DNA of 64,000 bases from an uncultured Thermoguttaceae bacterium (GTDB lineage Bacteria; Planctomycetota; Planctomycetia; Pirellulales; Thermoguttaceae). The position numbers and the translations under genes are program-made. The notes under the pieces were generated by a model. The model worked only from the letters and a program-made list of their open reading frames with translations. It did no database searches and was not told the DNA's origin. This document shows, piece after piece, positions 1 through 64,000 of this stretch (its first letter is position 1; each line of letters starts with the position of its first letter). The DNA lies in assembly GCA_937951625.1 (NCBI GenBank), contig CALFBP010000034.1:1-64000 (forward strand). The letters are read 5' to 3'.

Positions 1-90
1 GCTCAACCCATCGTGGCCGAGATCGAGATATGGGTAAGGTTTACGGCCCTGGGCGAGCGGGGGCGGGTTTTGACTGGCAGGGAGGCTCCG

Positions 91-1365
91 ATGTCCCAGT
101 TGCCGCTGCGGTTCGTCCACGCCTCGGACTTGCACTTGGAATTGCCGCCGTATGGACTTGCTGAAGTTCCTGAGCACCTTCGGGAAGTGCTCGTCGAGTG
201 CGCATTTTGGGCGGCAGAGCGGGTTTTTGCGGTCGTACTCGCCGAAGAGGCGGATTTTCTCATTCTCTCGGGCGATGTACTCGATCCCCAACAAACCGGT
301 CCTCGCGGCCCGCTGTTTCTAGCCGAGCAGTTCGCGCGGCTGGCCGAGCGAGGCATCGCGGTGTATTGGGCTGGGGGCGAAATCGACCCGCCCGAGGCCT
401 GGCCTGCCTCCGTTCGACTCCCAGAAAACGTACATCGTTTTCCTACCCAGCGGATCGAGGGCTTTACACACCGCCGCGAGGGCAAGCCGGTAGCGAACGT
501 GGTGGGGTGGAGTCGGCATGGCGATTCACCCCCGCCGTGGCCAGATTTTGCGATTGCCTCCGATGGCTTGTGCAGCATCGCCGTGGTGCATCATGAGCCT
601 GTTTCGGGCAAGGGGGAAAAAAAGAATGGAGGATTGAGCGGCGGGGGGGATTTTCTCGCTTCGGGCACGATTGATTACTGGGCTTTAGGCGGCAATCACA
701 CCCGCGCGACCCCCGTTAGCGAGCCGCGCATCGTGCATTGGCCCGGCACGCCGCAGGGACGAGAGCCACGGCAAATCGGCCCCCACGGCTGCACCATCGT
801 GCAGGTCGATTCCCAACGCCGGGTGCGAACGACTTTTGCCCCGTGCGACGTGTTGCGTTGGCAGCGTGAGCGGATCGTGGTCGATTCGGCCATGACGCAC
901 AAGGAGCTCGAATTGCGGATGGTGGACCGCATCGATGCCCTGCGGCAGTCGAATCCAGGCGTGGAGCTGTTCGTTTCGTGGAATATGGTGGGCGAGGGAC
1001 CGCTACTGGCCGAATTGCGGCGGGGTAGCCTGGGCCGAAGTCTGTTGGAGACGTTGCGGAGCGAACACGGTTTCGGCTCGCCCGCCGTCTGGAGCTTAGA
1101 GCTTTCCGTTGAGCCACCAGCCGTCTTGCCGGCGGCGTGGTTCGAACAGCCCACCATCTTGGGCGACTTTTTGCGGGAATTGCAGCGTGTCCAAGCCGAT
1201 CCGGACGAGCCGTTGTCGCTGGAAGATTATCTGTCCGCGTCGCAGCGCGGCGGTCCGCTTGCTATGGCGGCCACCCTTGCCCCCGGCAACCGACGGGACG
1301 AAATCGTCCGCGAGGCGGCCCTGCTGGGCTACGACCTGCTGAGCGGAGAGGATCCCACGCCGTGA
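91..1365 (+). CDS. Metallophosphoesterase, SbcD/YhaO-like DNA repair exonuclease subunit
   Basis: Protein of 424 aa. The N-terminus has the calcineurin-like metallophosphoesterase pattern: Asp13-x-His15 in FVHASDLHLE and Gly61-Asp62 in LILSGDVLD. A late His-containing motif follows in WALGGNHTR. The usual third motif GNHD is replaced by GGEID at residues 95-99, so one metal ligand and the catalytic His appear to be missing. I chose the ATG at 91 because GGGAGG sits about 7 nt upstream; an in-frame GTG further upstream has no such site. The stop overlaps the GTG start of the next gene, an SMC-like ATPase. That is the usual SbcD-SbcC or YhaO-YhaN arrangement, so the two products probably form a DNA end-processing complex. 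Family is clear; catalytic activity is uncertain. Confidence 0.85.
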   Translation: MSQLPLRFVHASDLHLELPPYGLAEVPEHLREVLVECAFWAAERVFAVVLAEEADFLILSGDVLDPQQTGPRGPLFLAEQFARLAERGIAVYWAGGEIDPPEAWPASVRLPENVHRFPTQRIEGFTHRREGKPVANVVGWSRHGDSPPPWPDFAIASDGLCSIAVVHHEPVSGKGEKKNGGLSGGGDFLASGTIDYWALGGNHTRATPVSEPRIVHWPGTPQGREPRQIGPHGCTIVQVDSQRRVRTTFAPCDVLRWQRERIVVDSAMTHKELELRMVDRIDALRQSNPGVELFVSWNMVGEGPLLAELRRGSLGRSLLETLRSEHGFGSPAVWSLELSVEPPAVLPAAWFEQPTILGDFLRELQRVQADPDEPLSLEDYLSASQRGGPLAMAATLAPGNRRDEIVREAALLGYDLLSGEDPTP

Positions 1366-4300
1366 AGCTCACCGCCCTCGAAATCGAAGGCTTTGGCGTC
1401 TGGACGGGGCTTCGCCTGGAGGGGCTGGACGAGGGCTTGAATGTCTTCTTCGGTCCCAACGAGGCCGGAAAGACCACCTTGATGCAGTTCGTCCGCGCGG
1501 TGCTCTATGGTTGGACGCCGCAGCGACGCCGGTACCTGCCGCCTCGCCACGGAGGTGCGGCGGGCGGCTGGCTGTGGATCCGCGGTCCTCAGGGCGAGTT
1601 CCGCATCGGCCGCTTCGACCGCTCCAGCCAAGGCGGTCCCGAGGACGAGCTTCAGGTGGTCGGGGCGGATGGGTTCCAACACGCCCCGACGATTCTTCCC
1701 GCCCTGTTGTGCAACATCGACGAAGCGATTTTCAATAACGTTTTTGCCGTGGGCCTGGAGGAACTCCAGGCACTGGCCACGCTCAACGACACGCAAGCCG
1801 CGGCGTTGCTTTACAACCTCAGCGTGGGACTGGACCGCGTCTCGCTGATCGACGTGATGCGCGAATTGCGGGGATCGCGGAATCGACTCATCGACGCTGC
1901 CGGCGGCCCGTGCCAGGTTCTCCAAGCTTTGGCCGAACGCGACCGGCTCCAAGAGGAAATCGAACGCCTCAGTTCGCTCAACGGCCGTTACGCCCGCCTG
2001 GCCGGCGAGCGCGATCAGGTGGATCGCGAGACCATCCAACTGGAACAAGAGAGTCGGGAGCTTACCCGTCAGTTGCGGATCGTCGAGATTGGTCAAGCCA
2101 TCCGGCCGCGGTTGGAAAAACGCCGGTTGCTGGAAGAACAGCTTGCCGCGCTCGGCAACGTCGGCGCCCTGCCCGAGGCCGATGTCCCCCGCCTGGACCG
2201 CATCAACGAAGCGATCGCGAAGCGGCAGCGGCAATGGGAGGAATTGGACCAGGAATACCAGCGTTTGCGCCGCGAGGCCGAGGCCGAAAAAATCGACGAG
2301 GCGGTGCTACGTCAGGCCCCCCGCATCGAGGCCTTGGCCGAACAGGAAGATTGGATCCGCTCGTTGGAGGACCGGGTGCTGGAACTGGAAAGCGAGATCG
2401 CCGCTGACGAAAACGCATGGAAGACCCATTGCGATCGTCTGCGCCTGCCCGAAGGAAGCCTACCGGCCTTTTCGCCCCGCGCGCTGGCGGTCCTTCGGCC
2501 CGTGGCCCGTGAAGTCCGCCGCTGCATGGCGCGACTCGAGGAATTGCGTGCCCAGGCAGCGGCTGGCGAGGAAGCCCAACAGTCGCTGGCGGCCAAGTTG
2601 CAATCGTCGCTCGACGCCCGCGGCGAAAAGCAACTCAGCGCCGCCACGGAGCGGCTCAGTGCGCTGGTGGCCCAACTCCGCCGCCGTTTGCAAGTGGAGC
2701 AGCGGCTCTCCCAGATGCAGCGACTCCGCGAAGAATTGGAAGACCAGCGACGCACGCTTCTCGACCAGCAAATGCTTCCCGGCTGGATATTGACCGCCCT
2801 CGGAGGGTTGTTCATCGCAGGCATCTTGCTGGTGTTGCTGACGATCTGGAACGTGTTCAGTCCCACGTCGTTGGTAGGCTCGCTGGGTTGGCCTTTGGCG
2901 TCGTTCGGGCTGGTCTTCACGGGCGTTTCCATCGTGCTGAAGCTCTTCTTGGAACGGGCCAACGCCCGGCGACTGGAAGAATGCCAAACCCAACTCCGCG
3001 CGGTGCGGGCGCAGATCAAGCAAACGCAGGAGGAACGCGATTCCCTCGATCGGCAGTTGCCACGGGCCCCTGGGACGCTGGAAGCGAGGCTTCAGGCCGC
3101 GGAGCGCGAATTGGCCGCCTTGGAGGAACTCGTTCCGCTCGACGCCCAACGCGAGACCGCCCGGCAGCAGACCGAGGCCGTCGCGGTCCGGATCAAGGAA
3201 GCGGAGTCAGACTTGGCCAATGCCCGGCGGCGTTGGGAAGAGGCGGTCGTGGCCGCGGGATTTCCCCGAGGCGTCTCGCCCAAGCAAGTCCGCCAGTTGG
3301 CTGCCCACGCCGGCGAAATCAAGGAGCTTCACGACCGGATCCAGCGCCGCCGCGAGGAGTTGGAACACCGTTCGGCGGAATTAGAGAGCCTCACCACGCG
3401 CATCGCTCAGCTCGTGGAGGATTTGCAGGTGAAGGAGGCGGGCCGGTCACCGGCCGAGCGGCTCCACGCCTTAATCGAGCGGCTTCGCCTCGAGGAAACC
3501 CGCTGGAAACGCCGCCAGGAATTGTTGCGCCAGGCCCGGCAAATGCGGCCCAAACGTCTGCGTGCCAAGCTCGGCCTGATGCGGTTGAAGCGGCTGAAGC
3601 GGCTCTTGCTCGACCAGACCGGCGTGGCCGACGAGGTCGAGTTTCGCCGCCGCGCGGCGGATCAGGCCCGGGCCTTAGAACTCCGCACGCAGCGCGATGC
3701 CCTCCAGCGCGAGATCGACGCGGCCCTCGGCGGCTTTTGTACGGAAATGGAGGTGCTCCAGCAGGTGGACGATCCACAGGGCCCAAGCCTGGAAATCCGC
3801 CGTGAGCAACTCCAGAAACGCCTGGAATCCTGCTCCGCGCAATTGAAACAGCGCTACGAACAGCGGGGACAGTTGGCCGAGCAAACCAAGGGACTGGCGG
3901 AAAATCGCGCGCCGGCGGTCAAACGGCTCGAACTGGCGATGGTCGAAAAACGCTTGGACGAGGCGATCCGCCGCTGGCAAGTGCTGGCCTTGACGCACAA
4001 GGTGTTGGAGAACGTCCGCAAGACCTACGAGCACACCAGGCAACCCGAGGCCTTGCAAGAGGCCTCGACCTATTTGGAACGGATGACCGAGGGACGTTAC
4101 CGCCGGGTCTGGACGCCGCTGGATCAAGACGTCCTGGTTTTAGACGACGAAGAGCAACGGACGTTCTCCGTGGAGACGCTATCCCGGGGCACGCGGGAAC
4201 AGTTGTTCCTTTGCCTGCGACTGGCCTTGGCCGCCAGCTATGCGCGGCGCGGCGCTCAACTGCCTTTGGTGCTCGACGACGTGTTGGTCAATTTCGATGC

Positions 4301-4847
4301 GCAGCGGGCCAAGGCCGCGGCCGGGGCGCTCTACGATTTTGCCTCCAGCGGCCATCAACTCCTGGTGTTCACTTGCCATGAGCACATTGCCAGGATGTTC
4401 CAAGCCTTGCGGCTGGAAATCCGCGAGCTGCCGGAGCACGGGCTGATCCGGCCTGCCGCGTCGACAGCGCGCAAGTTCCCCCCACGATCGCCCCGGAAAA
4501 AGCCCTCCGAAGACCCACCTGAAGAATTGGTGGCCGTCGAAACGCGCACACCACCCGAGGCAAGGCCCGAGGTCCTCAGCGAGGCTCCCCAGCCAGTTAC
4601 TCCCTCCAGTCCGCCCGATTCGACGACTTCTCCACCTGATTTCCTTACCCCGCTCGCGCAGTTGCCACCATGGGAGGCAGACGATTCGGAACCCGCCGCC
4701 CCGGCCCCAAAGCCGTCGGTGGAGAAAACAGCCCCCCAGCCCCAACTTTCCCCATCGCGGGAAGGAAGCCCCCACCCTTTTGACGAACGAGCCGACCTGA
4801 TGCGGTTTTTCGAGGAACCCGACGCCGAAGATGCGGAGGCCGCGTAA
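1362..4847 (+). CDS. SMC/Rad50-like AAA ATPase of the YhaN type
   Basis: Protein of 1161 aa read from the GTG at 1362, which overlaps the stop of the nuclease gene (GTGA); GGAGAGG lies about 11 nt upstream. The N-terminus carries the Walker A motif GPNEAGKTT inside an SMC-type head. Long heptad-rich coiled coils follow, interrupted near the middle by two hydrophobic segments (around WILTALGGLFIAGILLVLL). The C-terminal head has the ABC signature-like LSRGTREQLFLCLRLALA and Walker B LPLVLDDVLVNFD. Membrane segments inside the coiled coil are typical of YhaN rather than SbcC. The last ~130 residues are Pro/Ser/Glu-rich and look disordered. It probably works with the upstream metallophosphoesterase in DNA repair or surveillance. 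The open frame continues upstream to 1137 but overlaps the nuclease and is not counted. Confidence 0.88.
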   Translation: MKLTALEIEGFGVWTGLRLEGLDEGLNVFFGPNEAGKTTLMQFVRAVLYGWTPQRRRYLPPRHGGAAGGWLWIRGPQGEFRIGRFDRSSQGGPEDELQVVGADGFQHAPTILPALLCNIDEAIFNNVFAVGLEELQALATLNDTQAAALLYNLSVGLDRVSLIDVMRELRGSRNRLIDAAGGPCQVLQALAERDRLQEEIERLSSLNGRYARLAGERDQVDRETIQLEQESRELTRQLRIVEIGQAIRPRLEKRRLLEEQLAALGNVGALPEADVPRLDRINEAIAKRQRQWEELDQEYQRLRREAEAEKIDEAVLRQAPRIEALAEQEDWIRSLEDRVLELESEIAADENAWKTHCDRLRLPEGSLPAFSPRALAVLRPVAREVRRCMARLEELRAQAAAGEEAQQSLAAKLQSSLDARGEKQLSAATERLSALVAQLRRRLQVEQRLSQMQRLREELEDQRRTLLDQQMLPGWILTALGGLFIAGILLVLLTIWNVFSPTSLVGSLGWPLASFGLVFTGVSIVLKLFLERANARRLEECQTQLRAVRAQIKQTQEERDSLDRQLPRAPGTLEARLQAAERELAALEELVPLDAQRETARQQTEAVAVRIKEAESDLANARRRWEEAVVAAGFPRGVSPKQVRQLAAHAGEIKELHDRIQRRREELEHRSAELESLTTRIAQLVEDLQVKEAGRSPAERLHALIERLRLEETRWKRRQELLRQARQMRPKRLRAKLGLMRLKRLKRLLLDQTGVADEVEFRRRAADQARALELRTQRDALQREIDAALGGFCTEMEVLQQVDDPQGPSLEIRREQLQKRLESCSAQLKQRYEQRGQLAEQTKGLAENRAPAVKRLELAMVEKRLDEAIRRWQVLALTHKVLENVRKTYEHTRQPEALQEASTYLERMTEGRYRRVWTPLDQDVLVLDDEEQRTFSVETLSRGTREQLFLCLRLALAASYARRGAQLPLVLDDVLVNFDAQRAKAAAGALYDFASSGHQLLVFTCHEHIARMFQALRLEIRELPEHGLIRPAASTARKFPPRSPRKKPSEDPPEELVAVETRTPPEARPEVLSEAPQPVTPSSPPDSTTSPPDFLTPLAQLPPWEADDSEPAAPAPKPSVEKTAPQPQLSPSREGSPHPFDERADLMRFFEEPDAEDAEAA

Positions 4848-5029
4848 TACAGCACTCCGTGACGATCCGCGCGGACGGCATCAACATCCCGACCCCAGCG
4901 GGCCGAAAAGTTAACCAGAGCGAGTTGCCTTTTGCCTTAGGGGATCATAAGATTCCAGGTACCGGGCATTTCTTAGGAAATCGAGCGATGGCCCGTTTCC
5001 CACGCGTTCGTTGTCACTGCTCCTGTACG

Positions 5030-5052
5030 GGTCCGGTCTGCTAGACCGGACC
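5030..5052 (+). terminator. Perfect 10-bp hairpin, terminator-like
   Basis: GGTCCGGTCT (5030-5039) is followed by a GCT loop and the exact complement AGACCGGACC (5043-5052), then TTTCT. The G+C-rich stem and short T run suit an intrinsic terminator for the YhaN operon. It lies about 75 nt before cysE, so it could also act as a leader hairpin. The T tract is short, so termination strength is uncertain. Confidence 0.5.
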
Positions 5053-5126
5053 TTTCTGACGTTCCCCGCGAAATGCGTATGTGCTGCCCATCCTCTGTGG
5101 CGGCTCGTGTTACGGAGCTTGGCACT

Positions 5127-6083
5127 ATGGCAACGGACTTTCGATTGAAAAAACGCCTTCCCGAGATCACCGAACGGCTGGTGGAGACATACTCTGAAGT
5201 CGGGTCGACTGCCCATCTGGGGTATTGCTCCCTCCCGAATTATGAGACGATCGTGGCATGCACCGAGTCGCTGAAGGAGGTGCTTTATCCTGGCTATCGG
5301 CGCCGCGACGGGCTGCATCTAGGCAATGTCGAGTATCACGTGGGCGACCTGATCGATAACTTGCACGACAAGCTCACCGGCCAAATCGCCAGGGCGCTGT
5401 GCCACGAGGCAGGCAAGGGGGCTCGGTGCAACTTTCAACAGCGGGCCGATTTCGAGTCGCTGGGCCAGGAAATCACCCTGAAATTCCTCGAACAATTGCC
5501 CGACTTGCGGCGGGTGTTGGCCCTCGATGTCGAGGCGGCGTATGCCGGCGACCCTGCTTGCAAGTCGCTCGATGAGGTGATCCTCTGCTATCCCGGCCTG
5601 GAGGCCGTGACGGTGTATCGGCTTGCCCACCTCCTGCACGAGCTAGGTGTCCCGCTGATCCCCCGAATGATGACGGAATGGGCTCATAGCAGAACGGGGA
5701 TCGACATCCACCCGGGCGCCAAGATCGGCAAACACTTCTTCATCGACCACGGCACCGGCGTTGTCATCGGTGAAACGTGCGAAATCGGCGATTGGGTGAA
5801 GCTCTACCAAGGCGTGACCCTGGGCGCCCTGAGTTTCGCCACCGATGCCGATGGCAACCTGGTGCGCGGAACGAAACGTCATCCCACCATTCAGGACCGG
5901 GTGATCATCTATGCCAACGCCACGATCCTGGGCGGGAAGACCGTGATCGGCCACGACTCGGTCATCGGCTCCAGCGTCTGGCTCACCCGATCCGTGGAGC
6001 CGCACACCACGGTGACGGTCGAAGTTCCCAAGCTCCGCATTCGCGGCGGCCAGAACGGGGACCTGGCGACCACGAAAACGTAG
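5127..6083 (+). CDS. cysE: Serine O-acetyltransferase
   Basis: Protein of 318 aa. It acetylates L-serine with acetyl-CoA, the first step of cysteine synthesis in the cytoplasm. The N-terminal half is the alpha-helical domain (e.g. [17 protein letters not shown]). The C-terminal half has left-handed beta-helix hexapeptide repeats, from [19 protein letters not shown] through [12 protein letters not shown] and [19 protein letters not shown]. The long N-terminus resembles the EpsC-type enzymes. I chose the ATG at 127 nt into this intergenic-proximal frame (position 5127) because GGAG lies 9 nt upstream; an in-frame ATG at 5073 lacks an SD and adds unconserved sequence. It stands alone, with no cysK nearby, and a terminator-like hairpin lies just upstream. 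Confidence 0.93.
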
Positions 6084-6084
6084 C

Positions 6085-6183
6085 TCAATTCTCAAAAAGT
6101 TCCGCTCCCTCGGGACGTGGAACGAAGCGAAAATCGCGCGGGTCGGCCTCGATCAAGAACAGCAACGCCGATGCCAGCCACAT
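6085..6183 (-). CDS. Possible 32-aa hydrophobic small protein
   Basis: A short ATG-started frame on the minus strand reads MWLASALLFLIEADPRDFRF and on to a stop at 6085-6087. GGAGGG lies about 10 nt upstream of the ATG. The frame is open about 19 codons further upstream without a usable start codon, so it could be a remnant of something longer. It sits between the convergent cysE and GH20 genes, two bases past the cysE stop. The composition (one hydrophobic stretch, then an acidic and basic tail) looks protein-like, but there is no recognised family. Weak call. Confidence 0.25.
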   Translation of the reverse strand: MWLASALLFLIEADPRDFRFVPRPEGAELFEN

Positions 6184-6261
6184 TCCCCAGTGGCCCTCCG
6201 CGCATCCACGGGAAAAGCAGTCAAGGCTCGGCGTCCCGGCTATTGTTGCTGCCTACGACGG

Positions 6262-9200
6262 CTATTTTGTTGCCGGTTCGAGGGCATAGACCACGATTTC
6301 CGGCAGGTTACGGAAATCGAGCGTCTGCTGCAATCGAGTCATCGTCTCCTTGGGATCGGAAGCCAGCAGGCCCGCAAAGGTGATGAAGTGGCTGGCCGGG
6401 CTCGAGCCCTCGATGCCCACCCCGCCCGCCCCAGAACCGGGCGCGATGCCCATCACGGCCGATGCTTCCGGCAAGGCCATCCCCAAGGCCAGCTTTTGGT
6501 CATTGAACTTGATCGCCCATTGGGCCCCGGCGGCCTTGACCTGGGCCGATACTCCGTCGGCGTGTTTGCCGACCGGTCCGCTCGCGCCGGTGGAAAACAA
6601 GTATCGGCCGGGCGTGGAGAATTCGGCGGCGAAGTTTTTCGGGTCGTCGAAGTCCCAATAGTATGAGACGGGTTCGCTGAGCACGACTTCCATCCACGAG
6701 CAGCCCGCGTAGAGGCTAATCGTCTTCACCTGGCCGCTGGGCGCGATGCACTGGTAACGGACGAGTGCCGGTCCGCGGGCAGTGCAGGTGAGCGTGTACG
6801 GAGCATGGCGGTCTTCTCCGCCCAAGTCCGAAAAGCCTGCCCAACCCGTTTGCCCAGGCTCCGTGAGATCGCGATCGCCAAGCGACTTGATTTCCCAGCG
6901 ATAGACGTGGGCGCCCTCCGGCCCCAGCAGCAGACGCACCCGATCGTTTTCGATCCATTTCATGCCCTTGGGGGCGTCGCGGGTCGAGACTGTCCCGGCG
7001 GCCGGATGAGGTTGGGAGTCCACTCCTACGTAAACGTGGATCATGGCTTCCGTGCCTTTGGGAATTGGGCCGGGGATCAACAGCACCAGCCGCGGCCTCG
7101 AGGCACGGCCTTCCGAATCGCCCTTGCTTGTTGTACCAGTGTCGAGTTGCGCCGGGATTTCCTCCGCGGCCTTGCCCGGAAGCTGACAGAAGGCGCGAAC
7201 CGGCTTTTCGAGCGCACTGGCGGGCAGGGAGACAGCCAATTCGATAGGCAGCTCGAAGCGATCCACCGACCCGGCCCGAACGATCAGCCCCAAGCGGTGA
7301 CTGGCACTCGGGTCGGCCCAGGGCGTTTCCGCCGCCAGCGGCGTGGCCACGACCTGCTTAGGACGCAGATACCGGGGAAACGCCGGGGGCAAGGCAAGGC
7401 CCAAGTCCTCGGGCCGAGGCAGCGGTTTGTTGTGCTCCAACGCGATCCGGGCATCCGCCAGTTTCTTCAGCAGGCCGTCGAACCGGGCGAGGGCCGCCTC
7501 GTAACGCCTCAATGTCCAATCCAACGCGTAGGGCTTGCTTTCTTTCAGCCAAAGCGTAGCAAACTGGCGACGAAGCTGATCCAGGGCCTCCCGATTGGCC
7601 CGCACCAGGCTCTCGGCCTTCTCGATCCTGGGCAGGGCTTCGGCCGCCGGACCGTCGTAGGCTTGCGTGTAGAGCTGGGCCGCTTCCAGACCGTCGAGCA
7701 TTCGCTGGCCGATGAACTCCATGCGTCGCGCGCCGAATAAGAACACGTCCAAGATATGCTGGTTGACAATCGCCTCGCGGCGGCAGGCCTCCAAGTGTTC
7801 GATCGCGGGCCGCACGACCGCCAAAAGCCGCTCGGCCGAGGCCCGAATGGCCTTCGGATCTCGCTGCGGCGAAAAATCGTTCTGCCAGAAGCGACGATTG
7901 TTCATGCCTTCCATGCCTGGCATGCGGTGGGTCTTGGCCAACAGCTCTACCGCTCGGCCGAAACGATCGCCTTGCTCGCCGAAAAGCACCGCGCCTACCC
8001 GACGTTGAAAGTCCTCGCGAGGCGTCTTCGAGGCGTTCCAAGCGCATTCAGCGGCCCAGGCGTCGGCGTGCCATTTGACGGCGTTCAGTGCCTCGCCGTC
8101 GTCTTCCCAATCCGTGTTGATCATCCCCATCGCCCCGTGCTTCACCCCGTCGCGCACAAAGTTGGCGATGTTGATCATGGCGTAATCGAAGTCGGGCAGA
8201 ATGCGGCTCCAGTTGTTCACACCGGGGCAAACGAAGAACTCGTAGCCCGACTTGGCGAAGGGAATGATCTGGCTCTCGAAGTTCGCCCGGGGATCGTAGG
8301 CCCAGGTGAGCATGATCGTGTCCTTGGGGATCTCCGCAAGATGTTGGGGGTGCATGAGGATGATGTCGCCCCACATCATCATCCGCTTTTTATACTTTTG
8401 GGTGAGCAGCTCGTGGATGCGGCGGATATGGCGGACGTAGACCCCGCCCACCCCGATCTTCTCGGCCAACTCCTTCGAGGGCCCCTCGCCCAAACCGAAC
8501 GTCTCGTCGCAACACACGTTGAAAAACGGGAAGGGCAGAATGGGGCAGACCTCCGCGTACATGTCGTCCAAGAGCTGGTAGCTCTCTTCCTTGACCGGGC
8601 AGAGGATGTCCGGCGTTTCGCGGAGATGGGCATACTCGGGATGCTTCAGGATATGGGCAAAGTGGCCAAACGACTGCTGGTTGCCGACGATGTCCACGCC
8701 CAGCGGCTTGGCGAAGGCCACCAGCGCGGCAAGGTCCTCGGGCGTGAGCGATCCGTCTTGCGGCCCGATCTTGGGGTGCTTTTTGAAAGCGAATTGATGC
8801 TCCATGTAATAGGTCATCAGGTTCATCTTCAAATAGGCGCCCAAGGCGGCCTCGAACTGGAGCGTTTCCAGCTTGGAGCTGGGGCCGCGGGTCATGTCGT
8901 CTTGAAAGCACCGCCAGCGGAGCGAAGGTTCGTCGCGAATCGTCAAACATGGCAAGGCATCGCCGCGGCGATTGGCGCGGATGAGCTGCACGAGGGTCTG
9001 GGCGGCGTAGAGCAAGCCTTCCGCGTCGTTCGCGGCGGCGCGGATGGCGTCCGCCGCGATGTCCAAGCCATAATGTCCCTGCGGCGCGTTGGGCCGGAGT
9101 TTCGGGCCGGAACTCGGCGAGGCCGCGTCCAACACGGCCGTGCTGGCAAGCTCGAAATGGTGCCGGCCTTGATCGGCAACAGGCCGCAGGCCGGGCGGAT

Positions 9201-9432
9201 CGAACCCTGCCCGTCGAAACTCTTCGCGAATCGCCTCCCCGGCGGCGCGGCTGAACGAAGGTGAATGCACCAGCACCAGCGGCCCTCGCAATGCGAATTC
9301 GCCGGGCTGGAGGTGAATTTCCTTTGGGAAGGGGACCAGCCGCAGCGCCGCGGTTTCCTCGGCCCGAGAAGACCACGCGCCGCAACCGCCCAGCCAAAGG
9401 GTAAGGATCAGGAAGTAGGTTCGGCAGTCCAT
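6262..9432 (-). CDS. Secreted GH20-like glycoside hydrolase (beta-N-acetylhexosaminidase-like) lipoprotein
   Basis: Protein of 1056 aa. The N-terminus has a lipoprotein-type signal (YFLILTLWLGGCGAW, Cys in the lipobox). Residues of roughly 30-150 resemble the zincin-like domain that precedes GH20 barrels (PFPKEIHLQPGEF; GLDIAADAIRAAANDAEGLL). The barrel has a conserved Asp-Glu pair in FFNVCCDETFGLGEG, where classical GH20 enzymes have GGDE, and WEDDGE further on. The C-terminal ~400 residues are an unrecognised beta-rich extension. AGGAGG lies 6 nt before the ATG at 9432, which fixes the start. It probably removes N-acetylhexosamine units from external glycans at the cell surface. It is divergent from the cobalamin-riboswitch transcript, with about 200 bp between them. 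Confidence 0.82.
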   Translation of the reverse strand: MDCRTYFLILTLWLGGCGAWSSRAEETAALRLVPFPKEIHLQPGEFALRGPLVLVHSPSFSRAAGEAIREEFRRAGFDPPGLRPVADQGRHHFELASTAVLDAASPSSGPKLRPNAPQGHYGLDIAADAIRAAANDAEGLLYAAQTLVQLIRANRRGDALPCLTIRDEPSLRWRCFQDDMTRGPSSKLETLQFEAALGAYLKMNLMTYYMEHQFAFKKHPKIGPQDGSLTPEDLAALVAFAKPLGVDIVGNQQSFGHFAHILKHPEYAHLRETPDILCPVKEESYQLLDDMYAEVCPILPFPFFNVCCDETFGLGEGPSKELAEKIGVGGVYVRHIRRIHELLTQKYKKRMMMWGDIILMHPQHLAEIPKDTIMLTWAYDPRANFESQIIPFAKSGYEFFVCPGVNNWSRILPDFDYAMINIANFVRDGVKHGAMGMINTDWEDDGEALNAVKWHADAWAAECAWNASKTPREDFQRRVGAVLFGEQGDRFGRAVELLAKTHRMPGMEGMNNRRFWQNDFSPQRDPKAIRASAERLLAVVRPAIEHLEACRREAIVNQHILDVFLFGARRMEFIGQRMLDGLEAAQLYTQAYDGPAAEALPRIEKAESLVRANREALDQLRRQFATLWLKESKPYALDWTLRRYEAALARFDGLLKKLADARIALEHNKPLPRPEDLGLALPPAFPRYLRPKQVVATPLAAETPWADPSASHRLGLIVRAGSVDRFELPIELAVSLPASALEKPVRAFCQLPGKAAEEIPAQLDTGTTSKGDSEGRASRPRLVLLIPGPIPKGTEAMIHVYVGVDSQPHPAAGTVSTRDAPKGMKWIENDRVRLLLGPEGAHVYRWEIKSLGDRDLTEPGQTGWAGFSDLGGEDRHAPYTLTCTARGPALVRYQCIAPSGQVKTISLYAGCSWMEVVLSEPVSYYWDFDDPKNFAAEFSTPGRYLFSTGASGPVGKHADGVSAQVKAAGAQWAIKFNDQKLALGMALPEASAVMGIAPGSGAGGVGIEGSSPASHFITFAGLLASDPKETMTRLQQTLDFRNLPEIVVYALEPATK

Positions 9433-9484
9433 GTTCGTCCTCCTAAAGCGAGCAGGGGCATCCTCGCAAAGGCACGCAAGCGTG

Positions 9485-9490
9485 ATTGTA
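9485..9490 (-). promoter_or_regulatory. Possible -10 element for the GH20 gene
   Basis: On the minus strand the sequence reads TACAAT, matching five of six bases of the sigma-70 -10 consensus, about 53 nt upstream of the GH20 ATG. The matching -35 region is poor (TTTCGA at 17 nt), so this is a weak call. Confidence 0.3.
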
Positions 9491-9636
9491 GCTGCTGCCC
9501 GCGGCAATCGAAAGCACGCCGTGGGCCGCGTCAGGAAAACGCCTTCAACCGTGTTCGTGGCGGAAAGTGATGTGGCGGGCTGGTAGCATTGCTGGACAAT
9601 CCAGCAAGCCGGCAAGCCGTCCTGGTGGACCAACCT

Positions 9637-9665
9637 TTGACCGCATGCCCGGCTTGTGATATAAA
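9637..9665 (+). promoter_or_regulatory. Sigma-70-type promoter of the cobalamin riboswitch transcript
   Basis: TTGACC (9637-9642) and TATAAA (9660-9665) are separated by exactly 17 nt. Transcription would start near 9672, just before the first strand of the riboswitch P1 stem at 9682. The position fits a dedicated promoter for the riboswitch and the DUF1559 gene behind it. Confidence 0.7.
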
Positions 9666-9681
9666 AATGCCGTTCATCGGT

Positions 9682-9876
9682 GCGTTGGTGGTCGGCCCTT
9701 CGAGCGGAAGGGCCGACGAACAGGGAATCCGGTGCAAGTCCGGAACGGTCCCGCCGCTGTAACCGAGGAGAATAGGTCCGCCCAGTCTTTGGGCCATTGT
9801 CGCCAAGCAGAGGAAGATTCGCGGCGACGAGAAGGCCGGACGGTCCTGGCTCGGGAGTCAGAAGACCTACCAACGC
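9682..9876 (+). ncRNA. Cobalamin (adenosylcobalamin/B12) riboswitch aptamer
   Basis: Conserved core elements are visible in order: GGGAATCCGGTGCAAGTCCGG (split here as GGGAATCC then GGTGCAAGTCC), CCCGCCGCTGTAA, and the 3' B12 box GGGAGTCAGAAGACCTACC. P1 closes exactly, GCGTTGGT (9682-9689) with ACCAACGC (9869-9876). A perfect 10-bp arm, GTCGGCCCTT (9691-9700) with AAGGGCCGAC (9708-9717), follows. These match the known cobalamin riboswitch fold and not any protein-coding signal. The strand and position put the DUF1559 gene at 10018 under its control. Cobalamin riboswitches usually turn expression off when B12 is abundant; the mechanism here is inferred. Confidence 0.93.
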
Positions 9877-9883
9877 GAGGTTT

Positions 9884-9911
9884 GTGGCGGCCTGCGAGGG
9901 ACAGGTGCCAC
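9884..9911 (+). promoter_or_regulatory. Hairpin after the riboswitch, candidate expression platform
   Basis: GTGGC (9884-9888) pairs with GCCAC (9907-9911) and CCTG (9891-9894) with CAGG (9902-9905), leaving the loop CGAGGGA. It lies 7 nt after P1, where cobalamin riboswitches place the kissing-loop regulatory hairpin. No T tract follows, so translation control is more likely than termination. The distance to the start codon is about 107 nt, so a further structure would be needed to cover the SD. Confidence 0.45.
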
Positions 9912-10017
9912 TGACAATTATCTTCCAGCTTAGATAGTCGATCGGCCTCGTGCAGCATCGTTTGGAGTTTGGGTGCGCTGTGCGAGATGAATCTGCGCCG
10001 ATCGAGGGAGGACGATC

Positions 10018-10836
10018 ATGTTTTCTCGCGCTGCCCTATGCGGGAGAAACGCGCCGAGATGCGGCTTCACCTTGGTGGAATTGTTGGTGGTGATCGCGAT
10101 CATCGGGATTCTGATCGGGCTGTTGCTGCCGGCGGTGCAAGCGGCCCGGGAAGCCGCCCGCACCACCCAGTGCAAAAACAACCTGAAGCAGAACACGCTG
10201 GCCGTGCATCTGTACCACGACGTCCATCGGGTGTTGCCGCCGACGTCATTTCCCCCAGACCCCACCTGGACCTACGCCGTGTGCTGGTTCGGCGAGGTCA
10301 ATTACATGACCAACGACGTGGACATCACCAAGGGGATCATCACCCGGTATATCGAAAACAACAGGGGCGTATTTCAGTGCCCGTCGTTGGCCAGCGGGCA
10401 GTTGTCGCTGTTGTACAACGGCGGGACGGGCGGGTACGGCTACAATCAGAACTGCGGCACGACCTATTGGCCGCCGCCCAACTACTGGCCGCCGCAAGTG
10501 ATCGTGAAGCGATTCGCCGATTTTCCCTCGACCGGACGACAGGTCCTGTTCACCGATTCCGCTTGGATCAATAGTTTCTATACGCCCCCCAAGGCCGAAG
10601 AGAACTATTACATCCAAGGACCGGAGGACTACAATTTTTTCACCACGCCGGGCACGCATTTTCGGCATGGCGGCCGGATCGCCTGCGTGTCCTTTCTCGA
10701 TGGACACGTCGAGACCATGCGCATGGCCAATGTGCCGCCGCCGAGTTATTGGTCTCACGAGGCCAAAGACCTGCTCGACAAGCTCGGCATCGGCTATTTG
10801 TCTGAGAAGAGCGTGGACCTGTATCGGCCTTTCTGA
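10018..10836 (+). CDS. DUF1559-family pseudopilin-like protein under B12 riboswitch control
   Basis: Protein of 272 aa. A type IV prepilin N-terminus is present: a short basic leader, then Gly and [20 protein letters not shown], a single hydrophobic helix ending in [11 protein letters not shown]. The body has the DUF1559 beta-rich fold and ends with the family signature around [17 protein letters not shown] lies about 7 nt before the ATG. DUF1559 proteins are abundant in Planctomycetota and are thought to be processed by prepilin peptidase and displayed across or outside the inner membrane; their roles are mostly unknown. The cobalamin riboswitch upstream is the only functional clue and points to B12 shortage. 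A role in B12 capture or uptake is inference. One rich region ([10 protein letters not shown]) is Pro/Trp-heavy. Confidence 0.92.
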
Positions 10837-10905
10837 TCACGCGGCGGTTTGTTCCGCGCAGCGGCGGCTCGTTGATGGCTGCCCACGCCGCGAGGACGCT
10901 TGCCG

Positions 10906-11925
10906 ATGCCGCCCACGCCGGTCGGGCACGCGATAAAATCCGTCCGGCTCGACACGGCTGGGGTGTTGCAATGCGCCGTCAAGACGGCAAGAATGGGGCG
11001 TGATGGCGCGTCCGATGTGAACTGGGCCACGAGGGCACGACGGGCGCCAAGCAACCAGCCAAACTCCGCGGCCGTGTGCGACTCCCCTTCGGTGCAGCCG
11101 ATCCTGGTGTTGTTAGGTCACCCCATTGCCGGCAACCCCACCCAATTCATGATGGAAAGGGCGTTCGCCCGTCATGAGCTGGATTGGCGCTACCTGTCCG
11201 TCGAGGTCTTGCCGGAGCACTTGGGCGATGCGGTTCGCGGGATTCGGGCGATGGGATTCCGCGGCGGCCACTGCGCGGATCCGCATAAGGAAGCCATCGT
11301 GCCGCTCTTGGATCGGGTGGGAGAGGTCGCCCGACACACGCACGCGGTCAACCTGTTAGTCCGCGAGGGACACGATCTGGCGGGCGAAAACACCGAGGGG
11401 CAAGGGCTGATCGCTGCGTTGCGGCGACGTATGGACCCAGCGGGAAGACGCATCGTCCTGCTTGGCGCTGGCCGTAGGGCGCGAGCCATCGCCGTGGAAT
11501 TGGCCCTCGCCCGGCCCGCGGAAATCGTCGTTGTCGAACGTGGGGAGACGGAGGGCCGCGCGCTGGTCGAGTTGCTGCAAGGCCCCCTTGGGGTAAACGC
11601 TTCGTTAGTCGTTTGGGAGGGGATGTTTCCCGTCGGTCCCGACGTCGACGCCCTCGTCTCGGCCGTGGAAGTCGCGGCGGCCGACGCGGATGAGCCGCTT
11701 CCCTTGGACTTGGGCCAGCTCAGTTCCCGGGCCACCGTGGCCGACATCTCTCTCAACCCGCCGCGGACCTGGCTGCTGCGCGAGGCCGAAGAGCGCGGCG
11801 CGGCTACGATCGACGGGCTCGAAGTTTTTATCCAGCAGGCGTCGATCGAATTCCGCCTATGGACCGGCGTCGATCCCGATCCCGAGGTGATGCGCGACGC
11901 CGTCGAAGAGTTTCTTGAATTGTAG
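10906..11925 (+). CDS. Shikimate dehydrogenase-like (AroE-family) protein, atypical
   Basis: The conserved region starts at ILVLLGHPIAGNP (near 11100), and the protein has an AroE-like N-domain followed by a Rossmann nucleotide-binding domain (VLLGAGRRARAIAVELA) and the C-terminal helix GLEVFIQQASIEFRLWTG. The shikimate-binding Ser motif (SxSxxxHN) is replaced by GNPTQFM. The catalytic Lys survives in CADPHKEAI. The second catalytic residue in NTDG is Glu instead of Asp (GENTEGQG). It may be a true but divergent AroE or a related quinate/shikimate-type oxidoreductase. The start is uncertain: ATG 10906 has GAGGA 9 nt upstream but adds ~65 unconserved residues; ATG 10993 or GTG 11074 are alternatives. 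No other aro gene is adjacent. Confidence 0.7.
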   Translation: MPPTPVGHAIKSVRLDTAGVLQCAVKTARMGRDGASDVNWATRARRAPSNQPNSAAVCDSPSVQPILVLLGHPIAGNPTQFMMERAFARHELDWRYLSVEVLPEHLGDAVRGIRAMGFRGGHCADPHKEAIVPLLDRVGEVARHTHAVNLLVREGHDLAGENTEGQGLIAALRRRMDPAGRRIVLLGAGRRARAIAVELALARPAEIVVVERGETEGRALVELLQGPLGVNASLVVWEGMFPVGPDVDALVSAVEVAAADADEPLPLDLGQLSSRATVADISLNPPRTWLLREAEERGAATIDGLEVFIQQASIEFRLWTGVDPDPEVMRDAVEEFLEL

Positions 11926-12001
11926 AAATTGTCCCTCTTCTTGCCCTTAGCAGAGACACACCGGAAGAGAGGCGCGTCCAGTCATTGTCGAGGATGCTTG
12001 A

Positions 12002-14452
12002 ATGAAGTTGCGGTTTGGTGGACATAAGTGTTCTGCCAGCATGTTGGCACTGACGGTTTGCTGGCTGTCACTCGTCAGGGCGGTGGGCGCTGAGGAGCGC
12101 AACGACAAGGGCCTGCGGCTGATGCGGCCCGATTCGCTCGCCGGGTGGGACTACGGCAGGGAATCTCCCACTGGTTGGCGCATGGAGCGGGGGCTGTTGC
12201 ACGGCAGCAAGGCGTCGACGCCGCTGTTGTCGGGTTTTACGTTCGGGGATTTCCGGCTGCGTTTCACTTGGAGCGTGAGCCGAGGCGGGGCCTGGCAAAT
12301 CGCCTTGCCTGAGGTCCCCAACGGTGAAGGCTTGAAGTTGACGCTTTGCGAGGGCGAAACCTGCGGTCGCTTGGACGATGGCGTCAAAACGTTGGCCGGC
12401 GGCAGCCCGGTCGCACCGCTTTCCAGCGGGATGCATCAGGCGGAGCTGCATCGCCTGGGCGGCATGCTGAACCTCTCGATCGACGGGCGGTCCCTCTGGC
12501 AAGTGCCGCTGGCGCCCGAACGCCGCTTCGGTTTGGGGCTGGCCGTCGTGGCTGGTGAAGGAAGCCTGGCCGAGATGCGTGTCGAGGAACCGCCGGGCGA
12601 ACCAATTTTCAACGGCAAGGACCTGAGCGGCTGGTGGACTCCGGGCGAAAGGAGTGCTTGGACGGTCCAGGACGGCTTGCTGATCGTACACAAAGAGGGC
12701 GGCAACTACCTCCGCACGGAGAAGGAATACGGTAATTTTACCTTGTCGCTCGAATATAGGATTCAGAAGGGCGGCAACTCGGGCGTGGGCATTCGCACGC
12801 CGCGGCAGGGGTGGCCGTCGGGCGATGGCATGGAAATTCAGATTTGGGACCTGCCGCTGGACAAGCCACTCGATAAACAGTCGTCGGGCGCGATCTATGG
12901 AAACGTCCCGCCTCTGGCCCGCGCCGATCGCTCCGGCCAATTCAATCGGCTGGTCATCAAGGCCGACGGCCGGATGATCGCCGTGTGGATGAATGGCGAA
13001 TTGGTTCAGCAGTGTCACACAGGCCGTCATCCCGAGCTGAAGCATCGGCACTTGAAGGGCTGGATCGGACTGCAAGATCACAACTCACGAACGGAATTCC
13101 GCGACCTTCGGGTGCTGGAAGCGCCGCCGGGCGAGGGGCTGGCCGCATGGAAAAACGCCCGGCCCTTGCCCGGACCTGCGGTGATCGTCGACCGCTTGAT
13201 GAACTCCGAGCGGCTTGCGGTGCGCGACGGCGTGAAGCGCGGCGTGGTTCGGGCACGGATCGAAGGGAGACGCCCCGAGGGCCATGTTTTGGCGGAGTTG
13301 ACTGGCCCAGGGGCCGTGGTCCGCTTGGCCCGTAGCCGCGACGAGGGACGCTTGACCTTTTTCTTCGACGGGGAGACGCAGCCCCGGTTGGAATGCCAAC
13401 CAGCCGATTTGTGGCAAGCGGCGCCGCAATTGAGCGAAGACGTCAATCCCGTGCTCACCTGTCTGACCTATCGCCAGGGCCTGAAGATCGTGCTCCACGG
13501 CGCGAGCGAAGGGGAGTGGTGGATCGACCACGTGACATTTCCCGAGGAGCTTGCCGTCGAGAGCTATTCCGCGGCGGACCCACAGGTTCCCCGGGCGTGG
13601 CTTGCCGCCGCGGTCTATCGCCACGAGCAATTCGGTTGGGGAGTGCATCGCGAATTCGACCCGTGGCCACGCCCCAGCTCCGGCCCCAAGACGATCCAGC
13701 CTGGTCAGCGTGAGCGGATGATTTTGATCGACGGGGCGGGGATCGTCCATTGGACCAAGCTGGCGGCCAACAAGAGCGTCTTATCGAACAACGACCTTTG
13801 GCTGGAGGTCCGCGTGGACGGCGATCCGAAGCCTTCAATCGCCGCCCCGGTCCGATTCTGGTTCCCGGGCCTGGTGGGCCACGGCAATTATCCCAACTAT
13901 GTTCTCTTGGATCGCAACGGCTTGACGAACATGCTTGCCATGCCGTTTGAGGCGGGCATCGAGCTTGCCCTAGCCAATCGCGGCAAAAAGCCGATTTCCG
14001 TGGATGGTCTGACCGTCTCGCTAGAGCCGTCGAGTCCACCGCGTGCTGGCGAAGCTGCCTCAGCCGGCGGTGATTTAGCCAAGGCGGTAATTCAGCGGAT
14101 GCGGCTTCATGCGGTCTTCGAACCGGCAGGAAAAGACATCCACACGGTAGCCCAACTCGACTTGCCTGGTCGCTGGATCGGTCTGGTGTATGAAGAGCCC
14201 CGAGGAACGCGCACAATCTTCGAAGCGCCGCTGCTGGATGGGCGCCCGCTCCAGGGCTGGGGCCAGGCGACGCTCGATGCGCTTCTAGGCCGGGCTGGCG
14301 ATTTCCACAGTTCCCTCAGCGGACGCCGCGGCCCGCTCGCGTGGCGCTACTTTCTGCTCGACCCCGTCGACTTTCAGCGGTCTTTTCAATTCTCGGCCAG
14401 CGCTGGCCGGCTGGGCAATCGCCTGGCGATCTTCTACCGCGACAGGCCCTGA
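12002..14452 (+). CDS. Secreted DUF1080 (3-keto-disaccharide hydrolase-like) protein
   Basis: Protein of 816 aa with a Sec signal peptide (ASMLALTVCWLSLVRAVGA). Residues ~195-375 form a DUF1080 / 3-keto-disaccharide hydrolase domain, with FNGKDLSGWW, GNSGVGIR, GMEIQIWD, NRLVIKADGRMIAVWMNGE and GWIGLQDHNSRTEFRDLRV. An N-terminal concanavalin-like partial repeat (about 35-190) precedes it. The C-terminal half (about 380-816) is an unrecognised beta-rich region that calls to mind a carbohydrate-binding or DUF6807-like fold. GAGGA is 9 nt before the ATG. It is likely exported to act on carbohydrates. The gene ends only 11 nt before the convergent AOR gene. Confidence 0.85.
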   Translation: MKLRFGGHKCSASMLALTVCWLSLVRAVGAEERNDKGLRLMRPDSLAGWDYGRESPTGWRMERGLLHGSKASTPLLSGFTFGDFRLRFTWSVSRGGAWQIALPEVPNGEGLKLTLCEGETCGRLDDGVKTLAGGSPVAPLSSGMHQAELHRLGGMLNLSIDGRSLWQVPLAPERRFGLGLAVVAGEGSLAEMRVEEPPGEPIFNGKDLSGWWTPGERSAWTVQDGLLIVHKEGGNYLRTEKEYGNFTLSLEYRIQKGGNSGVGIRTPRQGWPSGDGMEIQIWDLPLDKPLDKQSSGAIYGNVPPLARADRSGQFNRLVIKADGRMIAVWMNGELVQQCHTGRHPELKHRHLKGWIGLQDHNSRTEFRDLRVLEAPPGEGLAAWKNARPLPGPAVIVDRLMNSERLAVRDGVKRGVVRARIEGRRPEGHVLAELTGPGAVVRLARSRDEGRLTFFFDGETQPRLECQPADLWQAAPQLSEDVNPVLTCLTYRQGLKIVLHGASEGEWWIDHVTFPEELAVESYSAADPQVPRAWLAAAVYRHEQFGWGVHREFDPWPRPSSGPKTIQPGQRERMILIDGAGIVHWTKLAANKSVLSNNDLWLEVRVDGDPKPSIAAPVRFWFPGLVGHGNYPNYVLLDRNGLTNMLAMPFEAGIELALANRGKKPISVDGLTVSLEPSSPPRAGEAASAGGDLAKAVIQRMRLHAVFEPAGKDIHTVAQLDLPGRWIGLVYEEPRGTRTIFEAPLLDGRPLQGWGQATLDALLGRAGDFHSSLSGRRGPLAWRYFLLDPVDFQRSFQFSASAGRLGNRLAIFYRDRP

Positions 14453-14463
14453 ATCGGGGCGGC

Positions 14464-16203
14464 TCAGGCCACGAAATCGAACACCGTGTCCAGTTCCTCG
14501 TCGGGCACGGTGAACACGGCCTGGTGCGGGTCGAGTTTTTCGGTCTTGAAGAACTCGGGCAAGCGGTCGTCGGCAGGACCGAACCCGGCCGCCGTATTGA
14601 ACCGTCGTTCGGCGGCAAGCACTCGTTTGCCGAGGGCTGAGAATTCCTCCGCGGCGAAGGGACGGCCATACAGGGCGGCGAACATCTCGCAGACTCCTTC
14701 GAGCGCGGCCGGATCGTCGAGCATCGCGAAGGCCACGAACAGGCACAACCCGGCCGCGTCCACGGCCGCGGTGGCGATTTGCAGGTCGCGGCTGAGGGCC
14801 ACTTGGCCCTGGGGGCTGAGCGGGTCCACGCGCCCTCCCACGCCCAATACGTTGGCGGTGATGGCGTAGCCGGCCGTGTGGTCAGCGCCCATGGTCGAGG
14901 TTGCGTAGGTCACGCCGATGCCCTGGGCCGCGCGGGGATCGTAAGCCGGAATCGCCTGCCCTTTGACCGTGGGAATCCGCAAGACGCCGTAGACCTTGCC
15001 GAGCACAGCCGCGCCCGAGGCCACTAGGCGGCCCAGCGGCGTGCCTTGGGCCACTTCGTGCAAAAGTCGGATGGCCCCTGCGGCGTCGCCGAAGGGCAAC
15101 AGCCCAGCCTCCATGGCCACCGCGATCGTGGCCCCGGTTTCGATCGTGTCCAAGCCCAAGTCGTCGTCGAGGCGGTCCATCTGGGCGATGGCGTCCAGGT
15201 CATCGATGCCGCAATCCGCCCCATGGGACCAAACCGTCTCGTACTCCGGCCCCTTGGTCACGTAGTTGCCCTCCGCATCGACATAGATCCGCGAGCAACG
15301 GATGGTGCAGCCGCGATGGCAGGCATGGGCAATCACGCCGTTTCGCTCCAGAATGACATCATGCTGCCGCTCGCCGCTGATGGGCTCCACTCCCTCGAAC
15401 TGGCCTTGGCTGAAGTTCCGCGTGGGGTACCCTCCTGCCTCGTTCATGACGTGAGCAAGGACGTTCGTCCCATATTGTGGAAGGGTTTTGCTGGTGAGGG
15501 GGTGTCGCTGGAGCGCGTCGGCGAATTTGCGGATGGCGGCTTTCATCGCATCGGGCTGGGCGGTTGGGGTCCGTTCTCCCCCCGTGGGGTCGACGACGAT
15601 CACCTTGACCCCTTTGGCGCCCATCACCGCGCCCATCCCGCCACGACCGCAATGCCGCGTCGGGCGATTCTCGACGTCGGTAATGGCCACGCTGGCCGCG
15701 GCGGCACGAAGTTCGCCTGCCTGTCCGATGCTGATGCACGACACCTTGTCGCCGAATCGGGCCACTTGCCGAGCGACCGTTTCATAGTTGCCCAAGCCGG
15801 CCAGGTCGTCGGCCGGCTCGATGGAGATTCCGCTGCGGGTAACCACGAGGCGATAGCGTCGCCCCGGCGGGGCCGCCCCCTCGATGACGATGGCTCTGAT
15901 GCCCAGGGCCGCCAGGTGCAACGCCCCCATTCCGCCCGCGTTGCTCTCCTTGATGGTGCCGGTCAACGGACTCTTCCCGCCCACGGAAATCCGGCCAGCA
16001 CAGGGCGCTCCCGTGCCGGTGAGCAGTCCCGGCGCGATGACCAGCTTGTTTTCCGGGGAAAGGGGATGACAACGAGGGGGGACCTCGTTGGCGACGAGCA
16101 GGGAGGTCAAGGCTCGCCCCCCCAAACCGTCATAGGCAGAGCCCTCGTAAGGTTCCGCTCGCACGGAAAGGTCCGACATGTTCACCCGATAGATCACCGC
16201 CAT
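14464..16203 (-). CDS. Aldehyde:ferredoxin oxidoreductase family (tungsten/molybdenum-pterin)
   Basis: Protein of 579 aa. It oxidises aldehydes to acids with ferredoxin or a related electron carrier, using a W- or Mo-bis-pterin cofactor and a [4Fe-4S] cluster. The AOR N-domain is visible (GGRALTSLL, LTGTGAPCAGRISVGGKSP). Candidate cluster ligands are Cys295, Cys299, Cys303 and Cys487 (GLCLF). The first spacing is Cx3C instead of the usual Cx2C (HACHRGCTIRC). The C-terminus continues as the AOR helical domains. The ATG at 16203 has AGGTGG 8 nt upstream; a longer frame begins 63 nt further up without SD. No pterin-synthesis or maturation genes are adjacent, and the physiological substrate is unknown. 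Confidence 0.87.
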   Translation of the reverse strand: MAVIYRVNMSDLSVRAEPYEGSAYDGLGGRALTSLLVANEVPPRCHPLSPENKLVIAPGLLTGTGAPCAGRISVGGKSPLTGTIKESNAGGMGALHLAALGIRAIVIEGAAPPGRRYRLVVTRSGISIEPADDLAGLGNYETVARQVARFGDKVSCISIGQAGELRAAAASVAITDVENRPTRHCGRGGMGAVMGAKGVKVIVVDPTGGERTPTAQPDAMKAAIRKFADALQRHPLTSKTLPQYGTNVLAHVMNEAGGYPTRNFSQGQFEGVEPISGERQHDVILERNGVIAHACHRGCTIRCSRIYVDAEGNYVTKGPEYETVWSHGADCGIDDLDAIAQMDRLDDDLGLDTIETGATIAVAMEAGLLPFGDAAGAIRLLHEVAQGTPLGRLVASGAAVLGKVYGVLRIPTVKGQAIPAYDPRAAQGIGVTYATSTMGADHTAGYAITANVLGVGGRVDPLSPQGQVALSRDLQIATAAVDAAGLCLFVAFAMLDDPAALEGVCEMFAALYGRPFAAEEFSALGKRVLAAERRFNTAAGFGPADDRLPEFFKTEKLDPHQAVFTVPDEELDTVFDFVA

Positions 16204-16435
16204 AGCAAGCCACCTTTTTTCCAGATGAGAGGCTTCGCCCGACCCGAGCCCCAATCCAACCCACAAGAGAGTGGGATACCAACCCGCGCAGCCGCCGCGC
16301 GCGACCTTTTCCGAATCGTAGGATGGCCCCTTCTCGTGCTGCTGTCAAGCATGTCGCCAAGGGCTGGGACAAGGGCGTGACGGACCGCTACTGCGGACGC
16401 CCTTTACGCCCCTTATCCAAAGGGCAACGATGAAT

Positions 16436-16999
16436 TCAAGTCGTTGAAGCCCGAGCTTCCCCCGCGTTCGATTGCATCCCCGGCCCGGAAAGGAACACGG
16501 CGACTGGCCGGGCGAGTTGGCGAAACTGCTCGGTGGGCATGGCCACGGTATCCCACCGCGGGGAGATCAGGCGGCAATTGGCGGCATAGTCGGTCAACGT
16601 GACCGCCACAAAGCCGTACAGACAGCCGCGGTGCTCGAAGAGTTCCTCGGCGGGCAAAGGAGCGCGATCGCCCAGAACGTGATACGCGAACACGAATAGG
16701 CCGCGAAAATTCGCCCCAAACAACTCTTCCCAGTGGGCCAGGCTTTTCAAGTCGTCGCGGGTGGACCAATTCTTCCAATAGTGCCGCGAAACCTCGTCGC
16801 CCGAGGGAAAACGCCGCCCTTTGACATCCACCAACCAAACCTCGGGGCCGGAGGACGAGACAATGAAATCCAGGCTCTTGATCGACTCCCCGTCGGCGAG
16901 CAGGCTTCGCCGTGCCTCATCGACCGCCACATAGGGCGTCCCGCGCGATCGAAGGTACGCCTCGAAGGCCGCCTCGTAGTGGTTGTCGCGATTGGCCAT
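16436..16999 (-). CDS. HYExAFE family protein, nuclease-like
   Basis: Protein of 187 aa beginning MANRDNHYEAAFEAYL, the exact HYExAFE family signature (His7-Tyr8-Glu9 and Phe12-Glu13), a family named from planctomycete genomes. A PD-(D/E)xK-like core follows: SLDFIVSSSGPEVWLVDVKG, with Asp, Asp and Lys in DFI and DVKG positioned as nuclease catalytic residues. No DNA-binding partner is evident. The ATG lies beside a weak SD. The neighbour upstream on the same strand is hisS, so the two may be co-transcribed. A DNA-processing activity is inference from the motif only. Confidence 0.82.
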   Translation of the reverse strand: MANRDNHYEAAFEAYLRSRGTPYVAVDEARRSLLADGESIKSLDFIVSSSGPEVWLVDVKGRRFPSGDEVSRHYWKNWSTRDDLKSLAHWEELFGANFRGLFVFAYHVLGDRAPLPAEELFEHRGCLYGFVAVTLTDYAANCRLISPRWDTVAMPTEQFRQLARPVAVFLSGPGMQSNAGEARASTT

Positions 17000-17085
17000 A
17001 AGACAAAATCCGAATGTCCCAATGGCGTCGGGTCTCGTCTCGATTTTTTTCTGACGACCAACCTGTTTCGTGTGCGACCCGGTCG

Positions 17086-18456
17086 TCAGGTGTCCAGTCC
17101 AGCCGAACTTGGGTTTCGTCTCAGCAATTCCCTGACGGCCGCGACCAGACTGGCGGCGTCAGGCTCCAAGGGTACGTCCTGTTGGCCACCGCTGGCGAGG
17201 TCCTTGACCTGGCAGACGCCGCTTTGGAACTCGTTGCTGCCGGCGATGATCGCCACGCGGAAGCCGCGGCGGTCCGCGTATTTGAGCTGCTGGCCAAGCT
17301 TTTTCGGTTCCGGAAAGACCTCGACGCCGATGCCGGCGCTCCGCAGCGCCGCGGCCAGACGCAGGTAATCCGGAAGCCGGCTGGCGTCGAAGTAGGGGAT
17401 AAACACCGGGGCCGGCGTGGCCACCTTCTCGATCATCCCCAATTCTTCCATCGCGGCCAAAAGTCGGTCGAGGCCCAACGACGCGCCGATTCCCGGCAGT
17501 TCTTGGTGTGTGTACAGTCCCGCCAAATTGTCGTAGCGACCGCCGGAGCACACACTGCCGATCTGCGGCAGGTCGTCTAGGTAGGTCTCGAAGATCGTGC
17601 CGGTGTAGTAGTCCAATCCTCGGGCAATGGCCGTGTTCAGTTGGATGCGTGACTCGGGCACGCCGGCGGCACGGACTGCGGCGAAGACCTCGCGGAGCCG
17701 CGCGATCCCCTCCTGGCCCGTTGGGTTCGAGGCGACCAGCGGTTCCAACTGCGAAAAGATCTCGTCGCTGCTTCCCGCCACCGAGGCCAATCGCAGGACC
17801 TGGGCGGCTTGGGCCTCGCTCACGTTGGCCGTGTGGCGCATTTCCGCCGCCACGGCCTCAGGCCCGATCTTGCCCAACTTGTCCAAGGCGCGAAGCACGA
17901 GCACCGAGCGGTCGGCCAGGCCAAGCTGCTCCAACAGGCCGGTCAGCACCATGCGGTTGTTCACGTGGATGCGGAACCGCTCGAAGCCGATCGTCCGCAA
18001 CAGGTCGTGAATCACCAGGGCCGTCTCGATATCGGCGGCGACGGCCCGGGTGCCGATCGTGTCGAAATCGCACTGCATGAACTCGCGATACCGGCCGCGC
18101 TGCGTGTTCTCGCCGCGCCAGACCGTGGCGATGTGGTAGCGCTTGAAGGGGAAGGTCAGTTCGGCTGCGTGTTGGGCCACGAAGCGGGCTAGCGGCACGG
18201 TCAGGTCGAACCGCAACCCCACCCAACGACCGCCGTGGTCCTGGAACTTGTAGAGCTGCTTGTCGCTTTCCTCGCCCCCTTTGCCGGACAGAATTTCCAG
18301 ATATTCCAGCGCAGGGGTGTCGATCGGACTGAAGCCGTAGGAGCGATAGACCCGTCGCGCCGTGTCGACCAATCGCTCGCGGGGATTGGCTGCCTCCGGC
18401 AGATAGTCGCGGAAACCCTTGAGGGTTCGGGGGGTGATGTGGTTGGTCTGGCTCAC
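17086..18456 (-). CDS. hisS: Histidyl-tRNA synthetase
   Basis: Protein of 456 aa, a class II aminoacyl-tRNA synthetase that charges tRNA-His in the cytoplasm. Motif 1 region (TPALEYLEILSGKGGEESDK) and motif 2 (VWRGENTQRGRYREFMQCDFD) are complete. The His-specific loops ARGLDYYTGTIFETYL and SGGRYDNLAG are present, with motif 3 GASLGLDRLLAAMEELG. The C-terminal anticodon-binding domain follows (IPYFDASRLPDYLRLAAALR and VAIIAGSNEFQSG). Length is normal for the family. The reading frame is intact. It lies between the HYExAFE gene and a cysteine-cluster gene on the same strand. Confidence 0.96.
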   Translation of the reverse strand: MSQTNHITPRTLKGFRDYLPEAANPRERLVDTARRVYRSYGFSPIDTPALEYLEILSGKGGEESDKQLYKFQDHGGRWVGLRFDLTVPLARFVAQHAAELTFPFKRYHIATVWRGENTQRGRYREFMQCDFDTIGTRAVAADIETALVIHDLLRTIGFERFRIHVNNRMVLTGLLEQLGLADRSVLVLRALDKLGKIGPEAVAAEMRHTANVSEAQAAQVLRLASVAGSSDEIFSQLEPLVASNPTGQEGIARLREVFAAVRAAGVPESRIQLNTAIARGLDYYTGTIFETYLDDLPQIGSVCSGGRYDNLAGLYTHQELPGIGASLGLDRLLAAMEELGMIEKVATPAPVFIPYFDASRLPDYLRLAAALRSAGIGVEVFPEPKKLGQQLKYADRRGFRVAIIAGSNEFQSGVCQVKDLASGGQQDVPLEPDAASLVAAVRELLRRNPSSAGLDT

Positions 18457-18468
18457 GGATCCAAGGGC

Positions 18469-19017
18469 TCAGGTTCTCGAGTTCCGGGGCTTGCCATTCT
18501 GATTGGAAAATGGCCGCCGGGTGGAGCGCGGAAGGCTCGTTCGGCGGCCCCTTGGGGACTTCGGCATTGCCGAAGGTGGCGAGGCAGGCTTGGGGCTTCG
18601 CAACGAGCGTCCATCGCGTGGCCCCAACACGGCCTCGGCGTACTCTTCGACCTGTTCGGCGGTTTCAAAATAATGATCGTAGACCCAATCGTCTTCGTAT
18701 TCGCAGTCGACCGTACTATAGTCCCGGCAGATTTGCGGCCGCTTTTCGTAGATCGAACACAAATGATCGTCGCGAAGGTGTTTGCAAGGCGTATAGACCA
18801 GCAAATACCAATCGCCTTTCTCGATGAACACGGCCGCCCGATCGTGAAAAAGGAACCAGCGGATGGAGTCGAAATCCGCCCATTCGGTCGGGGTGTCGAT
18901 CGGCAAGGCGAAGTAGCGGCAACACTTGGCGTTGCAGAACGCGCAAAGCGAGGCGTCGGCCGGAACTTCTTCCCGCCGCGGTTTCCTGCCGTCCCTCCGA
19001 AACCCTTGAGTGTCCAT
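18469..19017 (-). CDS. YkgJ-type cysteine-cluster protein
   Basis: Protein of 182 aa. It carries the zinc/iron-chelating CxxCxxxCC pattern (CAFCNAKCCRYF) and a second set, TPCKHLRDDHLCSIYEKRP then ICRDY, as in YkgJ / zinc-or-iron-chelating domain proteins. A region rich in Asp/Glu (ALPIDTPTEWADFDSIRWFL) lies between. The last 45 residues are Pro/Ser/Arg-rich and likely unstructured. A longer start at 19050 is possible (adds 11 residues); 19017 is preferred because the extra residues look unconserved, though neither has a strong SD. It ends 12 nt from the start of hisS. Function unknown, possibly metal-related. Confidence 0.78.
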   Translation of the reverse strand: MDTQGFRRDGRKPRREEVPADASLCAFCNAKCCRYFALPIDTPTEWADFDSIRWFLFHDRAAVFIEKGDWYLLVYTPCKHLRDDHLCSIYEKRPQICRDYSTVDCEYEDDWVYDHYFETAEQVEEYAEAVLGPRDGRSLRSPKPASPPSAMPKSPRGRRTSLPRSTRRPFSNQNGKPRNSRT

Positions 19018-19104
19018 CACCAGCCGCGTCCCGCCATCGATGCGGGGCATTGTAGCGAGTCTTGAGTTTCTGGGGAAGGCAGGCCGTGGCGTCGTCTTGC
19101 CAGC

Positions 19105-20436
19105 TCAGCGAGATTTCCCGCCTGCTGCCGACTCGACCCAATCAGGCACCGCGCCATCGCCGGTCCGTTCGCCTTGCAGGACCCACGACAGATTGAAGCG
19201 TGCGATCTGCATGGCGGAATACTGGCCGGCAGGCCCGCCCTCGAACAAGAGATAGATACGGCCTTGGCTCGGGGTTTGGGGCCTTCCAGCCACCAAGGAG
19301 GAATAGGCGCCATGAGGCTCATAGACGAGCCGTTTGATGGGCCAGGTCATGCCGCCGTCGAAACTGGCCCAGACGGTCATCTTCTTGCGATCCCCTCCGG
19401 CGGTGTCCGCGTTGCTGAAGATCAACACGTCCCGGCCCTTGACGGGCAGGCGTGTCAGCCCGCCTTTCATGCCGTAGCCCCTGCCATATCCTCCCCCGTC
19501 GGGAAGCACCCGGCTGACGCGGAGGTTTTTCCAGGTCTGGCCGCCGTCGTCGCTCCAGGCCTCGCGCCGCAAGGTCTCGTCTGGCCTTAGTTGGCGGGCC
19601 AGCTTCTTATCGTAATACCCGCTGTGGCTGCGAGAATTGTAGTAGATGCGACCGTCGTGCAACTCGACCAAGGCCGCTTCCTCGGTATAGCCTTCAGGAA
19701 AGAAGTCGCTGACCTGCCATGTCGCGCCGTGGTCATCGCTGAACAGCGCGCAACTGAAGATCGCGTCGGCAGGCTCGCGATCGGACGGATGGGCTTTGGC
19801 GTGCGGCCGGAAGGTGGCGCTCACCAGCAACCGCCCGCGATACTTACCATGTCGCAACGTGACGCCCGACTCGCTCGCATTGGCGTGCAGGTAATACGTC
19901 CCGGGCTTGTCATGGTCGGCCTTCGTGGCCCGTTTCTTCTCGCCCGTCTCCTCCCACCGTTTCATCAGTGCATTGGGCTGGATCGTGGTCTTCTGCTGCG
20001 ACCAGGTTTTGCCGTGGTCCGTGCTGCGGAACACGACGTCCGTTGTGTCCCACATGCGGACGGAAAGGATGTCGCCGGTGGTTTCGTCGACGATCATGTT
20101 GCTGTCGGAATGGGTGATGGGCACGTCGAGGATGGGCCCCCAGGTCTGGCCTCCGTCTTCGCTGCGGCGGAGCTGCCGCTGGTTGTTGCGAACTGCCAGA
20201 AGAGTTCCGTCGACGGCAATGGCCAGGTACGGCTCGCGTACGTCGCCATTGCCCTCGAAAACCACCTGCATGTCGAACAGCGGCTCGCCCAGGAAAACGT
20301 CTAGCGGTCCTTCGGCCGGTTTGCCCGCCACGGTGAGCAGCTCGTGTTCCGCCGCTTCGGCCAGGGGGCAGGTCGAAAGCAAGGTCGCAACCAGAAGGCC
20401 GGAAATGAACGTGCAAGTCGGTCTCACGCGTCGCAT
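19105..20436 (-). CDS. Exported BNR/sialidase-like (exo-alpha-sialidase) protein
   Basis: Protein of 443 aa with a signal peptide (CTFISGLLVATLLSTCPLAEA). Five Asp-box (BNR) repeats of S-x-D-x-G-x-T-W type are seen: SEDGGQTWG, STDHGKTWS, SDDHGATWQ, SDDGGQTWK and SFDGGMTWP, as in six-bladed sialidase propellers. Sialidase-like residues include REPYLAI near the start, EEAALVELHDGRIYYNSRS in mid-propeller and EPHGAYSSLV near the end. It would act on sialylated or related glycans outside the cytoplasm. The ATG at 20436 has GGGAG about 9 nt upstream; an in-frame ATG at 20586 is upstream but gives unconserved sequence. Substrate not determined. Confidence 0.85.
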   Translation of the reverse strand: MRRVRPTCTFISGLLVATLLSTCPLAEAAEHELLTVAGKPAEGPLDVFLGEPLFDMQVVFEGNGDVREPYLAIAVDGTLLAVRNNQRQLRRSEDGGQTWGPILDVPITHSDSNMIVDETTGDILSVRMWDTTDVVFRSTDHGKTWSQQKTTIQPNALMKRWEETGEKKRATKADHDKPGTYYLHANASESGVTLRHGKYRGRLLVSATFRPHAKAHPSDREPADAIFSCALFSDDHGATWQVSDFFPEGYTEEAALVELHDGRIYYNSRSHSGYYDKKLARQLRPDETLRREAWSDDGGQTWKNLRVSRVLPDGGGYGRGYGMKGGLTRLPVKGRDVLIFSNADTAGGDRKKMTVWASFDGGMTWPIKRLVYEPHGAYSSLVAGRPQTPSQGRIYLLFEGGPAGQYSAMQIARFNLSWVLQGERTGDGAVPDWVESAAGGKSR

Positions 20437-20639
20437 GGCGATCTTCTCCCGGGGTTCAGTTTCTCGTGGCCGTTCCGCGGCTTCGCCACGAAAAGACGGC
20501 GGTGCGAAGCCGACTCTAAGGTATGATCCCGCCTTTCGCTTCACAAGCGGGGCGCGGAAATCCTTAGGAAGTTCCGCCGGCTGCAAAGGAAATGCGGCTT
20601 TGCAGGGCAGGAGGTGAGAGGTGGCTGGGCAGCGCGGCG

Positions 20640-22295
20640 TCAGGGGCCGCGACGTTGGGCCACGAGCTGGGAGGCGACCTGGAGGGCGGCGGTGAGCATG
20701 GGATCCTCGCCGGAAACCTGCACCGATTCGCCGACCGGTCTGGCGGTTTGATGCACGACCACGTGCGGTTCCACGCCCAAACCGCTATACGGCCGACCTG
20801 AAGGCGAGAAGAACTTGGCCGTAGTCAACCGCAGGCCGGCCCCGCCCACGCCCAAAGGAAAGATTCCCTGCACCGAGCCTTTGCCAAAGCTTCGACGTCC
20901 GACAATCGTCCCGCGTTGCTGGTCGCGGATCGCGCCAGCGAAAATCTCCGCGGCGCTGGCGCTGTCCTGGTCGATGAGCACGACCAACGGCACGCCCCAC
21001 GTGCCTGGTTCACGTGCCGTGTAAGTGAAATCCTCATAGGCGTTACGGCCGTGGGTAGTGACGATCACGCCGCGGTCGAGGAACAAGTCGGCCACCTCGA
21101 CCGCCGCGACCAACAGCCCGCCGGGATTGCCCCGCACGTCGATGATCAGCGAGCGCATGCCCTCGCGGTGCAGTTTCCAGAGGGCCTCCTCTACGTCGCG
21201 GCAAGTCGATTTCTGGAAGCAGGCCAATTTGATGTACGCGATGCCGCGCGAGGGATCGCGGATCAAGGCCTGATCGACGCCAGGGACCTCGACCCGTTCG
21301 CGACGAATGAGCAGACGGTGGGTACTGCCGCCCGGTCGTTCGATCGTGATGTCGGCGACGCTCCCCGGCTCGCCTTGGAGCAAGTTGGCCGCCCGGTCGG
21401 CGGAAAAATCTCGGGTGTCGCGACCGTCGATGGCGACGATGCGATCGCCTTCGCGCAAGCCCCCACGGCTGGCAGGGCTGCGGGGAATCACCCGCAAAAT
21501 CAACAACGCGCCATCCTGCGCCTTGAGTTCGACGCCCAGACCCACGAAGTTTCCTTCGATTTGGGAGTAGACTTCAGTCAACTGGTCGGGCGTGAGGTAG
21601 GTCGAGTAGGGATCGAGCGTGTTGACGGCCCCGCTGAGGAACTCCATCACCACTGCGTTTTCTTGGATTCCCACACGGCGTTGGGCCAGCGCGGCGGCGG
21701 CCTGGACCGTTGCGCGGGCCTCGAACCGGTTCTGGATGAAACGGGCCGCCAGCAACTGTTCCAGGTCCCCTAACAGCGACTCCACCCCCTCCCGCTGGGC
21801 CGAGGCGAGGTTCGCTTCCCGGAACACCGGTTCGCTCAACGCCACGGCAAAAGCCCGCGCCCCGGCCTGCACCACCTCCTGCCACCGCGGCGTGTCCACG
21901 TAGTGGGCGTGGATTTTCAACAAGACCTCCGCGTAAAGATCGAGCGTCGCGCCCGTGGAAAGCTGTTCCAAAGCGGCGCGGAAGCTGCGGTCGGCGTAGC
22001 GCCGGGCGACGTCGAAATGCTGGCGGGCGAAGTCGAATCGCTGCTTGATCGAAGGATCGCCCGGAAATTGCCGTAGGGCATCCTCGTAGATGGCGACCGC
22101 CTCGCTCCAGCGACGCTGGATTTCCAGCGTTTGGCCGCGGTCCAGGAAATCGCTCAGGCTCGCGCCGCCCGCCGCAGGCAAAGCAAGCTGCTGGGCCGCT
22201 GCCGGCAGGACCGCCATCGCCGCCGCGCAAGCCAAAGCCAGACGAATCGCGACCGATCTCCACGACCAGGTTGTGTTCATCACGGGCAGATACAT
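20640..22295 (-). CDS. Carboxy-terminal processing protease, S41 family
   Basis: Protein of 551 aa with an N-terminal signal peptide (RLALACAAAMAVLPAAAQQ). Residues ~55-105 look TPR-like (WSEAVAIYEDALRQFPGDP). A PDZ domain spans about 240-320 (GNFVGLGVELKAQDGALLIL and GGLREGDRIVAIDG). The protease core follows: GIAYIKLACFQ, LIIDVRGNPGGLL, then the Ser/Lys catalytic dyad Ser447 (DSASAAEIF) and Lys472 (SFGKGSVQ), both at the D1-protease spacing. It would degrade or trim periplasmic proteins from the C-terminus. The start could also be the ATG at 22280. It is a stand-alone gene. Confidence 0.92.
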   Translation of the reverse strand: MYLPVMNTTWSWRSVAIRLALACAAAMAVLPAAAQQLALPAAGGASLSDFLDRGQTLEIQRRWSEAVAIYEDALRQFPGDPSIKQRFDFARQHFDVARRYADRSFRAALEQLSTGATLDLYAEVLLKIHAHYVDTPRWQEVVQAGARAFAVALSEPVFREANLASAQREGVESLLGDLEQLLAARFIQNRFEARATVQAAAALAQRRVGIQENAVVMEFLSGAVNTLDPYSTYLTPDQLTEVYSQIEGNFVGLGVELKAQDGALLILRVIPRSPASRGGLREGDRIVAIDGRDTRDFSADRAANLLQGEPGSVADITIERPGGSTHRLLIRRERVEVPGVDQALIRDPSRGIAYIKLACFQKSTCRDVEEALWKLHREGMRSLIIDVRGNPGGLLVAAVEVADLFLDRGVIVTTHGRNAYEDFTYTAREPGTWGVPLVVLIDQDSASAAEIFAGAIRDQQRGTIVGRRSFGKGSVQGIFPLGVGGAGLRLTTAKFFSPSGRPYSGLGVEPHVVVHQTARPVGESVQVSGEDPMLTAALQVASQLVAQRRGP

Positions 22296-22928
22296 CCTCG
22301 AGCCGTTTCCCCGATTTTAGTCGCTCGGCGGATCGAGCAGTCCTCGCGATGCGTGACGGGGAAAAGTCCCTCCATCGCTGGGCCACGTCTGCCAACTCGG
22401 CGACAGCGAAGGACAAACGCGACCGAACTGCGGGCGGAACTCCATTCCCACCCTCAGACTTCCCACTGCCTGGCCCGACGCTCCTGTGCAGGCCCATTCT
22501 CGTTCGCCAATAGCTTCGGGAGCAATGCGCAGGTACTCCCTTCTGGAATATAGGACACGTTTCGCGGTGCGTCAAAAACTCGTGCGATTTCTTGCCCCAG
22601 CATCCTCGGTACAATCCGCATCGTCGGAACAGCGAATACCTGAAATGCCGATGGCGCCCGTTGGTAACGGTAAAAGGGAAAATTATGGTCGGCGGGCGCG
22701 GCACACACCCCCGACCCGCCCGGCTCGCCGGCCTTACGCTAGGCTTTGGTTAGTTACGGCGGCCAAGGCCCAGCGGATCGTGCGACGATGGAAAGAACCA
22801 CGGCAAGCTCTCCCTATTTTTCGCTACTAGGCTTTATTTTTTGACGCGCTGAGTTGATTTTTTTTCGCTCCGTGGTAGATTGCAGTCCTTCGGGCATTTG
22901 GCACGGAACGTCTCGAGGTGGACACGTC
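22296..22928. other. 633-bp intergenic region, no confident gene
   Basis: It separates divergent S41 protease (minus) and the His/Cys-rich gene (plus). The longest frames here look like chance, with no conserved motif and no SD. The right end is AT-rich (22811-22870) and holds the candidate promoter at 22854-22881. I see no RNA gene or repeat in the rest. Confidence 0.5.
22854..22881 (+). promoter_or_regulatory. Candidate promoter for the His/Cys-rich gene
   Basis: TTGATT (22854-22859) and TAGATT (22876-22881) are 16 nt apart, embedded in a T-rich stretch. The predicted start is near 22888, about 40 nt before the ATG at 22929. I see no clear Fur, Zur or Csp-type palindrome. Confidence 0.4.
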
Positions 22929-23333
22929 ATGTCCCGTCGCCAGCCGCGGCGCCTCGTTGGATTCGTCCTCGTCGGTTACCTGTTTTCGGTGACCGGGGCG
23001 GGCTCGTTCCATACCCACGGAATTCCGCCAGAAGGTGGGCACACGTTCCAGGGAAACTGCTCCGGGCATTGCGGTGAGGGAGGCCCTGAAGGCCAATTGG
23101 GGTACGATGAGGGGCCCGGCCTTCTCGCGTTATGCCCAACGGTAGGCTCGGCCTCGGTGCATGGCCCCTGCCCGGTTTGCCACTTCCTCGCCCAGAAAGT
23201 ATTGCCGCTGTATCTCCACGCGATTGGGGCCTGCGAGCTGCTGCACACTGCGGCAACGCCATGCGTTGCTCCGTCATGGTCGATCGGCCCGGCACGGACA
23301 AACCACAGCCGGGCGCCGCCCTCGCACATCTGA
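22929..23333 (+). CDS. Small His/Cys-rich exported or membrane protein, DUF2946-like
   Basis: Protein of 134 aa. The N-terminus is basic and followed by a hydrophobic segment (LVGFVLVGYLFSVTGAGS), either a signal peptide or one membrane anchor. After that come His/Cys clusters: SFHTHG, GNCSGHCGEGG and CPVCHFLAQKV, plus later Cys and His. CPxC with neighbouring His resembles DUF2946 metal-associated proteins, but the match is only by pattern. The ATG at 22929 has GAGGTGG about 9 nt before it; an upstream in-frame ATG at 22854 is unlikely because it overlaps the promoter. The next gene downstream is a DUF1559 pseudopilin with a His/Asp-rich loop, 164 nt away. Metal binding is inference. Confidence 0.65.
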   Translation: MSRRQPRRLVGFVLVGYLFSVTGAGSFHTHGIPPEGGHTFQGNCSGHCGEGGPEGQLGYDEGPGLLALCPTVGSASVHGPCPVCHFLAQKVLPLYLHAIGACELLHTAATPCVAPSWSIGPARTNHSRAPPSHI

Positions 23334-23497
23334 TCTCTTTTCCCGTGCAACGCGTTGGCGGCCGCAGCTCGCTTTATGCGTAGGTGTGTGCATCGGACGA
23401 GGCTGGGGCGTTATTCCTCGCGCGGACGTTTGGCGTTCAAGCCAACGGTTCCCAACGAGTCGTTTAATCTCCACGTTTTTGTTGAGGGCAATCGGTC

Positions 23498-24412
23498 ATG
23501 TCATCTCCACGAAAAGCTTTTACGCTGGTCGAACTCCTAGTGGTCATCGCCATCATTGGCATTTTAGTGGCCTTGTTGCTGCCAGCGGTGCAGGCGGCGC
23601 GGGAAAGCGCTCGTCGAAGTTCCTGCACCAATAACATGAAACAAATCGGCTTGGCTTTGCACATGCACCACGACACCTACAGCCACTTGCCTGCGGGCTG
23701 GGAAGGATTCGATGCATCGCTCCGGCCGTGGGCCATGGGCCCCACAGGTTGGGCTTGGGCCGCAAAAATCCTCCCCTTCCTCGAACAAGCCAACGTCGAA
23801 AAGAATTTGATCAACTACAAGCTGCCGGTTTGGGACCCGGCCAATGCCTCTGCCCGGCTCCACCCGATCGTCACCTACCGCTGTCCGTCCGACACCGGGA
23901 AAGCGTTGTTCTACAACGAACACCACGACGCCGACGAACAAGACGGCCATGACCACGACGACGTCCTGGAATATGCGACCTCGAATTACGTGGGCGTGTG
24001 GGGCACAACCGATACCCACGAGTGTGGCGAACTACCGGCCGGCGCTCAATGCCGGGGCGAAGGGGTGTTCTTCCATAACAGCAATTTGCGATTTGCTGAG
24101 ATTCTCGACGGCTTGAGCCAAACGTTCATGGTCGGCGAACGCAACTCGCGGTTGGACTATTCGACGTGGGTAGGTACTCATACCCACATCGACTGCTCGC
24201 CGGGAAGACTTGTCGGCTCGGCCAGCTACCCGCCCAACTCGAAGCATAGCGACGACCACAATTTCAGCAGCGAACACCCGGCCGGGACCAACTTCCTGTT
24301 GTGCGACGGCTCGGTGCGGCTGATCTCGGAAACGATCGAAACGGCGGCATACCACGCCCTTTGCACGCGGGCCAACCAGGACAACGTAGGCAACTTCCTT
24401 GGTGGCCCTTGA
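23498..24412 (+). CDS. DUF1559-family pseudopilin-like protein with His/Asp-rich loop
   Basis: Protein of 304 aa. A prepilin N-terminus (Ala before [20 protein letters not shown]) and one hydrophobic helix are followed by the DUF1559 fold, with the family motif in [14 protein letters not shown] near the end. An unusual insertion reads [14 protein letters not shown] (about residues 147-160), and further His occur in DTHECGE and THTHIDC. Such runs suggest a metal-binding loop, although that is inferred. It lies 164 nt after the His/Cys-rich gene on the same strand and probably shares its transcript. Compared with the pseudopilin at 10018, it has the same N-terminal helix but a different, His-rich body. 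Function otherwise unknown. Confidence 0.9.
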
Positions 24413-24463
24413 GTCTTTGCGGGCTGGCAGGCGTGGGGCTGGCGGAGGTTGGCCCTGCCATGC

Positions 24464-25903
24464 TCACAGCCGAATTTCCGGCACTACGTACGGCGGCCGG
24501 TAGAAACCCCGCACGATCTCGTTGGCCGCGGCGTTGTCCTTGAAGCATTCGTTCTTCGGATCGCATTCGAGCCAAGGGCCGCAGATCGAAGTGTCGGGAT
24601 CGATTTCGTGGGCCTTGAGGTGCTCCAGGTACCGCTCGTACATCTCGTTCCATAGCGCGATGTCGCGGACCTGCTTGCGTTGTTCGGCCACTGGCGTTGG
24701 CTTTCCCAAGCGGTAAGAAATATTGCCCGCGTGGCAGATCGCCGTAGAAATGTGCCCTTCCAGCACGTCGCAATTCAGGTCTTCGCGTTTGCCGCTCCGC
24801 ACGGCTTGGATGAAGTTCTCGAAGTGCGTTTCGCCGCTGGACCAGGACTTGATCTCCTTGCCGCTTCGATCGTAAGCTTTGGCGTATTCTTGGGTGATGG
24901 CCACGGAGCCGCCTTCACAATCGACGACGCTCCCCGTCCGATGGCCGCGGAAGTCGGGCACTTGGTTGGAGCCCTTGGCCGCTCGAAGATTGTGGACCTC
25001 GTAAAGGATTGGCGCCGAGGCGAAGTCGTAGTAAATGATCTGCGTATTGGGTACCTCGCAGGCGTCATTGAAGACGAAGCGGCCGCCGATGCTCATCACG
25101 CGGCGAGGCAATTCCGCTTCACCGAGCACGGAGCGCGCCACGTCGATCTCATGGACCCCCTGGTTGCACGACTCGCCGTCGCCCATGTTCCACGTGAAGC
25201 TACAGTCGTATTGAAGCCGGTCGCGGTAGATGGGTTCTTTTCGGGCCGGGCCGCACCAGAGGTCGTAGTCGACGTGGTCCGGGATGGGCAGCGGTTCAGT
25301 CCGCTTGCCGCATGACACCCGCGGCTTGTTGGCGAAGCACGTGATGTACAGCACCTTGCCGAGGTTCCCCTCGCGAATCCACGCGATCGCCTTCTTGGTC
25401 GCTGGGCGGGAACGCTGCTGGAGACCACACTGCACAAGGCAGCCGTACTTCCGCGCCGCGTTGACCATCTGGCGGCCTTCCCAGATGAAGTGCGAAAGCG
25501 GCTTCTCGATATACTGGTGTTTTCCCGCCTGGCAGGACCAGATGCAGCTCAAACCGTGCCAATACTGCATCGTGGCGTTGGAAACCACGCTGATGTCCTT
25601 GCGATCGAGCATGTGCCGCATGTCCTGGTAGCGCGCCACTTTGCTGCCGGGGAACTTGGCCTCCAGGCCGCTGGCACGGATGTCGGCCATCTTCATGTCC
25701 GCGTCGCTCACGGCGACGATCCGCACGCCTTTCTGGCTCGACAGTCGGGCCGCGTGCTCGGAACTGCGAATGCCGCAACCAATCAGGCCCACCAGGATCT
25801 CGTCGTTGGCCCCCAGCACGCGCGGCGAGGCCAACATCGGCAAGGCCAGCGAGCCAGCCGCGATGCCAGTGCGTTTCAGGAAGTGTCTGCGATCAAATGC
25901 CAT
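24464..25903 (-). CDS. Gfo/Idh/MocA-family oxidoreductase, Tat-exported
   Basis: Protein of 479 aa. A twin-arginine signal is present at the N-terminus (FDRRHFLKRTGIAAGSLALP), so it is probably folded in the cytoplasm with NAD(P) and exported. The Rossmann N-domain (ILVGLIGCGIRSSEHAARL) and the catalytic EKP motif (YIEKPLSHFIWEG) are present, with a long C-domain. These proteins oxidise or isomerise sugar-like substrates in planctomycetes; the actual substrate is not visible. Divergent to no regulator; convergent with the DUF1559 gene, 51 nt apart. Confidence 0.88.
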   Translation of the reverse strand: MAFDRRHFLKRTGIAAGSLALPMLASPRVLGANDEILVGLIGCGIRSSEHAARLSSQKGVRIVAVSDADMKMADIRASGLEAKFPGSKVARYQDMRHMLDRKDISVVSNATMQYWHGLSCIWSCQAGKHQYIEKPLSHFIWEGRQMVNAARKYGCLVQCGLQQRSRPATKKAIAWIREGNLGKVLYITCFANKPRVSCGKRTEPLPIPDHVDYDLWCGPARKEPIYRDRLQYDCSFTWNMGDGESCNQGVHEIDVARSVLGEAELPRRVMSIGGRFVFNDACEVPNTQIIYYDFASAPILYEVHNLRAAKGSNQVPDFRGHRTGSVVDCEGGSVAITQEYAKAYDRSGKEIKSWSSGETHFENFIQAVRSGKREDLNCDVLEGHISTAICHAGNISYRLGKPTPVAEQRKQVRDIALWNEMYERYLEHLKAHEIDPDTSICGPWLECDPKNECFKDNAAANEIVRGFYRPPYVVPEIRL

Positions 25904-26093
25904 GGCGTGTGCTCCTTGGGAAAGAAGGATCAGGAGGGTTTAAAAGATTGGCTTGCCCGCACGGGGACGAGGCGACTTCCCCGTCAGCAGTCCGCGTTCG
26001 GACCTTCGTGCAGTGTACACTATGGTGCTGACGTTGCAAGAACGCAAGCACGACCCCATCGCGTCCGGCACGAACCGGGAGGTCCCCAACAAA

Positions 26094-27056
26094 TTATGAT
26101 CGTTCGTTGCCCCGTTCGCTGGACAACCCCTCGGCGGCCTTTTGGGTACTCAAGAACTGTTCGACCACCGGGCGCGTGGGGATGCCTGCTTGTCCGCCCC
26201 GCTTTGTGGCTTTGATCGCCGCGGCCGCCGAGGCGAAGCGGATTCGGGAAGGCAGGTCAACCCCTCGTGCCAAGGCCGAGGCGTAGGCCCCGTGAAACAC
26301 GTCGCCGCAGCCGGTCGTATCGACCACATCGACGCGAAACGCCGGATGATGTCGAACGACGCCGGGGGCGTCGCTGGCGACGTACCAGCACCCCCGCTCG
26401 CCGCACGTGACCACGGCGACATCCCGTTTGCTCGACCAAAGTCGTAGCACAGCCTCGTCGGGCGCGGCGACGCCCGTCAACCTCGCGGCGAAGTCCGCCG
26501 AGACGATCAAATGATCCACCAAGTCCAACAACCCTGAAAAACCAGGGTGCTCGTTCCTCTCCAAATCCGCTACCACGGGAATCCCATGGCGTCGGGCGAT
26601 TTCCGCCGCGCGGGTCATGCCTTCGATGCCGAAGTGATCGACATACAGCACGCGCGACCCGCCAATCACTTCCTCGCTCGGCCAATCCGGCTCCGCCCCC
26701 GAGGCGCCTTCCAGGCTGTAGAAAATCGTGCGGGTCTTGGTGGATTCGTCGACGATGATGGTGGAGTGGATGGGTCGGGCGTCGGGCTGCCGCCGCACGT
26801 GACACACGTCGATCCCTTCTGCACGGAAGCGGTCGAGGACGAACTTGGACAATTCATCGTCGCCCAGCACACCGGCGAAAGCAGCGCGAGCGCCCAGCCG
26901 AGCCGCTGCCACCAGGGCGGTCCCCGTCAAGCCGCCGCACTGCCTCTGCCGACGCCGCACTCGCACTTTGGAATCGGCCGCGGGATAGCTCTCGACATAC
27001 AACAGGTCGTCGATCGCCACGCAGCCCAGACCAAGCACATCGTATTCCCACGTCAT
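26094..27056 (-). CDS. PfkB-family carbohydrate kinase
   Basis: Protein of 320 aa. It is a ribokinase-like sugar kinase. The PfkB signature DTTGCGDVFHGAY (catalytic Asp near the C-terminus) is intact, and the N-terminal GGLTGTALVAAARLGA and FAGVLGDDELSKF match the family. The substrate is not fixed by sequence. It is followed by a PII gene on the same strand, but the two are separated by 45 nt and seem unrelated in function. Confidence 0.88.
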   Translation of the reverse strand: MTWEYDVLGLGCVAIDDLLYVESYPAADSKVRVRRRQRQCGGLTGTALVAAARLGARAAFAGVLGDDELSKFVLDRFRAEGIDVCHVRRQPDARPIHSTIIVDESTKTRTIFYSLEGASGAEPDWPSEEVIGGSRVLYVDHFGIEGMTRAAEIARRHGIPVVADLERNEHPGFSGLLDLVDHLIVSADFAARLTGVAAPDEAVLRLWSSKRDVAVVTCGERGCWYVASDAPGVVRHHPAFRVDVVDTTGCGDVFHGAYASALARGVDLPSRIRFASAAAAIKATKRGGQAGIPTRPVVEQFLSTQKAAEGLSSERGNERS

Positions 27057-27101
27057 GCGAAGATCCCGTCGCCATGCATCTTGCGATCGCGCCTTTGGGA
27101 T

Positions 27102-27425
27102 TCATCCCGATCCACCGGCCCATTCGCCCTGGATTTCTGAGGGCAGCACGAAGATTTTGCCATCGCCCATGCGGCCGGTTCGGGCGACCTCGACAAGGAT
27201 GCGGACGACCTCTTCCACGCGGAGTTCATCGACCCAGAGGGTGATTTCGACCTTGGGGAGGAAGGCCATCGAGTACTCGCTGCCTGCGTATTGGTCGAGG
27301 TAGCTCTTTTGCCGCCCGTAGCCTTTGACCTCGGTGACCGTGCAGGCTTCGAGGGGGGCGCGTTCCAAGGCGTCGAGTACCTTCTCCGCCAGATACGGCT
27401 TGACGACGGCGATGATCTGTTTCAC
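27102..27425 (-). CDS. Nitrogen regulatory PII-like protein
   Basis: Protein of 107 aa. PII proteins sense 2-oxoglutarate/ATP/ADP and control nitrogen enzymes or transporters. The core VKQIIAVVKPYLAEKVLDAL, the T-loop (VKGYGRQKSYLDQYAGSEYSM, here with Tyr in GSEY at the place of the uridylylated Tyr51) and ITLWVDE are clear. The start is taken as GTG 27425 because PII proteins begin at this Lys-rich strand and GGAG is 10 nt upstream. A TGATG overlap with the GNAT gene gives an alternative ATG at 27443. No glnA or amt gene is adjacent. It is preceded by, and probably translationally coupled to, the GNAT gene. Confidence 0.9.
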   Translation of the reverse strand: MKQIIAVVKPYLAEKVLDALERAPLEACTVTEVKGYGRQKSYLDQYAGSEYSMAFLPKVEITLWVDELRVEEVVRILVEVARTGRMGDGKIFVLPSEIQGEWAGGSG

Positions 27426-27442
27426 AGCGGCGCGACTCCGCA

Positions 27443-28564
27443 TCAGGGCCAATCGTACACGCGGTAACTCTTAATCCGCAGGGCGCCACCCTTTTCCAGA
27501 GCACCCCGAGAAAGCTGATTCGATTCGGCGACCCACGAGTATTCTGCCTCTTCCATGCCCCATTCCAGGGCCTTGGGAACCAAGGCCCTGAGGAGTACCA
27601 GGCCAACGCCCATCAAGCGGTATTCAGGCACGACGTATACCGCCGCCACGCGGACTTTCTTGATCGCCCGCTTGTTCCACAACAAGCGGACAAAGCCCCA
27701 GGGAAACAAGCGGCCATTGATTTGGCGGAGACGGACGTTGTAGTCGGGCAGGGCGAGGACCACGCCCACCAGACGACCGTCGATCTCGGCCCCGACCGCC
27801 AGCTCGGGCACGATCAGCCAGCGCAAGCCTTTGGCGATGTGTTGGACTTCGCGGTGGGTCATGGGAACGAAGCCCCAATGGTCGGGCAAGGCCCGATTGT
27901 AGATCGAAACGAAGTCCTCCACGTCCTGACGAAATCGCTTGCGCTGGAGCGTGCGGAGGCGAATGTCGTAGCGGGCGACGATTTGTTCGGCGATCGGTTG
28001 AAAACGGGCTGTACTCTCTGGCAGTTGACGACGATGGCCGTAATAGGCGTAGAGGTCTTGGGCCTTGCGGAAGCCCCAGGTTTCGACCAGCCGTGGGTAG
28101 TAGGGGGGGTTATAGGGCATCAGGAACGTGGGCGGGGAATCGAACCCCTCGATGAGCAACCCCATCCCGTAGTGCAAGGCCGGATTCATCGGCCCACGAA
28201 GCTGATGGATGCCTTGAGCCGAGAACCAATCGCGGACCGCATCCAGCAGGGCCGAGGCCGCCTCCTGATCGTCCGCGCATTCGAAAAACCCCCAAAACCC
28301 CCGCCGTTCCTTGAAATGCTCGTTGTGATGATAATTCAGAATCGCAGCGATCCGCCCGATGGCTTTCCCGTCGCGGTAGGCCAAAAAGGCCTGCGCCTGG
28401 TTCCGCTCGTAAAACGGATGGGGACGAAAGCCGATCAGCTCTTCCTGGTCCCATTTCAAGGGCGGGACCCAATTCGGGTCGCCTCGATAGAGCGTCCAGG
28501 GCAGGTCGATGAACCGCTTCTTCTCGCGTGCGCTAGAAACCGGTTCAACCGAAAGAGTGGACAT
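27443..28564 (-). CDS. GNAT-like N-acetyltransferase family protein
   Basis: Protein of 373 aa. It has an N-terminal part (MSTLSVEPVSSAREKKRFID and PWTLYRGDPNWVPPL) typical of a family of long GNAT-related proteins. The C-terminal half holds an acetyl-CoA-binding-like motif, VYVVPEYRLMGVGLVLLRAL, and ends SYRVYDWP. No substrate is obvious; GNAT enzymes transfer acetyl groups to amines. It is co-directional with PII, with overlapping stop and alternative start (TGATG). Whether PII is functionally tied to this enzyme is unknown. Confidence 0.75.
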   Translation of the reverse strand: MSTLSVEPVSSAREKKRFIDLPWTLYRGDPNWVPPLKWDQEELIGFRPHPFYERNQAQAFLAYRDGKAIGRIAAILNYHHNEHFKERRGFWGFFECADDQEAASALLDAVRDWFSAQGIHQLRGPMNPALHYGMGLLIEGFDSPPTFLMPYNPPYYPRLVETWGFRKAQDLYAYYGHRRQLPESTARFQPIAEQIVARYDIRLRTLQRKRFRQDVEDFVSIYNRALPDHWGFVPMTHREVQHIAKGLRWLIVPELAVGAEIDGRLVGVVLALPDYNVRLRQINGRLFPWGFVRLLWNKRAIKKVRVAAVYVVPEYRLMGVGLVLLRALVPKALEWGMEEAEYSWVAESNQLSRGALEKGGALRIKSYRVYDWP

Positions 28565-28694
28565 ATCGCAACGCGTCGTTCTCAGCCGGTGCCGGCAGTC
28601 CCAAAAATCCTTGCGGCAACGATCGAGTGCGTGGTTTCTCGCACCGCATTGGTGGCCTTACGAAAACCGTTACTTTACCGTCGGCAACCCCCCC

Positions 28695-28724
28695 TTGTCG
28701 AGGCCAACGCCGCTCTGATATATT
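28695..28724 (+). promoter_or_regulatory. Promoter of the 29-aa basic protein gene
   Basis: TTGTCG (28695-28700) and TATATT (28719-28724) are separated by 18 nt. The predicted start is near 28731, about 50 nt before the GTG at 28780. Confidence 0.5.
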
Positions 28725-28779
28725 CGGGTCGTGCGATCCATTTCAGTATCTCGAAGTTCGAAGTGCTACGAGGGAAATT

Positions 28780-28869
28780 GTGGGGGTCAAGAAAACAGGA
28801 AAAGGCCGGCGCAAGCTGGGCCGCAAGAAGCGGCGGATGCGGTCCAGAATTCGGCATCGCAAGGGCTAA
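28780..28869 (+). CDS. 29-aa Lys/Arg-rich basic protein, possibly a ribosome-associated (AURKAIP1/COX24-like) protein
   Basis: A short gene: GTG start at 28780, with GAGGG 5 nt upstream, and a stop at 28867. The product is dominated by Lys and Arg (KKTGKGRRKLGRKKRRMRS, then RIRHRKG). The size and the RRKLxRKKRRMR pattern resemble the small AURKAIP1/COX24 (bacterial mS38-like) proteins annotated in planctomycetes, but the match is by eye. It has its own promoter-like and terminator-like elements on either side, which argues it is a real gene and not chance. A ribosomal or rRNA-binding role is inference. Confidence 0.6.
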   Translation: MGVKKTGKGRRKLGRKKRRMRSRIRHRKG

Positions 28870-29196
28870 ACGTCGATTTTAAGATTCTTCAGAGCGCGAC
28901 TTCGCAGGCGGAACGTGGGCAGGCGGATCGCCTGCCCTTTCCGGTTAGTGGAACGGGGTTCGCCATGCTCCGTGGGGATTGGGTGGTGAGTGTGCAAGGC
29001 CCACGGCGAGGTCCGCGGGATGCCGACCCGGGATGGCTCCCAATCGCCGCGAAGCGTCAGCGGCAAAGGCTAGGGGCATCCGCGTGCAAATCAGAGGATA
29101 GACCGCGCGGCAATCGTGTCCGGGCTGTCCAGTCGTGGGGATGCGCTTGGGATCGGCTGTCTGCTCGAGAACGCGGGGTGCCCGGCCTACGTTCCC
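28870..29196. other. 327-bp intergenic region with a terminator-like hairpin
   Basis: It lies between the 29-aa gene and the 3' end of the P-loop gene, which converge. Only the hairpin at 28917-28940 stands out; the rest has no recognised RNA, repeat or coding signal. Confidence 0.5.
28917..28940 (+). terminator. Terminator-like hairpin after the small basic protein gene
   Basis: GGGCAGGCG (28917-28925) pairs perfectly with CGCCTGCCC (28929-28937) around a GAT loop, followed by TTT. Located 47 nt after the stop codon. The T run is short. Confidence 0.55.
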
Positions 29197-29844
29197 TCAC
29201 ACGATGAAGCTCGAGTTCGGACCTCCGCCGAAATTGGCTTCGGTCTGTTCCTTCTCGTTAGCACGCTGCTCGTACCAGTCGTACAGTTCAAACAGCAGCT
29301 CGCGGAGATTGCCTTGATGACGCAAGAAGCAACCTTCGAGGTTTGCCTCTTCTATGAGAGCGGGCTGGTCGCGGAGGAGATATCGCACGATGGTTTGGGC
29401 CAAGCCGGGGGTCGGCGTCGTGCGGTATAGCATCGGCAAGCCGGTCTCTCGATGCGAGGTGACGAGCAGTCCGCAGCCTCGTCGGCGACAAAACCGCTTG
29501 AGGCCGATGCGGCTTAACCAACAAAGCTGCTCATAACCGTCGACGATCACGACGGAGGGGCTTTTTCGGTCGATCTCCTCCTCCAAGTTAATCGGAAGTC
29601 GCCGCTGACCGTCATGCAGCTCAATCAACACGGTATGGCGGCCGGCGCGGTTCAATTCGGGGATCAACGCGTGGAGCAGGGTGGACTTGCCGCTGCCATG
29701 GGGGCCGACGATCTCGCCCCACCAATGATTCGAACGAAGCCGCTCGATGAGCTGTGTGGCATCGTGCCCGGGCGGGAAAAAGAAGGGGATAGCGCCCGGA
29801 TGCGTGTGGCGCGTGGAAAAAGGGTTTTTCAAGGGATTGGCCAC
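29197..29844 (-). CDS. Small P-loop ATPase (AAA-like)
   Basis: Protein of 215 aa from the GTG at 29844. Walker A is GPHGSGKSTLL and a Walker B-like strand is SPSVVIVDGYEQL. The C-terminus (GCFLRHQGNLRELLFELYDWYEQ) is helical. The frame is open upstream to 30225 but overlaps the previous gene and looks non-coding; the GTG has only a weak SD. It lies in a minus-strand cluster with an arrestin-like protein and a DUF3592 membrane protein, and may act with them. Function unknown. Confidence 0.7.
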   Translation of the reverse strand: MANPLKNPFSTRHTHPGAIPFFFPPGHDATQLIERLRSNHWWGEIVGPHGSGKSTLLHALIPELNRAGRHTVLIELHDGQRRLPINLEEEIDRKSPSVVIVDGYEQLCWLSRIGLKRFCRRRGCGLLVTSHRETGLPMLYRTTPTPGLAQTIVRYLLRDQPALIEEANLEGCFLRHQGNLRELLFELYDWYEQRANEKEQTEANFGGGPNSSFIV

Positions 29845-29978
29845 TCTGCAAAGGGAGTGTGGAGATCTGGGGCTATGGGGGCGGAATCCGCTTGCGGCGG
29901 CCCTCGACCCCGTTGCGGTCCGGACAATGACGAAACCGCTCTCCTGCGGCGCGGGAACAGCACGGCCCGGGCCTCGCT

Positions 29979-30437
29979 TCACGCCACGACCGCTTTGGCG
30001 GGCACTGACTCGCGACGCCCGTTGAGACGCAGGGCTTCGGCCATCGAGGGCCGGGCGGCGGGCACGTCGCCAAGCCGGAACGCTAATTCGCCCATCACCT
30101 CGCGGCCGCGCGTCAGAAATACCCGCACCCGCACACACCAGCGAATCTTGACGAGCACTCCGCGATAACTCAAGGGACTCTGGGGGAGGATCGTGCTGAA
30201 GCGTCCCGAGCGGCAGGTTTCCCATCCGTCGCCGCTATCCGCCGATCGCCGCCAGAACTCGTGGACTGCCAGGTCTTCGTCGCCTTTGCCTTCGGTATAC
30301 CAAAGCACCGAGACCTCTACGGCCTTGATCTCGTTGGCCGGGACGGATTCGATGCGATATTCGCCGGAAAGCGTGTCGCCGGGCCGGTAGGTCCCGCCGT
30401 TCCCATCGAACCGGATGCGAACTAAAGGGCCGTTCAT
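29979..30437 (-). CDS. Arrestin-like fold protein, function unknown
   Basis: Protein of 152 aa. Patterns such as YRPGDTLSGEYRIE and KAVEVSVLWYTEGKG, with EDLAVHEFW, suggest a beta-sandwich of arrestin or sporulation-Spo0M type. It has no signal peptide or membrane segment. Its start overlaps the stop of the upstream DUF3592 gene by 4 nt (ATGA), so translation is likely coupled. The upstream protein's C-terminal half has a similar fold pattern, so the two may form a complex. Confidence 0.65.
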   Translation of the reverse strand: MNGPLVRIRFDGNGGTYRPGDTLSGEYRIESVPANEIKAVEVSVLWYTEGKGDEDLAVHEFWRRSADSGDGWETCRSGRFSTILPQSPLSYRGVLVKIRWCVRVRVFLTRGREVMGELAFRLGDVPAARPSMAEALRLNGRRESVPAKAVVA

Positions 30438-31792
30438 CGCTTGATTTTTCCGTTGCTGCCGTTGGGCGGGGGGTACACGATTACGGGAAAGGAGCGAGTA
30501 AAGCTCGGCCAGCCGTCCACCTCGCCCTTGACCAGGATCTTCCAGCCGATTTCATTGTGTTCCGACTTGAACGAGTGCATCGCTCCGGTGGGCACCTCGA
30601 CAAGACAACGGGCCTCGAAGGGCACGCCGTGCCGCACGTCGAAGTGCTCGCGGCGATACACCGGCTGTTCCAAAACGCGAAGGCTCTCGCGCCGCGTGTT
30701 CGTCCCCTGACGGAACGTGGCCTGCTCCTCGCAGGCGAGGACCACTTCCAGGGACTTGACGCGAAGACGCCCTGTCTGCGAAACAAACAATTCGTAATGA
30801 TTCCCGGGGTACAGCGGTTGCTCGGAAATCTCCACCAGGGTGGGGCCAATGGCCGTGGCCACCAACACATAGCGGAGAAAATACACAATGATGCCTCCGC
30901 CCACAATCAGAAAGGGGATCAACAGCACCGTCAGCAGCCAATCCGGTCGTCCTTCGAGGAAGCCGCTGATCGCCACACAGGCGAACAAGGCCACGATCCC
31001 ATTCCACCCCAAACAGGCCGCAGCCCCTCCGAATAGTTTCCAGCCCGAGGCCGTCACGCTCGGGAGGCGGTAGGCGAGGGTCGTGCCTGGGCTGTCGGTG
31101 ACGCTGGCCGGTTTGGGGACATAGGGGAAGTGGGGGATTACGGGTCGCGTAGGATCGAACGGGGCAGCGCTCGCCGCACGTTGCGCTAAGACCGCACAAC
31201 GCTCCGCCGACTTGCCCCACGTCATCAAACTGTGAACTACCCCCCCGAGGCCAATCAAAATGAAGGAGCCGGGAATCGCCAGCGTCAGCCACGACCACCA
31301 ACTATAGGTTTGTACCAAAACGGCGACGCTTGGATCGGCCGGGTCGTACCAACACGTGTACTGCTCGCCTGGCTCCAGCGTTTGCAAGATTTTTTCCACT
31401 TCGGCCCGGCTCGCCGTGTAACGGCCGCGAAGCGAATACGTCCACGTGACGTAGGTCTCACCGTTGACCTCGTATTGAATTCGGGCTTCCGGGCGGTAGA
31501 GGGCACCGTCCGTACCCTCCTGTTTGGCCAAACGCGTTTGAAGCACAACACACGTGTGTTCGACAAACTGGTGATTGACCCGCCATTCGGGAATCACCAC
31601 CGTGAGCAACACGATCACCAAGGCGACAGCCCCGGCGACGAGCGCCGCCGCCGACAGCGCGCACTCGATCGCTTTGCCCCAGACTTTGGAGCCAGTGGAC
31701 CGATTGCCTCGCTTCTTGGGTACAATGCGAAAGTTACGCGCCAAGGAGGTTCTCCCGCCACGGCAACCTCGCCGCGGCTTGTGCATCGTCAT
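30434..31792 (-). CDS. DUF3592-type membrane protein with arrestin-like C-terminal domain
   Basis: Protein of 452 aa. The N-terminal ~45 residues are basic and Arg/Gly-rich. Four hydrophobic segments follow (ALSAAALVAGAVALVIVLLT; SWLTLAIPGSFILIGLGG; LGWNGIVALFACVAISGF; LLTVLLIPFLIVGGGIIVYF). The loop between the first two contains the DUF3592 pattern (CVVLQTRLA, RPEARIQYEVNGETY, YTCWYDPADPSVAVL). The C-terminal ~130 residues (PLYPGNHYELFVSQTGRLRV and AMHSFKSEHNEIGWKI) resemble an arrestin-like sandwich. Function unknown. The gene is first in a three-gene minus-strand cluster. The start is uncertain; an in-frame ATG two codons in is equally possible. Confidence 0.72.
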   Translation of the reverse strand: MTMHKPRRGCRGGRTSLARNFRIVPKKRGNRSTGSKVWGKAIECALSAAALVAGAVALVIVLLTVVIPEWRVNHQFVEHTCVVLQTRLAKQEGTDGALYRPEARIQYEVNGETYVTWTYSLRGRYTASRAEVEKILQTLEPGEQYTCWYDPADPSVAVLVQTYSWWSWLTLAIPGSFILIGLGGVVHSLMTWGKSAERCAVLAQRAASAAPFDPTRPVIPHFPYVPKPASVTDSPGTTLAYRLPSVTASGWKLFGGAAACLGWNGIVALFACVAISGFLEGRPDWLLTVLLIPFLIVGGGIIVYFLRYVLVATAIGPTLVEISEQPLYPGNHYELFVSQTGRLRVKSLEVVLACEEQATFRQGTNTRRESLRVLEQPVYRREHFDVRHGVPFEARCLVEVPTGAMHSFKSEHNEIGWKILVKGEVDGWPSFTRSFPVIVYPPPNGSNGKIKR

Positions 31793-31843
31793 GTGACGAA
31801 TTTGGCCCGCCGGAATCGAGGCATCGCGCTCGATCGCTTCGAT

Positions 31844-32134
31844 TCAAGCGCATCGAACGCGTTCCGGCTGAGGAGATTGGCTATTTTTCCGCTCGAATCC
31901 GATGGCCTCTAAGGCTTTAAAAACCTCTTCCAGCGTTTTCTCGCCAAAGTTGGAAATGCTCAAAAGCTCTTGCGGCGAGCTGTTGAGAAGGTCTTCCACC
32001 GTAAATATCCCGCGTTCTTCCAAACAGTTTGTCGTGCGAACCGACAGCCCGATCTCCGCGGTGCTCATCTCCAGCTTACGTCGCAGCTCCTTGGCCTCCT
32101 TGTCCACGTTGTTCAGCGGAATCCGAGTTCCCAT
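31844..32134 (-). CDS. Free-standing RNA polymerase alpha C-terminal-like domain protein
   Basis: Protein of 96 aa. Residues ~33-85 match alpha-CTD (LSVRTTNCLEERGIFTVEDL and SISNFGEKTLEEVFKALEAIG). The DNA-contact positions of E. coli alpha (Arg265, Asn268, Gly296, Lys298) are kept as VR, TN, FGEK. The N-terminal helix (NVDKEAKELRRKLEM) could mediate dimerisation. There is no alpha N-terminal domain, so it cannot assemble RNA polymerase by itself. The ATG at 32134 is favoured because GGGAGGG lies about 6 nt upstream; an ATG at 32140 sits right against the SD. It may compete with or support RNAP at UP elements; that is inference. Such stand-alone copies occur in planctomycetes. Confidence 0.85.
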   Translation of the reverse strand: MGTRIPLNNVDKEAKELRRKLEMSTAEIGLSVRTTNCLEERGIFTVEDLLNSSPQELLSISNFGEKTLEEVFKALEAIGFERKNSQSPQPERVRCA

Positions 32135-32236
32135 GGGCATCCCTCCCAAGCCAATCCATTTGGTTCCAAAGCGACCACCCGATCCGAAACCGATCAGGCT
32201 GATCGAAGGCGGATCCACTCCACCGTCGAACCCCCG

Positions 32237-32245
32237 AGTATACCA
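32237..32245 (-). promoter_or_regulatory. Extended -10 promoter for the alpha-CTD protein gene
   Basis: On the minus strand the sequence reads TGG then TATACT, an extended -10 element (TGnTATAAT). No clear -35 is present. The 5' leader would be about 95 nt. Confidence 0.45.
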
Positions 32246-32462
32246 ATTTTCAAACTCTTGCCTAGCATTCCAGTGGGGGATGCCCAGCAAGCGACAGGGT
32301 GGTATTCGAGAATGGTCATCAATGAAACGCTACCATGCACTTGCCCGCGTCCTAGTTTCCGGCCGCAGAGAATCTGACAGGAAACCAAACGGCGATTTCC
32401 TACATTGCTCACTACCTCCCATAGGTGGCAAGGCGACTTCCATTCCTCCTCGTGGATACCCT

Positions 32463-32471
32463 TGATAGAAT
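32463..32471 (+). promoter_or_regulatory. Extended -10 promoter candidate for the UvrD gene
   Basis: TGA followed by TAGAAT gives an extended -10 element. The -35 region is poor. The start codon is about 90 nt downstream. Confidence 0.4.
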
Positions 32472-32563
32472 CAGTACGCAATTCGGTCGGTTTTTACTAC
32501 GTGCCCGGTTGCCTGTGAGGTTTTTCTGACGATCCCCGGTCCCCTCATACTGGAGATCCTCCC

Positions 32564-34822
32564 TTGGACCCTTTGCTGGATGGTTTGACCGAAGCGCAAC
32601 GTGTTGCAGTACAACATGTTGAAGGTCCGTTGTTGGTTCTAGCGGGTCCAGGTAGCGGGAAGACGCGGGTGGTGACGCATCGCATCGCCCACCTCCTTCG
32701 AATGGGGGTGCCTTGCGACCAGATCTTGGCTTTAACATTCACCAACAAGGCGGCCGAGACGATGCGGCTTCGCCTTGAGCGACTAGCCCCTGGGCAGAGG
32801 GTCTGGGTGGGCACCTTTCATCGCTTTTGCGCTCGGCTGTTGAGGAAGTACGGCCGTTTCGTGGGCCTTGGGGAAAACTACACGATTTATGACACCGAAG
32901 ACAGCGGTAAGGTCCTCCGACACGTGTTGAGCAGCCTTCAGGTGGACCTCGCGCAGTATCCCCCCCAGGCCGTCGCCGCAGCCATTAGTTGGGCCAAGAG
33001 CCGGGTCATTCGGCCCGAGCAATACGAACCGCGTCCCGGCCACCTCTTGGGTATGATCGTCAAACGGGCCTACGCGGCTTACCAAGCTCACCTGGCCAGT
33101 GCCAACGCCGCCGATTTCGACGATCTATTGCTCCACGTCGTCACCTTGTTGCAAGAGAACCCCGAGATTCGTCGAAGGCTCGACGCGCAGTATCGCTTCA
33201 TCCTGGTCGACGAGTACCAGGACACGAACCTTGCCCAATACGTTCTCAGTCGAGCGCTGTCGATCAACCACCCAAACCTCGCGGTGACTGGCGATCCCGA
33301 CCAGTCGATCTACGGTTGGCGCGGCGCGAACCTGAATAACATTCTCGAGTTCGAGCGGGATTTTCCCGACGTTCGGGTCGTGCGCTTGGAGCAGAATTAC
33401 CGCAGCACCCAACGCATCTTGCGCGTGGCCTCGCAGTTGATCCGCAACAACGTCCGGCGAAAACAGAAGGAATTGTTCACAGAAAATGGCGAAGGCGTGC
33501 CCGTGCGGTGCGTGACCTATGCCACGCAGCGGGACGAGGCCGTGGGCATCGCCGCCCGAATCGCCGCCGAAATCGCCGCTGGAAAACGTCGGGCCCGAGA
33601 TTATGCAGTGTTCTATCGGGTCAACGCCTTGTCGCGGGCGTTTGAACTGGCACTATATGAACACGGCGTGCCCTACCAACTCGTCAATGGCGTAGAGTTT
33701 TTCCAACGCAAAGAGATCAAGGACGTCTTGGCATATGTGCGTTTGGTCAACAATCCGCGGGACGATTTGGCATTGCTCCGCGCGATCCAGTCGCCGCCGC
33801 GGGGCATCGGCAAAGCCACCTTGGACCGGTTGGCCGCGTTCGCTGCGCAACGGGGTGTCGGGATGCTCGAGGCGGCTCGCTTGAGCCGCGAGTGTCCCGG
33901 ACTCGGAAAAAAGCCCGCGGCCAAACTGCTCGAATTCGTCGGCTTGATGGATCGGTTTAGTTCGGCGGCAGGGGCGTCGGTCGAAGAGCTGTTGGGACTC
34001 GTGTTGGCCGAGTCGGGCTATAAGGCCCAATTCGAAGCTTCTTCGAGCGAAGAAGATCAGCAACGTCTGGCGAACATCGAGGAATTGCTCACCGTGGCCC
34101 GTGAGTTCGACGAACGCCATGCCGGGTCAGGCACGCTCGATGCGTTCCTGGAAGAGACCAGCCTCGTGGCCGACACCGATGGCTACGAGGCGGACAACGA
34201 TCGAGTCGCGCTGATGACGCTCCACGCCTCCAAGGGCTTGGAGTTTCCCGTCGTGTTTCTCGTGGCCGTTGAAGAGGGACTTTTGCCCCACGAGCGGAGC
34301 CGCGACCAGCCGGAGGAACTCGAGGAAGAGCGGCGGTTGATGTTCGTGGGCATCACCCGGGCCCAGGAGGAGCTTCAGATCAGCCGGGCAGTGTACCGCG
34401 ATTTTCGCGGTCAGCGGAAATTGGCGATTCCCAGCCGGTTCCTCATGGAGTTGCCGCGCGACGAAATGGAGATCGTCGAGCGAGAGGAGGACATGGTTGC
34501 ACGTTTTTCGCCTCCGCCTGTGGAGCGGCCGGCAGGGCTGCCGCGAGGTGTTGTCGGCTCGGCCGGGCGAACTATCAGCGGTCCGGCCTTGATGACCGCC
34601 GCGGAGATCGCCAACGGTGGCGAGCTGCCGCCGGTGGACCCTGAGGAATTCGTCAGGGGCCAGACCGTGCGGCATCCGCAATACGGCCTGGGCCGGATCG
34701 TGGCCTTGAGCGGCTCCGGCGCGGACCGCGTGGCCATCGTGGACTTTGTTGCCCCGCTGCGTCAAGAGAAGTTTGTGTTGAGCCAGTCTCCTTTGCGACC
34801 TGTGCTGCGTTTTCGCTCCTAA
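32564..34822 (+). CDS. UvrD/PcrA/Rep-type 3'-5' DNA helicase
   Basis: Protein of 752 aa. It is an SF1A helicase for DNA repair and replication. All helicase motifs are visible: Walker A AGPGSGKT, motif II DEYQDTN, TGDPDQSIYGWRGA, LEQNYRST, MTLHASKGLEFPVVFL and FVGITRAQEEL. The C-terminus ends with a Tudor-like domain (VRGQTVRHPQYGLGRIVAL), a PcrA-type feature. The start is TTG at 32564 with GGAG 8 nt upstream, and no in-frame ATG exists near the conserved N-terminus. The gene is alone, not part of the neighbouring Tad operon. Confidence 0.94.
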   Translation: MDPLLDGLTEAQRVAVQHVEGPLLVLAGPGSGKTRVVTHRIAHLLRMGVPCDQILALTFTNKAAETMRLRLERLAPGQRVWVGTFHRFCARLLRKYGRFVGLGENYTIYDTEDSGKVLRHVLSSLQVDLAQYPPQAVAAAISWAKSRVIRPEQYEPRPGHLLGMIVKRAYAAYQAHLASANAADFDDLLLHVVTLLQENPEIRRRLDAQYRFILVDEYQDTNLAQYVLSRALSINHPNLAVTGDPDQSIYGWRGANLNNILEFERDFPDVRVVRLEQNYRSTQRILRVASQLIRNNVRRKQKELFTENGEGVPVRCVTYATQRDEAVGIAARIAAEIAAGKRRARDYAVFYRVNALSRAFELALYEHGVPYQLVNGVEFFQRKEIKDVLAYVRLVNNPRDDLALLRAIQSPPRGIGKATLDRLAAFAAQRGVGMLEAARLSRECPGLGKKPAAKLLEFVGLMDRFSSAAGASVEELLGLVLAESGYKAQFEASSSEEDQQRLANIEELLTVAREFDERHAGSGTLDAFLEETSLVADTDGYEADNDRVALMTLHASKGLEFPVVFLVAVEEGLLPHERSRDQPEELEEERRLMFVGITRAQEELQISRAVYRDFRGQRKLAIPSRFLMELPRDEMEIVEREEDMVARFSPPPVERPAGLPRGVVGSAGRTISGPALMTAAEIANGGELPPVDPEEFVRGQTVRHPQYGLGRIVALSGSGADRVAIVDFVAPLRQEKFVLSQSPLRPVLRFRS

Positions 34823-34982
34823 CCGTTACCAGGCGGGGAGGTGGCTTATTTTTGGACCGTCTTCTGTCCGTGAAGTGTGGCTGTCCCCCTCGAATCCCAA
34901 GGAAAATACCCCGATTTTCACGGCTTTTTGCCAACGAAATCGGGACAGTCTTCGTGAACGGGGACGTTCGCTCGCAAATCCC

Positions 34983-35013
34983 TTGACATATCTACCTTTT
35001 GGGGGGATGATAC
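34983..35013 (+). promoter_or_regulatory. Promoter candidate for the Tad pilus operon
   Basis: A perfect -35 TTGACA (34983-34988) is followed by GATGAT at 17 nt or TGATAC (35008-35013) at 19 nt. The start codon of the first CpaF is about 60 nt downstream. The region 34823-34980 contains partly repeated G/C-rich words (GGGGAC, GGGACAG) of unknown meaning. Confidence 0.5.
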
Positions 35014-35073
35014 AAGGGGAAGAGATCTGTTCCTTGGGTCATTGATCGGCGTGCCCAAGCGCGGAGCCGAATC

Positions 35074-36195
35074 ATGTCGCGGCAGGCGATCTTCGAGGCC
35101 AGCGTGCGGTTCTTCTTGGAGCCGATCGCCGCGCTTTTGGAAGACGACTCAGTGACCGAGATCATGGTCAACGGCCCGGACACGATCTACGTCGAGCGCC
35201 GCGGCCGACTGATTTACACGGGTCTCTCGTTTGCGAGCGAAGACGCTTTACTATCGGCCATCCATAACATTGCCCAATGGGTGGGTCGGGAGATCACCGA
35301 GGAACACCCGGTGCTCGATGCCCGATTGCCCAACGGCTCCCGCGTTCACGCCATCATCCCCCCCAGTGCGCGGACCGGACCGTATCTGACAATCCGCAAG
35401 TTCAGCCGGGAAGCGCTCACGCTGGACGATTTGGTACGTCTGGGCAGCCTTTCGCCCATCGCCAAGGAGTTCTTGGAACTCTGCGTGGTCTTGCGGAAGA
35501 ACATTTTGATTGCCGGGGGCACGGGCACGGGCAAGACCGTTTTGTTGGGCGCCTTGTCGCGGGCCATTCCGGAGGAAGAGCGGATCGTCGTTATCGAGGA
35601 TACCTCCGAATTGCGGCTGATCCAGTCGCACTGCCTGTATCTCGAGGCCCGACACGCTGACGTTCGCGGTCGCGGGGCCCTCAACGTCCGGCAATTGTTC
35701 ATCAATTCGCTCCGCATGAGGCCCGATCGGATCATCGTCGGCGAGGTCCGTTCCGGCGAGGCCCTGGACCTGGTGCAGTCCATGCTCAGCGGTCACGCCG
35801 GCAGCCTGTCGACCATCCACGCCGAAACCGCCCGCGACGCCCTGATCCGCTTGGAGACCTTGGCGTTGATGTCCGATGTGGAGATTCCCGTCTACGTTGC
35901 CCGGGCCCAAGTGGCGGCGGCGATCCATCTTGTGGTGCAGATTGCCAGGTTTTCGGAGGACGGTTCCCGCAAGATCACCCGGATCACCGAGGCCCGCGGA
36001 CTCAACGAAAACAACCAGTATCAATTGACTGATTTGTTCGTCTCGCGTTTGCGGGGCCGGACCCCCGATGGGCGGTTGATCGCCGACTTGGAGCCGACCG
36101 GCGAGTTGCCCAGTTTCGCCAACGACTTGAGCGAGCGGGGCATGGAACATTTGGTGCGGTTAACCGGCCAGTTGTGGTCGAAACAATTGCAATGA
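35074..36195 (+). CDS. cpaF: CpaF/TadA-family pilus assembly ATPase (no FHA domain)
   Basis: Protein of 373 aa. It is a secretion ATPase that powers Tad/type IVb pilus assembly. The Walker A motif GGTGTGKT (Lys154), Asp box VVIEDTSELRL, Walker B MRPDRIIVGEVRSGEALDL and His box STIHAETA are intact. The N-terminal domain (EIMVNGPDTIYVERRG) is short, so there is no extra domain before it. It is the first gene of the locus, ahead of the pilin-like genes. A second, larger CpaF with an FHA domain lies at 42929. Confidence 0.93.
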   Translation: MSRQAIFEASVRFFLEPIAALLEDDSVTEIMVNGPDTIYVERRGRLIYTGLSFASEDALLSAIHNIAQWVGREITEEHPVLDARLPNGSRVHAIIPPSARTGPYLTIRKFSREALTLDDLVRLGSLSPIAKEFLELCVVLRKNILIAGGTGTGKTVLLGALSRAIPEEERIVVIEDTSELRLIQSHCLYLEARHADVRGRGALNVRQLFINSLRMRPDRIIVGEVRSGEALDLVQSMLSGHAGSLSTIHAETARDALIRLETLALMSDVEIPVYVARAQVAAAIHLVVQIARFSEDGSRKITRITEARGLNENNQYQLTDLFVSRLRGRTPDGRLIADLEPTGELPSFANDLSERGMEHLVRLTGQLWSKQLQ

Positions 36196-36205
36196 GCGGC
36201 GGCGT

Positions 36206-36490
36206 ATGGCATCCTGGATCGCGGGGAAATGGGGTATAAGGGAGGTTCCGGGCCGTCGGGCCGGATGGCGCGGTTTTTGCCGCTGCGTCGATCCCGTGTT
36301 GGTTGGTCCCCCTGCCTTTGCCCGGCAAAGGGTTCGCCGCGTCCCAAAGCGGGGGGCTGCCTCGGTGGATTATGTATTGATTTTAGCGGTCATCCTGCCG
36401 TTGGTGCTGATTTCGATCACCATGAGCCGTCAGATCATGGGCTTGGCTTACGAATTCCTTTGCGTGTTGGTGGCCTGGCCCTTCATGTGA
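36206..36490 (+). CDS. Flp-like pilin or pseudopilin with Asp at position 5
   Basis: Protein of 94 aa. The C-terminal half reads KRGAASVDYVLILAVILPLV and ends FLCVLVAWPFM. It fits a class III (Flp) prepilin: cleavage after Gly gives mature AASVDY, with Asp in place of the usual Glu5. The N-terminal leader is unusually long and Arg-rich (45 residues), so the annotated start may be too early; there is no good SD. Position directly after cpaF supports a pilin-like role. Confidence 0.6.
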   Translation: MASWIAGKWGIREVPGRRAGWRGFCRCVDPVLVGPPAFARQRVRRVPKRGAASVDYVLILAVILPLVLISITMSRQIMGLAYEFLCVLVAWPFM

Positions 36491-36546
36491 GGCACGCGAG
36501 GTCGATGCTTCTGCTGGAACTGTTTCAAGAGAGGAGGTTGAAGTCT

Positions 36547-36747
36547 ATGACTGAGTTGCGTCGCTTTTGGAAGACCATCCACCACGATCAGCAAGGCGCG
36601 GTCAGCCTGGAGACGATCCTGATCATCGGAGCGATCGCCCTGCCGGTGTTGATCTTTCTGATCAAGGTCGGTTGGCCGAAGATCAAGGACTATTTCGATC
36701 GGGGACTGGACGAACTGAAGCAGGAAGCCGACGCTGCCAAGACCTAG
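36547..36747 (+). CDS. Flp-family type IVb pilin
   Basis: Protein of 66 aa. The leader ends in QQG, and the mature N-terminus is AVSLETILIIGAIALPVLIF with Glu5, as in Flp pilins. A hydrophobic helix and a short charged tail follow (KIKDYFDRGLDELKQEADA). The ATG at 36547 has AGGAGG about 10 nt upstream. It is probably the main pilin of the locus. The prepilin peptidase gene follows 12 nt later. Confidence 0.78.
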   Translation: MTELRRFWKTIHHDQQGAVSLETILIIGAIALPVLIFLIKVGWPKIKDYFDRGLDELKQEADAAKT

Positions 36748-36759
36748 CCCAACGAACCC

Positions 36760-37320
36760 ATGGTTTCCGCGGCGTTGTTGCTGGGGCTTTTGGTGGTGGC
36801 CGCGGCCACGGACATCCGCTGGCATCGGATCTACAACTGGACCACCTACCCTGGCATCCTCGCGGCCCTGGGAATGAACGCCGTGGGATCGGCGCTGCTC
36901 TCCACCGGGTTGGCCGAGGAGGCCCAACTGATGTGGTGGGGCTGGATCGGTTTCGGTCAGAGCGCGGCAGGTTTTCTGATTTGCGGCCTGGTCCTGGTGG
37001 CCTGCTACGTCTTGCTCCGTGTTGGTGGCGGTGACGTCAAATTGATGGCGATGCTCGGCGCGTTCCTCGGGGCCGAGCGTGGGGTTGAGGCCATGCTGTG
37101 GACGTTTGTTTTAGGCGCCTGCATGGGGTTGATCGTGCTGGTTTGGCGTTTTGGGCCGCTGGTGGTGCTGGCCCGGGTCGGACGGCACGTTTTTTGGGCG
37201 TTGCGGCTAGGCCGGTTTCAGCCCCTCACGCCGGCGGAACGGACCGCTTTGCAGCCGCCCTTGTTTCTGGCCCCCAGTGCCTTGATCGCCTGCATCATCG
37301 TGCAATTCCGACTTTTGTGA
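36760..37320 (+). CDS. Prepilin peptidase, CpaA/TadV family
   Basis: Protein of 186 aa. Aspartyl membrane protease that cleaves Flp and TadE-like leaders. The catalytic pair is Asp near DIRWHRIYN and Asp in the GGGDVKLMAMLGAFLG motif. Several hydrophobic segments follow, as in the short TadV type without the methylase domain. Likely processes both the Flp-like and the TadE-like proteins here, and perhaps also DUF1559 proteins elsewhere. Confidence 0.88.
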   Translation: MVSAALLLGLLVVAAATDIRWHRIYNWTTYPGILAALGMNAVGSALLSTGLAEEAQLMWWGWIGFGQSAAGFLICGLVLVACYVLLRVGGGDVKLMAMLGAFLGAERGVEAMLWTFVLGACMGLIVLVWRFGPLVVLARVGRHVFWALRLGRFQPLTPAERTALQPPLFLAPSALIACIIVQFRLL

Positions 37321-37533
37321 GCGGTTGTTGGGACTTCCGACTTTTGCCAGGGGTTCGAGCCTCCCGAGGACGCGGCTTGAACGAACTGTGCGCGTGTGAG
37401 ATAGGAGCAAAGAAAACAGCGAGTTTTGTCGAGGCCTGCCATCGAGCCATGCCACCGACCCATGAAGGTCGGCAAGGTTCGACGGCCTGATCTGTTGCAG
37501 GGCCTCGCACTCGCCCCTATTTGAGGCGTTCCC

Positions 37534-38586
37534 ATGGGCCGCGCGGTGCTGATCGATTGTCTGCCGTGGCTGGGGATGTGGCTGGCATCGGCCGCCTGCC
37601 TGTGGCTGATGGTTCGGTTGAACGCGGGCAGGTTCCACTTGCATCGCTTGTCATGGTTGCATCATGACGAGGTGGGCAGCGCGCAGAGCTTGAGTTTCGT
37701 CCTCACGCTGCCGTTGTTCGTGGCCGTGCTGCTGTTCATCGTTCAAGTCAGCCAGTTGATGATCGGGACGATCACGGTCCACTACGCGGCCTTTGCCGCA
37801 GCCCGCGCCGCGGTGGTATGGATTCCCGCCGGCCTCGGTTCCCGGGACCAATGGACGATTGGGGAGAACTCGGTCGGCGGGCTCGGCTACGTGCCCGATT
37901 TCTCGGCCCCCGATCAGGTCCCGCCGAATTACATCCAGCCGACGTCGGGTGGGATGACCTATGTGCTGTTGGGTGGAGGGCCAAAATACGACAAGATATT
38001 TAGGGCCGCGTGTCTGGCGTGTTTGCCGATCTGCCCGTCGCGGGACCTGAAGCTCGGGCCGCCGCCGACCCAAGACGCGGTTTGGACCCAGCAGACGCTC
38101 AAAGCCATGTACGAGGCCCTAGCGCCCGGTCGGGCCCCCAGTGACGCCCGCTTGGCCAACAAACTGGCCTATGCCATGCGTTACACGGACATCGAGGTGC
38201 GATTCTATCACGACAATTCGGAACCCCCGCTGGTCTCGCTGCAAGGTTCATGGGGATTGAATTACAGCAGCGGCCAAGCAGGTCCGGGGTTCGATACGGG
38301 CCCAGGCAGCGAAGAGTTTTTACCCGGCCAAGAGATCGGCTGGCAAGACCCGATCACGGTCACGGTCCATCACTACCTGGCCCTGTTGCCTGGCCCGGGA
38401 CGACTCCTGGCCAATCGCGTGGGCTTCCTCCGCACGGCCCCGGATCGCGTCCAACGTCAGATCGAACAAGACACTCAAGAGAAGCAGTTCCCCAACGACG
38501 TTTATGTCTACAAACTGAGTGCCTCCTGCACACTCGGCAACGAAGGCGAGAAGTCGGTGCTGCCTTATGAATACCCGGTGGATTAG
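37534..38586 (+). CDS. TadE-like pilus assembly protein
   Basis: Protein of 350 aa. An N-terminal hydrophobic segment is followed by a TadE-like helix (SAQSLSFVLTLPLFVAVLLF) and a long extracytoplasmic region with several Cys (AACLACLPICPSRD). The helix has no Glu5, unlike classical TadE. A 213-nt gap precedes it with nothing recognised. It overlaps the TadG-like gene by 20 nt. Role in pilus assembly is inferred from context. Confidence 0.7.
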   Translation: MGRAVLIDCLPWLGMWLASAACLWLMVRLNAGRFHLHRLSWLHHDEVGSAQSLSFVLTLPLFVAVLLFIVQVSQLMIGTITVHYAAFAAARAAVVWIPAGLGSRDQWTIGENSVGGLGYVPDFSAPDQVPPNYIQPTSGGMTYVLLGGGPKYDKIFRAACLACLPICPSRDLKLGPPPTQDAVWTQQTLKAMYEALAPGRAPSDARLANKLAYAMRYTDIEVRFYHDNSEPPLVSLQGSWGLNYSSGQAGPGFDTGPGSEEFLPGQEIGWQDPITVTVHHYLALLPGPGRLLANRVGFLRTAPDRVQRQIEQDTQEKQFPNDVYVYKLSASCTLGNEGEKSVLPYEYPVD

Positions 38587-40018
38587 CCCAGCATGGCGCC
38601 TGCACCGCGACGAGCAGGGCGTGATCAGCATCCTCACGGTGTTCGCCGTGCTCATGCTGACGGCCCTGCTGGGGATGGTGATGAACGTCGCTCGGCAGAT
38701 CGACGGCAAGATTCGGCTGCAAAACGCGGCCGACGCGGCGGCCTATTCCGGCGGGGTGATGGTGGCCCGCGCCTTGAACGTGCTCGCCTTCAGCAACCAT
38801 CTGCTCTCGGAGGTCATGGCCCTGACCGCCCTGATGCGCGAGGGCCGCGATCAACACTCCGACCAGTACGTGCCGCAGATTCTCAGTGCTTGGGAGACCG
38901 CGGCCCGAATCTTCCAGAAGTCGCCTTTCCCGAAGTTTCAGCGGTTGGGCCGCGCCATCCTCCAACAAACGCCCTTGGAACAGGAGTTGGCCGATGCCTT
39001 CAGCGCCTGGGCCAAGGCCACCAGCGAGTTGATCCTGCCCACCTTGGAAATGATTCTCGAACAGGAAATGATTCCTGAGTTCGAGCGGGCAGTGGTGCGG
39101 GCCTATCCCGACATGGCGCAGCAAGCGGCCTTGGAGGCGGCCTTGGCCAACGGTCGGCCCGATCATGGCCGGGGCGACCTGTGCGGCGTGATTTGGCGGA
39201 CCGGCAGCCATGTCATGCCGGTGGGCGGGGCGGGCGAGTCGTTTCGCAGCACGATTCCCGCCGTCGACCCCACGGATCCCAGCCACGCCGACCGGCAAAC
39301 CGAGGCCCGCAACCAGCGCGACCGGTTGGCCTCCCAGTACGTGGCGCGGTGGAACAATGAAGTGCTTCAGTTTTTCGACCGCCGGGCGCGGATGTGCCAG
39401 TACGCGGTGTTGTGGCGGAATTTCGTGGACGGGCAGCAGTTTCCCCCCTGTGGACAGTTGAAGCAAGTCCTCACGGACTACGACCGGAACTTGCCGCACT
39501 TGATTCGTACTCCCCGCCGCGCGATTCCCGAGGGGACGATCAACCAGCACCTCGATGACGAGTTCACTTGGGTGGGCGTGGCCTATTGGAATAAATTGGC
39601 CGATTTCGCGCCGCGGATCTTTTATAACCCCATGCCGGCTTCGTCTGTAGCGTTTGCACAAGTTCGGGTGTTTGTGCCCCATCGGCGGCTGGTTTGGCGT
39701 CATCACGTGCCGGGGGCGGAACAATTCGGGGGAATGCCGGGCAATTTCCCGCCCTTGCCGCCGCCGGGCAGCGGCGATACGCCCCCTCCGGCAACGACCG
39801 CCAGCGAGAGTTGGGACGTCGGCCGGCAACCGGGCGTCAGCGAGCGTTGGGACCTGTTGAACCAGAATTGGGTTGCCCAGTTGGTGCCAGCGACAAACGC
39901 CTGGATTCCCTTGATCCTCCAACAGCCGCCGCAAGTGCCTGGCGTTGACGCGCGACGATATCGACTTCCGAACGTCACGTTGCCCATGGACCAGATCCTC
40001 AAGATCAGTACGCACTAG
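38567..40018 (+). CDS. TadG-like pilus assembly protein
   Basis: Protein of 483 aa from the ATG at 38567, within the end of the previous gene. Residues ~14-50 (HRDEQGVISILTVFAVLMLT and NVARQIDGKIRLQNAADAAA) match the TadE/TadG-type N-terminus: one helix followed by the AADAAA pattern. The rest is a long region without a clear von Willebrand domain, rich in Asn/Arg and Pro at the end. Probably an anchored extracytoplasmic Tad component. Confidence 0.7.
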   Translation: MNTRWISPAWRLHRDEQGVISILTVFAVLMLTALLGMVMNVARQIDGKIRLQNAADAAAYSGGVMVARALNVLAFSNHLLSEVMALTALMREGRDQHSDQYVPQILSAWETAARIFQKSPFPKFQRLGRAILQQTPLEQELADAFSAWAKATSELILPTLEMILEQEMIPEFERAVVRAYPDMAQQAALEAALANGRPDHGRGDLCGVIWRTGSHVMPVGGAGESFRSTIPAVDPTDPSHADRQTEARNQRDRLASQYVARWNNEVLQFFDRRARMCQYAVLWRNFVDGQQFPPCGQLKQVLTDYDRNLPHLIRTPRRAIPEGTINQHLDDEFTWVGVAYWNKLADFAPRIFYNPMPASSVAFAQVRVFVPHRRLVWRHHVPGAEQFGGMPGNFPPLPPPGSGDTPPPATTASESWDVGRQPGVSERWDLLNQNWVAQLVPATNAWIPLILQQPPQVPGVDARRYRLPNVTLPMDQILKISTH

Positions 40019-40029
40019 CGGGTGCCGTC

Positions 40030-41109
40030 ATGCCTCATGTCTGGAGCCAACTCGGCCTCGCAGTCCCGACCAAGGGGCGGCGCCAGCCCAGTTTGCAGTC
40101 GCCTCGCCGTGGGCTGTCCACGTTGGAAATGGTCCTATCGCTGCCCATCCTCTTGGCGGTGATGGCGTTGATCATCAACTTCGGGACCGTAGCCAGTTGG
40201 AAACTGCGGGGGCTGGCCGTGGCCCGGCACCAATTGTGGTCGCAGCGTGAGGGTCGCTCGGGCTCGACATTTTCCCCCATCCAGTACTGGCCGCAAAATT
40301 ATCTGGCCGCCGGACAGTCGCCGCTTGGGGCAGGCACGCGGGGATGGCTGACTACGTCGCTCAACATGATCGAACAGGTGCATAACGCGCATTTGCCCGT
40401 GGCTCGAGGTCCCTTGGTCGGCGACGGAGTACCCCCGCCTGCTCAGCCTTTTTTGGTGAATCAAGACCTTTTGAACCCGGCACGCAGCATGTTCGAAGGA
40501 CATGCGACCGTGGAGCGGAATTACCCCTTGTTACAACGTTTGGGTCCCTACCGGCTTCGCGCGGCGGGCCAGCTCTTGAACGGGCCGTGGACGTTTCCGG
40601 CCTTGGGAGCACGGGACAACGACGACTTCCGTGCCCCGCTCCTTTTTGCCGTGCCTGCCACGCCCGATCCTTCTTATGCCCAGCGCTACATTCAAGCAGT
40701 GGCGCGAATCTATTACGCGCCCTTCCAAAACGACCTATGGCCGCTGGACCGGGACGACGAATTCCTCTACTGGAAGCAGCGATTCCCGAACGTGCCGGCA
40801 ATTCAAAACCGCGGCCACGACTTCATCGCCCGATTCGCCTGGTTGGGATCGTTTTGCGATCTCGATCCCCTGGGGGTGCAAAGCCGCGTCGATCTGCTTG
40901 TGGACCGGATCCGCGGGACGAATGGCCAGACGAGCGTGGCCGAGAACATGCGGCAAGAGTTCAAGGGCTTTTTCGAAGATGTCAAACAGGAACTGGAGAA
41001 CTTGCTGAACGCCACGCCACCCCCTCCGCCCGACGTTCGGGCCCAATTGCAACGGGAAATCCAGGCCCTCGAGGCCGAGCTGGCGCTGCTCCAAGCTCCG
41101 TTGAATTAG
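40030..41109 (+). CDS. TadE-like pseudopilin protein
   Basis: Protein of 359 aa. The Gly-LSTLEMVLSLPILLAVMALI sequence fits a prepilin-type leader with Glu5. The large C-terminal region has no known domain and ends with an Asp/Glu-rich helix (FFEDVKQELENLL, then EIQALEAELALLQ), probably a coiled coil. Third TadE/G-like gene in a row. No SD is strong. Confidence 0.65.
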   Translation: MPHVWSQLGLAVPTKGRRQPSLQSPRRGLSTLEMVLSLPILLAVMALIINFGTVASWKLRGLAVARHQLWSQREGRSGSTFSPIQYWPQNYLAAGQSPLGAGTRGWLTTSLNMIEQVHNAHLPVARGPLVGDGVPPPAQPFLVNQDLLNPARSMFEGHATVERNYPLLQRLGPYRLRAAGQLLNGPWTFPALGARDNDDFRAPLLFAVPATPDPSYAQRYIQAVARIYYAPFQNDLWPLDRDDEFLYWKQRFPNVPAIQNRGHDFIARFAWLGSFCDLDPLGVQSRVDLLVDRIRGTNGQTSVAENMRQEFKGFFEDVKQELENLLNATPPPPPDVRAQLQREIQALEAELALLQAPLN

Positions 41110-41140
41110 CGTCGCATTTTTCGTCGTTGGGTCTGGCGGT

Positions 41141-42058
41141 ATGACCACATTGGGCGAATTAGCGAAACGCATTTCGACGTGGACTTCCCGGGGGCTGGTC
41201 TCGGCCATGATCCTGGTGGCGGGACTGGCGTTCGGACGTCAAGTACTCCAGTGGTGGCGAAGTGACGACGAACCTACCAGCGCGGCTGTTTCGCGGCCAT
41301 TGAAAGTCGGTTCCCTCGGCGAAATTGGACTGGATCATACCCTCCAGTTTGGCGGCAGCGACTGGACGGTGGTTCGGGGATTCGTCTCGGGCGATGCCTC
41401 CGAGGCGCTGCGCCAGCTCCAGGCCCGATGTGCGGAAACGATTGGCGCCGCGGCATTGCCCAAATCGACCCCCGGACCCGCGGAACGCGACTTGCTTCAC
41501 CGGATTACCGGGCAAAAGCCCCTCCTGGAGCAGCCGGGCCAGTGGCGAATCGACGCCCTAGACCCAGGCTTTCCATTGGTCTTGGGTTCGCGCGAGGTTC
41601 CCTCGGGGGACAACGCCTCGGGAGAGCAAGTTGGCAAATCCACACGTCGCGTGGTAACCTTGGGAATGGCGATGCCCATTGGCGACAAGCTTTGGACCAC
41701 ATACACATTCCACGCGAACTCCTATAACAAGGGGGAGGAATACACCGAAAAGGTTGATTTGATCCCCACTGGAAGCAGCAAGGTGATGACTATCCGGGCT
41801 ACTGACGGAACGAGCCTGGTCGTTTTCAGGGGACCGGATCCCAACGGAGAGTGGGTTACGTTTTACGATTCGTGGCTTCAGCGGCACGGTTGGAGAATAT
41901 CCTGGGGCTGGGTGGACCGGGGCGGAACACGGTCGGTGCATGGCATCCGTTCACAAGGGGGGGCTTGGCAGAGAATCGATGTGCTACTGGTGAGAGATGG
42001 CATCGGCCATTCGGCGGGTGTGGTGTTTCAGACCCCCGCTGTCGATGGGAAACCATGA
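41141..42058 (+). CDS. Membrane-anchored hypothetical protein within the Tad locus
   Basis: Protein of 305 aa. One membrane segment near the N-terminus (GLVSAMILVAGLAFGRQVL) and a soluble extracytoplasmic body. No family recognised. It lies between a TadE-like gene and CpaB on the same strand, so a structural or regulatory role in the pilus is likely but not proven. Confidence 0.55.
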   Translation: MTTLGELAKRISTWTSRGLVSAMILVAGLAFGRQVLQWWRSDDEPTSAAVSRPLKVGSLGEIGLDHTLQFGGSDWTVVRGFVSGDASEALRQLQARCAETIGAAALPKSTPGPAERDLLHRITGQKPLLEQPGQWRIDALDPGFPLVLGSREVPSGDNASGEQVGKSTRRVVTLGMAMPIGDKLWTTYTFHANSYNKGEEYTEKVDLIPTGSSKVMTIRATDGTSLVVFRGPDPNGEWVTFYDSWLQRHGWRISWGWVDRGGTRSVHGIRSQGGAWQRIDVLLVRDGIGHSAGVVFQTPAVDGKP

Positions 42059-42128
42059 CTAAGATGCCAATCCTTTGGGGTTCAGACGTTCGAGGCCGCA
42101 CGCCGCCGATTTCGAGAGGCAAATCGCG

Positions 42129-42932
42129 ATGAAGGGCATCCAAGGGTTGATCGTGGCGATCGGGTTGGGGATTGCCGGGGCGTTGTTCAATTTCGCCTAT
42201 CTGGCCAACCGTTCGCGCGATGTCGAGAAAGTGGCCTTCATCGGTATCAAGGAAGACAAGACGATCGGCCGCGGCGAGCTGATCAGTGAAGATAGTTTGG
42301 AACCGGTGGAGATTCCCCGTCGTTGGGTGGGCAGGTTGGAAGACTACGCTTTCCTGTGGTCGACGCGTGCCACGGTGGTGGGCCGGCGTCCGTGGCGGGC
42401 GTTGGAGGGGGGATCGTTGCTCCTGCGGGCAGACTTGAAAACCCCGCCTCAGGAACTAGTGTTTGGCGTCAACTTGCCGCCGGGCGTCGAGGAGCGGGCG
42501 ATCGGCGTACCCATCGACACGCGAAAATTCGTGACCTCGTTGGTTCAGCCAGGCGATCTGGTGACGTTCATCCTCGCGGCCGGGCGGCGCGAAGGACCCA
42601 CGCTGGCTTCCGACGCCTCGAAGCCGCCAGCCGCCGAAAAAGGGGAACCCAAGGCCGCTTCGCCCGCTGGGCAAACGGAAGCACCGTCTGCCGAGGGCAT
42701 CGAAAAGTGCGGTCCGTTCAAGGTCCTATCCATCGGTAACCGTTTGGGCAGCTACGACGTGATGATGGCGGCGAAGATCCCGCAAACCCAGGAAGGCGTG
42801 ATGACGATCCTGGTCCGCTACGAGAACGGCAAGATGGACCCTCAGGCCGCCCGGCTGCTCCGCCACCTCCAACAGACCAATTCGCAGCCGCTGGCCTACG
42901 AGTTGCATCCGCGGACGCAGAGATTGGAATGA
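42129..42932 (+). CDS. CpaB/RcpC-like pilus assembly protein
   Basis: Protein of 267 aa. One N-terminal membrane helix (GLIVAIGLGIAGALFNFAYL) and an SAF-like domain, with GRGELISEDSLEPVEIPRRW and GVPIDTRKFVTSLVQPGDLVTFI. CpaB proteins act at the outer membrane with the secretin, but that gene is not in the window. The ATG at 42129 follows GAGAGG by 9 nt. The stop overlaps the start of the next gene by 4 nt. Confidence 0.82.
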   Translation: MKGIQGLIVAIGLGIAGALFNFAYLANRSRDVEKVAFIGIKEDKTIGRGELISEDSLEPVEIPRRWVGRLEDYAFLWSTRATVVGRRPWRALEGGSLLLRADLKTPPQELVFGVNLPPGVEERAIGVPIDTRKFVTSLVQPGDLVTFILAAGRREGPTLASDASKPPAAEKGEPKAASPAGQTEAPSAEGIEKCGPFKVLSIGNRLGSYDVMMAAKIPQTQEGVMTILVRYENGKMDPQAARLLRHLQQTNSQPLAYELHPRTQRLE

Positions 42933-44872
42933 AGATCTGGTTCAACAAAATCAGCGAGAGCCGGCGGACGCTGGTCGAAACGGACCGCAGCGAGGTGACC
43001 ATCGGCCGCGATCCCGACAACGTTGTGGTGCTGCAAAGCCCGCTGGTGTCGCGGCATCACGCCGTGGTGCGGGCGGTCAATGGGCAACTCGTCTTGGAAA
43101 ACGTGGGGCTGAATAGCTGCCTGGTCGGCGAAGTCGAGGTCGGCGGCAACCAGACCGTGGCCTTCGAGCCGGGAACCAAGGTCCGCATCTGGCCCTTCAC
43201 GCTCACCTTCGAGGCCGAGCAGGCGGCGACCATTACCCGCGCCGACCTCGAAAACCACCTCCGCTCGATCATGGCCGACCTGGAACTGCGAATCCATCGC
43301 AAGCTCTTGGAACGGCTCGATCTCTACGAGTTCGAGCGGAATCAGGCCCGGGACGCAGAAAGCATCCTGCTGTTGGAGAACAACATCGAAGATGTGTGCC
43401 GCGACCTGGGAGTTTTCAGTAAGGAGAATGAAGCGCTCCTGGAAGAGATCACGGGGCTGGTGCTCCGCGACCATCTGATCAACCAGATCATCATGGAAAC
43501 CGCCCAGGACGAGTTCTTCGACCTGGCCACGCTGACCTCGAACGAATTCGACGTGCCAGCGACGTTGGTGCCGGAGCGCGAGGCGGAGCTGCACGGCCTG
43601 TTGCAATTCGTGCGCGAGCGGTTGAGCTTCCACGAATGCCGCGACGTGACCGAGCAGATCGGCCGCGTCGAGGCCCGGTTCAACGACATCTTCCCGCTCC
43701 TCCGGCCGCACCTGCACCAGGAACTCCGCAAATACTTGATCCTTCGCACGCTGAAGAAGGACCTGAAGGACACGATTTTCGGCTTTGGGCCGCTCCAGGA
43801 TTTGCTGCGCGCGCCGTCGGTCACGGAAATCATGGTGGTGGGCCGCGACCAGATTTATGTCGAGCAGAACGGGGTGATCGAGAAATCCGGCCGGAGGTTC
43901 ATTTCGGACAAGGTGACCGAGGCGATCATCGAACGGATCGTGGCCCAGGTGGGCCGGCGGATCGACAAGAGCCAGCCGCTTGTCGACGCCCGGCTGCCCG
44001 ACGGGTCCCGCGTCAACGCCATCATCCCGCCCCTGGCGGTCAAGGGGCCTTGCCTCACCGTGCGCAAGTTCCCCTTGCAGCGGCTGACCATGGATGAATT
44101 GATCGAGTTGGGCAGCATCAATAAAGCGGCGGCCACGTTCTTGCGGGCGTGCGTGGTGGATCGCCGCAACATCTTGGTGAGCGGTGGAACGGGGACGGGC
44201 AAGACCACGTTGCTGAACGTGCTCTCCAGTTTCATCCCCTACAAGGAACGCATCATCACCATCGAGGACACGGTCGAGCTGCGGCTGCATCAGGACCACG
44301 TCGTCACCTTGGAGGCCAAACCGCCCAACGTGGAGGGCGCTGGGGCCTACACGATCCGCGACTTGGTCAAAAACGCCTTGCGGATGCGGCCGGACCGCAT
44401 CATCGTGGGCGAGTGCCGCGGCCCCGAGGCCTTGGACATGATCCAGGCCATGAACACCGGCCATGACGGCTCGATGACCACGGTCCACGCCAACAGCGCC
44501 CGTGAGGTCATCGAGCGATTGGAGGTGCTGGTGCTGATGGCGGCCGACTTGCCGGTGGTGTCGATCCACCGCCAGTTGGTGTCGGCCATCGACGTGATCG
44601 TCCACATCAGCCGGCTGCCGGGCGGGCGGAGGGTGGTGACCCAGATCGCTGAGGTCACCCGTTACGATCCCGATGAAAAACAGGTCGTCGTGTTGGATAT
44701 TTTCAACTATCGCAACGGCGTCTCCTTGGAGCCGACGGGGTACTTGCCCTCGTTCATCGATTCCTTGGTGGAAAAGGACCTTTTGGACTTGGAGTTTCTC
44801 TACGGCCGGGCTTGGCGGACAACGCCAACCATTGCGCCGCCGCCCCCGGCGGCGACCCTCACGGCCGATTGA
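42929..44872 (+). CDS. cpaF: CpaF-family pilus ATPase with N-terminal FHA domain
   Basis: Protein of 647 aa. Residues ~1-100 form an FHA domain: VTIGRDPDNVVVL, SRHHAVV and N62 in LNSC, the residues that bind phosphothreonine. About 100 residues of helical linker follow. The CpaF core includes Walker A SGGTGTGKTT (Lys425), TIEDTVELRL, MRPDRIIVGECRGPEALDM and TVHANSA. FHA domains bind phosphothreonine, so assembly may respond to the kinase gene at 47995. It is one of two CpaF copies, and the larger. Confidence 0.93.
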   Translation: MKIWFNKISESRRTLVETDRSEVTIGRDPDNVVVLQSPLVSRHHAVVRAVNGQLVLENVGLNSCLVGEVEVGGNQTVAFEPGTKVRIWPFTLTFEAEQAATITRADLENHLRSIMADLELRIHRKLLERLDLYEFERNQARDAESILLLENNIEDVCRDLGVFSKENEALLEEITGLVLRDHLINQIIMETAQDEFFDLATLTSNEFDVPATLVPEREAELHGLLQFVRERLSFHECRDVTEQIGRVEARFNDIFPLLRPHLHQELRKYLILRTLKKDLKDTIFGFGPLQDLLRAPSVTEIMVVGRDQIYVEQNGVIEKSGRRFISDKVTEAIIERIVAQVGRRIDKSQPLVDARLPDGSRVNAIIPPLAVKGPCLTVRKFPLQRLTMDELIELGSINKAAATFLRACVVDRRNILVSGGTGTGKTTLLNVLSSFIPYKERIITIEDTVELRLHQDHVVTLEAKPPNVEGAGAYTIRDLVKNALRMRPDRIIVGECRGPEALDMIQAMNTGHDGSMTTVHANSAREVIERLEVLVLMAADLPVVSIHRQLVSAIDVIVHISRLPGGRRVVTQIAEVTRYDPDEKQVVVLDIFNYRNGVSLEPTGYLPSFIDSLVEKDLLDLEFLYGRAWRTTPTIAPPPPAATLTAD

Positions 44873-44971
44873 TTAGATCACGGTGGGCAAGGGGCAATCG
44901 ACTTCAACAGGGCCATCCACCCGGCGCGAAGCGAAACAGTCGACTGAAAACTATCCTTGGGCAGTGACTCG

Positions 44972-45823
44972 ATGTTTTCGGACCCCCTGGCGATCCTCGG
45001 TTCCCTGTGCATTGGCCTGGCGGTAGCCGCGCTGGCTTGGTTCGGCGGCGATTTGTTTTCCGGACCGCTGCGGTGGATCGAACAGGACTTGACCGAGAAA
45101 CTTCGGCGGCTCCGGATGCCGGTCAGACGGCTGCGTCAGTACCTCATGCTCTGGTTGGCTGGGATGGTCCTGGTGTTTCTCGGCTTCTGGCTGGTGCTCG
45201 AGAATCTGGTGTTCGCCGTCCTGCTTGCCGGATTGATTTTGCTTTCGCCCTGGTATCTGATCCGGCGGCTGGCCGAGTGGCGGCGTCTGAAGATCGAGGA
45301 CCAACTGGCCGATGCCATGGTGACGCTGGCCAACTCGGTTCGGGCGGGGCTTTCGCTGGCCCAATCCATGGAAATCCTCGCCGCCCAATGTCCCAAACCG
45401 ATCAATTCCGAGTTTTTCCAGATCGCCGCCGAGTACCGGCTCGGCAAACCCCTGGACCGGACGCTGGTCGAGGCCAAACAGCGGCTCAAGAGCGAGAACT
45501 TCGCGCTGTTCGCCGCGGCGCTGTTGGCCAGTCACGAGAGCGGGGGCCGGCTCAATGAGACCGTCGAGCGGATTGCCCAGTCGGTCCTCGAAATGCAGCG
45601 CTTGGAACGCAAAGTGAAATCCGAGACCGCCCAGGCCCGAAAGTCGGCCATCTACATGGCCTTGGTCCCCCCGGTGATCCTCGTCGTATGGTATTTCGTC
45701 GACCCGGTCAATACCGCCAAGCTGTTCACCGAGGTCTTCGGCCACATCCTCTTGGCGCTTGTGGTGGTGATCGACATTGTGGCGTACTTTTGGGCCCGGG
45801 CGATCTTGAATCCCGACATTTAA
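44972..45823 (+). CDS. TadB-like inner-membrane platform protein
   Basis: Protein of 283 aa, type II secretion F (T2SF) family. Membrane segments at the N-terminus and C-terminus flank the cytoplasmic T2SF domain (ADAMVTLANSVRAGLSLAQS; ESGGRLNETVERIAQSVLEMQ). An upstream in-frame TTG at 44957 exists; ATG 44972 is preferred. It forms the Tad platform together with TadC, which follows. Confidence 0.85.
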   Translation: MFSDPLAILGSLCIGLAVAALAWFGGDLFSGPLRWIEQDLTEKLRRLRMPVRRLRQYLMLWLAGMVLVFLGFWLVLENLVFAVLLAGLILLSPWYLIRRLAEWRRLKIEDQLADAMVTLANSVRAGLSLAQSMEILAAQCPKPINSEFFQIAAEYRLGKPLDRTLVEAKQRLKSENFALFAAALLASHESGGRLNETVERIAQSVLEMQRLERKVKSETAQARKSAIYMALVPPVILVVWYFVDPVNTAKLFTEVFGHILLALVVVIDIVAYFWARAILNPDI

Positions 45824-45884
45824 TCCCGACAAGGAGAGCTGTTCGAGCGGAAAGGCGGCGGGAGTTTCGATCCTTGGTTTTCTC

Positions 45885-46853
45885 GTGACGCAAGCGGTTG
45901 AGGTCATGCAGTCGTTCGTGGTTCTTGCCGTAACATCGGCGGGAAGTTTCGGCCTCCAGGTAGCGGCCAGCGCGGTGGTGGGGGTGGCGGTGTCCGTGTT
46001 CGCTTGGTGGGTCCTGACGGTGCTCCGCACCGAGGACATCCAGCAGGGGGCCGAGTGGCGTTACGACATCAGCCGCATCAACGAGCTGCGGCGCCAGAGC
46101 GTGCCCTACCGAGTGCTTCAGCCGCTGATTGGCTTGTTGGCCAAACTCAACCGCCTCATCCTCCGCGACGCCCTGCCAGAGATCCAGCGGCATATCCACG
46201 CGGCGGGCCTGCCGCGGTTCTGGTTGCCCGAGGAGTACCTCGGCTGGCTGGAAGTGATTGCGATGGCGGTCTCGCTGGTCTACGTTTACTTTTTCGTGTC
46301 GTGGTTCGGCGTGGCGGGGCTGTTGCCTGCCGCAGCGGCGTTCCTGTTGACGGTCTTCGCCCTGCGAGTGCGCCTGGCCAACCAGGCGGCCTTGCGCCTG
46401 CGGATCATCAAGCGGCGGATGCCCTTCTTGCTGGACTTGCTCACGCTATTGATGGAAGCCGGTTCGACGTTCCTGAACGCCCTGGCCCAGGCGGTCGAGG
46501 AGTTTCGCGGGCACCCCGTCGCCGAGGAGTTTGGCCGGGTGCTGGGCGACATGCAGCTCGGCAAGACCCGGTACGAGGCCTTCACCGCCATGCGGGACCG
46601 GCTCAACGACGACGAGATCACCAGCATCATCGGGGCGATCCTCCAGGGGGAAGAGCTGGGCACGCCGCTTGCCCAAGTTTTTCGCACCCAGGCCGACGTG
46701 TTGCGTTTGAAGCGGACGCAACGGGCGGAGACGGTGGCGGGCGAGGCAGGCGTGAACATGTTGCTGCCCGCCGTGCTGGTCATGGTGGCCACGGTCTTGG
46801 TGATCATCGGTCCGTTTTTGCCCAATATCCTGTCCTTCGGTTTGAGCATGTGA
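45885..46853 (+). CDS. TadC-like inner-membrane platform protein
   Basis: Protein of 322 aa, T2SF family. N-terminal hydrophobic segments, then the T2SF region (MPFLLDLLTLLMEAGSTFLN and NDDEITSIIGAILQGEELGT), and a C-terminal membrane pair (LLPAVLVMVATVLVIIG). Start GTG 45885 or ATG 45906; both lack a strong SD. It ends the pilus part of the locus. Confidence 0.85.
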   Translation: MTQAVEVMQSFVVLAVTSAGSFGLQVAASAVVGVAVSVFAWWVLTVLRTEDIQQGAEWRYDISRINELRRQSVPYRVLQPLIGLLAKLNRLILRDALPEIQRHIHAAGLPRFWLPEEYLGWLEVIAMAVSLVYVYFFVSWFGVAGLLPAAAAFLLTVFALRVRLANQAALRLRIIKRRMPFLLDLLTLLMEAGSTFLNALAQAVEEFRGHPVAEEFGRVLGDMQLGKTRYEAFTAMRDRLNDDEITSIIGAILQGEELGTPLAQVFRTQADVLRLKRTQRAETVAGEAGVNMLLPAVLVMVATVLVIIGPFLPNILSFGLSM

Positions 46854-46901
46854 GACACTGAGGGGATTGGCCTTTCGTGGAAAAGCACTGAGCGGCCCGC
46901 C

Positions 46902-47990
46902 ATGCCCATCACACTCGAATGTCCCCACTGTAAGACGCCCTTGGCGGTCCCGACCAAAAAGGTCGGCCAACAGGTGGCATGCCCGAACTGCAAAGGGCAT
47001 TTTTGGGTTCCCGAACAGAGCAGCGGTTCGGCGGGCAAGGCCTCGGAGGGGATGAGATCAGCTCCCTTGACTGGTTCGGGCGCGTTTCCTCTGGCGACTC
47101 CGCCTCCGGTTGAATCAGGCCACTCCGGAAAGACTCCAGTCTCTCCCGCGGGCTCCGCGCCGGTCGGCAATTTGGCCAAACCCCCGTTGTCGATTGCCGG
47201 AGCAGGGGGCGATTCCGAGGCAGTCAAGCCAGCCTGGGGCTCGACAGTCGTCCCGCCTCCCCTCGGTCGGCGTGGCGTCCCAGAGCCTCCGCCTGCCGTA
47301 AAGCCGCCCGATAAGCCGGTTCCCCCCATGGCAACGCCCCCGATGACCGATAGCTGGTTCACCGGTGTTCCCGGTCCGAGGCCAAGCGGGGCGAAAGAAA
47401 GCACGGCGAGCGAGGGGGCGGCGTCCGCTGTGCCCGCTCGTCCGGCCACGGCCAATGCCCCGCCTGTGGCGGCGACCTTGAGTCCGCGGCCCAAAAAAAC
47501 CGCCCGATTCATCGCCACCGAGGCCGTGCATTCCGGCCTCCAATTGGCCGAAGACGGCAAGCTGCCCACGCTGCGGCTAAAAGAACCAGGCCAGGAGGAA
47601 GCCAAGGAATCGGCGTCGGGTGGGACACATCCGCTATTGCTCTTCATCGCTTTGGCATTCAGCGCGATCACGACAGTCGTTCTGCTGCTGATGCCCACCG
47701 AGTCGGAGAGGCCGAGCAAGGCCACTGAAAAGCAGGCCGCGCGCCGAGAAATCGAGGAAAGCTATATTTCCGGCATGGACCGGGAAGCCGACTTGAAGCC
47801 GTATCAAATCCACTTGCGCGAGGCCCTCCAGGCCCATGCACGCCGCGATTTCGCCGAGGAACGTCGGCACTACCGCCGGGTGTTGGACATGCTTCGGGCC
47901 GAGCGGGGTCGATTCGATCGGGGGTTGACGGGCAGCCCAACGAAGGACGAAACTTTGGAAAAACTGATCACGACGCTGTTGAGCGATTGA
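46902..47990 (+). CDS. Zinc-ribbon plus membrane-segment protein, function unknown
   Basis: Protein of 362 aa. The N-terminus is a zinc ribbon: ECPHCKTPLAVPTKKVGQQ then ACPNCKGHFWVP, Cys-x2-Cys twice. A long Pro/Ala-rich, low-complexity stretch (about 45-240) leads to one membrane segment (HPLLLFIALAFSAITTVVLL). The C-terminal part is helical and charged. It stops 4 nt before the start of the kinase gene, so it is likely co-transcribed and may act with it. Confidence 0.7.
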   Translation: MPITLECPHCKTPLAVPTKKVGQQVACPNCKGHFWVPEQSSGSAGKASEGMRSAPLTGSGAFPLATPPPVESGHSGKTPVSPAGSAPVGNLAKPPLSIAGAGGDSEAVKPAWGSTVVPPPLGRRGVPEPPPAVKPPDKPVPPMATPPMTDSWFTGVPGPRPSGAKESTASEGAASAVPARPATANAPPVAATLSPRPKKTARFIATEAVHSGLQLAEDGKLPTLRLKEPGQEEAKESASGGTHPLLLFIALAFSAITTVVLLLMPTESERPSKATEKQAARREIEESYISGMDREADLKPYQIHLREALQAHARRDFAEERRHYRRVLDMLRAERGRFDRGLTGSPTKDETLEKLITTLLSD

Positions 47991-47994
47991 GGCG

Positions 47995-50900
47995 ATGGAA
48001 CCCACCCCCCGGTACGAAATCCTGAACACCATTGCCACCGGCGATTTCGCCACGGTATTCCGGGCGAGGGATCGCGAGTTGGGACGCGAGGTCGCCATCA
48101 AGCAGATTCACCAGCAGTTCCTTCACGACCCCCGGCAACTGGAACGCTACTGGCGCGAGGCCCAACTTCTGGCGACCCTCCAGCATCCCAACATCCTCAC
48201 CATCTACGACGTGGTTCGTCCCCGCGGGTGGCTGATCCTAGAGTTGATGCGGGGCAACCTCCAGCAGAGCATCCAGGCAGGGCCGATGGACCTCGACGTG
48301 CTTCGGGGGGTGTTGATCTGCGGGCTGAACGCTTTGGCGTTTCTGCACGCCAACGGCGTGATCCACGGCGATGTAAAGCCCAGCAACATGCTGATCGACC
48401 CCCAGGGCCGCGTCAAACTAGGCGATTTTGGTCTGGCGCGTCGGGCGAGCAACGAACAGGGCAGCTTGCTGAAGGGCACGACCAAATACATGGCGCCGGA
48501 ACTGGTCTCCAACCAATTCGGCCCGGTCGGTCCGGCCAGCGACCTGTATTCCCTTGGTTTCACGGCCTATGAGTTGCTTTGCGGCCCGCAGTTCGAGTCG
48601 CTCTTTCCCAGTCTGCTGACCTATGGCCGTGACCGGCAGATTGCCTGGCTGATGTGGCATGCGGCCCCGGATCGGCACTTGCCGGAGATCGCCCGCGTGC
48701 TCGAGGGCGTGCCTCCCGATTTGGCTAGGGTCATCGAGCGGATGGTCGTGAAGGACCAGTCGCGTCGGTACGCCTCGGCGCAAGACGCTTTGCGGGACCT
48801 GCGGAGCAGCCAACTTCCCGCGGCCCGGGTGGAGTTGACCTCGCCATCCCCCGCGACGAAAACGCCTCAAAAGATGCCCTGGAAGCGGATCGGCGCCATC
48901 GCGGCCATGGCCTTTTCGGTGGTGGTCTCCATCCTGATGCTGCTGCCCAGCCCGAGCAAGCCCCCGGCCGAGCCCCAGGAGCCTCAGGCGGTCCAAGGCA
49001 TCGTGCGGAACATCTATCCTTCCGAAGCCCGCATCGCCATCGAGGCCGTGCCGGACAACCGCCGTGAGGAACTGGAATTCAAGCCGATCGACAAGTTTTA
49101 CATCAACAAGCGGGAGGCGGGATTCCGCGACCTTCGGGTGGGCGACCAGGTCGAGATCGAAGTCCTCCGCGACGAGCAGAAGCGAAGAATCACCATCGTC
49201 CACGCCACCCGGCCGGAGTCCCAACAGGGACGCATCAAGGCCGTGGAACCGGATGCTGGCACATTCACCTTGGCCTATGAGACCGAGCAAGGCCCTGCCG
49301 AATTGACCATCCGGGTGCCGCAGACCGTGAAAATCCTCTTCAATGGCCAGGACCAGCTCGCCGGGCGGCCGGTGACGTTGGCCGATCTCCGCCCCGGCGA
49401 TCGCGTGGATCAGGTCAGTCATTTGGCGGAAGAAGGCGGCACACGCCGCGCTACCGCCTTGGAAGTGCAACGCGAGGTCACGCTCAAGGGCATCATCCGT
49501 GAAAAGGTTGATGCAAAAAAACAAGAATTGGTGTTCGACGAGGGCGAGGGCCCTAATGCCTCGCGGATCACCCTGCCGATCGCGCCGGAATGCGTGGTAA
49601 CGATCAACGATCGGACCGTGTTGGAGCAACGCGCCGTCACGCCTGCCGACCTCAAGCCCGGCGACAAGGTCACCATCATCCGTGATCGCCGCGTGGTGCG
49701 GGTGGACGCCTACCGGACGCTGGGACAAGCCGGCGTTGTGCAATCCGTTCAGCCCAACGCCATCGAAGTACTTCTGGAAGGTCAAAACAAGAGTACGACC
49801 TACACCGTGGACGCGAACACCAAGGTGACGCTGGGTGGAGAAGTCGTGGCTTTGGGCGAACTCCGGCAGGGCGACACGGTCGATATTACCCACGACTCGC
49901 CCGACGCGGATAAGCCTCGGGCACTGACGGTGGCCGCCCGCCGAGCGGCCGATCCAACGCGGTGGGCGATTCTGATCGGCATTGGGAACTACGACGATCC
50001 GTCACTGGGCAAGCTCGAGTATGCGGCGGACGACGCTGCCTTGCTGCACGAAATCGCTTGGAAACGCTTCCATGTCCCGCAAAACCAGGCCCTGCTGCTC
50101 ACCGACGCCAATCAGCCCCGGCTCCAGCAGGCGATCAGCGGCATCCTGGAGAGGGTCCAGCCCGACCATACCCTCGTCGTCTACTTTGCTGGTCACGCCT
50201 TTCAAGACGCGGACCAGACCGTCTATCTTGCGCCCAAGGATTTCAATCCGAAACAGATGGCGAAAACCGGCCTGAGCCTGCAATGGCTGGTCGATACCTT
50301 AGAGTCCTGCAAGGCCAAGGAGAAAATCCTTTTGTTGGATACCCGCGGTGGAGGGGGCGCGGGCGGGAGATCGCTGTCGTCGGCCGAGATGTTCCAATCG
50401 CTGAAAGGTCCGCCGGGCCAGGCCCCGCTCCGCACCGTAACGGGTATCGCCAGCAGCTCGCCCGGCCAACAAGCTCGCACGCTTCCCGACAAAAAGCATG
50501 GTCTGTTCGCGTGGGCGCTTTCCGAAGGGTTGTCGGGAAAAGCCGATAAAAATAACGACAACCGTTTGGAAACGACAGAGCTGTACAGCTATCTGGCCGA
50601 GGCGATGGGCGGGCTGGCCGACTCGATCCAGCAGAAGCAGACGCCTCAGCTCTTCCTGCCCGACAATCGTCCCCCGCGACTCTCGGCCGAAGCGAAAAAG
50701 GAGATTCGGGGACTGGCTGCCCTGGCGCGGCAGAACGAGGTGGATTTGAAGTCCGCACGGAGCATGTATGATGCGGCCCAGGCCGCGGCCGGGAAAGAAA
50801 TCGATCCGAAGTTGGTTTTCGGTCTGGTGTTGTTGAAGTCGCGGCAGGCCAGGGCGGATGTGGCCAAGCATTTCGAGAGCGTCAAGGCCGAGGACCCGAC

Positions 50901-51351
50901 GTTGGTGTTGCCGACGGCGGCCCTGGCCTGGCTCCGTTTTGAATTGGGTCGGCCCGCCTCCGGTGTCGAGGAATTGATTGAATTGGTCGAAAGGATCGCA
51001 AGACGAAAAGGCCCCGAGGCCGATCCCTCCTGGTCGCCCCAGGTCTTGGCCCCGTGGATGGGGCGTCTGCGCGAGTATGCGGCCGTGATCGACGAAAAAC
51101 GGAGCACCTCGCCGCAGGCGCTCGCCAAGCTCGACGAGGCTGTGGCCGGTTTGGGCGAGGCGGCCGTCCAACTCTATGAGGAGGGCCGAAAACAGACGCG
51201 TGCCAGGCTCGCGGAGATCGACGCGCAGATCGAATCGGGCGATGAAGCCACGAGGGCCCGACTCCGCATCGCCAGGCGGAAAATCACCGAATACGCTCAG
51301 TTCCCCTTCGACGCCGCGTTGGAGAGCATCTCGGCCCGCTTGGATCGCTAG
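47995..51351 (+). CDS. Membrane Ser/Thr protein kinase fused to a caspase-like pseudoenzyme domain
   Basis: Protein of 1118 aa. Kinase domain, residues ~5-280: glycine loop IATGDFATVFRA, Lys36, HGD (His124-Gly-Asp126) in place of HRD, DFG at 144-146 and APE at 167-169. One membrane helix near 296-320. Repeated beta modules (VQGIVRNIYPSEARIAIEA, GRIKAVEPDAGTFTL) fill 330-650. A caspase/peptidase C14 domain begins at Trp657 (WAILIGIGNYDD): it keeps His734 (YFAGHAF), but where DxCxxG is expected, the sequence reads LLLDTRGGGG, with Arg784 in the Cys position. A C-terminal helical region follows. The kinase is likely active; the caspase part probably acts as a binding or sensor domain. Located right after the zinc-ribbon gene. 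Confidence 0.9.
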   Translation: MEPTPRYEILNTIATGDFATVFRARDRELGREVAIKQIHQQFLHDPRQLERYWREAQLLATLQHPNILTIYDVVRPRGWLILELMRGNLQQSIQAGPMDLDVLRGVLICGLNALAFLHANGVIHGDVKPSNMLIDPQGRVKLGDFGLARRASNEQGSLLKGTTKYMAPELVSNQFGPVGPASDLYSLGFTAYELLCGPQFESLFPSLLTYGRDRQIAWLMWHAAPDRHLPEIARVLEGVPPDLARVIERMVVKDQSRRYASAQDALRDLRSSQLPAARVELTSPSPATKTPQKMPWKRIGAIAAMAFSVVVSILMLLPSPSKPPAEPQEPQAVQGIVRNIYPSEARIAIEAVPDNRREELEFKPIDKFYINKREAGFRDLRVGDQVEIEVLRDEQKRRITIVHATRPESQQGRIKAVEPDAGTFTLAYETEQGPAELTIRVPQTVKILFNGQDQLAGRPVTLADLRPGDRVDQVSHLAEEGGTRRATALEVQREVTLKGIIREKVDAKKQELVFDEGEGPNASRITLPIAPECVVTINDRTVLEQRAVTPADLKPGDKVTIIRDRRVVRVDAYRTLGQAGVVQSVQPNAIEVLLEGQNKSTTYTVDANTKVTLGGEVVALGELRQGDTVDITHDSPDADKPRALTVAARRAADPTRWAILIGIGNYDDPSLGKLEYAADDAALLHEIAWKRFHVPQNQALLLTDANQPRLQQAISGILERVQPDHTLVVYFAGHAFQDADQTVYLAPKDFNPKQMAKTGLSLQWLVDTLESCKAKEKILLLDTRGGGGAGGRSLSSAEMFQSLKGPPGQAPLRTVTGIASSSPGQQARTLPDKKHGLFAWALSEGLSGKADKNNDNRLETTELYSYLAEAMGGLADSIQQKQTPQLFLPDNRPPRLSAEAKKEIRGLAALARQNEVDLKSARSMYDAAQAAAGKEIDPKLVFGLVLLKSRQARADVAKHFESVKAEDPTLVLPTAALAWLRFELGRPASGVEELIELVERIARRKGPEADPSWSPQVLAPWMGRLREYAAVIDEKRSTSPQALAKLDEAVAGLGEAAVQLYEEGRKQTRARLAEIDAQIESGDEATRARLRIARRKITEYAQFPFDAALESISARLDR

Positions 51352-51425
51352 GCCCCGGTTGCGACGCAACGCGGAAGTCCGAATGCCCGTAACCTTAAGC
51401 CTCAAGCCCTGCCCCACGTCAACGC

Positions 51426-52229
51426 ATGACCGACGCACCTGATAACGCAACTTCACCCCCCACGCCCCGATGGCAGCCGCTTGGCCCGATCGAACGCCGC
51501 ATCGTCGGCGTGCTGGTGGAAAAGGCCAAGACCGTTCCCAGCGCATATCCCATGTCGCTCAACGCCATTTGCGTGGCGGCGAATCAAAAGAGCAATCGCC
51601 ACCCGCTGATGGACCTCCAACCCGAGGACGCCGAAGAAGCGTTGGAGCGTCTTCGCGAAATGGGGGCCGTGGGGCTGGTCCAAGGCCAAGGCCGGGTGAC
51701 CAAATACCGGCATTACCTGTACGAATGGCTGGGGGTGGATAAGGTCGAAATGGCCGTGATGGCGGAATTGCTGCTCCGCGGCCCTCAGACCGAAGGGGAG
51801 TTGCGGGCCCACGCCTCGCGCATGGAACCCATCGCCGACCTGCCTACCCTGCGAGCCATCCTCGCCTCGTTGGAGTCCAAAAAACTGGTCGAGTGGCTCA
51901 CGCCCGAAGGTCGCGGCCGCGTGGTCAGTCATACGTTGTACAAGGCCCGGGAGATGGAAAACTTACGGGCCCAATATGCCTCGGGCGTTTCCGCGGCCGC
52001 CCCCGATCGCGCCCCAGCGGCCGGGTTTTCTGGCTCCCCTCCGCTGGACGAGACTCCTGCCACGAGCACTGAGCCACGCAGTCCAGAGTCGGAATCGGCC
52101 CTTTTCCGGGCGTTGGACGAGTTGCGATCCGAGGTCGCCCAGCTCCGCGCCCAACTCGACGAGCTGACCGCCGCCCAACGCCGGACGGAAAACGACCTTC
52201 AACAGCTCCGCAAGGAACTGGGCGCGTGA
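51426..52229 (+). CDS. YceH-family (DUF480) protein
   Basis: Protein of 267 aa. The DUF480 double winged-helix pattern is present: ERRIVGVLVEKAKTVPSAYP, SLNAICVAANQKSNRHP and TEGELRAHASRM with LPTLRAILASLESK. The last ~55 residues are a heptad-rich coiled coil (FRALDELRSEVAQLRAQLDE). Function unknown for the family. Its gene starts 75 nt after the kinase and precedes the acetate kinase gene. Confidence 0.88.
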   Translation: MTDAPDNATSPPTPRWQPLGPIERRIVGVLVEKAKTVPSAYPMSLNAICVAANQKSNRHPLMDLQPEDAEEALERLREMGAVGLVQGQGRVTKYRHYLYEWLGVDKVEMAVMAELLLRGPQTEGELRAHASRMEPIADLPTLRAILASLESKKLVEWLTPEGRGRVVSHTLYKAREMENLRAQYASGVSAAAPDRAPAAGFSGSPPLDETPATSTEPRSPESESALFRALDELRSEVAQLRAQLDELTAAQRRTENDLQQLRKELGA

Positions 52230-52381
52230 CGTTGCAGCGTGGGACCCGGTGCGCCTCGTCGCGCGTCGCCAACGACGGTGCGTTCGCCGTGCCCGTTTCG
52301 TGATTGCTGGCGAGGGCCAATGATGTACCAAAGGCGGTCCGTATTCGGTCCCTGAGAAGCATGTCGTCTGGAGGACTGTTT

Positions 52382-53728
52382 GTGAATCCACCAAGTTCCA
52401 CCGCGGTATCGAAAGGCGAAACCGGCCAGCCGGTCGATCCCTCGCTGCCTCGCGCGTATCCGGCGACCGAAGGCCCTCGACCTGCGAGGGATCCTGGCTT
52501 CGTGCTCGTGGTGAACGCCGGTTCGAGCAGCGTCAAGTTCGGTTTATTTGACTTCCAGACGCTCCAACCTTCGGCTCGGGCGTTGTTGGATTGGGGGGGC
52601 AGCTCGCAACGGGCCACGTTGACAATCACGCCCTGCACCACAGGCGAGCACGATTCCAACTCATCGAAGCCCACCCGCTGTGAGTTGGACGCACCGGACT
52701 ACCGTACCGCCGTTGCCCGGGGGCTGGAATTGCTCTGCGGCACGGCGAGCGGATTGCACGGCGATCGAAGCGTCCGCGTGGTCGGACACCGCCTGATCCA
52801 CGGCGGGGAGGAGATTCGGCAACCTGTGTTCATCGACGCAACGATGAAGCAAACGATCCGCCGCTTCCTCCATCTGGCTCCCTTGCACATCCCTGCCGGG
52901 CTGGAGGCGATCGAGGCCACGGAGGCGGCGTTGCCCGGCGTGCCCCAGGTGGGTCTGTTCGACACCGCCTTCTTCGCCCACATCCCGCCCTGTGCCTATC
53001 TCTATCCCGTGCCTTATGAATGGTATACCGATTGGGGCATTCGGCGTTTCGGCTTCCACGGCACTAGCCATGCGTATTGCACACTTCGGGCCCATGAGAT
53101 GCTCGGACGCGGGCCGAAGGGAGTGCGTCTGGTAATCTGCCATTTGGGCCAAGGCAGTTCCGCGACCGCCGTGGCCGAGGGCGTGGCCGTGACCAACACC
53201 ATGGGCTTCACGCCGTTGGAGGGATTCATGATGGGCACCCGCTCCGGCACGGTCGATCCTGGGATCATCCTTTACGTCCAAAGGGAAAAGGGCCTCACGG
53301 TCGAGCAGGTGGACGAAATCTTGCACCACCGCTCCGGGTTGCTAGGGATTTCGGGGCTTTCCTCCGACTTCCGTCGCGTGGAGCAGGCCGCTCAGCAAGG
53401 GCACGAGCGTTCGCGCCTGGCCTTGGAAGTGTATGCCTACCGGGTGCGAACGATGATCGGCGCGTTGGCCGTCACGCTCGGCGGCTTGGATGCCTTGGTA
53501 TTCACCGGCGGCATTGGCGAAAACTCATCCTGGCTCCGCAGCGAGGCGTGCCGTGGCTTGGAATGCCTGGGAGTCTATCTTGACGCGGAGAAGAACCTCA
53601 TGACTCGGCCCGACGACGACGTAGCCAAAGCCGATTCGCCCGCCCGCGTGCTCCTCATCCACACCCGAGAAGACCTGATGATCGCCCGCGAGGCCCGCCG
53701 CCTTGTCCTGGAATCGAACACGGCCTGA
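52382..53728 (+). CDS. ackA: Acetate kinase
   Basis: Protein of 448 aa, interconverting acetate and acetyl phosphate with ATP/ADP. ASKHA-fold motifs are clear: VLVVNAGSSSVKFGLFD, FGFHGTSHAYC, ICHLGQGSSATAVAEG, GTRSGTVDPG and VFTGGIGENSS. The enzyme core starts about 40 residues in; the Pro/Ser-rich N-terminal extension is unusual, since typical AckA is ~400 aa. Start GTG 52382 is favoured by GGAGG 7 nt upstream; ATG 52361 is the alternative. No phosphotransacetylase (pta) gene is adjacent. Confidence 0.93.
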   Translation: MNPPSSTAVSKGETGQPVDPSLPRAYPATEGPRPARDPGFVLVVNAGSSSVKFGLFDFQTLQPSARALLDWGGSSQRATLTITPCTTGEHDSNSSKPTRCELDAPDYRTAVARGLELLCGTASGLHGDRSVRVVGHRLIHGGEEIRQPVFIDATMKQTIRRFLHLAPLHIPAGLEAIEATEAALPGVPQVGLFDTAFFAHIPPCAYLYPVPYEWYTDWGIRRFGFHGTSHAYCTLRAHEMLGRGPKGVRLVICHLGQGSSATAVAEGVAVTNTMGFTPLEGFMMGTRSGTVDPGIILYVQREKGLTVEQVDEILHHRSGLLGISGLSSDFRRVEQAAQQGHERSRLALEVYAYRVRTMIGALAVTLGGLDALVFTGGIGENSSWLRSEACRGLECLGVYLDAEKNLMTRPDDDVAKADSPARVLLIHTREDLMIAREARRLVLESNTA

Positions 53729-53856
53729 ATGTCTTCAAAAAACGCCGGAAGCGTTTCGACGCCAGAGTAGGCGCACGATGTCGGCAGAAGCCCAGGAAAC
53801 GTGGTTCCAAACAGAGCCGGGCAGGTGTCGGAGGCTCGCCGGCTGGCGCCAGCCGT

Positions 53857-54999
53857 TCACTTTACTTCGAGCATCCGCTGAAGCGCTTCCAAGGCGTAGG
53901 CCGCGGTCTCCGCATCGACTTCAATGACGTTCACTGGCGTACCGGCCGCCAGGTTTTCCAGCGCCCAGCAGAGGTGGGCCAGGTCGATCCGATACATCGT
54001 GGCGCACATACAGACGATCGGCGAAAGGAAATGGATTTCCTGTTCGGGGTGCTCGCGCTTGAGGCGATTGACCAGGTGGAGTTCCGTGCCGATGGCCCAA
54101 CGGGTGCCGGGCGGGGCTTCTTCGACCATGCGGATGATCGCGCCGGTCGAACCTACCGCGTCGGCCTTGTCCACCACTTCCTTCATGCACTCGGGATGGA
54201 CGAGGATCTTGATGTCCGGATATTTTTCGCGAAACTGGTCCACGTGGGCCGGAAGGAACATCTGGTGGACGCTGCAATGCCCTTTCCAGAGGACGACCCG
54301 GCTCGAACGGATCGCTTCCGGCGAGTTGCCGCCCAGTTCCGGGGCCTTGGGGTCCCAGACGGGCATCTGTTCCAAGGCCACGCCCATGCGCAAGGCCGTG
54401 TTCCGGCCTAGGTGCTGATCGGGAAAGAATAACACGCGGCTGCGTCGGGCAAAGGCCCATTGCAACACCGCCGCCGCGTTGGCCGAGGTGCAGACGATGC
54501 CGCCGTGCCGCCCGCAAAACGCCTTGAGCTGGGCCGAGGAGTTCACGTAGGTGACCGGCATCACGTCGGCGACGTCGATCACCTCGCCGAGCTGCTGCCA
54601 GCAGTCTTCGACCTGTTCCAGTTCGGCCATGTCGGCCATGGAGCAACCGGCGGCGAGGTCGGGCAGGATGACGGGGATCCGCACGCCGCCCCGCTCGGCC
54701 ACGCGCTCCGGCCTATTGGCCAGAATATCGGCCGTCTCGGCCATGAAATGCACGCCGCAGAACACAATCGCCTGGCAGTCCCGATTCGCCGCCGCCAGCG
54801 CGCTGAGCCGGTAACTATCGCCCCGCAGGTCCGAAAGCGCAATCACCTCGTCCTGCTGGTAGTGGTGCCCCAGGATTAGAAGCCGCTTGCCCATCGCGTC
54901 GCGAATCTTCTGGATCCGCGCGGTCAACTCCTCGTTCTCCAAGGACTTGTAGGGCCTTAGCGGGAAGGTCATCGTGGTGGATTCAGCAGCAACGCTCAT
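53857..54999 (-). CDS. nadA: Quinolinate synthase
   Basis: Protein of 380 aa, condensing iminoaspartate and dihydroxyacetone phosphate into quinolinate for NAD synthesis. The first domain has LILGHHYQQDEVIALSD and GDSYRLS. The three cluster-binding Cys lie in AQLKAFCGRHGG, ILVHPECMKEVV and PIVCMCATM. Length is normal for NadA. It is alone; no nadB or nadC in the window. Confidence 0.95.
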   Translation of the reverse strand: MSVAAESTTMTFPLRPYKSLENEELTARIQKIRDAMGKRLLILGHHYQQDEVIALSDLRGDSYRLSALAAANRDCQAIVFCGVHFMAETADILANRPERVAERGGVRIPVILPDLAAGCSMADMAELEQVEDCWQQLGEVIDVADVMPVTYVNSSAQLKAFCGRHGGIVCTSANAAAVLQWAFARRSRVLFFPDQHLGRNTALRMGVALEQMPVWDPKAPELGGNSPEAIRSSRVVLWKGHCSVHQMFLPAHVDQFREKYPDIKILVHPECMKEVVDKADAVGSTGAIIRMVEEAPPGTRWAIGTELHLVNRLKREHPEQEIHFLSPIVCMCATMYRIDLAHLCWALENLAAGTPVNVIEVDAETAAYALEALQRMLEVK

Positions 55000-55246
55000 C
55001 TTGGCTCACTTTTCCTCATGCTGGCAGGCGTCCCAAGGTGCATGGCCTCTGCCAACGTAAACTCGCAACTACCATCAACGCCCGTGTGCATCCATGCCGA
55101 TTGGACGGCATGGCGGGATGACTACCGATCTTCGCAGGGTGTTCAGAGCGGCGGCGCTTTTGGCCTGCCGTTGCACTCGATCAGCCCCTGACGACACCGC
55201 GTTTATATTATATCCCGCATCGTCTGCCGCGGTGCGGATCGCCACC

Positions 55247-55717
55247 CTACTTCTCGCCGTCCTCGAAACGGTAAGACCATGACTCCACGTCGATGATCTC
55301 GCCTTGGAACCGTTCTCGGTCGTCTTCGCCCATCGCCATCACCGACACCGAGCGGATGATCCGCTGGCGAATCGACTGCGAGAGTCGGGCGTAGATCAGA
55401 CGGCGCAAGGGGGGGATGAGGACGACCAGCGCGGCGACGTCGCTGAGGATTCCCGGCGAGATGAACAACACGCCAGCGACGAACAGAGCTGCTACGTCAA
55501 CCAAGGCGTCCAGGGGCGCCGCGCCGTGAACGATCCTTTCCGCCGTGGCGCGAGTGCGTCGGGGCCCTGCCCAGCGGATCAAATACCCCCCGATCCCTCC
55601 CGCCGCGATCACCGCGGCCATCGCCACTGTCCAGTGGGTCTGCCACGACAACCACGCCAACGAGGCGAGGTCCAAAAGCGGCACCGCAACGAAAAAAAGC
55701 AGCAGCCGTGTTCGCAT
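55247..55717 (-). CDS. FxsA family membrane protein
   Basis: Protein of 156 aa. Small membrane protein with four hydrophobic segments: LLLFFVAVPLLDLASLAWLS, HWTVAMAAVIAAGGIGGYLI, DVAALFVAGVLFISPGIL and DVAALVVLIPPLRRLIYARL. The FxsA pattern (Leu/Gly-rich, GILSD) is good. Its role is the suppression of phage F-plasmid exclusion in E. coli; in planctomycetes unknown. The start ATG 55717 has a weak SD; a longer frame exists but its N-terminus looks non-coding. Confidence 0.75.
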   Translation of the reverse strand: MRTRLLLFFVAVPLLDLASLAWLSWQTHWTVAMAAVIAAGGIGGYLIRWAGPRRTRATAERIVHGAAPLDALVDVAALFVAGVLFISPGILSDVAALVVLIPPLRRLIYARLSQSIRQRIIRSVSVMAMGEDDRERFQGEIIDVESWSYRFEDGEK

Positions 55718-56169
55718 CCAAATCAAACAAATCAGATAACCGAGGCCCCGTAGCCAAGAGCGGCTCTCGTTGAGCCGAAACCCGCCTTCCGCAGCCCTCC
55801 GCGCCTGAAATAAAGAATCCTTCTCGCCATCCAAGGAGCAAGCGCGGGCGAATCGGCTCTGGGCCGAGCCTCGACGCTCCAAAAGTCTAATGTTTCACTG
55901 GCTTTCGGAATAGGCAGCGTGAGCATCCAGCCCGCGGCCCTTTGTCAAGTGGCTTGCGTCCGATAGGGGCCTATGCCCATCGCGTCGAGCGCGTGGTTTA
56001 TCCCCACCGCGTCGAGCGAGCTAACGAGCCGAGCAGGCCTTGACTCGATGAGCGACAATTCTGCGGAACAACGCCGTGATCGAGTTCGCATCAAGATCAC
56101 GGCCCGTCGGCCACGTGGCACCATACTTGCCATTTGGGAAAGCTCGTAACGCCTCGGGATCGCCTTGAG

Positions 56170-56199
56170 TTGACGTTCACGCCACGGATTTCCTATAAT
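56170..56199 (+). promoter_or_regulatory. Strong sigma-70-type promoter of the SufU-SufS gene
   Basis: TTGACG (56170-56175) and consensus TATAAT (56194-56199) are 18 nt apart. The predicted start near 56205-56207 lies 2-4 nt before the leader ATG at 56209 and about 216 nt before the SufU-SufS start. Confidence 0.75.
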
Positions 56200-56208
56200 T
56201 TTGGAAAC

Positions 56209-56340
56209 ATGTGTTGTCAAAAATCCGCGATTACGTTCCGAAGAGTATCTAAGTGCCCCAAAGTTAGGGTACATGACTCCGAGGACTACGCCAAGATTGT
56301 ATCCACGGCATGGTGGCGTACCACCATGGAGACGGGGTAG
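56209..56340 (+). CDS. Possible 43-aa cysteine-containing leader peptide, near leaderless
   Basis: ATG at 56209, only 2-4 nt after the predicted transcription start, with consecutive TGT-TGT (Cys2-Cys3) and a further Cys at 16 (MCCQKSAIT and SKCPKVRVH). The stop is at 56338. It has no SD, consistent with leaderless translation. The same arrangement (poly-Cys leaderless ORF before cysteine-metabolism genes) is known in mycobacteria, and this one precedes a cysteine desulfurase. Only two adjacent Cys codons are present, so the call is tentative. Confidence 0.35.
   Translation: MCCQKSAITFRRVSKCPKVRVHDSEDYAKIVSTAWWRTTMETG
56309..56328 (+). promoter_or_regulatory. Perfect hairpin in the suf leader
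   Basis: CATGGTGG (56309-56316) pairs with CCACCATG (56321-56328) around a CGTA tetraloop. No T run follows, so it is not a simple terminator. It lies in the end of the leader ORF, where ribosome stalling could change its folding. Confidence 0.45.
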
Positions 56341-56421
56341 TGGGTAAGCGCGAATCGCGTGGCAACGTAATCCTGGATAAGCATAACTGGCGAATTTCAC
56401 GTTATCGGAAGGAACATCTCC

Positions 56422-58224
56422 GTGCCCACTGAACAGGAAGACCTTTTGGAAGAACTGGAGGATCGGATCGACGATCACGTCAACGATCCGTACCACCGTG
56501 GCCATTGCTCCGACTGCACTCACGCGCACGAAGGCGAGAATCCGTTGTGCGGGGACCGGATTCGGATGGAGCTGAAAGTCGATGAACATGGAACCATGAA
56601 GGAGGTCTGGTTCGACGGCCGGGGGTGCCGAATCAGCCAGGCGGCGGCCTCGATGCTGGTCGAGCGTTTTGACGGCCGCTCGGTCGAGGAAGTGAAACAA
56701 TTCTCGGCCGAGGACATGCTCAAGCTGTTTGGGGCCCGACTCACTCCCAACCGTCAGAAATGCGTGCTGTTGTCTTGGCGGGTGCTTCAGGCGGCGGTGT
56801 ACTCTCCGGTCGGTGCGGCAAGTAGCGGCGGGGAGGCCAACACGATCGCGAACGATTCATCCCAGTCTGTCGCTGGGAAAGACGAGGAGAAGACTCTGCT
56901 TCGCGTAGCCGATGGCGAACCGTCAGGCGGTGAGGCCCACATGACGGCTGAAATACTGCTGGATACCGCAAACCTGCGGGCCGATTTTCCCATCCTCACG
57001 CGAAAAGTCCACGGCGATAAACCGCTCGTCTATCTGGACAGTGCGGCAAGTTCGCAGCGGCCGCGGCAGGTTATTCAGGCCATGGTGGAGGCCTACGAGA
57101 ACGATTATGCCAACATCCATCGGGGGATCCACACGTTAGCGGAGCGGGCCACGGAGCTGTTTGAGCAGGCCCGATGCAGGGTGTGCCAATTTTTAGGGGC
57201 CGCCAGCCCTCGGGAAATCATTTTTACCAGCGGGGCCACGGCCTCGATCAACCTTGTGGCGCGGAGTTGGGGTGACGCCAACCTCCGGCCCGGCGACGAG
57301 ATCGTCGTCACCGAAATGGAGCACCATTCGAATCTGGTGCCCTGGCACCAGTTGGCCCAGCGCACCGGAGCAGTCATTCGCTGGATCCCGCTGACCGACG
57401 ACGGCCGTTTGGACTTGAGTGTGCTGGACCATTTGCTCGGTCCCCGCAGCCGATTGGTCGCCGTGACCGCAGTGTCGAACGTGTTGGGCACGATCAATCC
57501 GGTGGAGGAGATCGTCCGCCGGGCACACGAGGTCGGGGCCGTGGTCCTGGTCGACGGCGCTCAAAGCGTGCCCCATCAGAGGACCAATGTCGCGGCACTG
57601 GATTGCGACTTCTTGGCCTTCAGCGGGCATAAGATGCTCGGGCCGAGCGGGATTGGTGTCTTGTACGGCAAAGCCGAACTGCTGGAGCGGATGCCACCGT
57701 TCCTTGGCGGCGGCGGTATGATCCGCAGCGTCTGGGTCGATCGCTTCGAGCCTGCGGGCGTGGGGGATGCCGTGGATCCCCACCCCGCCCGATTCGAGGC
57801 CGGCACCCCGCCCATCGTCCCAGCCATCGGGTTGGCAGCGGCCATCGATTACCTCCACTCCGTTGGCCTCGACGCGATTCACCAGCACGAGCGGACGCTG
57901 ACCCTGCGGGCCCATCGGCTGTTGGGGTCGCTGCCCGGGCTCCGCATCCTCGGCCCTGATCCCTCTGCAAAAGCGGGAATCGTAAGCTTCGTCCTCGCCG
58001 ACCCGCAAGGGTGGCCCATCCATGGCCACGACGTGGCTGAATACCTCGACCGCTGCGGGATCGCGGTTCGGGCTTCGCACCACTGCGCAGAGCCGCTGCA
58101 CCGCCGCTATGGACTTGACGCCTCGATCCGGGCCAGCTTCTACTTGTACAACACGCCAGAAGAAATCGAACTTCTGGCCGAAAAGCTGCTTGAGATGCAG
58201 CACGCTTTCCAGAAGCGAAAGTAG
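56422..58224 (+). CDS. SufU-SufS fusion: Fe-S scaffold/sulfur-transfer domain fused to cysteine desulfurase
   Basis: Protein of 600 aa. Residues ~10-125 are a SufU/IscU-like domain with zinc or sulfur ligands Cys43 (NPLCGDR), Asp45, Cys69 (GRGCRIS) and Cys114 (RQKCVLL). A flexible linker covers ~125-173. Residues ~174-600 are SufS: LDSAASSQRP, VTEMEHHSNLVPW, PLP lysine Lys404 (FSGHKMLGPSG) and active-site Cys555 (RASHHCAEPLHRR). It moves sulfur from cysteine into Fe-S assembly. SufU and SufS are normally separate proteins, so the fusion would tether donor and acceptor. The GTG start at 56422 has GGAAGGA 9 nt upstream; an internal ATG at 56941 could give SufS alone. No sufB, C or D is near. 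Confidence 0.9.
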   Translation: MPTEQEDLLEELEDRIDDHVNDPYHRGHCSDCTHAHEGENPLCGDRIRMELKVDEHGTMKEVWFDGRGCRISQAAASMLVERFDGRSVEEVKQFSAEDMLKLFGARLTPNRQKCVLLSWRVLQAAVYSPVGAASSGGEANTIANDSSQSVAGKDEEKTLLRVADGEPSGGEAHMTAEILLDTANLRADFPILTRKVHGDKPLVYLDSAASSQRPRQVIQAMVEAYENDYANIHRGIHTLAERATELFEQARCRVCQFLGAASPREIIFTSGATASINLVARSWGDANLRPGDEIVVTEMEHHSNLVPWHQLAQRTGAVIRWIPLTDDGRLDLSVLDHLLGPRSRLVAVTAVSNVLGTINPVEEIVRRAHEVGAVVLVDGAQSVPHQRTNVAALDCDFLAFSGHKMLGPSGIGVLYGKAELLERMPPFLGGGGMIRSVWVDRFEPAGVGDAVDPHPARFEAGTPPIVPAIGLAAAIDYLHSVGLDAIHQHERTLTLRAHRLLGSLPGLRILGPDPSAKAGIVSFVLADPQGWPIHGHDVAEYLDRCGIAVRASHHCAEPLHRRYGLDASIRASFYLYNTPEEIELLAEKLLEMQHAFQKRK

Positions 58225-58257
58225 CAACCGACGACGCGGGAAAACGGAAGACGCACG

Positions 58258-59157
58258 ATGTTGGCTCGGCTCGCGCCGCGTGCTCTCGTTCGCTGGGGCG
58301 TGGCGGTCCTTCTCCTGGGGTCGGGCGGATCTTTCGCTTGGGCCGGCCAGTCGCGATTCACCCAGGCCGATTACCAGCGACACGCCGCGGAGCTACGTCA
58401 GAGGCTTCCGGGGCCAGGGTTCACGGTGGTGATCGAACCGCCCTTCGTGATCGCCGGCGATGAACCAGCGGAAGTCGTTCGCCAACATTGCCAACAGACG
58501 ATCCGCTGGGCCGTCGAGCGCTTTAAACAGGCGTACTTCTCCGCGGACCCGACGGAAATCATCGACATCTGGCTTTTCCGCGACCAGGAAAGTTACGCCA
58601 GGCATTGCCAAGCGTTGTTCGGCCAGACGCCGAAGAGTCCTTATGGGTTCTTCAGCCCTTCGGACCGCGCCCTGGCGATCAACATGGCTACCGGTGGAGG
58701 TTCGCTCGTTCACGAAATCGTCCACGCCTTCATGGCCGCCAATTTCCCGGCTTGTCCGCCCTGGTTCAACGAGGGGTTGGCCTCGCTTTACGAGCAAGCG
58801 TCCGAGCGCGGGGGAGCGATCGTCGGGCTGACTAATTGGCGGCTGGCCGGACTCCAGCGGGCCATTCGGGAAAAAAAGCTCGATTCGTTCCACCGCCTCT
58901 TCACGATGGACGAGCGGGAGTTCTATGGCGACTCGCAACAGACCAACTATGCCCAGGCCCGATACCTCTGCTATTATCTCCAGGAGCAGGGACTCTTGCG
59001 GACGTTCTATCACCGCTTCCGGGCCAACCAAAAGGCCGATCCCAGTGGATGTCGCACGCTGCAAGAGGTCCTGCAACTGAAAGATCTGGAGGGCTTTCAA
59101 CGAGTTTGGGAAGCCTGGGTGTTGGGACTGAGGTTCCCAGAGGGAGTGCGGCCATGA
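58258..59157 (+). CDS. Secreted zinc metallopeptidase-like protein (gluzincin, DUF1570-like)
   Basis: Protein of 299 aa with an N-terminal signal peptide (WGVAVLLLGSGGSFAWAG). The HExxH motif HEIVHAFM and the third ligand Glu in FNEGLASLYE form a gluzincin-type zinc site. The pattern resembles DUF1570-type secreted peptidases of planctomycetes. The GGAAGACG SD precedes the ATG. Its TGA overlaps the ATG of alanine dehydrogenase (ATGA), so the two are translated together; why a secreted peptidase is paired with this enzyme is unclear. Confidence 0.75.
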   Translation: MLARLAPRALVRWGVAVLLLGSGGSFAWAGQSRFTQADYQRHAAELRQRLPGPGFTVVIEPPFVIAGDEPAEVVRQHCQQTIRWAVERFKQAYFSADPTEIIDIWLFRDQESYARHCQALFGQTPKSPYGFFSPSDRALAINMATGGGSLVHEIVHAFMAANFPACPPWFNEGLASLYEQASERGGAIVGLTNWRLAGLQRAIREKKLDSFHRLFTMDEREFYGDSQQTNYAQARYLCYYLQEQGLLRTFYHRFRANQKADPSGCRTLQEVLQLKDLEGFQRVWEAWVLGLRFPEGVRP

Positions 59158-60263
59158 TCGTCGGGGTGCCGCGGGAGATCAAGCGGGACGAATACCGGGT
59201 CGGACTGTTGCCGATCGGGGTGGAGGAATTGGTTCGGGCGGGGCATCGGGTCCTCGTCGAGGCGGGGGCGGGACTGGGCTCCGGCATCGCCGACCACGAG
59301 TACCTCCGCTACGGCGCGGAACTCGTCCCCGGACCCGATCGCATCTACGGCGAAGCCGACCTGATCGTCAAAGTCAAAGAGCCCCAGCCCGAGGAAATCC
59401 CCCGCCTTCGGCGTGGTCAGGTGGTGTTCGCCTATTTCCACTTCGCCGCGGATCGCCAACTGACTGAGGCCATCCTTCAATCGGGCTGCGTGGCCGTGGC
59501 CTATGAAACGCTGCGCGACGAGCGCGGCCGATTGCCACTGCTGACCCCCATGAGCGAAGTGGCCGGGCGGATGAGCATCCAGGAAGGGGCGAAATATCTG
59601 GAGCGGCCGCAGATGGGCCGGGGCATCTTGTTGGGCGGGGTCCCTGGCGTGGCCCCCGCTCATATCGCCATCCTCGGCGGCGGTGTGGTCGGCTCGAATG
59701 CCGCCAAGGTGGCCGCCGGATTCGGGGCGAGCGTGGCCTTGATGGATGTGGATTTGGACCGACTCCGCTATCTCGACGACGTGATGCCCCCCAACGTCAC
59801 CGTGCTGTTCAGCGATCGGCACACCATCCGCGAGCAGCTCCGCCAGGCCGACCTCGTCATTGGGGCGGTCCTCGTGCCCGGTGCCCGCGCCCCCGTCCTC
59901 ATCGACAAGGACGACCTCCGCTTGATGAAGCCGGGAAGCGTGATCATCGACGTGGCGATCGACCAGGGCGGTTGCGTGGCCACGAGCCGCCCCACCACCC
60001 ACAGCAATCCTACCTTCGTCGTCGACGATGTCGTCCATTACTGCGTGACGAACATGCCTGGGGCCGTGGGCCGCACCAGCACCTACGCCTTGTGCAACGC
60101 CACATTTCCCTGGGCCTTGCGCATCGCTTCGCGGGGCATCCTCCAGGCCGCGGAGGACTTCCCTCCCATTGCCCGAGCGATTAATCTGTTTCAAGGCTCC
60201 GTGACCAACCAGGCCGTGGCGGCCACTTTTGATTTGCCGTATGATCCTAGGTTCCAACGTTAG
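59154..60263 (+). CDS. ald: Alanine dehydrogenase
   Basis: Protein of 369 aa, NAD-dependent oxidation of L-alanine to pyruvate and ammonia. N-terminal VGVPREIKRDEYRVGLLP and GHRVLVEAGAG, catalytic Lys region VKVKEPQP, and FAYFHFAAD. Rossmann motif AILGGGVVGSNAAKVAAGFGA. Typical length. The ATG at 59154 overlaps the preceding stop and has GGGAG upstream. It may support nitrogen or carbon use from amino acids, perhaps released by the neighbouring peptidase (inference). Confidence 0.94.
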   Translation: MIVGVPREIKRDEYRVGLLPIGVEELVRAGHRVLVEAGAGLGSGIADHEYLRYGAELVPGPDRIYGEADLIVKVKEPQPEEIPRLRRGQVVFAYFHFAADRQLTEAILQSGCVAVAYETLRDERGRLPLLTPMSEVAGRMSIQEGAKYLERPQMGRGILLGGVPGVAPAHIAILGGGVVGSNAAKVAAGFGASVALMDVDLDRLRYLDDVMPPNVTVLFSDRHTIREQLRQADLVIGAVLVPGARAPVLIDKDDLRLMKPGSVIIDVAIDQGGCVATSRPTTHSNPTFVVDDVVHYCVTNMPGAVGRTSTYALCNATFPWALRIASRGILQAAEDFPPIARAINLFQGSVTNQAVAATFDLPYDPRFQR

Positions 60264-60395
60264 CGGCCCGTTGGCGGTTCAGGTCCTGGAACCATCGATC
60301 AACGGCAATTCGCGTGGGGGGCTTGTCGCCACGGGAAGCGTTTGGTGCGCGAGTGGGGAATCCCGGTGGGAACCTTTGCACGAGGGCAAGAGGCC

Positions 60396-60926
60396 ATGAC
60401 AGATCAGCCTGTGCCCCTGGTGGGCATCGTCATGGGGAGCGACAGTGATTGGCCGCACGTTAGCGGGGCGGCCACCGCCTTGGAGGAATTCGCCGTGGCT
60501 TACGAGGCCCGGGTGATGAGTGCTCATCGCACCCCTGATCTCGTCCAAGAATATGCCGCGACGGCGGCCGATCGGGGGCTCCGCGTGTTGATTGCAGCGG
60601 CCGGAGGGGCGGCCCATCTGGCTGGCGTCATCGCCGCTCATACCGTGTTGCCCGTCATCGGCATTCCCGTGCCCACCAACCTGGCCGGCGGCTTGGATTC
60701 GCTGCTTTCCATGGTGCAGATGCCGGGCGATGTGCCGGTGGCCACGGTGGGCGCGAACGCCGGCGGGCCGAGGAACGCCGGGCTTCTCGCCGTCGAAATC
60801 CTCGCAGTGTCTGACGAACGCCTCCGCGCGAAGCTTGCGGCCTTCAAGCAGCGGCTGCGTGAAAAGGTCGTGGTCCGCGACGCCGCCTTCCAGCAAACCC
60901 TCCGCGGCGAACGGAAGCGGACGTAA
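60396..60926 (+). CDS. purE: 5-(carboxyamino)imidazole ribonucleotide mutase
   Basis: Protein of 176 aa, purine biosynthesis. Motifs MGSDSDWP, SAHRTPD, AAAGGAAHLAGVIAAHT and VIGIPVPTNL are class I PurE. The ATG at 60396 has AGAGG a few nt upstream; an upstream in-frame GTG/ATG extension is not conserved. No purK lies next to it. The order ald-purE-mtnA suggests a loose co-directional cluster. Confidence 0.94.
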   Translation: MTDQPVPLVGIVMGSDSDWPHVSGAATALEEFAVAYEARVMSAHRTPDLVQEYAATAADRGLRVLIAAAGGAAHLAGVIAAHTVLPVIGIPVPTNLAGGLDSLLSMVQMPGDVPVATVGANAGGPRNAGLLAVEILAVSDERLRAKLAAFKQRLREKVVVRDAAFQQTLRGERKRT

Positions 60927-60971
60927 AGGCCGTGGCGCCGGCTTCGCTGGCCGGCGCGAGGAGAGTCCCGG

Positions 60972-62039
60972 ATGATTGCCCTTCCCGAGGATTTGGCCAC
61001 GCTCCGCTGGATCGGCGGGGTGGACGGCTACTTGGACTTGATCGACCAGACGCGACTGCCCACCGAATTCGTTCGCGTGGTCTGCCGCGACGTGGAGACG
61101 GTTTGGGAGGCCATCAAGAGCTTGCGTGTCCGCGGCGCGCCGGCCATCGGCGTGGCCGCGGCCTATGGGGTGTGCTTGGGTTTGCAACCCGTCGCCTCGG
61201 CCACGCCGGAGGCGTTTTTGGAACGCCTGGACTATGTGATCGACTACCTCGGCTCCAGCCGACCCACGGCGGTGAACCTCTTTTGGGCCATGGAACGATT
61301 GCGGCGAGTGGCGCAGAAGCGTAGCGGGCGTCGATCCCCCGGGGCCTTGCTGGCCGATCTGCTCGCCGAGGCCCGACTGATCCACGAAGAGGACCGGCAG
61401 ATGTGTCGGGCGATCGGCGAACACGGCGCGGCATTGCTCGCCGATGGCCAGGGCGTGTTGACCCATTGCAACGCCGGGGCCTTGGCCACCGCGGACTATG
61501 GCACGGCGTTGGCGGTGATTTACACGGCGGTCGAATCTGGCAAAAAGGTCCACGTCTACGCCGACGAGACGCGACCGCTCTTGCAAGGGGCCCGACTCAC
61601 CGCCTGGGAACTTCAACAGCGAGGCGTGCCCGTCACCCTGATCTGCGACAACATGGCGGCCCAGGTGATGCGCGAGGGCCGGGTGCAGGCGGTGGTGGTC
61701 GGCGCGGACCGGATCGCGGCCAACGGCGACGTGGCTAATAAAATCGGCACCTACGGGTTGGCCGTGTTGGCCGCTGCCCACGACATCCCCTTCTACGTGG
61801 CCGCGCCTACCAGCACCTTCGACCTGGCCATTGCCTCGGGCGAGGCGATTCCCATCGAACAGCGTGATCCCCGGGAAATCACCCACGGCTTTGGACGTCA
61901 GACAGCGCCCGACGGGGTTTCGGTCTACAACCCGGCCTTCGACGTCACCCCCGCGCGGCTCATCAAGGCCCTGATTTGCGAGCGCGGCGTGATCCAGCCG
62001 GTGACCGCCGAGCGGATCGCCGCCGTGGTCTCCGCCTGA
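60972..62039 (+). CDS. mtnA: S-methyl-5-thioribose-1-phosphate isomerase
   Basis: Protein of 355 aa, methionine salvage. The eIF2B-like fold is recognised from RVRGAPAIGVAAAYG, LTHCNAGALATADYGTAL (catalytic Cys) and VVGADRIAANGDVANKIGTY (catalytic Asp). AGGAGAG lies 8 nt before the ATG. Length is normal. No other mtn gene is adjacent. Confidence 0.94.
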   Translation: MIALPEDLATLRWIGGVDGYLDLIDQTRLPTEFVRVVCRDVETVWEAIKSLRVRGAPAIGVAAAYGVCLGLQPVASATPEAFLERLDYVIDYLGSSRPTAVNLFWAMERLRRVAQKRSGRRSPGALLADLLAEARLIHEEDRQMCRAIGEHGAALLADGQGVLTHCNAGALATADYGTALAVIYTAVESGKKVHVYADETRPLLQGARLTAWELQQRGVPVTLICDNMAAQVMREGRVQAVVVGADRIAANGDVANKIGTYGLAVLAAAHDIPFYVAAPTSTFDLAIASGEAIPIEQRDPREITHGFGRQTAPDGVSVYNPAFDVTPARLIKALICERGVIQPVTAERIAAVVSA

Positions 62040-62209
62040 CGATCGAAATTCGCGTGGCGGATTGCCGTCCGCGTCGCGGCCGGGGAGAAAGAGAGGGAGC
62101 CAATCTCCCTTGACCGTTCAATGCCTCTGGCAAGTCGAGGGCGAACAACTTACAATCGGCGGCGAAGTGGGGTTCGATCCGGGGGCACTTTCAACAAGGA
62201 GACCCGACC

Positions 62210-62494
62210 GTGATGACGTTCGTGATGTTCGGCAAGTACACGATCGAAGGTTTGAAGGGAATGAGCGCCGAGCGAACCGCCAGCGCCGTCGACGTCATCA
62301 AGCAATGCGGCGGCAAAGTTGAGCAGATGTTCGCTACCCTGGGCGAGCACGACCTGGTGTTCGTGCTTTCTTTCCCATCGCTGGAGGACGCGATGAAGTG
62401 TTCGGTGGTCCTCACGCGAATGACGGGCATCGCCTTCACCACGGCCCCGGCAGTGCCCGTGGAGAAGTTCGACCAGATGATGTCGGGAATCTGA
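62210..62494 (+). CDS. GYD-domain protein
   Basis: Protein of 94 aa. A ferredoxin-like GYD-domain pattern is seen: FVMFGKYTIEGLKGMSAERT, then CGGKVEQMFATLGEHDLVFV. GYD proteins are small and usually of unknown role. The start is GTG 62210, or ATG 62213 next to it; GGAG lies 8-11 nt upstream. It is co-directional between mtnA and the URO-D-like gene. Confidence 0.75.
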   Translation: MMTFVMFGKYTIEGLKGMSAERTASAVDVIKQCGGKVEQMFATLGEHDLVFVLSFPSLEDAMKCSVVLTRMTGIAFTTAPAVPVEKFDQMMSGI

Positions 62495-62609
62495 TCGACA
62501 ACACCTGCTCACGGAAACGGTGCGGTCGCCGCGCGGCGATCAAGAGCGGAGATGCTGCGCCTCGGGGATGGCCGCACGTGGAGCTTTGTTTACGTGCCGG
62601 GAAAGGGTC

Positions 62610-63701
62610 ATGAGTAATCTTGCCTACAAACCAGGGCTTCGCGACGTCATTCGACGCCTGGAAAAGCTCCAGTCACGTCAGGCGATGGATCAGATCTTCG
62701 CCTCGGTCAGCGTTCCCTCGGCGGCGCTGGAAGAGTTCGGCCGTCGCTACCGCGAGGGGTTCTGCGACTATCCCGACCCGCGGGAACGCATCGCCTTTTG
62801 GGATCGATTTTTCGCCGAGCGGGCAGCGATCGAGGACGATTCGATTCCCTGCGCTTATTTGAGCGAGATGGACCAGGGGCTCTATGGCGGCCTGTTGGGC
62901 GGGAGCGTGCAGTTCATGGCCCATCCGGAGAATGGATGGATTTCCTCGATGGTCGCGCCGCTGCTGAACGACTGGTCGGAGTTCGACCGGCTCCATTTCG
63001 ATCCCAACCACGAGTGGTTCGAACGCTATCGCCAGCAGCTTCGGATCTTCGTCGAGGGCGCCCAGGGCAAATTCGCGGTGAGTCATTTCATCCTCATCGA
63101 CGGGCTGAACTTCGTTTTCGAATTGGTCGGCGCGACACAAGCCTATATGAGTTTGCTCGAGCAGCCGGAGATGGTGCGGCGGGCGATCGAGTTGGCCTTC
63201 GAGTTGAACGTGGCCGTGCAACAGACCTTTTTCGATCACGTCCCGTTGCTCGAAGGCGGCACGGCCAGCAACATGGCCCAGTGGATCCCTGGCCGCATCG
63301 TCTCCGAAAGCGTGGACCCGTTCCACATGACTTCGGTCGAATACTTCGAGACCTGGGGACGCGAGCCGGCGCAGCGGATCTTCGACCGCTTCGATGGCGG
63401 GGTGGTGCATATCCACGGCAACGGGCGGCACTTGCTGGAGGTGGTTTCGACGCTCCGGGGATTGAAGGCCATGTACCTGGGCGACGACAAGGGGTTCCCA
63501 GCGGCCTTTGACATCCTTCCAGAACTCCGTGCCCGCACCGGCGACATCCCCTTGGTGCTGGCCGTCGAGTATCCCCGCTTTGCCGACAAATTGGCCCGCC
63601 ACGAGCTGGTCGGCGGCGTGTTCTACAAAGTCAGCGACGTTCCCGACGTCGCCACGGCCAACCGGCTGATGGAAAAAGTCCGGGCCTACCGCACTGGTTG
63701 A
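62610..63701 (+). CDS. Uroporphyrinogen decarboxylase-like (URO-D superfamily) protein
   Basis: Protein of 363 aa with the URO-D barrel layout: SVQFMAHPENGWISSM, LIDGLNFVFELVGA and VVHIHGNGRHLLEVV near the C-terminus. It lacks the conserved N-terminal Arg/Asp active-site set of true HemE, so it is probably a URO-D-like methyltransferase or a related enzyme of unknown substrate. The ATG at 62610 is close to a GAAAGGG SD. Last gene before the bidirectional terminator. Confidence 0.75.
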   Translation: MSNLAYKPGLRDVIRRLEKLQSRQAMDQIFASVSVPSAALEEFGRRYREGFCDYPDPRERIAFWDRFFAERAAIEDDSIPCAYLSEMDQGLYGGLLGGSVQFMAHPENGWISSMVAPLLNDWSEFDRLHFDPNHEWFERYRQQLRIFVEGAQGKFAVSHFILIDGLNFVFELVGATQAYMSLLEQPEMVRRAIELAFELNVAVQQTFFDHVPLLEGGTASNMAQWIPGRIVSESVDPFHMTSVEYFETWGREPAQRIFDRFDGGVVHIHGNGRHLLEVVSTLRGLKAMYLGDDKGFPAAFDILPELRARTGDIPLVLAVEYPRFADKLARHELVGGVFYKVSDVPDVATANRLMEKVRAYRTG

Positions 63702-63837
63702 TTGGCTTCATGGGCCACGGCGTGCCGGCTGGATAGCGGAAGTGCTCCCTTCGGACGGCTGTATTCGGAGCACCCCCCTGAGCGAACAGGCCTCCTTTGG
63801 CGACACTCCACTTCGCTTCGAAAAAGCCGCAAAGAAG

Positions 63838-63877
63838 GGCCCTCTTTCCGATAAAGAGGAGGGCTCCGAACTTTTTT
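63838..63877. terminator. Bidirectional terminator between convergent genes
   Basis: Near CTCTTT and AAAGAG around CCGAT, with GCC and GGC outside a short bulge, and a run of six T on the plus strand (63872-63877). It lies between the URO-D-like gene (plus) and the aminotransferase end (minus). The minus strand is only moderately T-rich after the stem. Confidence 0.55.
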
Positions 63878-63894
63878 CGGCAAAAGGCGTGTCC

Positions 63895-64000
63895 TCACGC
63901 TTGCATGATGACCGGGAACACTTTGCGAATGGCCTTAATGATGTCTTGGATGTCTTCTTCCGTGTAATTCGGGTCCATCATCACGCCGGCGGCCCGTTCG
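63895..64000 (-). CDS. 3' end of a probable DegT/DnrJ/EryC1/StrS aminotransferase (partial)
   Basis: Only the last 34 codons are in the window, cut at the right edge. They end in PNYTEEDIQDIIKAIRKVF and a short tail, resembling the C-terminal helix of DegT/DnrJ-type sugar aminotransferases (TEEDxxDIxxAxRKV). The gene starts outside the window. The family assignment rests on this short segment alone. Confidence 0.5.
   Translation of the reverse strand, partial: ERAAGVMMDPNYTEEDIQDIIKAIRKVFPVIMQA

Follow-up and report, generated by a model that had tools for sequence, protein, structure and literature searches.

What is a caspase fold doing on a transmembrane Ser/Thr kinase encoded beside a Tad pilus locus, when the position of its catalytic Cys is occupied by Arg? 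The question is raised by a 1118-aa open reading frame with an ATG start (Table 1) in the window, that is, the whole 64,000-nucleotide stretch of DNA from an uncultured Thermoguttaceae bacterium that was analysed. The first-pass annotation had described this frame as a fusion of a kinase and a caspase-like domain; the frame is present, Pfam detects both domains, and the residues that were named (Lys36 in VAIK, HGD, DFG, APE, WAILIGIGNYDD from residue 657, His734 in YFAGH and Arg784 in LLLDTRGGGG) are all exact. Our analysis leans towards the product being a receptor-like transmembrane Ser/Thr kinase with a non-proteolytic pseudocaspase, functionally part of the Tad (type IVc) pilus system together with an FHA-bearing motor ATPase.

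Table 1. Features of the kinase gene and of the Tad genes upstream of it, in window coordinates
Feature	Residues	Coordinates	Strand	Remarks
CpaB-like protein		42075..42932	+	
Tad motor ATPase (TadA/CpaF), N-terminal FHA domain		42929..44872	+	predicted partner
FHA domain of the ATPase	23-87	42995..43189	+	GR(26-27), S41-R-H-H44, N62 intact
TadB-type membrane protein (T2SSF)		44957..45823	+	
TadC-type membrane protein (T2SSF)		45885..46853	+	
MJ0042-type zinc ribbon and one TM segment		46902..47990	+	conserved neighbour of TadC
Transmembrane Ser/Thr kinase with predicted pseudocaspase ectodomain, whole gene		47995..51351	+	1118 aa
Protein kinase domain	7-265	48013..48789	+	K36, HGD 124-126, DFG 144-146, APE 167-169 intact; Pfam Pkinase, E 6e-46
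Single transmembrane segment	~296-321	48880..48957	+	basic residues at kinase side
About four beta-strand repeats (DUF5666-like)	330-650	48982..49944	+	predicted extracytoplasmic
Caspase fold (Peptidase_C14, PF00656)	655-887	49957..50655	+	Pfam (E 7.5e-10, exceeds gathering cut-off) and structural model
His734, catalytic His position	734	50194..50196	+	retained
Arg784, catalytic Cys position	784	50344..50346	+	aligns with MALT1 catalytic Cys column
EF-hand-like loop DKNNDNRLETTE	851-862	50545..50580	+	ligand positions conserved in 50-52/52 orthologues
C-terminal region, helical, TPR-like	890-1118	50662..51348	+	

There is one strong transmembrane segment in the protein, and all 59 scorable orthologues have a TM-like segment at the equivalent position. 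Because there is only one such segment, with basic residues on its kinase side, the kinase is expected in the cytoplasm and the remainder of the protein outside it. The layout of kinase, transmembrane segment, repeats and caspase domain is real and not a chance arrangement, since it is kept across 54 orthologues and the caspase model is confident. The DUF5666 match (Pfam) between the kinase and caspase domains is weak, and the beta-repeat region matches CusF in some orthologues. With the whole ectodomain as query, a fold search returned caspases alone among the best matches listed and left the beta repeats structurally unplaced. The TPR-like C-terminal region is missing in many class-level orthologues of the kinase.

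The caspase domain is predicted by AlphaFold as a complete fold (mean pLDDT 93.8, pTM 0.91), and among solved structures it best matches MALT1, caspase-6/7/9, plant metacaspase-4 and a caspase homologue of Geobacter (Z 19-21). The fold is shared with the MALT1 paracaspase, the caspase-6 zymogen, Arabidopsis metacaspase-4 and Geobacter GSU0716 over about 200 residues; the identity to these proteins is only 15-19%, however, and the window domain differs from them in its partner domains and in the absence of the catalytic Cys. It thus belongs to Peptidase_C14 by its p20 and p10-like fold and lacks the Cys of the D-x-C motif. In a profile alignment the column of residue 784 is that of the MALT1 catalytic Cys, which upholds the earlier observation that this Cys is replaced by Arg784 while His734 is kept. 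A substitute nucleophile was ruled out: the sole Cys of the domain, C772, lies 12 residues before Arg784, just ahead of the strand leading to the catalytic loop, and so is unable to take the nucleophile's place. With a bacterial caspase fold, a retained His734 and Arg for Cys, the domain is a pseudo-orthocaspase and, to judge from these residues, is almost certainly without caspase-type proteolysis.

The loss of the Cys extends well beyond the window. The first search found seven full-length orthologues in Pirellulales and other planctomycete assemblies (47-65% identity in the best segment), all seven with HGD in the kinase and with S, S, T, S, G, T and S at the Cys position. An ectodomain-profile search of 397 genomes of class Planctomycetia, together with the loci found first, yielded 54 distinct caspase-bearing orthologues, of which 44 lack the Cys; the residues at this position are S in 18, T in 12, C in 10, G in 4, A in 3, V in 3, and R, N, P and D in one each. 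The catalytic His is retained in 42/54, and an intact His-Cys pair is found in only eight. In many orthologues the motif reads D-C-x, with a Cys one position ahead of the catalytic one. Arg784 and the two-residue gap that follows it are private to the window sequence (1/54), and it is the missing Cys, not the Arg, that recurs in the orthologues. The first-pass annotation had asked whether the loss is shared, which it is, and had allowed that orthologues with an intact Cys might reveal a sequencing change. Such orthologues do exist (the ten with Cys, eight of them with His as well), but a sequencing error or one-off change is rejected all the same, as the Cys is also missing in each of the seven orthologues found first.

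Mapped onto a kinase-domain tree, residue 784 has changed at least 24 times and the catalytic His at least 11 times. The presence of Cys requires at least eight changes if regain is allowed, or 20 losses if it is not, and the catalytic dyad has therefore been dropped repeatedly. The family is mixed in this respect, its dyad having changed independently many times.

The Cys-less domain is nevertheless under purifying selection. Its dN/dS is mostly 0.07-0.2 in close Cys-less pairs; for pairs with usable dS it is about 0.07-0.16, compared with about 0.005-0.07 in the kinase, and two pairs, one very close and the other distant, give higher values. The best-conserved feature of the domain is not the dyad but the EF-hand-like loop (D851-x-N853-x-D855-x-x-L858-x-x-x-E862) with its flanking structural residues. 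This loop recurs in several other planctomycete caspase homologues and is thus inherited; there is about an even chance that it binds Ca2+. In five genomes of one clade the caspase domain is gone and the kinase, transmembrane segment and repeats are retained, indicating that the pseudocaspase is not indispensable. The apparent absence of the domain in one further genome (G678) is a contig-end artefact, which reduces the three domain-loss events on the tree to at most two.

The kinase half carries the hallmarks of a Hanks-type Ser/Thr kinase, namely K36 as the beta-3 Lys, D126, N131, DFG at 144-146 and APE at 167-169, and falls outside the RD subgroup, having HGD in place of HRD. The earlier description of these motifs was correct, and HGD is no sign of a dead kinase: it is near-invariant in the family (59/60 orthologues, with K36 in 57/60 and both DFG and the catalytic-loop Asn in 60/60), is shared by another kinase that this genome encodes, and lies in a strongly constrained domain, with dN/dS mostly 0.005-0.08 in the same close Cys-less pairs. 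The conservation of these residues makes it very likely that the kinase is active. No PASTA repeats were matched in the ectodomain at E 0.001, and the model NF033483 scores 188 bits on the frame (cut-off 450), covering the kinase domain alone. A reading as a defence system was also rejected; the PADLOC matches listed (mad6, PD-T4-6 and others) span only the kinase domain.

Of particular interest is the genomic setting. The gene is the last in a series of CpaB, FHA-TadA, TadB, TadC, the MJ0042 protein and the kinase, and starts 5 bp after the end of the MJ0042 gene. The Tad gene set at the locus (TadB/C, CpaB, TadE/G and prepilin peptidase) is present. The TadA protein has both FHA (E 3e-10) and T2SSE (E 7e-63) domains, and its GR, SxxH and N residues correspond to those known to bind phosphothreonine in FHA domains (GR, SxxH, N(G); PMC1262709). 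The gene order is identical in orthologous loci of the same order and in two genomes of another Planctomycetia family, where the FHA-TadA is still 69-70% identical.

The kinase and this ATPase occur together almost without exception. Among the 397 genomes, 55 have the kinase and a close FHA-TadA, one has the kinase alone, none has the FHA-TadA alone and 341 have neither, where close means at least 63% identity, well separated from the next set at 51%; the thresholds were chosen after the match lists had been viewed, and both sit in wide gaps. Two pairs of identical contigs (G606/L017 and G453/L018) were counted once. Fisher's exact p is 4e-67, uncorrected for phylogeny and with the pairs mainly in two families. 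In the one exception (G547), the absence of the FHA-TadA was confirmed by a directed search. The two genes lie within 12 kb of each other in 20 of the 55 pairs, and contig breaks account for part of the remainder; in three one-contig genomes (G291, G488 and G105) the contig coordinates put 4.6, 7.4 and 5.4 Mb between them. Within one genus (g379) five genomes have both genes and four have neither, and G609, which alone among the sampled members of the window's family lacks the kinase, has no FHA-TadA either. What had been noted as a kinase beside a Tad locus is thus a gene that closes a Tad operon, and the near-perfect co-occurrence makes the link stronger than position had suggested. On this evidence, the kinase is likely to be functionally coupled to the FHA-TadA.

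The phospho-binding residues of the FHA domain follow the kinase as well. In the kinase-associated FHA domains R27, H or Q44 and N62 are found in 58/58 and S41 in 51/58, whereas in 15 more distant FHA-TadA proteins of the same class, which belong to the other ATPase set and do not neighbour the kinase, S41 is found in 1/15 and H44 in 0/15; this contrast between kinase-linked and kinase-free ATPases may reflect one old event. S41 has been lost in seven kinase-associated genomes, which form four lineages on the tree. Kinases with damaged catalytic residues occur in three species of one genus (K36R) and in G365 (HSD and K128N), and all four of them pair with an S41-less FHA. Deviations at near-invariant kinase positions average 7.0 in the seven genomes without S41 and 1.7 in the others (p 1e-4, uncorrected for phylogeny), and in G488, G601 and G725 S41 is gone with no obvious loss of a kinase catalytic residue. 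That kinase decay accompanies S41 loss is suggestive only, because the correlation comprises two independent kinase events among the four S41-loss events, a number at which the tree-based pair test is powerless.

Could the caspase domain be an evolutionary remnant or a passive spacer on a Tad-linked kinase, with no sensing of its own? The many changes at residue 784 and at the His, and the clade of five genomes that dropped the domain and retained the rest, are what such a reading would expect. It is unlikely, however, given the intact fold in the model, a dN/dS far below 1 between Cys-less proteins, the retention of the EF-hand-like loop in 50-52 of 52 orthologues, and the presence of the domain in nearly all of the family. 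A domain that is still a hydrolase, using Ser or Thr at the Cys position, would account for the commonest replacements with His kept (15 His-Ser and 12 His-Thr of 54), but other orthologues have G, A, V, P, N or D there, with high turnover, and the reading is excluded for the window protein with its Arg; for the family its chance is negligible. For caspase domains that lack activity, in animals as well as in bacterial conflict systems, roles as dominant-negative regulators or decoys of active caspases have been proposed (PMC3501461, PMC7159879). Such a role in the same cell is highly improbable here, since this is the only Peptidase_C14 domain in the window's genome, which is 97.9% complete, and the predicted topology places it outside the cytoplasm.

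A different objection concerns the partner: the kinase may have other targets, and its co-occurrence with the FHA-TadA may stem from joint inheritance of one ancestral operon, as the conserved gene order and the concentration of both genes in two families would allow. We regard this as rather improbable, since both genes are present even where megabases separate them (G291, G488 and G105), both are missing together within the genus g379 and in G609, and the FHA keeps its phospho-binding residues only where the kinase is present. The preferred reading thus remains a Tad-coupled receptor kinase whose pseudocaspase may serve as a sensor part or scaffold and not as a protease. The first-pass annotation had proposed such a role, which agrees with the shared Cys loss, the kept fold and the purifying selection.

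The scheme that we infer, from orientation in the membrane and the signal perceived to Ca2+ binding, the phosphorylated target and the direction of control, would run as follows. The ectodomain, made up of the beta repeats and the caspase fold, would perceive a ligand, a pilus component or the state of the envelope, perhaps with Ca2+ bound by its EF-hand-like loop. Perception outside would alter kinase activity through the single membrane segment; the kinase would phosphorylate itself or a Tad component on Thr, and the FHA domain of TadA would dock on the phosphothreonine and so gate pilus assembly or retraction. A more specific version is tentative and somewhat less than an even bet, namely that this is a two-part switch of Planctomycetia in which the outward-facing pseudocaspase receptor kinase is a Ca2+-dependent or peptide sensor that controls the type IVc pilus motor by phosphothreonine-FHA docking, each partner decaying where the other loses its catalytic or phospho-reading residues.

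Parts of this arrangement have known counterparts. Pseudo-orthocaspases of cyanobacteria and alphaproteobacteria (PMC6426788), such as SyOC of Synechocystis (PMC7889975), likewise have a bacterial p20/caspase fold with a substituted His-Cys pair and are thought to be non-proteolytic; the His-Cys dyad is conserved in only 64% of cases in Planctomycetes (Asplund-Samuelsson 2012, PMC3501461), and bacterial conflict systems commonly contain caspase domains that are inactive (PMC7159879). In contrast to the pseudo-orthocaspases, the domain described here is predicted to lie on the extracytoplasmic side of a transmembrane Ser/Thr kinase that is linked to a Tad pilus, and its substitutions are mostly His-Ser and His-Thr, not Tyr-Ser. 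With the PknB/Stk1-type kinases the protein has in common a cytoplasmic Hanks-type kinase, a single transmembrane segment, an extracytoplasmic sensor of repeated domains and an FHA protein as the likely reader, and FHA proteins are encoded near transmembrane kinases in M. tuberculosis clusters (PMC1262709). It differs from them in having beta repeats and a predicted pseudocaspase instead of PASTA domains, a non-RD catalytic loop (HGD), and an FHA domain that sits within a pilus motor ATPase. An N-terminal FHA domain on the Tad motor ATPase is shared with class III CpaF/TadA, noted mostly in betaproteobacteria (PMC12019362); that paper discusses no kinase partner and does not mention phosphorylation, whereas here a specific kinase is assigned through gene order and co-occurrence. 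The literature searched, largely outside subscription journals, yielded no description of kinase-caspase receptors or of a kinase partner of FHA-TadA.

Pseudo-orthocaspases are common and their roles mostly obscure. In this family one has a predicted output, the kinase, and a predicted target, the FHA-bearing pilus motor, and its role thereby becomes testable. FHA domains on Tad ATPases have likewise been catalogued without a partner kinase, and a concrete candidate is now offered. If the proposed reading is true, this would be an instance of a caspase fold turned to use as a receptor domain, within a phylum that has many kinases and an unusual cell-surface biology.

The caspase domain is wholly missing from the kinase orthologues of one clade (L097-L101, in genomes G719, G735, G544, G747 and G472), which retain the kinase, the transmembrane segment and the beta repeats. 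The domain is also missing from the kinase open reading frame of genome G087 (L104), which is just 634 residues long and contains an in-frame stop codon within the profile match; this is possibly a decayed copy. A reversed pattern is seen in one genus (genomes G257, G613 and G484; loci L056, L091, L092 and L118, L149, L150), where an Arg replaces the beta-3 Lys of the kinase, an Ala replaces Ser41 of the FHA domain, and the caspase His-Cys pair is still intact.

In FHA-TadA proteins that are more distant and do not belong to the kinase-associated set (L105-L115 and L163-L172), the phospho-binding loop of the FHA domain is degenerate, with AEEAA in place of SRHHA, and these domains therefore probably no longer read phosphothreonine.

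The Tad locus of the window includes further genes (see table). At L118 the kinase has moved away, yet the gene for the MJ0042 protein is still beside the Tad genes.

Further genes of the Tad locus in the window
Feature	Coordinates	Position	Pfam match
Second TadA/VirB11-like ATPase, lacking an FHA domain	35074-36195	Head of the same Tad locus as FHA-TadA	
Conserved Tad-locus gene	41141-42058	Same place in orthologous loci	None for the product
MJ0042 zinc-ribbon protein, one transmembrane segment	46902-47990	After TadC	

Counterparts of the FHA-less second ATPase are encoded upstream of FHA-TadA loci elsewhere, at a distance of several kb, and there may be a division of labour between the two motors of one Tad locus.
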